Part shown: positions 1 through 20,683 of the stretch, one piece after another
How the letters are laid out: the number at the start of each line of letters is the position of its first letter
How positions within the stretch are numbered: the first letter of the stretch is position 1
Origin: a virus
DNA length: 20,683 bases
Reading direction: 5' to 3' (one strand)
IMG/VR virus record: IMGVR_UViG_3300042673_000046
Span: 1 to 20,683 of that record
The notes under the pieces: model-generated
Told to the model about the DNA's origin: nothing
Databases searched by the model: none
The model's input: only the letters and a program-made list of their open reading frames with translations
Made by a program: the position numbers and the translations under genes

Positions 1-3000
1 CAGCTGATGTGCCAATTTCAAAAGAAAGCGTTGGAGTTCCTGCAATTATTTCACTTTGATAATTTAATGAAACTTGGCTGCTACCCAATACAGTTCCATA
101 GTCAAATACTTCAACATAAGAACCAGAGCCATTATTAGGTTGAATAAATATAGGATAAGTTGCATCTATTTGTGCTTGTGGGTTAGCCCATGAACGAGAT
201 GTAAAATGAGTAGTCCATGTTTCTGTAGTATTTACAGGAAGAAGCAAACCTGCTCCATCATTAATGGCAGATGATTTAGTGCCGCTAAATGTACTGAAGT
301 ATTGTGCATTAAATACAAAATCAGGTGGCTGTGAAACTTGGCATGTAATGCTCACTGGAGATGATAAGTTATCGTCTGTATCACGTACAAGTAACCAATA
401 AGTATATGTGCCACCACTTAACTCTAGTATTGATGTAAACGTACCATTCTTATATCCAATTTCTTCAGCAGTTGCATAAACATCACCTTTCTTAATTAAT
501 ATATCTTGAATAGGTAATGAAGTCTTAGTTGGTAAATTCCAATATAACAATACATTGTTATCTACAATTTGAGTTCTTATCGTTGATATATCTATTGGGT
601 TTGGAGCAACTTTTGTTGCTGTAATCGCCAATGGATTTGATTCGCCATTTAAGAAATCAATAGTGTAAACATTGAATACTTTATCTCCAAGCCAATTAGC
701 AGGTAGCGTTATTGTGCTTGATTTTGTGTAAATTACATCAGTGTCATAAGTAATTTTATATTGATTTAAACCAAACAGAGGAGATACATCACTCCAATCA
801 AGCGTAACTGTAGCATTGGTTAAGCTAGTGTCAGCATAAGTATAAGATGGAATGTGCATCCCTGGAGCAACTGGAATAGCCCTAGTATAGTTTATTGCCA
901 ATGAAGTTGCTGAATACTTATTATCGGTGTCAAAAGAACGCACATACCATGTGTTTTCGCCTAAAACTGGTATTACAGAAAAGTTTAGTGCATTACCTTT
1001 AAACAAGAATCCTGTTGATCCCCAGGCTGTATCTGTATTTCTTAGCTCATATCCTGCAATTGGCAATGTTGTTCTAACTGAAGCTGACCATGATAACTGC
1101 AAAGCGTTATTTATTATTGAAGTTGAACTAAATAGTGGTGCGCTTGGTATTACTTTTGTTACGACAACAGATGTTGCTGCTGATTGTTTATTTTGTTTAT
1201 CAACAACAGTTACAGTAAATGTTCTTGCGCCAACCCAATCAACAGGAACAGTAAATGATGATGTTCTTGCTGTTACAGTAGTTGAGTTATAACCAATAAT
1301 GTAATGGCTTAATCCAAACTGAGGAGCAACATCTGTCCAAGATAGAGTTAAATCAGTGGTAGTTAATGAAGTGTCTAAGAAACTATAATTAACTACAGAT
1401 ACCGCAGGAACTATAGATGGAGTAAATTGAACTAATGCCGCATTGACACTATACAAATCAATAATATCAAGAGCTTTAACAAAGTAATCTTGAGTAATTC
1501 CAATTGGGCCTGGATTTAATAAAAATTCAGACGATGTTCCTCGATATAAATAATTATTATCGCCCCATCCTGAGTCAGTTATTCTAGCTTCATAACCCCA
1601 TAAGTCTAACTCAGCATTGTCATTCCAAGACAACTGTAGTTTATCTCCACTTACTGTGGCAATCAAACCAGTAACGTCTGCTGGAGGATTAGTTTTTCCT
1701 ATGACAGTATGATTATCAGCATAAGCCCAAGGGCCAGCTCTACCATCATCTGTAACGTATCTAACTCTAATTCTGTATTCTGAGCCTTCTTCTACATCTG
1801 AGAAGTAAATACAACCATCTCTAATATCAGATGATTGAGCTGTTTGCCATATCAATGATGTATCGCCAGAAAAGTCAATTTGTCCTTCAATGTATTTTGC
1901 AATAGAAGGCAATGTCGCAGGGTTACTAAATGATAATTTTATTCTGTAAAGAAATTGATTTGGAGCTGGGCGCAACATAACCGTTTCATCACTAATTATT
2001 GCAGTAATTACTGGCGCAACTGTAATCTTATCTTTCATCAATAATGGTGGAAGCGTTAATTGACTGTCAAATGCAGGTATTGGCTCTAAGTCACTATTGT
2101 AGATAGCAGGTGAATAATCAACCAAGGTTAAAAGAGCTGATAAGTTATTTGATGGCTCAATGCTTTGAACAATCAAATCAACTGAATCGCTACTTAATGC
2201 GCCAAACATAAATAGGTTATTTACAGCACCTTGGGTTGATGTAATTGAACTGGTTAATGTAATGGTGTCGTAATACCCATCTAAAGGCTTAGAGGCTACC
2301 GTACGTGTGATGCTAGACCCATCTTCTAAACGAATACGAATGGTGTAAGTAACACCAGCATCCATTGGCATAGTTTCATCAAGGCGGATAGATGTGCCTG
2401 AAATAAACTCTGCAATACGGCCAGTGCCTAATCCCCACATAGGTACGTCATGGCTAACTTTAACCAAGTCACCACGAGTACAGATTAAGTTCTCAATATC
2501 CGCGTTAAGCGTATAAGTTTCTGGGCGAAGTTTAATCTGTGCAAAATGAAAACGAGCATGTTTGAAAATTGCTGTGCGTGACGTTACGCCAGGGAATTGT
2601 ATTTGCTCAAATAATGTGGCATTTGTTTCATTGTAGCCATCGTTATAAACAATATACTCATCAGGCTGATAACCTTGGTCTGCATTTTTAAATGGAATTC
2701 TAAATGCGTGAGGCAACTTAGGTAATGCTTTAGTGGATTCAAATCCCCATGAGTTATGCGGTGTAAAATATTGAGCAGTTACAGTGCGTGGTTTATCTGT
2801 AACAACTGTCCATTTACCATCTATTAATGTTGGAGATGAACGACCTGCTGCACATATATCACGAAGCACATCTAAAAGACTTTGTTGGTCTGCTACGATA
2901 GAATCAAATATAAATTCATTTGTAGCACAATACTCATGCCAAGTTGCAATTGCGGTTAAGTCTAATTGCGCGTCTGTAACAGCCTGGGCATTAGCAGGAT

Positions 3001-5251
3001 GTTGCAATACATACCTAAACAATGATGCAGGATTGCGCGTAGGTCGAAGAACCCATGTTGTAGTTGCAGAATCCCAGTCTAAGCAAACTGAGATTACTGT
3101 CGCTGAAATGCCTTCTAGCGTTTGATTAATTTGGTCAGTTGCTTTAAATTTTAAAGCAGTCATAGCCATAGGCTTAGGTGGATTAACTGGTCTTGATGCA
3201 CCGTAGGCTGTAACTGAAGTTAAAATAGACATACTCATGCGCTGATACTTAATACCACCAGCAACGTATTCGTCAGTAGTAGGCGTATTTCTACGAATTC
3301 TTACTTCATACTTACCTTTTGGCACTATGAATGGCACATTGTAACTAAACGCATCTTTGCGTTTAACAAAGTCAGTTCCAGAAACACCAATACGAATTGT
3401 TGTATCCCTTCCTGTTCTACTAATGCTACCAACACCAATAGTTGCTGTAGTTTGTTTTACTACTGGCGTTGCGTAATAAGCCATGCCATAGTTATTATTA
3501 TCTGATGCTGTCTGAGTAGTTAAATTTAAACCACTGTATGTAGCTGGCATTGAACTGCGTCTATCTACTGTGCTAAATATTTTAGAGCCGTGCATACAAA
3601 TTCTATATAGCTCTATTTCATTTGTAGGAATAGTTGGATATAAAGTATATGTTGTATCTAAATTTCTTGTAGTGTTCTTTAATTTAGCAAGCATTGAAGC
3701 ACTTGGATTAGCTGTTGATGTATCTGAGTAACTACCATAACGCACAATAAGTTTATTAAACTTATCAACAGTCAAAAACGCCCATCTATAAACTGGTGTT
3801 GGAGTTGTTTGAAATCCTGAAGGAGTGCTGCCAAAAAATGCACCATCAAGAGTGACGGTTGATTCTTTAAATACATATTCAAGACCACCCCAAGGCTCTA
3901 ATGGAGCCAATGTATCATTATCTAATTGACGAACTTGTACATCAGCAGTAAACAATTCTTCCTTAATATTACCCGCACCCTTTCCATCCATTTGCAATAA
4001 TCTTAAGCCTCTTGGGAAATGCAAGTTCACACTAATAGAAGTGCATAATTCATTTACTACTTTTTCATACCAATATGATTCGGCCATCTCAACATTGACG
4101 GCTAATTGCTCAACGTCATTTGGATATATTGAATTAAAGTATGAGTAATTTTCACTTAAATCTTGAAAGCCACTAATAGTAGCTTGGTCTAATTCTTCAA
4201 GCGTATTAATGTCAGTTGACCCAATACGCATGTCAGATATTTGCAATGGGCCATAACCCCAAACCAATAACATTCTTAAGTAAGATGTATCTGTATTTGA
4301 TTCAGCGTATATCTGTGCGCCCAACAATCCTGTAAAGCGCATTTGACCCAATACAACAGGGATAGCACCGTATTGAGATGCTTGGTTGCTACCGCCTTGT
4401 AATAAGTTCTGAGCAAGGGCTGTGCCAGGAGATTCTGGCTGAGTTGGCATCCTAACTGGAAATATGGCATTTAATAATAAACTACCAACTACAGTAATAC
4501 CTGCTTGAACAGCCGTAGCAGTCCATCCTGATAATGCCAATGCTTCAGGGCCAACAATATAAGCCGCAGCCACTACAATCGCAATGGTTAATATCATTTT
4601 CAATACGCCACCTTCAGCAACGGCTCGGTATTGAATAACATCACCTGGCAATGGAACAATATGCCATTCTTCTTGTGGAACTAATTTGCCATTAACAAAT
4701 ATAACTGGCAATACATCGTATTCTTCAGCTACAGGATACTGAGCTTTAATATATTCAATAATTTCTGCAACAGAAGAATCTGCTGGAACCTGACCATCAA
4801 TGCGCTCAGTCTTTAACGGATGTGGTTTAATGGCAAGCGTTAAATCGCCTACGTTTACTTTTTCAACGTAACGATAGAAACCTTCAACGCGATGCTTCCA
4901 TATTCCAGTGTCAAAACGCTCAATGGTGGTGTCTGTATGCTCGCTGACGTGAATAAATTGATTGGGTGATACTACGACCCCAACGTGCATAAATAAACCG
5001 TTTACACGAAGCAGGGCAACGTCACCAATGGTAGGAGTTTCAACTTTTTCCCAACCTTCTTTACCCAAGGCAATAAGTTGTTCTATTTTAGTTTGCTGCT
5101 CTGCCTCGTATTCCTCAGCAAACGATGGAAGATCAATATTGTATTGTTCTTTGTAAATTAGCTTAACTAAACCCCAGCAATCAATGCCGTCTTTGTCACG
5201 GCCTTTCTTTAGGTACTTAAGACTAATGTAATCATTCCACCATGTTTTCAT
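1..5251 (-). CDS. Giant fused tail-tip protein: NlpC/P60 + gpI-like + gpJ-like + FN3 repeats (C-terminus beyond window)
   Basis: One uninterrupted frame of 1750 codons from the ATG at 5251 to the left edge; I checked every codon for stops. (a) Residues 1-130: NlpC/P60 endopeptidase with Cys25 (DGIDCWGLV), His89 (MHVGVVV) and His101 (FIHVSEH), spaced as in NlpC. It should cut peptidoglycan at DNA entry. (b) About 138-210: gpI-like, probably ubiquitin-like domain, IKPHPLKTERIDG to DVIQYRAV. (c) Hydrophobic helices at about 216-233 and 245-264. (d) From about 275: gpJ-like tip body opening with GGSNQASQYGAIPVVLGQM. (e) From about 1189: FN3-like domains in an A-B-A-B order, then a fifth at about 1548-1637. 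(f) About 1640-1750: beta domain with HFTSRSWANPQAQID, probably receptor side. In lambda K, I and J are separate genes. Start overlaps the DUF1833 stop (TAATG). Confidence 0.93.
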   Translation of the reverse strand, partial: MKTWWNDYISLKYLKKGRDKDGIDCWGLVKLIYKEQYNIDLPSFAEEYEAEQQTKIEQLIALGKEGWEKVETPTIGDVALLRVNGLFMHVGVVVSPNQFIHVSEHTDTTIERFDTGIWKHRVEGFYRYVEKVNVGDLTLAIKPHPLKTERIDGQVPADSSVAEIIEYIKAQYPVAEEYDVLPVIFVNGKLVPQEEWHIVPLPGDVIQYRAVAEGGVLKMILTIAIVVAAAYIVGPEALALSGWTATAVQAGITVVGSLLLNAIFPVRMPTQPESPGTALAQNLLQGGSNQASQYGAIPVVLGQMRFTGLLGAQIYAESNTDTSYLRMLLVWGYGPLQISDMRIGSTDINTLEELDQATISGFQDLSENYSYFNSIYPNDVEQLAVNVEMAESYWYEKVVNELCTSISVNLHFPRGLRLLQMDGKGAGNIKEELFTADVQVRQLDNDTLAPLEPWGGLEYVFKESTVTLDGAFFGSTPSGFQTTPTPVYRWAFLTVDKFNKLIVRYGSYSDTSTANPSASMLAKLKNTTRNLDTTYTLYPTIPTNEIELYRICMHGSKIFSTVDRRSSMPATYSGLNLTTQTASDNNNYGMAYYATPVVKQTTATIGVGSISRTGRDTTIRIGVSGTDFVKRKDAFSYNVPFIVPKGKYEVRIRRNTPTTDEYVAGGIKYQRMSMSILTSVTAYGASRPVNPPKPMAMTALKFKATDQINQTLEGISATVISVCLDWDSATTTWVLRPTRNPASLFRYVLQHPANAQAVTDAQLDLTAIATWHEYCATNEFIFDSIVADQQSLLDVLRDICAAGRSSPTLIDGKWTVVTDKPRTVTAQYFTPHNSWGFESTKALPKLPHAFRIPFKNADQGYQPDEYIVYNDGYNETNATLFEQIQFPGVTSRTAIFKHARFHFAQIKLRPETYTLNADIENLICTRGDLVKVSHDVPMWGLGTGRIAEFISGTSIRLDETMPMDAGVTYTIRIRLEDGSSITRTVASKPLDGYYDTITLTSSITSTQGAVNNLFMFGALSSDSVDLIVQSIEPSNNLSALLTLVDYSPAIYNSDLEPIPAFDSQLTLPPLLMKDKITVAPVITAIISDETVMLRPAPNQFLYRIKLSFSNPATLPSIAKYIEGQIDFSGDTSLIWQTAQSSDIRDGCIYFSDVEEGSEYRIRVRYVTDDGRAGPWAYADNHTVIGKTNPPADVTGLIATVSGDKLQLSWNDNAELDLWGYEARITDSGWGDNNYLYRGTSSEFLLNPGPIGITQDYFVKALDIIDLYSVNAALVQFTPSIVPAVSVVNYSFLDTSLTTTDLTLSWTDVAPQFGLSHYIIGYNSTTVTARTSSFTVPVDWVGARTFTVTVVDKQNKQSAATSVVVTKVIPSAPLFSSTSIINNALQLSWSASVRTTLPIAGYELRNTDTAWGSTGFLFKGNALNFSVIPVLGENTWYVRSFDTDNKYSATSLAINYTRAIPVAPGMHIPSYTYADTSLTNATVTLDWSDVSPLFGLNQYKITYDTDVIYTKSSTITLPANWLGDKVFNVYTIDFLNGESNPLAITATKVAPNPIDISTIRTQIVDNNVLLYWNLPTKTSLPIQDILIKKGDVYATAEEIGYKNGTFTSILELSGGTYTYWLLVRDTDDNLSSPVSITCQVSQPPDFVFNAQYFSTFSGTKSSAINDGAGLLLPVNTTETWTTHFTSRSWANPQAQIDATYPIFIQPNNGSGSYVEVFDYGTVLGSSQVSLNYQSEIIAGTPTLSFEIGTSA
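611..1687 (-). repeat. Tandem duplicated FN3-like domain pair (A-B-A-B) in the tail-tip gene
   Basis: Unit 1 is A1 (1687-1421) plus B1 (1420-1148); unit 2 is A2 (1147-881) plus B2 (880-611). A domains share LQLSW..., GYE.R.TD..WG and L.KG/YRG; B domains share DTSLT...LSW/LDWxDVxPxFGL and WxG/LGxxxFxVxxxD. Matching residues are 178-180 apart (Leu1205/Leu1383 in A, Tyr1289/Tyr1469 in B), so the unit is about 540 bp. Protein-level similarity is clear; DNA-level identity is low, so the duplication is old. Confidence 0.8.
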
Positions 5252-5766
5252 TAATATAATCCTGGGAAATAAGACGGTGTAAAAGTATGGGCAGGGAACG
5301 GTTCAATTGCTAAAGATTCTACATTCAAATCTGCCACTATGCTATTAGCATTATACGTTATTCCGCTCATTAAAAACCCTGGGAATGAAATTTCTAATAC
5401 ATTCGGTGTTCTAGTTAATACCAATTCTATGTTTACATTCAATGCGGTAGTAGCCAGCCGTATTGTTGGTGTAAGGTATCTAGTTACATCGTTTAAAGTG
5501 ATTTGGCATCGAGGCGCTGCGTCAGCTTCTTCTGAAGGCAATGTAATTTGAAACGGCAAGAATACATAATCATTGCCACGGCTTTTAATTCCATAAACAA
5601 CATCATCGTCTGTAGAGCTAAGACGCTCTGTATAGTTATCAGCCAATCTAATTGGAGTAGTAATTCCTGCTCCAGTGATGGTTAATAATACCGCCAGGGT
5701 ATCATCACCATCAGGGCTAAACATAGCCTTTAATGCAGCTGGTGAAAATGAACTTAATCTACTCAT
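5251..5766 (-). CDS. DUF1833 distal tail protein (gpL-like)
   Basis: 171 aa. The DUF1833 family pattern is seen: a start with LSSFSPAALKAMFSPDGDDT, LAVLLTITGAG, IRLADNYTERLSS near residue 40, YVFLPFQITLPSEEADAAPR, CQITLNDVTRYL, and a final beta segment with VLEISFPGFLMSGI...NVESLAIEPFPAHTFTPSYFPGLY. Members take the place of lambda gpL between gpM-like and NlpC/P60 tip proteins. It lacks the cysteine cluster of gpL. The start overlaps the gpM stop by ATGA, and the stop overlaps the start of the tip protein (TAATG). Confidence 0.87.
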   Translation of the reverse strand: MSRLSSFSPAALKAMFSPDGDDTLAVLLTITGAGITTPIRLADNYTERLSSTDDDVVYGIKSRGNDYVFLPFQITLPSEEADAAPRCQITLNDVTRYLTPTIRLATTALNVNIELVLTRTPNVLEISFPGFLMSGITYNANSIVADLNVESLAIEPFPAHTFTPSYFPGLY

Positions 5767-6128
5767 GGCATTTGCTCTATTGAAAATGAAATTCTATATA
5801 GATTAGGAGCAAAATAAGAAACCCCAAAATACTTTCCGTCTGATGATGGAACAAATCTAGCTTCAATAGTTGTTTGAGTTCTAGGATGTGGAAAATCAAA
5901 CCTAGCTGTACCTCTTAATGTAGTATTGATAAATGTTTCTAATGTGGCTATTTGAGAGTCATCCATTATCATATCAACGGTAAACTGACTAGGCTTCTGA
6001 CCTCTATAGCGCATCTTGGCTGGCCCAGCATCCATAGGGCTTGCCAATACAAGAACGCCTGATGATTCAGAATAGCCTTGAGAGTCAATGCCTGTTGGTA
6101 ATGTTGGAGGCCAGGTGTATGTTGCCAT
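5763..6128 (-). CDS. Minor tail protein, gpM-like
   Basis: 121 aa. It begins MATYTWPPTLPTGIDSQGYS, then MDAGPAKMRYRGQKPSQFTV, a helix with QIATLETFINTTLRG, then FDFPHPRTQTTIEARF. Short beta-rich proteins with the MDAGPAKxR ... F-x-P-H-P-R pattern lie just after the tape measure in many lambdoid siphophages and are built into the distal tail, as gpM is. Assignment to gpM is by position and general pattern, so moderate. AGGAAG, inside the end of the tape measure gene, is the ribosome site. ATGA overlap with the next gene. Confidence 0.82.
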   Translation of the reverse strand: MATYTWPPTLPTGIDSQGYSESSGVLVLASPMDAGPAKMRYRGQKPSQFTVDMIMDDSQIATLETFINTTLRGTARFDFPHPRTQTTIEARFVPSSDGKYFGVSYFAPNLYRISFSIEQMP

Positions 6129-6130
6129 AA

Positions 6131-8878
6131 TTATCTTCCTACTAATGTTGGTTTTGCATTAAATGTATTGCGTATTGCAGAGTTAGCGCCAGAGCCATTA
6201 CGTCTAATTTCACCAGCAACCATGTCACCAATTGTAACCTCAATCTTACGGTTTCCACGGCTATCTATTGTTTCATTTGCAGAGGCTTGTGCTGAACTGT
6301 TGTTATTGATTACAACAGATACATTAGAACCCATTTTGCTTGGCGGAACAATAGTTCCTGTAGCTTGTGGAACAAACATTTCTGCACCACGCTCACCAAC
6401 CAAATAACTTTGATTAGGATTAACAGGGCCACCAGCTGCTCTGCCGCCACCTGAACTCATATTATAATATGTATCAAACGGAACATCAGGGCCTACTCCG
6501 CCATTACCTCCAAGTATATTAGTGAAGAAATCAGCAATTCCGCCACCGCCACCTAACGCATTACTTATAGAATTAAACAATGGCTCAGTTATGCTTTTTT
6601 GAATACTCAAACGCAACAAGTCTGTCAGTATTGAGTTAATCATATCTGAGAAACTTGTTTTAGTATCAGTAAAGAAGTCAGTCATTGCTTGAGCTGAGTT
6701 TCTAGCAAAGCCATCGTAGATACGTTCAAGCTCTTTAACCATTGACGCTTCTTCTTTTAAAGACTCTTTATTTTCTTTATCTGATTCTTTTTTAAGTCGA
6801 TCTAGTTCTTCTTTTTTAGCAGTTAATTCAACCAAACGCATACGAGCAGCAATCTCAGCATTTAAGGCATCAACATTCTCACCTTTTGCTTCCATCAATA
6901 TTTTACGCTCTGTTAGGCGTGACAGGTTGGTCGCTTCAATGGCGGCTTCTGTTTTACCGTAAGTATCAATCTCAATAATTAGTTTTGCTATTTTGTCATC
7001 AATAGTTTTTTGAGTTTCAATCTGAACCTTGTTTACTTCATCCATTTTTTCTTTTAATAAAGTTTGGATGTTGGCAGAACGCTCTACCAATAGATCTTCA
7101 GCTCTTAACTCATCTTGTAATTCTTTTAATGTCTTAGCCTGGTCTTTTTTAGCTTTAGTTGCCTCTTTAGTAGCGCCAGTAGCTTTGTCGTATTTTTCTT
7201 TTAATATCTCTAACTTAGCAATAACTTCAGAATCAGGCAATCCAGCTTTTTTACCTTCAACCATTATGGTTGTCATATCTCGGCTATAAGCAATAGCCAA
7301 TTCTTTTTGAGTAACAAGTTTTTCGCTTAATTTCGTGTATTCTTCAGAAACTTTAACTATGCCACCTTTTTCAATATCAGCTGCTTGAGCAATAGAAAAT
7401 TTTAATTTTTCTATCCTATCAAAACTAATAATTGATTTTTGAGTTAATTCTTCTAACTCTGCTTTATTGCTTGTAACACCGCCAAATAATGTAGAAGAAT
7501 AACCAGCTTTTTTTACTGCATCAATTTTTGCCAAGATAGCTTTTAATTGTTTTTCTTCTTCAATTAATTGGCTTTTTGATGATCCTTGCTTATCATCAAG
7601 AGCAATACCTTGTGCTTTTAATTTGTTTTGACGTTCATACTCCTCATTTATTTCTTTCATTATAGGAGTAAGGCCACGAGCTTTATCAATCCAATTAAGG
7701 ATAGTATCGCCAAATAATAGGAACCCTGTAATTGCAATACCAATCGGGCCGCCTAATGCCGCAACAGCAACTTTAAATCCTGTTAGCGCCCTTGCTGCCA
7801 ATGTAGAGCTTGCTGCAACGGCATTATTTAAGACAACTTGTTCACGCATAGCTACTGAATTAGCAGCTGCCCAAGCTGTTGTTGCCCTGGCATTATTAGC
7901 CAATGCTGCTGTTGAAGCTGCTTCAGCCAATGCTTTTTCTTTTAATAATAAATTCTCTTTGACGATTTCAATCTGACGAACTTGACTTGCACGAATAGAA
8001 GCATTTATACCTATAACAAATTTACCTAATTGCGCTCCAACCGCTACTAATGCAGCATTGGCAAGTAGGCTTAAGTTATCAGCTAACAATAATATTGTTT
8101 GGCTTATTTTTTTAGAAATGCCATCAGCCTTATCTGCTTCACCGATAAACAATGTAAAGTTATTTTTAAGAACTGTAATGGCACTAGAGATGGTACCAAC
8201 AGACCTAACTTGCTCTTGAAGTCCAGCTAGGTAAGCAGGATCAGTTAATGCCTTGGCAAGCACCTCAGCAGTCAACTCACCTTGTGTTGACATGTTTTTA
8301 AGTTCGCCATAAGTCACATTCAATGACTTGGCCAACTGCCTCATTATCATTGGGGCGCCTTCAGATACGGCTAAGAACTCTTGGCCGTTTATCTTGCCTG
8401 AACCAAATGATTGAGAAAGTTGCAACATGACAGAGTTCGTTTCTTGAACCGTTGCATTTGAAACACGTAAGCTCAACGCAACTGATTCAGTAATCATCCC
8501 AATTTCTTTTTGAGATGTACCAAAATCGCGCAAGTTGTTTGTTAGACGTGAGTAAAGAATACCAATGGAGCCAATGTCAGATTGGGATTCACGAGAAATC
8601 CTAACTACATCTCGGTAGGCTATGTTGTATTTATCAAGGTTTTTTGTAGCTAATTGAAGTTGAGCATCAAACTTTTTATACTCATCGGCTGTTTTTAATA
8701 TGGTAGCCACTCCGAAAGCACCAGCAAGTCCGCTAAATGCGTTTTTAGCCATTGTAACGGACTTGTCGATGTTCCGCATTGCGGTATCAACACTTTTATT
8801 TGCCTTATTCATGTCTGCTTGCAGACGCGCTATATCAGCAAATAATTTAATCTCAATTGAACCAGCAGAAAGAGCCAT
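6131..8878 (-). CDS. Tape measure protein
   Basis: 915 aa, setting a tail roughly 130-140 nm long if the usual ~1.5 Å per residue rule holds. The N-terminal domain (about 1-240) fits the tape measure N-terminal family: FADIARLQADMNKANKSVD, then YSRLTNNLRDFGTSQKEIG, GKINGQEFLAVSEGAPMIMR and MSTQGELTAEVLAKAL. Hydrophobic segments lie at about 262-290 and 364-388 (GPIGIAITGFLLFG), probably the membrane-inserting part. Long charged coiled coils span about 400-720. The C-terminal part has the lambda-H-type block DMINSILTDLLRLSIQKSI, a poly-Gly stretch, and GERGAEMFVPQATGTIVPP. GAGGT lies before the ATG at 8878. The position just after G-T confirms the call. Confidence 0.95.
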   Translation of the reverse strand: MALSAGSIEIKLFADIARLQADMNKANKSVDTAMRNIDKSVTMAKNAFSGLAGAFGVATILKTADEYKKFDAQLQLATKNLDKYNIAYRDVVRISRESQSDIGSIGILYSRLTNNLRDFGTSQKEIGMITESVALSLRVSNATVQETNSVMLQLSQSFGSGKINGQEFLAVSEGAPMIMRQLAKSLNVTYGELKNMSTQGELTAEVLAKALTDPAYLAGLQEQVRSVGTISSAITVLKNNFTLFIGEADKADGISKKISQTILLLADNLSLLANAALVAVGAQLGKFVIGINASIRASQVRQIEIVKENLLLKEKALAEAASTAALANNARATTAWAAANSVAMREQVVLNNAVAASSTLAARALTGFKVAVAALGGPIGIAITGFLLFGDTILNWIDKARGLTPIMKEINEEYERQNKLKAQGIALDDKQGSSKSQLIEEEKQLKAILAKIDAVKKAGYSSTLFGGVTSNKAELEELTQKSIISFDRIEKLKFSIAQAADIEKGGIVKVSEEYTKLSEKLVTQKELAIAYSRDMTTIMVEGKKAGLPDSEVIAKLEILKEKYDKATGATKEATKAKKDQAKTLKELQDELRAEDLLVERSANIQTLLKEKMDEVNKVQIETQKTIDDKIAKLIIEIDTYGKTEAAIEATNLSRLTERKILMEAKGENVDALNAEIAARMRLVELTAKKEELDRLKKESDKENKESLKEEASMVKELERIYDGFARNSAQAMTDFFTDTKTSFSDMINSILTDLLRLSIQKSITEPLFNSISNALGGGGGIADFFTNILGGNGGVGPDVPFDTYYNMSSGGGRAAGGPVNPNQSYLVGERGAEMFVPQATGTIVPPSKMGSNVSVVINNNSSAQASANETIDSRGNRKIEVTIGDMVAGEIRRNGSGANSAIRNTFNAKPTLVGR

Positions 8879-8887
8879 AATGAACCT

Positions 8888-9298
8888 CTAGCGTAAAATA
8901 CCTTTAATATGTTGAGCCAACTTAGATTGGTCTTGCTCAACCACTTTGCCTGGGGGTGGGCAGTCTATCTTGCTAGATAAATGCACTTGTTCAACATATA
9001 CCGCAGAGGCTTTCCTTATTATACTTAATTCCCAAGGCTTTAGGGTAAATCCATTTTGCTCTTGCCATGATGCTAACTCTTGCCAACTTAATGGTGCTTG
9101 CCCCATCCCTGTGTTGATACAAGCACCAGCGTTCATTAAGTAGTCAAACAAATATCTACAAGTTAAGTCTGGCCACATTATTTCTGCACCAGATTCTTCG
9201 TACTGTTCTATTCTACTTAGTTCCTGCTTATCAGGTATCGTGTATAGCCATACATAATACCTGACAAATGTTATTACTTCGTTGGCAAGCTCGGCATA
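8888..9298 (-). CDS. gpT-like part of the G-T tail assembly chaperone (made by -1 frameshift)
   Basis: 136 codons following the slip site. Together with 128 codons of G this gives a 264-aa G-T fusion (lambda GT: 279 aa). The part before the first ATG (9178) is clearly coding: VRYYVWLYTIPDKQEL and QYEESGAEI run without a break into MWPDLTCRYLFDYLMNAG. So the ATG at 9178 is internal and a 96-aa stand-alone product is not the natural reading. Other blocks are APLSWQELASWQEQ and LKPWELSIIRKASAVYV. In lambda the T part binds the tail tube subunit while G binds the tape measure. The ORF ends ten bases before the tape measure start. Confidence 0.88.
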   Translation of the reverse strand, partial: YAELANEVITFVRYYVWLYTIPDKQELSRIEQYEESGAEIMWPDLTCRYLFDYLMNAGACINTGMGQAPLSWQELASWQEQNGFTLKPWELSIIRKASAVYVEQVHLSSKIDCPPPGKVVEQDQSKLAQHIKGILR

Positions 9299-9681
9299 AA
9301 ATTTTCAGTTTCATTCAGGAACTTTTCTACCTGCTCAGTAATGTAGTTAAGTTTTGGATTGCTATACAACGCAAATGCACCGCCATCAATAGGGAAGTTC
9401 TCAATCGATGCCGTAACTGCTGCATAAAACTCCGCTTGCAACTGACGTGTTTCTTCCGCTGCATTTTTAGATGCTTTGCCGCGTAGCATAGCAATAGAAC
9501 GTGTTTGAACTGCATTATCTAATTTGTACTTAGCATTAACAAATTCTTTAGAGCCTGGGCCATAAACATTAATTAATACTTTATTGCCATTAAATAACAA
9601 GTCCTCACCTTTTGGATTGAGAACTGTTAGTTTTGCTGTATCTATTGTTTCAAACTGCGATAGATCAAAGTCTTTAGACAT
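9274..9681 (-). CDS. Tail assembly chaperone, short form (lambda gpG analogue)
   Basis: 135 aa (lambda gpG: 140). It binds tape measure protein and recruits tail tube subunits; it is not part of the finished virion. Helical and acidic, with FDLSQFETIDTAKLTVLNPKG at the start, a middle with LQAEFYAAVTASIENFP, and an end at MPSLPTK. Eleven codons from the end, the 0-frame crosses an A AAT TTT heptamer (9298-9304) where ribosomes can slip back one base into the frame encoding the gpT-like part. GGAG lies seven bases before the ATG. Sits between the tail tube and tape measure genes, the canonical place. Confidence 0.9.
   Translation of the reverse strand: MSKDFDLSQFETIDTAKLTVLNPKGEDLLFNGNKVLINVYGPGSKEFVNAKYKLDNAVQTRSIAMLRGKASKNAAEETRQLQAEFYAAVTASIENFPIDGGAFALYSNPKLNYITEQVEKFLNETENFMPSLPTK
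9298..9304 (-). promoter_or_regulatory. -1 programmed frameshift site, heptamer A AAT TTT
   Basis: In the frame of the G gene the minus strand reads ..GAA AAT TTT ATG.., giving A AAT TTT, a perfect X XXY YYZ slip heptamer. The -1 frame has a TGA at 9305-9307 that ends right at its border, and the 0-frame stops at 9274-9276, so the shift must occur in a window of about 30 bases. After slipping the reading is YAELANEVITFVRYYVWLYT, and it stays open to the T stop at 8888. Confidence 0.85.
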
Positions 9682-9707
9682 AATACTCTCCGTAAAAAAA
9701 ACTCCGT

Positions 9708-9764
9708 AAAAAGATGAGGCGCGTGACGGAGGAACACGGTTTGTCAGCTAATGCTCTAGCCTCA
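9708..9764 (-). terminator. Branched hairpin with T-run after the tail tube gene
   Basis: On the minus strand TGAGGC (9764-9759) pairs with GCCTCA (9720-9715), followed by TCTTTTT. Inside lie two small stems (AGC ATTA GCT, and CGTG...CACG), so a three-way structure is possible. It is in the 90-base gap between tail tube and chaperone genes. Weak intrinsic terminator or mRNA-stabilising element; the 38-base loop makes this less sure than the one after the capsid gene. Confidence 0.4.
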
Positions 9765-9771
9765 AAACTTA

Positions 9772-10233
9772 TTAAGGTGCTAATACTTCAACAATGCCAA
9801 CACCTGCTGAGTTTGTAGTAATAGACAAACTTACAGATGCCATACGCATTGTATCAACGCCACCAGTGGCTTTTTTCAATGACAATGTTTTAGCTTGAAA
9901 GTAATCAACATCTGAATCTGGATAAGCTACTTTAAAGCTATAGTTGCTGTCTGAAAGTAAAGCTGCTTTTAAAAGAACCATACCTGCGTCATCAGAGTTA
10001 TAGCCAATTGACAAGGTTTTAGTACCCTCATTAAATGAGCCTTTATATTTATCTGTGCCGCGAGTGTTGATTGGGTTAAAAGTAACTTCTGCATATTCAC
10101 GACCGTGTTCACCACCGTCATCAATATTGCCAATTACTGTCCATGTTAAAGCAGCGTAACCAGTGCCATCAAAAGTTGCTGGTTGGGCTGCACTGATACT
10201 AACTACGGTTCCTGCTACGGTTCCAAGTGCCAT
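9772..10233 (-). CDS. Major tail tube protein
   Basis: 153 aa, the size of a siphophage tail tube subunit. The sequence has a Gly/Ala-rich beta character with WTVIGNIDDGGEHGREYAEV, KYKGSFNEGTKTLSIGYNSDD, AGMVLLKAALLSDSNYSFKV and a C-terminal beta strand (MRMASVSLSITTNSAGVGIV), the layout of the small tail tube proteins of HK97-like phages. It stacks in hexameric rings around the tape measure. Ribosome site AGGAG lies eight bases before the ATG. Its gene lies between tail completion and assembly-chaperone genes, as expected. A branched hairpin follows the stop. Confidence 0.88.
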   Translation of the reverse strand: MALGTVAGTVVSISAAQPATFDGTGYAALTWTVIGNIDDGGEHGREYAEVTFNPINTRGTDKYKGSFNEGTKTLSIGYNSDDAGMVLLKAALLSDSNYSFKVAYPDSDVDYFQAKTLSLKKATGGVDTMRMASVSLSITTNSAGVGIVEVLAP

Positions 10234-10256
10234 AATAATACTCCTTAAAAATTAAA

Positions 10257-10652
10257 TTAATTGCTATGAACAATACGGAAGTCAATGGTGGAGTAAAAGA
10301 TACCTACTTCATCATCTCTAAAGTCCGCATTAACCACGTCTTTTATTACACTATCAGTTTTGACCCCATTAAACGTGCCTTGCCTATGGTTACAAGCTGC
10401 TACTACTAATGCAGCGATTTCCTTAACTTGAGGATAAGTATTCGCTGCAATAGTAACTTGAACTCTGCTTCTATATATTTCAGAAGTTAAACCGATAGCA
10501 GTTTGTTCTGTGCTAGATACTAACATATATGCTATAGCTGGCAAAGTTGTTCCTAGTGGTATTAAACTAGGAAAAATTCTTACTTTAGGTACTTGCACTA
10601 ATAACGGTGCATTTGTAGAAAGTAAATTATATATGACTTTTTCTGCTGACAT
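10257..10652 (-). CDS. DUF3168 tail completion / terminator-type protein
   Basis: 131 aa from the ATG at 10652 (the frame also allows a TTG one codon earlier). It has the DUF3168 layout: an N-terminal helix (EKVIYNLLSTNAPLLVQV), RIFPSLIPLGTTLPAIAYML, a strand with RSRVQVTIAANTYPQVKEIA, and a final beta strand with FYSTIDFRIVH. Family members include SPP1 gp17-like proteins that cap the tail tube at its head end. It is placed between the gp10-like and tail tube genes, where this family is normally found. The start overlaps the previous stop (TGATG). Confidence 0.87.
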   Translation of the reverse strand: MSAEKVIYNLLSTNAPLLVQVPKVRIFPSLIPLGTTLPAIAYMLVSSTEQTAIGLTSEIYRSRVQVTIAANTYPQVKEIAALVVAACNHRQGTFNGVKTDSVIKDVVNADFRDDEVGIFYSTIDFRIVHSN

Positions 10653-11155
10653 CAATCACTTCCTTCAGGTGCTACAGTATTAATACCTTGTTGCGTCAAT
10701 CTTTCACGAATTTTATTTGTTACTGCAATAACTGCATCATTGCCTTTTGTATCTAAAGCTGGGCGCATATATGGTTTAGCAATTGCGCCTGGGTGAGATA
10801 CCTGTGGCGTTTGTATAGATTTACCATCTTTCGCCATAAAACGTAACATACCACCGTTCTTACCTTTAATAAGATGCGGAGCCGTTCCAAACTCAACAAA
10901 GCGGTAGTACCAAGCCTTTTTATCTCCAGCCTTAGCATAGGCCTCAACTCGGCCTTTTTTCGCGTTACTGCCTGTTCTTATGCTTCGTTTTAAGTCACCA
11001 TCCTGCACAGCAACATTTTTCTTAGCTTCATTGGCAATAACTCTTGCGCCAGACCTTAAAGCTGCTCGCATAATATTCTTTTCAATTTTTAATGGCAATG
11101 ATTGAAGAAATTGAGCCAATTCCTTACCACCGCGAATATTAATTGTATCATCCAT
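10652..11155 (-). CDS. HK97 gp10-like tail completion protein
   Basis: 167 aa from the ATG at 11155. It matches the HK97-gp10_like family (PF04883), which acts at the neck or top of the tail. Seen: the opening with GGKELAQFLQSLPLKIEKNIM and the basic helix LRSGARVIANEAKKNV, then DGDLKRSIRT, the invariant WYYRFVEFGTAPH segment and the closing KPYMRPALDT. A longer frame to a TTG at 11203 exists, but the ATG gives the family-typical N-terminus. The stop overlaps the next ATG by one base (TGATG). Confidence 0.9.
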   Translation of the reverse strand: MDDTINIRGGKELAQFLQSLPLKIEKNIMRAALRSGARVIANEAKKNVAVQDGDLKRSIRTGSNAKKGRVEAYAKAGDKKAWYYRFVEFGTAPHLIKGKNGGMLRFMAKDGKSIQTPQVSHPGAIAKPYMRPALDTKGNDAVIAVTNKIRERLTQQGINTVAPEGSD

Positions 11156-11492
11156 TTTGAGAGTAGTCCTCAGCCGTAAATTCCATTGCTTCTCTGCGAC
11201 CAATCTCAGCAGGTTTAGTTACGATCTGCAAGATTCTATTATCTCGATCAAGCATAACAATTCTCATTGTCGCATTAATTCCATTATCGTACCTAACCAA
11301 TACTTTGCATGGTTGCTTAAGTAGCCTTAAATCACTATTAGTAGATTCTTGCATACGAGTGGTAATGTCCTGGACATTTGCCCAACATTCCTTGTATGTA
11401 TCCCATGAGATAACTTCAGAACCATAATTCTCATCTTTGGTTACTATCTTTTTCTCAATGCGAATATATCTATCTAATTTTCCAACTTGCAT
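11148..11492 (-). CDS. Head-tail joining (head closure) protein
   Basis: 114 aa, the usual size for the Phage_H_T_join family (SPP1 gp16 / HK97 gp7 type) that closes the neck below the connector. The family opening is seen: QVGKLDRYIRIEKKIVTKDE, then the conserved ECWANVQDI strand near residue 36, a central variable stretch, then IRYDNGI-type beta hairpins (KVLVRYDNGINATMRIVML) and the closing RREAMEFTAEDY. The start shares a base with the connector stop (TAATG), so it is coupled. It overlaps the following gene by eight bases. Confidence 0.88.
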   Translation of the reverse strand: MQVGKLDRYIRIEKKIVTKDENYGSEVISWDTYKECWANVQDITTRMQESTNSDLRLLKQPCKVLVRYDNGINATMRIVMLDRDNRILQIVTKPAEIGRREAMEFTAEDYSQNG

Positions 11493-12100
11493 TATACGCC
11501 CAACCCTAATCGATATGATTGTAATAAGTTATATACGCCCATTGGCAATGAGTTAAATGTTACTCTTGAACTACCTAACATATCCTCTTGGCGGTTTTCA
11601 TACAAGCTACCAATCAACAATAACATGGCTGATTTTATTGGATTAGGCAAAGGCAGCAAGTTTGTTCCTACTGTTTTTGTGTATCCAGCCACATACTCAA
11701 TAATCACTGCTGTTTCGCGAGTGACTGTGTTTGGCCATGTTTTATTTACTTCCAAGTAAATAACTGAATCAAAGTAATCTACATAATAAACAGAAGGATC
11801 CAATGTTTGCAGAATATTTGATGTGTCGTAATATTTAACTGATGTAACAGATTGTACAGGAGCCAAAGGCAACTCAATAGCATTTTCAAACTTACTTAAA
11901 GACATTGTAACTGTTTGAGTTGCTAAAGCTCTGCGAACGTATTGTTCACACCATTCTCTTGCAGATGATATTAATAATGTAATATCTGAATCATCAGGAT
12001 GAGCTAGTGGGTACCCAAATGGCTCTATTCTAAGATGGCTTCTTGCTTCAGATAGAGTAATCGGCTCTGAAGTTACTTGAGTTGTTATTTTATATTTCAT
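11492..12100 (-). CDS. Head-tail connector, gp6-like (Phage_connect_1 / phiE125 gp8 type)
   Basis: Adaptor ring that docks under the portal after packaging. From the ATG at 12100 it is 202 aa. The start has the classic family opening, EPITLSEARSHLRIE, then the DDSDITLLISSAREWCEQYVRRAL helices, a beta middle (IELPLAPVQSVTSVKYYD, followed by YYVDYFDSVIYLEV), the AVIIEYVAGYT segment, and C-terminal helices with IKSAMLLLIGSLYENRQ. The ATG at 12109 is an alternative start (three residues longer), but GGA eight bases before the ATG at 12100 fits better. Its stop overlaps the next start as TAATG. Confidence 0.9.
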   Translation of the reverse strand: MKYKITTQVTSEPITLSEARSHLRIEPFGYPLAHPDDSDITLLISSAREWCEQYVRRALATQTVTMSLSKFENAIELPLAPVQSVTSVKYYDTSNILQTLDPSVYYVDYFDSVIYLEVNKTWPNTVTRETAVIIEYVAGYTKTVGTNLLPLPNPIKSAMLLLIGSLYENRQEDMLGSSRVTFNSLPMGVYNLLQSYRLGLGV

Positions 12101-12121
12101 ATCAATCATCCATTTTAAAAT

Positions 12122-12190
12122 CTAAACATCATTATTAGATACTATTTTTAGTTCTTTAACTAATGCTTTTAACGCAACAACTTCTTTTAG
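12122..12190 (-). other. Short coiled-coil-like reading in the -1 frame after the DUF7936-like gene
   Basis: The 77-base gap before the neck genes contains an open stretch that overlaps the DUF7936-like stop in the -1 frame and reads LKEVVALKALVKELK, then IVSNNDV and a stop at 12122. The hydrophobic spacing (V4, L7, V11, L14) is heptad-like and resembles the helical tails found at the ends of S74 and fibre proteins. No ATG and no good ribosome site precede it; a TTG at 12223 is the only start. No X XXY YYZ slip site is present at the junction. It may be a remnant of a longer C-terminus or a chance reading. Confidence 0.25.
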
Positions 12191-12531
12191 ATAGTTGCAA
12201 CAGGGGTTGGTTGTGGTTGCCAAGGCAATGGTGGTGATTCTAATTGCTGTTGGCTTAACAATGCTTGATTAACGCTATTTTTATATTGTTCAATTACCGC
12301 TAATGGTGTGTATGTATCAATCCAACCCAAAACTATTTCTTCGGTTAATTGGTCAAATGGCACAAATGATGAACCTGCTATTGTTGGAACATAAGTCATT
12401 GCAGGGCATGAAGTTGTATAAGTATCTTCTGTTCCTATTAAACTCCAATAAATGTTATAAACAACATTAACTTCGCCGTCTAATTCTTTATAAGCCTGAA
12501 CAGAGTTAATTTTTTTTGTATAAATAATCAT
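12187..12531 (-). CDS. DUF7936-like protein next to the fibre genes
   Basis: 114 aa. The N-terminal ~75 residues have the pattern of a small family commonly encoded beside phage fibres: VVYNIYWSLIGTEDTYT, then FVPFDQLTEEIVLGWID, and a helix LAVIEQYKNSVNQALLSQQQ. The end is Pro-rich (ESPPLPWQPQPTPVATI); a terminal LPW motif is typical of this family as I know it. Its biochemical role is unknown; a fibre assembly or capping function is only suggested by position. The start overlaps the stop of the S74 fibre (ATGA). Just past the stop codon a -1 frame continues with a coiled-coil-like stretch, listed separately. Confidence 0.75.
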   Translation of the reverse strand: MIIYTKKINSVQAYKELDGEVNVVYNIYWSLIGTEDTYTTSCPAMTYVPTIAGSSFVPFDQLTEEIVLGWIDTYTPLAVIEQYKNSVNQALLSQQQLESPPLPWQPQPTPVATI

Positions 12532-14306
12532 TTTTGACCTTTCAATTTAGCAATTTCAATCTTTAATTCTTCAATTTCTTTTCGTAACAAGTTTACGCCC
12601 TCAACAAGCAATGGTGTAATTTTGTCATAATTGATAGTTAGATAATCATAATCCTGCTGTGTGCCATCTTCATTAATTCTATTTAACGATTTATTTACTA
12701 CAACCGCGTCAGGCAATATGGCTTGAACTTCTTGTGCAATTAACCCAATTTCTTCTTTGCCAACTTCAATATCCAATTCTAATTCTTTAACTTTGCTATT
12801 CCAGTTAAATCTATATGTTGTAAGTTTGCTTAAAATATCCAATGATTCATTGCGAATTGGAATTAAATTTTCTTTTAATCTTCGGTCTGACCAATATGCT
12901 GTTACATTGCCTGGACTAAAAAAGTTTGTTCCCTCAACATAATAACGCCAACCGCCGCCTATATTTCTATGAACACCAACACCCCCGTCATTCATCATTA
13001 AGGTTTGTTGTCCATCAAATTCAATGCCTTTCCAACCATTACGCGAACCATCTAAACGCCATGCACCGTATGAACCATTATTAGGGTAAAAATGTGCGCC
13101 ATTATTAGGTGAATAAAGCCCTGAATAATTTGGCATTTCAATCCATTCGCGGCTGTAATTTCGCACCGATGAATCTATGCGACCTGCTGTTGTTGCATTG
13201 GTGGCTGTTCCAGCATATCCAACATAACAAGGGGCATGATAGGTATCATTATAATATCCACGCAAAGACCAATATCCACTTACATCCGCACTCCAAGTTG
13301 TTTGGATATTATAAGGGTCATTACTATCATTACGATATAAACGATAAGCCCCTGGTCTTGCGGCACTTGTCCACATCCCTGTTTGACCTGTAATGCCTGA
13401 TGCGGCAACAGATGATGCACTTGCCGCATTGCCTGAACATGATGCTGATGAAGTGGCGGCATCTGCATAAGCTACCTCAACTGCTGATGGAGAGGCTGGA
13501 TTTACATTAAAACGCCATCTAGTTCCATTATAAGATAAATAACCATAATACGGATTTGCTGAATTATAATTGTATGCAGCATCTGTTGAATACAATTTAG
13601 ATGAATTTGTAGCAAAGGTAGCCGTTGTAGCCGTTGCCGCATTACCTGTGCATGAACCTGAACTGCCTGTGGTGTTTTGATTAAGCGTTGGGAATGTGCA
13701 ATTTGTTAAAGTGCCGCTTGATGGTGTTCCTAATGCGCCGCCTACTGAATACTTGCCATTAAAAGTATTCCAATCAGTTGATGTTAAGTAACCATTAACG
13801 CTTGTTGTTGCCGCCGCCATGCTTATTGCAGGTGTTGCGCCACCACTTGAAACAACGGGTGCTGTGCCTGTTACGCTTGTAACCCCACCGCCTGAACCAT
13901 TTGCAGCAGCCGTAATGCGGCCTTGTGCATCAACGGTAATGTTTGTGTTGGTGTAAGAACCTGCGGTAACGGCTGTATTAGCCAGTGAAATAGTACCACT
14001 TGCTGTTATTGGGCCACCTGATAAGCCTGTTCCTGTGGCAACGCTTGTTACCGTTCCTGTTCCGCCAGCAGAATTAACCCATGCTGTGCCATTCCAAGAC
14101 AGGCTTTGACCGTTTGTTGGTGAAGTTATAGTTACATCGCCAAGGGCTGACAACACGCCAGCCCCGACTTGAACAACAGATGTACCATTGTTGATGTAAA
14201 CTTTTTTATCTGCCATGTTTACACCTAACTCACCTGATAACAACTCAGATGTGTTAGGCACTTTAGCGGCAGTATTAGAACGCTTTGGTTTGATTACATT
14301 AGCCAT
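12528..14306 (-). CDS. Fibre protein with C-terminal S74 intramolecular chaperone
   Basis: 592 aa. An N-terminal adaptor domain (MANVIKPKRSNTAAKVPNTS, then GELGVNMADKKVYINNG) is paralogous in layout to that of the 466-aa fibre. A shaft with ALGDVTI...GQSLSWNGTAWVN and a NTAVTAGSYTNTNITVDAQG repeat follows. Residues of about 220-470 are Tyr/Asn/Gly/Ser-rich and probably carry the receptor-facing tip. The last 120 residues are a peptidase S74 domain beginning at SDRRLKENL: Ser473 with Lys478 gives the Ser-Lys pair five residues apart used for self-cleavage before the serine. The domain ends in a Leu/Ile/Lys coiled coil (LLRKEIEELKIEIAKLKGQK). The chaperone helps trimer folding and is then released. 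A GGGA-type ribosome site precedes the ATG. It overlaps the next gene by ATGA. Confidence 0.9.
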   Translation of the reverse strand: MANVIKPKRSNTAAKVPNTSELLSGELGVNMADKKVYINNGTSVVQVGAGVLSALGDVTITSPTNGQSLSWNGTAWVNSAGGTGTVTSVATGTGLSGGPITASGTISLANTAVTAGSYTNTNITVDAQGRITAAANGSGGGVTSVTGTAPVVSSGGATPAISMAAATTSVNGYLTSTDWNTFNGKYSVGGALGTPSSGTLTNCTFPTLNQNTTGSSGSCTGNAATATTATFATNSSKLYSTDAAYNYNSANPYYGYLSYNGTRWRFNVNPASPSAVEVAYADAATSSASCSGNAASASSVAASGITGQTGMWTSAARPGAYRLYRNDSNDPYNIQTTWSADVSGYWSLRGYYNDTYHAPCYVGYAGTATNATTAGRIDSSVRNYSREWIEMPNYSGLYSPNNGAHFYPNNGSYGAWRLDGSRNGWKGIEFDGQQTLMMNDGGVGVHRNIGGGWRYYVEGTNFFSPGNVTAYWSDRRLKENLIPIRNESLDILSKLTTYRFNWNSKVKELELDIEVGKEEIGLIAQEVQAILPDAVVVNKSLNRINEDGTQQDYDYLTINYDKITPLLVEGVNLLRKEIEELKIEIAKLKGQK

Positions 14307-14322
14307 TTGGCTTCCCTTTCGT

Positions 14323-14334
14323 TGCTATATAGCA
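14323..14334. repeat. 12-bp perfect palindrome between the two fibre genes
   Basis: TGCTATATAGCA is self-complementary and lies in the 41-base gap between the 466-aa and 592-aa fibre genes, just before the ribosome site of the second. It could form a small hairpin or be an operator, but it has no T-run and may be chance. Confidence 0.35.
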
Positions 14335-14347
14335 GGGTTAATATTAC

Positions 14348-15748
14348 TTAGAATGTGCCACCGTCAATAGTTATTCCGTCAATTGAACCGCCTGTGATTG
14401 CCACATTGCTTGCCGCTTGTGTTGACATTGTGCCAAGACCACTAACTTGCGTATTAGCAATAGCAATGGCTTGAGCTGACAACGCTGTTAATTGACCTCG
14501 TGAGTTTACGGTAGCAGATAAAGTATTGCTTGCTGAACCATAAGATGCAGCAGTAACGGCTGTATTAGTAATGCTAAATTCACCGCCAGTTAATGTTAAA
14601 CCAGCGCCAGCAGTGTAAGTACCTGCACCTGAGAATTGAACAAAATTGATTGCTGTTGTACCTAGTGTACCACCAGCATTAGCTGTTGAAACCCAACCTG
14701 TATCTGCTTGAGTTGTACCATCTTCAATAAATGTAAACGCATTTGGCACTTCAGCCCAATCATCCATATCTGCTGCGCGTGACCATGTGCTTGCAGCAGC
14801 AACATAAATACCGTTTGCAGAAGCAGTTGATTGATTTTTTACCAATACACGGTCACCAGCAACAACAGAAACGCCATCAATAGTTTGTGCGCCTGATAAT
14901 GTAATTGGCCCAGTTGTAGCCGCAACGCATGATGCTTTTGGGTCTAAACCTTGTGCAACGCTATCAACATATTGTTTAGTTGCCGCGTCTTGTGCAGAAA
15001 CTGGGTCAGCAAGACCAGTAATTTTAAAACCACCAAAAGCGTAATCAGCAGTTGGAACAGTCAAATCATTGATGTTTGCAGAAGCCGCAGCAGTTACAAG
15101 ACCTTTAGCATTTACAGTTGTTTTTAAGAATGTGCCAACATTGCTATTGACCGTTGCCAATGTGCCTGTTGCAGTAACATTACTTGAACCGTCAAATGAT
15201 GGACTTGTGTAAGCTAAATCGCCTGTAATTGCAATTGTGCGACCTGTAGTTAAAGCCGCAGCAGTAGTTGCAGTTGAGGCATTACCAGTTAAAGGGCCAA
15301 CAAAGCTGCTTGATGTGACTGAAGTTAAGCCAGCCAATGTAGTTGATGATGCACCAAGAGCAATAGCTGTTGTACCAACCGTTACGCTTGAGTTTACTAA
15401 TTTAGCATTGGCAATTGAGCCAGCCAACATTGTGTTAGTTACTGTGGCTGTATCAGTTGTATATACACCATTCGTTACGGTGCCAGCATTTCCGTTTATT
15501 GAACCATCAATCGTATCTAAAAATGTTTTAGTACCATCAATAGATTGATTAGTTGACGTATCGACAAATGCGCCATTACCAGCAATGGCAATAACGCTAG
15601 TAGCAGAACCGCCAGAGCCACCAGTGCCTGTTCCGTAGTACAGAATGTTCGTTTGTTCGTTAAACGCTAATTCAGCGTTTTCTAAAGATGCTGGAGCGCC
15701 AGCGCCACCGCCACTAGCCCTACGTTTAACTCTGATTGTATTTGCCAT
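14348..15748 (-). CDS. Fibre protein with phage fibre repeats (466 aa)
   Basis: A trimeric fibre candidate. The N-terminal ~40 residues (start MANTIRVKRRASGG, then LENAELAFNEQTNILYYG) form a small adaptor domain of the type common at the N-termini of phage fibres, and the same layout starts the next gene. A long Ser/Thr/Ala/Gly-rich beta shaft follows. Near residues 235-260 is FKITGLADPVSAQDAATKQY, the phage_fiber_2 type shaft motif, followed by a globular segment with VSVVAGDRVLVKNQSTASANG and WSRAADMDDWAEVPN, which is a widespread fibre domain. The C-terminus ends in short Gly/Ile-rich repeats (GGSIDGITIDGGTF) with no chaperone domain. AAGGA lies before the ATG at 15748. Whether it sits on the head or tail is not shown; gene position favours the head side. 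Confidence 0.85.
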   Translation of the reverse strand: MANTIRVKRRASGGGAGAPASLENAELAFNEQTNILYYGTGTGGSGGSATSVIAIAGNGAFVDTSTNQSIDGTKTFLDTIDGSINGNAGTVTNGVYTTDTATVTNTMLAGSIANAKLVNSSVTVGTTAIALGASSTTLAGLTSVTSSSFVGPLTGNASTATTAAALTTGRTIAITGDLAYTSPSFDGSSNVTATGTLATVNSNVGTFLKTTVNAKGLVTAAASANINDLTVPTADYAFGGFKITGLADPVSAQDAATKQYVDSVAQGLDPKASCVAATTGPITLSGAQTIDGVSVVAGDRVLVKNQSTASANGIYVAAASTWSRAADMDDWAEVPNAFTFIEDGTTQADTGWVSTANAGGTLGTTAINFVQFSGAGTYTAGAGLTLTGGEFSITNTAVTAASYGSASNTLSATVNSRGQLTALSAQAIAIANTQVSGLGTMSTQAASNVAITGGSIDGITIDGGTF

Positions 15749-15761
15749 GATAATTCCTTAA

Positions 15762-16013
15762 TTAAAAATTTCCACCATCTGCTAGAGATTCTTGCCGCCT
15801 ATTAAACCAAGCAGCTCCATTAAAACCCAATACATCTCCGTTTATTAAACCTGACGCAGAAACTGGATAACCAGCAATGTTACTTGAACCAGATGGGCCT
15901 TGTGGCCCTTGTGGGCCAACGGCTACAATATTTACTATTGCAGGTTGCTGCTCAGTGTATATTTCAACAATTTCAGGAGCTAAATCACGGATAATTTCAA
16001 CAACATCGGTCAT
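15762..16013 (-). CDS. Small collagen-like fibre-associated protein
   Basis: 83 aa. Residues 1-32 are acidic and hydrophobic and probably helical or beta (VVEIIRDLAPEIVEIYTEQQ). About residues 33-42 contain GPQGPQGPSG, three Gly-X-Y triplets of the kind that start a collagen-like triple helix in phage fibres. The C-terminal part (GDVLGFNGAAWFNRRQES) resembles the 'G-D-v-L-x-w-n-g-x-x-W' motif seen at the shaft start of many phage fibres; the same kind of motif (GQSLSWNGTAWVN) occurs in the S74 fibre downstream. It is coupled to the upstream gene by an ATGA overlap. Likely a trimeric connector or short fibre component; the exact role is inferred from these motifs and position. Confidence 0.75.
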   Translation of the reverse strand: MTDVVEIIRDLAPEIVEIYTEQQPAIVNIVAVGPQGPQGPSGSSNIAGYPVSASGLINGDVLGFNGAAWFNRRQESLADGGNF

Positions 16014-16351
16014 CGAGTAACCTCTGCTGAAATAACAACCTCTCCTTGAAGTAGCCTTGTTACTGTTCCATCTGCACTTTGTAACTCTAGGTCATACCTA
16101 GCGCCTAATGTTGGCAATGTTGATGTTGTTGTTGCTGAAACAGATATTTTAATTGAGCCATCAGACCCTAGCGTCATTCCGCTTGTATTGGTAAGGTTCA
16201 ATATGACATTTTCTGTCTTAACTTGACGTACTTGCATACGAGAAGTATATGTTGACAAATTAATGGCCACTCCATTACTATCTTTCCATATAAATTCTTG
16301 GTAGTAAGTTGCACCTTGCTCAATATATATATCATAATTTGCTGCTGGCAT
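16010..16351 (-). CDS. Small beta-sandwich virion protein at the head of the fibre cassette
   Basis: 113 aa with an alternating beta pattern: the opening DIYIEQGATYYQEFIWKDS, then INLSTYTSRMQVRQ, then ARYDLELQSADGTVTRLLQG near the end. This layout (intrinsically ordered Ig-like sandwich, 'E-G-x-T ... W-D ... Y-D-L-E ... G') is known from many small phage proteins encoded beside fibre genes and is reminiscent of BppU-type N-terminal adaptor domains; that similarity is a guess, not a match I can verify. It is the first gene after the promoter at 16390-16419, has a GGGG ribosome site seven bases upstream, and overlaps the next gene by ATGA. Likely a fibre adaptor or decoration protein. Confidence 0.72.
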   Translation of the reverse strand: MPAANYDIYIEQGATYYQEFIWKDSNGVAINLSTYTSRMQVRQVKTENVILNLTNTSGMTLGSDGSIKISVSATTTSTLPTLGARYDLELQSADGTVTRLLQGEVVISAEVTR

Positions 16352-16389
16352 AACTTACCCCATTAGTATCTATTCAATTATCTACAATC

Positions 16390-16419
16390 ATTATACATTA
16401 AGTTTTTTGACTATGTAAA
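16390..16419 (-). promoter_or_regulatory. Sigma70-like promoter upstream of the fibre cassette
   Basis: On the minus strand a -35 box TTTACA (16419-16414, five of six matches to TTGACA) is separated by exactly 18 bases from a perfect -10 box TATAAT (16395-16390). It sits in the only real intergenic gap of this region, 16352-16421. The expected transcript start is near 16383, about 30 bases before the ATG at 16351. It would give the fibre genes their own transcription start inside the late operon. Confidence 0.65.
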
Positions 16420-16421
16420 TA

Positions 16422-17039
16422 TTAAGGTCTTTCTTCCCACCTGGCTCTAAATATACCAGTTGCTGTTGCGCCATCAATATTAATCAAATGAATATAATAT
16501 GTTCCAGGAGCAAAGCCTTGTGGCTGTTCTTCTGACGCGGAACTGTCCACTGATTTGTTTGGATTGTTTCCACTAAATAAACGTAACAAATCAACAGTTG
16601 TTCCGCCAGTGTGTGTTCCACCAGTTGCCATTGTTATTTGTGGCGTATAAGCAGACGCGGAACTCATAGTATTTGTTTTAAATATTGGCAATGCTGTATT
16701 AAACGTACCACCTTCAGTTCCACCATAACGCAATTCAACTCTTAACTCAGCTAAATGCAATTCAGCACCGAAATTTTGAACAATAGTATTAATTGGCGCT
16801 ACAACCTTAATAACTCGTTCCTGACCTGTTGGTATTGAAAACTCATAGAATGTTCTAGCCTCACGACCAGCGAAAAATCCAGTTTGACCAACATCAACAC
16901 GCATACGAGCGTATATACCATTTCCATCTGTCATTAAGACTTTAGGAGGATAAGCCTCCACTCTCTCAGCATGGGTGCCATCACCCATGTCTGTAAGTAG
17001 TTTTAAAAGCCCTTGCCAAAATGGAAATTTTGTATTCAT
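16422..17039 (-). CDS. Virion-associated protein of unknown role, beta-rich, 205 aa
   Basis: No family name can be given with confidence. The protein is rich in Gly, Thr and beta-branched residues and has no signal peptide, membrane segment or catalytic motif. Notable blocks are GQTGFFAGREARTFYEF (about 51-67), TPQITMATGGTHTGGTTVD (about 132-150) and the C-terminal GTYYIHLINIDGATATGIFRARWEERP region. Proteins with this GQTGFF..TFYEF / TGGTHTGGT pattern are familiar as hypothetical structural proteins of other phages. Its place right after the capsid genes suggests a head decoration or head-fibre protein; that is inference. Its stop is two bases from the intergenic stretch that contains a promoter for the fibre genes. 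Confidence 0.75.
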   Translation of the reverse strand: MNTKFPFWQGLLKLLTDMGDGTHAERVEAYPPKVLMTDGNGIYARMRVDVGQTGFFAGREARTFYEFSIPTGQERVIKVVAPINTIVQNFGAELHLAELRVELRYGGTEGGTFNTALPIFKTNTMSSASAYTPQITMATGGTHTGGTTVDLLRLFSGNNPNKSVDSSASEEQPQGFAPGTYYIHLINIDGATATGIFRARWEERP

Positions 17040-17041
17040 AA

Positions 17042-17251
17042 TTATTTAGCTTTTGTTTTTGTTGCTTTAACAGCTTCAACTGTTTCTTTAACAGCTTCAA
17101 TTTTTGGTTCAACCACTTTAGTAGAATAAACTTCTACAGCTTTCTTTTCTAAATACATATCAACTTGGTCTTTAGGCAAATCAACCTCTTGGCCAATACC
17201 AACTTTACCTAAACGGTCATGGTAAATTACTTTAAGTGTTTTAACTAACAT
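17042..17251 (-). CDS. Small Lys/Glu-rich protein downstream of the capsid gene, function unknown
   Basis: 69 aa, not assignable to a named family with confidence. The N-terminal ~35 residues (YHDRLGKVGIGQEVDLPKDQ) look like a small compact fold of the kind often found as short accessory head genes just after the capsid gene. The C-terminal ~25 residues are a highly charged, basic tail with a seven-residue repeat (EAVKETV, EAVKATK) and end in KTKAK. A good AGGGGAT ribosome site lies just before the ATG at 17251. The stop is two bases from the next gene. Possible roles are head decoration or assembly, judged only from position. Confidence 0.72.
   Translation of the reverse strand: MLVKTLKVIYHDRLGKVGIGQEVDLPKDQVDMYLEKKAVEVYSTKVVEPKIEAVKETVEAVKATKTKAK
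17065..17100. repeat. 15-bp direct repeat with 21-bp period inside the small Lys/Glu-rich gene
   Basis: CTTTAACAGCTTCAA occurs at 17065-17079 and again at 17086-17100 (plus-strand sequence). The 21-bp step equals seven codons, so the repeat duplicates one heptad of the charged C-terminal tail. Probably a recent slippage duplication. Confidence 0.85.
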
Positions 17252-17261
17252 AATATCCCCT

Positions 17262-17300
17262 AAAAGATAAAAGGGGAGGCGGATTTCTCCAGCTCCCCTT
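17262..17300 (-). terminator. Hairpin terminator candidate after the major capsid gene
   Basis: On the minus strand AAGGGGAG (17300-17293) pairs perfectly with CTCCCCTT (17278-17271). The interior can extend the stem by a U-G and the pairs GGA/TCC closed by a GAAA (GNRA) loop. A T-rich run TTATCTTTTA follows. It begins 11 bases after the capsid stop. This has the form of an intrinsic terminator, perhaps partial so that capsid mRNA exceeds downstream mRNA. A stabilising 3' hairpin is the alternative. Confidence 0.65.
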
Positions 17301-17310
17301 AATTCAACTA

Positions 17311-18486
17311 CTAAGCAGTGAAGTTACCGTACAAGATACCTGTAGGGCGGTCAACACCAAGACCTAGGCGTTCTTCAGCGCGGATTGTCACTAAGTTTTT
17401 AGTGAAGTCATCGTTGATGTAGCCCATTTCAACAGTAGAACCTTGGCGGTCATAAGCAATAGCAGAGCCATTCAATTGACCAATCAAGAATTTACCAGCA
17501 GCCATGTTGTTTGACAACACGATTTGAACGCCAAATGGGTTCATACCAGCAGACATGCCAGGCATACCGTATAGATACTCACCAGAACCACCAGTGTATG
17601 TTTCACGAGTACGCTCCATTGCGCCCCAATCAGCAGGGTTCACAATAACTGTGTCTGGTGCGCGACCAATAGCCCACAATTGGTATTTAGCACGGTTGAT
17701 AGCATCAACTAGCAAATCACCAGCAGTAGCAGTGTAAGCAGTGAAGTTACCTGTGTCTGTCAAACCTGATAGGTTAGGAGATGTACCGTCACCGTTCAAT
17801 AATTGGCTGTCCACTTTTTGAGCTAAGCCATCGCGTAAACGTGTGTTGATGTAAGCAGCAACAGCAGGAGCATCAGCCAATAATTGGTTAGATACTTTAA
17901 TCCAGTGAGCTACAGTTTCAATTGCTACGTTGTATTGTTCAAATGTAACATCTGATTCAGGTTTAGCAGCACCTTGAGCAACGCCAGCAGCATCGTTAGT
18001 CCATGATGCTTCACGTAGGCTGTTTACCATGTTGCTAGTAACACCGATTGAAGGTAATACTTGGCGGATAGTTACAGGAGCAAAGTTACCTGGGATGATA
18101 CCAGCACGTTGCAATGGGAAAGCAGTTGTAGAACCAGAAGTAACAGTGTTTTTTACTTCCATGCGGATGATAGCATTGCGGCTATTTGCGCTTAGGAATG
18201 ATTTGAACTGTTCTGATTTAACGAATTCTTCACCAGCAGTAACGATAACTGATTCTTCTTTGGCTTTTACGCCTTCAGCTAATTTTTGACCTAAAGATGT
18301 GATTTCTGCATTGATTTTAGAGTAATCTTCAGCAAGTTGTTTAACTTCTGATTTAACTTCTGTATCAACTTTAGATTTCTCATCTAATTGACCGTGGTAT
18401 TGAGCCATTGATTTCTCAAGAGCAACTTGTTTTTCAGAAAGGGCTTTTAAACCGCTTTCCAACATTGTTTTGATTTCTTCAGACAT
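17311..18486 (-). CDS. Major capsid protein, HK97 fold
   Basis: Forms the icosahedral shell. It is 391 aa, close to the 385 aa of HK97 gp5, and the two align by eye from about residue 125 onward: KPESDVTF, the VAHWIKVSNQLL spine-helix segment, QLLNGDGT, VNPADW, and a C-terminal FTKN...RAEERL...RPTGILYG block. Residues 1 to about 110 form a charged, heptad-like helical delta domain that serves as internal scaffold. By alignment protease cleavage should fall near residue 112, leaving a mature protein of about 279 residues. The residues matching HK97 Lys169, Asn356 and Glu363 (crosslink partners and catalyst) are Lys175, Asn364 and Glu371. An AAGGAT ribosome site lies about eight bases before the ATG. 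A hairpin terminator candidate follows the stop. Confidence 0.96.
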   Translation of the reverse strand: MSEEIKTMLESGLKALSEKQVALEKSMAQYHGQLDEKSKVDTEVKSEVKQLAEDYSKINAEITSLGQKLAEGVKAKEESVIVTAGEEFVKSEQFKSFLSANSRNAIIRMEVKNTVTSGSTTAFPLQRAGIIPGNFAPVTIRQVLPSIGVTSNMVNSLREASWTNDAAGVAQGAAKPESDVTFEQYNVAIETVAHWIKVSNQLLADAPAVAAYINTRLRDGLAQKVDSQLLNGDGTSPNLSGLTDTGNFTAYTATAGDLLVDAINRAKYQLWAIGRAPDTVIVNPADWGAMERTRETYTGGSGEYLYGMPGMSAGMNPFGVQIVLSNNMAAGKFLIGQLNGSAIAYDRQGSTVEMGYINDDFTKNLVTIRAEERLGLGVDRPTGILYGNFTA

Positions 18487-18497
18487 GATAGTATCCT

Positions 18498-19145
18498 TTA
18501 TTTGTTAGGCGTAATGCCAAATTTAAGTAATAAACTTGCAATATCTTGTTTTTGTTTTTCCGCCTCAGCTTCACGCTGATTTAGGGAGTTGATTTTACTA
18601 ACAAGATGCTTCGCATCAACCCTTGAGAAGCCGCCAACATCACGCAGTAAGCCCTCGATTTCTTTTAGTGAATTAGCCGCTTCTAATGCTGATTTAACTT
18701 CTGAAATACGAGCAGCTAAGTCAGCAGGTTCTTCAACTACACTAATTTCTACCAAATCAATTTCTTTAAGTAAGCGTCTGTCGTTATCTAACTGGTTAAA
18801 TGCTTTTACGCGATAACCAATAGATAAACCATCAATTGCACCGTGTTTCAATGATGCAAATACGTCTGCCGCCTTAGTATGACCAGGAGTTAATTCGCCT
18901 TCTACATATAGACCTTTTTCATCTTCACGTATGCTAGTCCACTTGCCGATAATATCGCCATAATGATTCCAGCGCATGCGAACTGGTCGTTCGCGCCCTT
19001 CTAATGTGTTCTTATAAGCGCCTGGTTCAATCGTATCGCCATAAGAATCAATACCGTTAAACATAGAAGCATATCCGCTAAAGGCAAAAGCATTGCCTAC
19101 GAATTTTAGCTCCGTATTAGATAGTGATATTTGTTTGGTTTCCAT
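18498..19145 (-). CDS. Prohead protease (HK97 gp4-like, peptidase family U35/S78)
   Basis: This serine protease acts inside the prohead, removes the N-terminal delta domain of the capsid protein and then itself. From the ATG at 19145 the protein is 215 aa, normal for the family. The core domain occupies about residues 10-145. Expected catalytic residues are present: His61 in MRWNH, Ser108 in DGLSIGYR and Glu133 in LVEISVVEEP. Residues 145-215 are Lys/Glu-rich and probably helical, the part usually lost on self-processing. The frame can be extended to a TTG at 19172, but the ATG at 19145 has a GGGGG Shine-Dalgarno six bases upstream and gives the usual family N-terminus, so it is preferred. 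It lies between portal and capsid genes, the classic order. Confidence 0.93.
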   Translation of the reverse strand: METKQISLSNTELKFVGNAFAFSGYASMFNGIDSYGDTIEPGAYKNTLEGRERPVRMRWNHYGDIIGKWTSIREDEKGLYVEGELTPGHTKAADVFASLKHGAIDGLSIGYRVKAFNQLDNDRRLLKEIDLVEISVVEEPADLAARISEVKSALEAANSLKEIEGLLRDVGGFSRVDAKHLVSKINSLNQREAEAEKQKQDIASLLLKFGITPNK

Positions 19146-20349
19146 TTGTAGCCCCCAATGGGTTAGTTTCAATGTCCGTTAGTTTCATGTTTGCACCTTG
19201 CATGTATAAGCTATCTCCACCATCTTCATCTGGCATACCTTCTAACCTTCTAGCCTCATTAGGTGTCATAAATCCACCGTAGATACCAACACGATACGAA
19301 TCAAACCTTGTTTTCAAGTCAGAACGAGTAAGTGCATTAAAATCAAATTCGACCTCATGGCGTTGAGCATCATTTGGATTCATTAAGTTTATTAAAATAG
19401 ATGCCTCGATTTTCTCCATTAATGGTCTTAATGTCAACTTGTAGAATCCAGACACAATCTGCTCAATACCTGAACCCCACACGGTAGAACTTGATGTATC
19501 GTTAATCATTACAGAAGGCACACCATACCAACGGCATATCTCACTTATTTGGAATTGGCGAGAAGCCAACAACTCAATGTCTTGCGGTGATAAGCTGATT
19601 GCATCAAACTTCATGCCACCTTCAAGCACCATCAATCTTTCTTCTGAACCTGCTGCTAAGTTGTAAAACTTGCTACGCACTATATCGCGTTGCTCAGGAG
19701 TAAGAAACTTGTCCATAGACAACACGCCAGAAGGTTTTGCACCATTACGATATATATTCGTAACCGCAGACTCTGCTGCCTGAGCAATTCCTAGTGTATT
19801 TCGTTGGTATGCTAGTGGACTAAGGCCAATAACACCGTTGCCCATCAATTTTAAGTGCCAAATGTTATTTTCTGCATAAACATTGACGCCAGTGTCTGTT
19901 GCATACTCATAAACCATCGAGCCATCGTTCAAAAGTGTTGGAGTCATGTCTGCTGACATCAATGGCAGCAAACCAACTATGCGATCACCTATTTTCTGCA
20001 CATAACAGTAAGAATTGCCAGAAGTAAGCAAATTAAGCAAAACTGTTTCAAAAAACTCTATTTTTGTCTGATAACGGTTCACTTTACCGTTAAAAAGCAA
20101 TGTTAATGGGTGGTTTGCATCAATCTTACGACCAGTTGGAGTGAGTTTATAGACGGTTAGTGGCAGACTAGATACTGTTTCAGAGATTAATTTAACGCAA
20201 GCCCACACGGAACTAAGCTGCATTGCGCTGTCAAAGGTAACTGGGGATGCTGATTGCTCGGTATAAGCTGAGGGGATGCCGTATTGAACGCCTACAATGC
20301 GCCTAAGACCTTCTTGCATCCAACTACCAATTCTAGTAAAAAAGTTCAT
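19117..20349 (-). CDS. HK97-family portal protein
   Basis: The portal is the dodecameric ring at the special capsid vertex through which DNA enters and leaves. At 410 aa it is the normal size for the HK97/PF04860 portal family. Family features seen: an N-terminal block with SSVWACVKLISETVSSLPL (about residues 46-64), the middle NLLTSGNSYCYV segment, WHLKLMGNGVIGLSPL, the RQFQISEICRWYGVPSVMI block (clip/stem region), and a C-terminal block with FDFNALTRSDLKTRF and FMTPNEARRLEGMP. The start overlaps the terminase stop (ATGA). The C-terminus overlaps the protease start by about 29 bases. No frameshift or missing block was seen. Confidence 0.95.
   Translation of the reverse strand: MNFFTRIGSWMQEGLRRIVGVQYGIPSAYTEQSASPVTFDSAMQLSSVWACVKLISETVSSLPLTVYKLTPTGRKIDANHPLTLLFNGKVNRYQTKIEFFETVLLNLLTSGNSYCYVQKIGDRIVGLLPLMSADMTPTLLNDGSMVYEYATDTGVNVYAENNIWHLKLMGNGVIGLSPLAYQRNTLGIAQAAESAVTNIYRNGAKPSGVLSMDKFLTPEQRDIVRSKFYNLAAGSEERLMVLEGGMKFDAISLSPQDIELLASRQFQISEICRWYGVPSVMINDTSSSTVWGSGIEQIVSGFYKLTLRPLMEKIEASILINLMNPNDAQRHEVEFDFNALTRSDLKTRFDSYRVGIYGGFMTPNEARRLEGMPDEDGGDSLYMQGANMKLTDIETNPLGATNGNQTNITI
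19152..19156 (-). promoter_or_regulatory. Shine-Dalgarno deciding the prohead protease start
   Basis: The minus strand reads GGGGG six bases before the ATG at 19145, inside the end of the portal gene. It supports this ATG over the upstream in-frame TTG at 19172. Confidence 0.6.
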
Positions 20350-20683
20350 AGTGAAATGGCGTTCCTTAAATATTCATCAAAATCAGCTTCCGCTTCTTGA
20401 GGCATCACACCAACCGCTTGAGCTAATGCTTGCATCCCATCAATTCTTCCGTTAGACTTCTGTTTCGTAAACTTACGATTACCAGCAGGGTCGTTTACTG
20501 TTATAGCATTTGCTGCACACATTGTAAGCACAGGATGATTTCCATGCTTTAACTGTTTCTGTAATAATTTAGATTCTAACTCACGAATCGCTGGTGACAT
20601 AGAAATAAATCCCTGCCCAAACTCAACAAATCGTTCAAGTTCATCTTCACTAAAGCCAGCCTTCTCAAGCCAAGGCCGTAAGA
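20346..20683 (-). CDS. Phage terminase large subunit, C-terminal part (cut by window edge)
   Basis: TerL is the ATPase/nuclease motor that packages DNA through the portal and cuts the concatemer. Only the last ~111 codons are present; the frame stays open to the right window edge, so the first ATG inside (20600) is not the gene start. The visible part belongs to the nuclease domain. The stretch FGQGFISMSPAIRELE, and the later Lys-rich segment followed by RIDGMQAL, match the end of the Terminase_1 (HK97-type) family. The Asp of RIDG is the expected last acidic metal ligand of the nuclease site. The stop overlaps the portal start as ATGA, so the two are translationally coupled. The family call rests on motif recognition and on being immediately upstream of the portal gene. 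Confidence 0.88.
   Translation of the reverse strand, partial: LRPWLEKAGFSEDELERFVEFGQGFISMSPAIRELESKLLQKQLKHGNHPVLTMCAANAITVNDPAGNRKFTKQKSNGRIDGMQALAQAVGVMPQEAEADFDEYLRNAISL

Follow-up and report, generated by a model that had tools for sequence, protein, structure and literature searches.

Fibre genes lie between the capsid gene and the neck genes of the window, the whole 20,683-nt stretch of viral DNA analysed here (IMG/VR record IMGVR_UViG_3300042673_000046). Where on the virion would their products sit, and do these genes form a unit of their own? Capsid, portal, gp6, hcp, tape measure and J genes are all present in order, as in an HK97-type siphovirus with a J-type tail. The J-type gene is truncated by the record end; conventional tail fibres lie 3' of J in complete relatives. 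Megablast of phage records gave no match, and genome contigs yielded a single, distant capsid relative (Lysobacter). The capsid-to-gp6 gap on the minus strand measures 5.2 kb in the window versus 0.9 kb in cassette-less relatives. The genes listed in the preliminary description were all found where it had placed them, on the minus strand. The features of the locus are as follows:

17311-18486, minus strand: HK97-type major capsid protein (Phage_capsid, 2.6e-42; phrog_10)
17271-17300, minus strand: intrinsic-terminator hairpin 3' of the capsid gene, then TTATCTTTT (RNAfold, about -20 to -21 kcal/mol)
17042-17251, minus strand: 69-aa protein, retained in cassette-less relatives
16422-17039, minus strand: 205-aa protein (phrog_13935), predicted beta-sandwich, outside the exchangeable unit
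16390-16419, minus strand: promoter-like site TTTACA-18-TATAAT (11/12 match)
16010-16351, minus strand: LtfC-like fibre adaptor, 113 aa, first gene of the cassette (phrog_1084, 5.7e-25; phrog_3304, 9.5e-11)
15762-16013, minus strand: 83-aa linker, collagen-like GPQGPQGPSG, start overlapping the 113-aa gene by 4 nt
14348-15748, minus strand: fibre A, 466 aa (phrog_2647, head decoration, 1.8e-33, and tail-fibre PHROGs)
12528-14306, minus strand: fibre B, 592 aa (Peptidase_S74, 2.1e-15 at 473-535)
12187-12531, minus strand: DUF7936 protein (2.9e-13, above the Pfam cut-off)
12122-12186, minus strand: remnant of about 66 nt, G002-type fibre B 3' end, reading KEVVALKALVKELKIVSNNDV* (blastn)
11492-12109, minus strand: gp6-type head-tail adaptor, type A attachment domain (Phage_connect_1, 2.5e-9; phrog_442)
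11148-11492, minus strand: head completion (stopper) protein, hcp (Phage_HCP, 2.9e-15)
2-5251, minus strand: J-type central tail protein (phrog_31, central tail fiber J, 4.9e-96)

Extent of the exchangeable unit

The exchangeable unit is 12187-16351 and comprises the genes of the adaptor, the linker, fibre A, fibre B, and the DUF7936 protein. Exactly these five genes are missing from G003 and G004, relatives with capsids 95 and 93% identical to that of the window and tail genes mostly 80-100% identical, in which about 40 nt separate the 205-aa gene from gp6. The clean absence from close relatives that the preliminary description had proposed to look for was thus observed. With G007 also lacking it, the cassette is optional among close relatives, like the neck passage structure (NPS) of lactococcal 936/TP901-1 phages, an optional fibre module found there in 73 of 113 phages (PMC6669499).

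The unit had been drawn larger, at 12187-17039. The fibre cassette within it is real, but the 205-aa gene lies outside, because cassette-less G003, G004, and G007 retain it; it is also missing from cassette-bearing L006. Without co-variation with the cassette among relatives, the 205-aa protein was rejected as a cassette member and, there being no PDB or profile match either, as the base of an RcGTA-type head spike. Its model (mean pLDDT 78) is a beta-sandwich, for which a PDB fold search gave nothing at E<=0.001 and a profile search likewise no match.

The same description regarded the locus as a possible moron-like mobile unit, started by its own promoter and bounded upstream by a terminator; such a unit might contribute no virion component. 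The presence and absence of the cassette among relatives, the 11/12 promoter match ahead of the first gene, and the hairpin upstream are consistent with this reading. The hairpin at 17300-17271, which a consensus terminator scan missed and RNAfold found together with a T-run, is real, but it stands at the equivalent site in G002, G005, and cassette-less G004 and G007, with altered sequence in G007 and G006; it is a backbone element, not a cassette element. The promoter match at 16419-16390 also exists and is retained in cassette-bearing relatives, but one match of this quality per 7 kb, against a shuffled mean of 0.475, is about chance level, and TATAAT occurs at the equivalent place in cassette-less G003 and G004 too. 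Promoter and terminator therefore do not travel with the unit. Moreover, no terminator was found on the gp6 side, a search for boundary repeats at the cassette edges found none (longest common word, 9 nt), and the genes, which encode fibres and a dock, share the strand of the structural genes and are tightly packed among them. A moron-like unit is highly improbable.

Composition of the cassette

The 113-aa gene stands directly ahead of the fibre genes, as expected for an LtfC-type adaptor, and its match to Pfam LtfC (0.0023) lies below the curated cut-off. The annotation of phrog_3304 is L-shaped tail fiber protein assembly. In DT57C, LtfC is a dodecameric fibre-docking ring (PMC10713586). The locus resembles LtfA-LtfB-LtfC of T5/DT57C in having an LtfC-type adaptor beside the genes of two fibres, where the adaptor holds the fibre base (PMC10713586). 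Unlike in those phages, where LtfC is at the tail tip, the gene here occupies the slot between capsid and connector genes, and a collagen-like linker is added.

Fibre A has a GELAxN-type N-terminus, a conserved domain at about 226-430, and the C-terminus IDGGTF. Its similarity to BppL_N is weak (0.00044, below cut-off), and no BppU-type N-terminal domain, as found in the NPS, was matched in the fibre protein. The monomer model of fibre A was poor (mean pLDDT 59) and gave no fold match, so that the fold search is meaningless. The C-terminal Peptidase_S74 of fibre B scored 57.2 bits against a cut-off of 22 and is an intramolecular chaperone domain; the tip of fibre B is exchangeable, and the N-terminus is Mtd_N-like at a sub-threshold level (0.044). 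The DUF7936 gene shares 4 nt with the end of the fibre B gene, and its product is a probable fibre-tip partner or chaperone. The fibre B tip and DUF7936 together are about 93% identical in nucleotides to the loci L211 and L223, which lie after J, and DUF7936 accompanies the fibre B tip there as well (95% aa). Next to the DUF7936 gene, the remnant at 12122-12186 aligned by blastn with the 3' end of G002 fibre B at 77 of 79 aligned bases, with one 27-nt gap (E 1e-20). Judged by this alignment, the remnant is the scar left by replacement of the fibre B tip.

The ends of these proteins follow a rule. The C-terminal motif DGG[NTS]F/Y is present in all 60 proteins of the fibre A type and in 56 short proteins of the linker type, versus 3 of 54 of the fibre B type. 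Of the 106 such genes that have a near neighbour, 100 precede a GELAxN protein; the rule is based largely on two homologous families. Aligned with the linkers of modules located after J, the 83-aa linker has a unique N-terminus and a conserved C-terminal half that ends in DGGNF. Since linker and fibre A both end in this motif, a plug-and-socket chain is suggested.

Position of the fibres on the virion

Outside the lineage of the window, 58 loci with a fibre A homologue were resolved, from other siphophages, and in every one of them the homologue lies after a J-like gene. The homologues stand with tail genes rather than near capsid genes, where homologues of a head fibre would be sought. These modules (L211, L218, L223, and others) share with the cassette the C-terminal half of the linker, fibre A (46-80%), fibre B, and the gene order. 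Unlike the cassette, they follow the J-like gene, carry a different 162-aa protein in place of the 113-aa LtfC-like one, and have an unrelated linker N-terminus. The common DNA begins at cassette position about 570, which corresponds to the last codons of the linker.

Such homologues could mean that the products of the cassette are normal side tail fibres, mounted along the tail or at its tip, with the genes alone displaced and the LtfC-like protein docking, like that of T5-type phages, at the tail end. The tail-tip ring formed by DT57C LtfC and the loose tie between gene order and virion position agree with this. However, complete relatives already have a separate set of fibres at the tail tip. 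Fibre genes follow J in cassette-bearing (G002_23, G005_23) and cassette-less (G004_20, G007_18) genomes alike, and the N-terminus MADHS..NTSTY is common to those of G002, G005, and cassette-less G004, with a similar one in G007. The cassette is thus an addition and not a relocation, because cassette-bearing relatives retain these fibres; relocation of the sole tail fibres was rejected for the same reason. In G006, the 113-aa and 83-aa genes are kept (78 and 77%), whereas homologues of t121, t171, and J were not detected in its tail; this speaks for a dock away from the tail tip. Furthermore, the LtfC-like gene with a collagen-type linker recurs among head-neck genes in the distant capsid relatives L031, L048, and L052, immediately after gp6 and hcp in L034, and after putative adaptor genes in the podovirus-like L183-L185. 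The position among head and neck genes that the preliminary description had noted thereby recurs with the same type of adaptor. Finally, gp6 and not the tail-tip genes differs between cassette-bearing and cassette-less relatives. Side tail fibres are accordingly unlikely, though they deserve serious weight.

The gp6 protein matched the RcGTA adaptor Rcc01688 (PDB 6tba) by profile (4.1e-10, 188 positions), and both are adaptors of about 200 aa. Rcc01688 consists of tube helices, a beta attachment domain, a loop, and a C-terminal hook (PMC7296036). Unlike in RcGTA, where the attachment domain binds the capsid, the corresponding gp6 region here differs between relatives with and without the cassette. 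The gp6 tree supports the type A clade (98/98), whereas the backbone tree groups the window with G003/G004 (96/99), a conflict with AU p of 6e-5 and 0.01 for groups that were named only after the alignment had been seen. L034 and L048 carry the adaptor and collagen-type linker together with a short gp6-type gene that lacks the attachment domain, so this domain is not required, and the idea of it as an obligatory dock is weakened. The link between gp6 and the cassette may be hitch-hiking within one recombination block. Whiskers of Alteromonas phage R7M have been assigned to a head-tail module in a published paper; its whisker protein was rejected as a relative, slot-protein searches (type B relatives) having given only distant cyanophage matches.

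The preliminary description named head fibres or adhesins anchored on the capsid as one possibility. In such a reading, the fibre A domain would bind the HK97-type shell and display fibre B over the head. Residues 272-450 of fibre A match PDB 9nx3 at E 7.5e-9; this solved structure, a "Capsid decoration protein", is that of a gene product of cluster C mycobacteriophages. The match to phrog_2647 "head decoration" (1.8e-33) and the position of the genes after the capsid gene point the same way, and RcGTA carries head fibres on capsid pentamers (PMC7296036). The cassette is like the head fibres or spikes of RcGTA (PMC7296036) and phi29 in encoding accessory attachment fibres, here possibly head-side; apart from the decoration-protein similarity of the fibre A domain the proteins are unrelated, and capsid attachment is here only putative. 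Against this, fibre A also accompanies tail-tip genes in many unrelated siphophages, at up to 80% identity, so its domain need not bind a capsid. Fibre A matches tail-fibre PHROGs as well, and the first gene of the module encodes an LtfC-like adaptor, which is a dock for fibres and not a capsid binder. In most phages these fibres are proteins of the tail fibre, and a collar at the neck is no less likely than attachment to the capsid surface; the capsid-surface reading we regard as improbable.

We propose, with a probability of about 0.48, that the cassette is an accessory adhesin on a conserved head-neck adaptor, probably a collar, with a chain of exchangeable fibres and tips. The products of 16351-12187 would form a host-adhesion fibre on top of the normal tail fibres. 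The 113-aa protein would serve as a dock at the head-neck side of the virion, most likely in the form of a collar ring that encircles the head-tail connector, and the 83-aa linker would extend from it. Fibre A would attach to the linker and fibre B to fibre A; at each joint, a DGG[NT]F plug at the C-terminus of one protein would fit into the GELAxN N-terminal domain of the next. Fibre B would be the tip that binds the receptor, its folding carried out by the S74 domain, with the DUF7936 protein probably helping. The sequence itself shows the gene content, the presence or absence of the cassette, the homologues after J, the difference in adaptor, the scar of the tip exchange, and the C-terminal motif rule. 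Ring form, chain order, and receptor role are inferred from these, and the neck location indirectly from gene position, the gp6 difference, and G006.

In lactococcal phages, an anchor of the baseplate type is employed again as a collar at the neck, where fibres are optional (PMC6669499). The NPS also resembles the proposed collar in having a beta-sandwich type of anchor that is found in the baseplate too, trimeric fibres with carbohydrate-binding tips, and an accessory role in adhesion (PMC6669499). Unlike the NPS, a single fused protein with a BppU-type N-terminus, the cassette has separate genes for dock, linker, two fibres, and chaperone, and an LtfC-like dock; its neck location is deduced from genes. 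In the known cases, LtfC holds fibres at the tail tip, and the place of a gene does not determine where its product sits on the virion; both points speak against a collar, as does the relationship of the fibre A domain to a deposited capsid decoration protein, which is consistent with capsid attachment.

Exchange of fibres between virion sites

In the proposed collar, dock and linker would keep their place among the head-neck genes, and recombination with siphophage modules that sit on the tail tip via the 162-aa adaptor would exchange the fibres and tips. These comparisons suggest that phages can shift one fibre set to another site of the virion through a change of a small adaptor. A general scheme of two-level adhesin exchange is conceivable, and we put it forward tentatively: a position-specific dock (LtfC-like protein and linker N-terminus) would stay at its site on the virion, either the neck or the tail tip, and plug-and-socket fibres, joined by a C-terminal DGG[NTS]F in a GELAxN N-terminal domain, would move between sites. 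One fibre could then be assembled on the neck of one phage and on the tail tip of another.

If the proposed collar is correct, a phage could gain a second host-binding set of fibres with its tail tip untouched, through attachment of a tail-fibre module to another dock. The rule of a DGG[NTS]F end followed by a GELAxN start would allow the order of multi-part fibres to be read from genomes, and it would be clear why the sequence of a fibre gene does not suffice to place its product on the tail or the head. Near-identical relatives with and without the cassette allow a direct test of what an additional fibre on the neck or head does.

Structure and distribution of the fibre cassette

This 20.7-kb viral contig carries every structural gene on the minus strand, in the order portal, protease, HK97-type capsid, 69-aa, 205-aa, 113-aa, 83-aa, fibre A, fibre B, DUF7936, gp6-type head-tail adaptor (gp6), head-completion protein and, further along, the J-type gene. 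The preliminary description had placed fibre genes between the capsid and neck genes, and they are indeed present there. The genes under discussion are:

18486-17311, minus strand: HK97-type capsid gene
Minus strand, directly after the 205-aa gene: LtfC-like gene, 113 aa
Minus strand, after the 113-aa gene: collagen-like gene (linker), 83 aa
Minus strand: fibre A, 466 aa
Minus strand: fibre B, 592 aa
Minus strand, between fibre B and gp6: DUF7936 gene
Minus strand, running off the record end: J-type central tail protein

The 113-aa/83-aa and fibre B/DUF7936 pairs overlap by 4 nt and thus look co-translated. IMG/VR was searched with the window capsid, yielding 80 relatives. In G003 and G004 (capsids 95 and 93% identical to the window, most tail genes 80-100%), gp6 starts about 40 nt after the 205-aa gene and the five-gene unit is cleanly missing; the more distant G007 lacks it too. 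The unit is present in G001, G002, G005, L004, L005, L100, L101, and L105, partial contigs among them; the G002 and G005 cassettes have different fibre B tips and no DUF7936, and G006 and L194 carry variant forms. Since the 205-aa gene stays in cassette-less relatives and is missing from the cassette-bearing L006, the true unit spans 12187-16351, and the 205-aa gene does not belong to it. Clean absence of 12187-17039 from close relatives was therefore borne out for the five genes (G003, G004) but not for the 205-aa gene. The 205-aa protein (16422-17039, phrog_13935) is a predicted beta-sandwich. Many relatives encode it at varying distances downstream of their capsid gene, and it also occurs in cultured phages of Pseudomonas, Vibrio, and Leptolyngbya.

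A moron-like unit with its own promoter and terminator had also been proposed. The window does have a hairpin downstream of the capsid gene, but G004 and G007, which lack the cassette, have hairpins at the equivalent site. Likewise, a TATAAT stands where the promoter would be in the cassette-less G003 and G004, and a promoter score of 11/12 is near chance level for 7 kb of sequence. The gp6 side of the cassette showed no terminator, and the cassette boundaries showed no repeats. Judged by these features, the unit is not a moron. The cassette is a genuine accessory fibre module that is exchangeable and sits at an unusual position.

Fibre exchange with the region after J

Fibre A homologues of other siphophages are 46-80% identical; in 58/58 loci with a readable upstream side, a J-like gene (approximately 1000-1125 aa) precedes them by 0.8-4.1 kb. 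In these post-J loci, a protein of about 162 aa and a relative of the 83-aa linker precede the fibre A homologue, and a fibre B relative usually follows. Fibre A after the capsid gene occurs only in the window's lineage, with the 113-aa LtfC-like protein replacing the 162-aa protein. DNA similarity to the post-J loci starts at cassette position ~570, the linker's last codons; the 113-aa gene and the N-terminal part of the linker lie outside this shared stretch. The fibre B tip and DUF7936 (cassette 3162-4165) show 93% nucleotide identity to L211 and L223, and about 66 nt of a G002-type fibre B 3' end (KEVVALKALVKELKIVSNNDV*) are left between DUF7936 and gp6, a scar of tip replacement. Together, these three features indicate that fibres were exchanged by recombination between the post-J slot and this one while the dock (113-aa protein and linker) stayed, a reading that assigns no direction of transfer. 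L270 (7945-17500) shows a further unusual placement: a probable terminase gene on one side and the portal-protease-capsid genes on the other flank a fibre A homologue together with a fibre of 1422 aa.

Fibre genes remain directly after J in the complete cassette-bearing records G002 (42 kb) and G005 (43 kb). An N-terminus of the MADHS..NTSTY kind is common to these fibres and to those that follow J in G004 and G007, which lack the cassette; therefore, phages with and without the cassette each have a separate tail-tip fibre. The cassette is an additional fibre set, as judged from complete relatives, the window record ending inside J before any post-J region. A tail-tip position for the cassette fibres, which the post-J homologues of fibre A speak for and these separate tip fibres against, is less likely than one at the collar/neck.

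Docking site on the virion

Gene neighbourhood points to the head or neck as the probable site of the dock. In distant capsid relatives, the LtfC-like/collagen pair sits either in the capsid-connector interval (L031, L048, L052) or just downstream of gp6 and the head-completion gene (L034). In podovirus-like contigs L183-L185, an LtfC-like gene 53-54% identical to that of the window follows putative adaptor genes; collagen-like fibres come after it. The dock genes persist in G006 (77-78%), whose tail showed no detectable homologues of the tail genes t121, t171, and J. The gene changing together with the cassette is gp6. Its type A, found in the window, forms a clade (support 98/98) in conflict with the backbone, which puts the window with G003/G004 (support 96/99; AU p 6e-5 and 0.01, for groups named after inspection of the alignment). 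Co-adaptation could explain this, as could hitch-hiking within a single recombination block. The gp6 type is not strictly needed: in L034 and L048 the pair occurs alongside a short gp6-type gene. LtfC of DT57C forms a dodecameric fibre-docking ring (PMC10713586) and the gp6-type adaptor of RcGTA is a dodecamer (PMC7296036), an analogy that would fit a collar and proves nothing. We tentatively favour docking at the collar/neck (probability about 0.48). A capsid-surface position draws on the relationship of a fibre A domain to PDB 9nx3, whose entry names it a capsid decoration protein and which occurs in mycobacteriophages; we consider this position improbable, less likely still than the tail tip. 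The cassette is best understood as a tail-fibre module that a different adaptor has re-docked on the head-neck region, its virion location being deduced from the genes.

A putative joint code and other contents of the slot

The linker ends in DGGNF and fibre A in IDGGTF, the two proteins being otherwise unrelated. Among fetched loci, a DGG[NTS]F/Y ending was found in 60/60 fibre A-type, 56 short (<=130 aa, linker-type), and 3/54 fibre B-type proteins. Across all loci, 100 of the 106 such genes with a near neighbour are followed by a protein with a GELAxN-type N-terminal domain; these counts represent few independent cases, because they come mainly from two homologous families. Our hypothesis is a DGG[NTS]F to GELAxN joint rule, by which the linker would plug into fibre A and fibre A into fibre B, the tip. 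The cassette parts are of known kinds; the searches of this analysis found no description of their combination or of the possible joint code, and to that extent both are new.

Other genes fill the slot between capsid and gp6 in relatives (G008, L014, L028, L031, L110, L194): sialyltransferase-like (phrog_4603), MptE/Maf-like and family 29-like glycosyltransferases, and methyltransferases. In G008, genes of this set occupy:

L098 6234-9445: slot genes of this set

Glycosylation of the virion or host surface is a possible role. The same slot (L098 5755-6228) holds, just before the fibre genes, a second major-tail-protein-like gene (phrog_158), 51% identical to the window's major tail protein. 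Just before gp6, the L198 and L110 slots encode a 133-aa phrog_644 protein and a repetitive protein with a basic tail (RR residues), a pair that type B gp6 phages may carry at this position. In L014 (6795-8590), the slot fibre has as its C-terminus a variable repeat of the kind found in diversity-generating retroelements. A template repeat and the C-terminal remnant of a reverse transcriptase lie downstream, and 26/32 differences between the repeats fall at template A. The slot is a hotspot for accessory genes, and its contents are consistent with surface-exposed, host-recognition or surface-modification functions.
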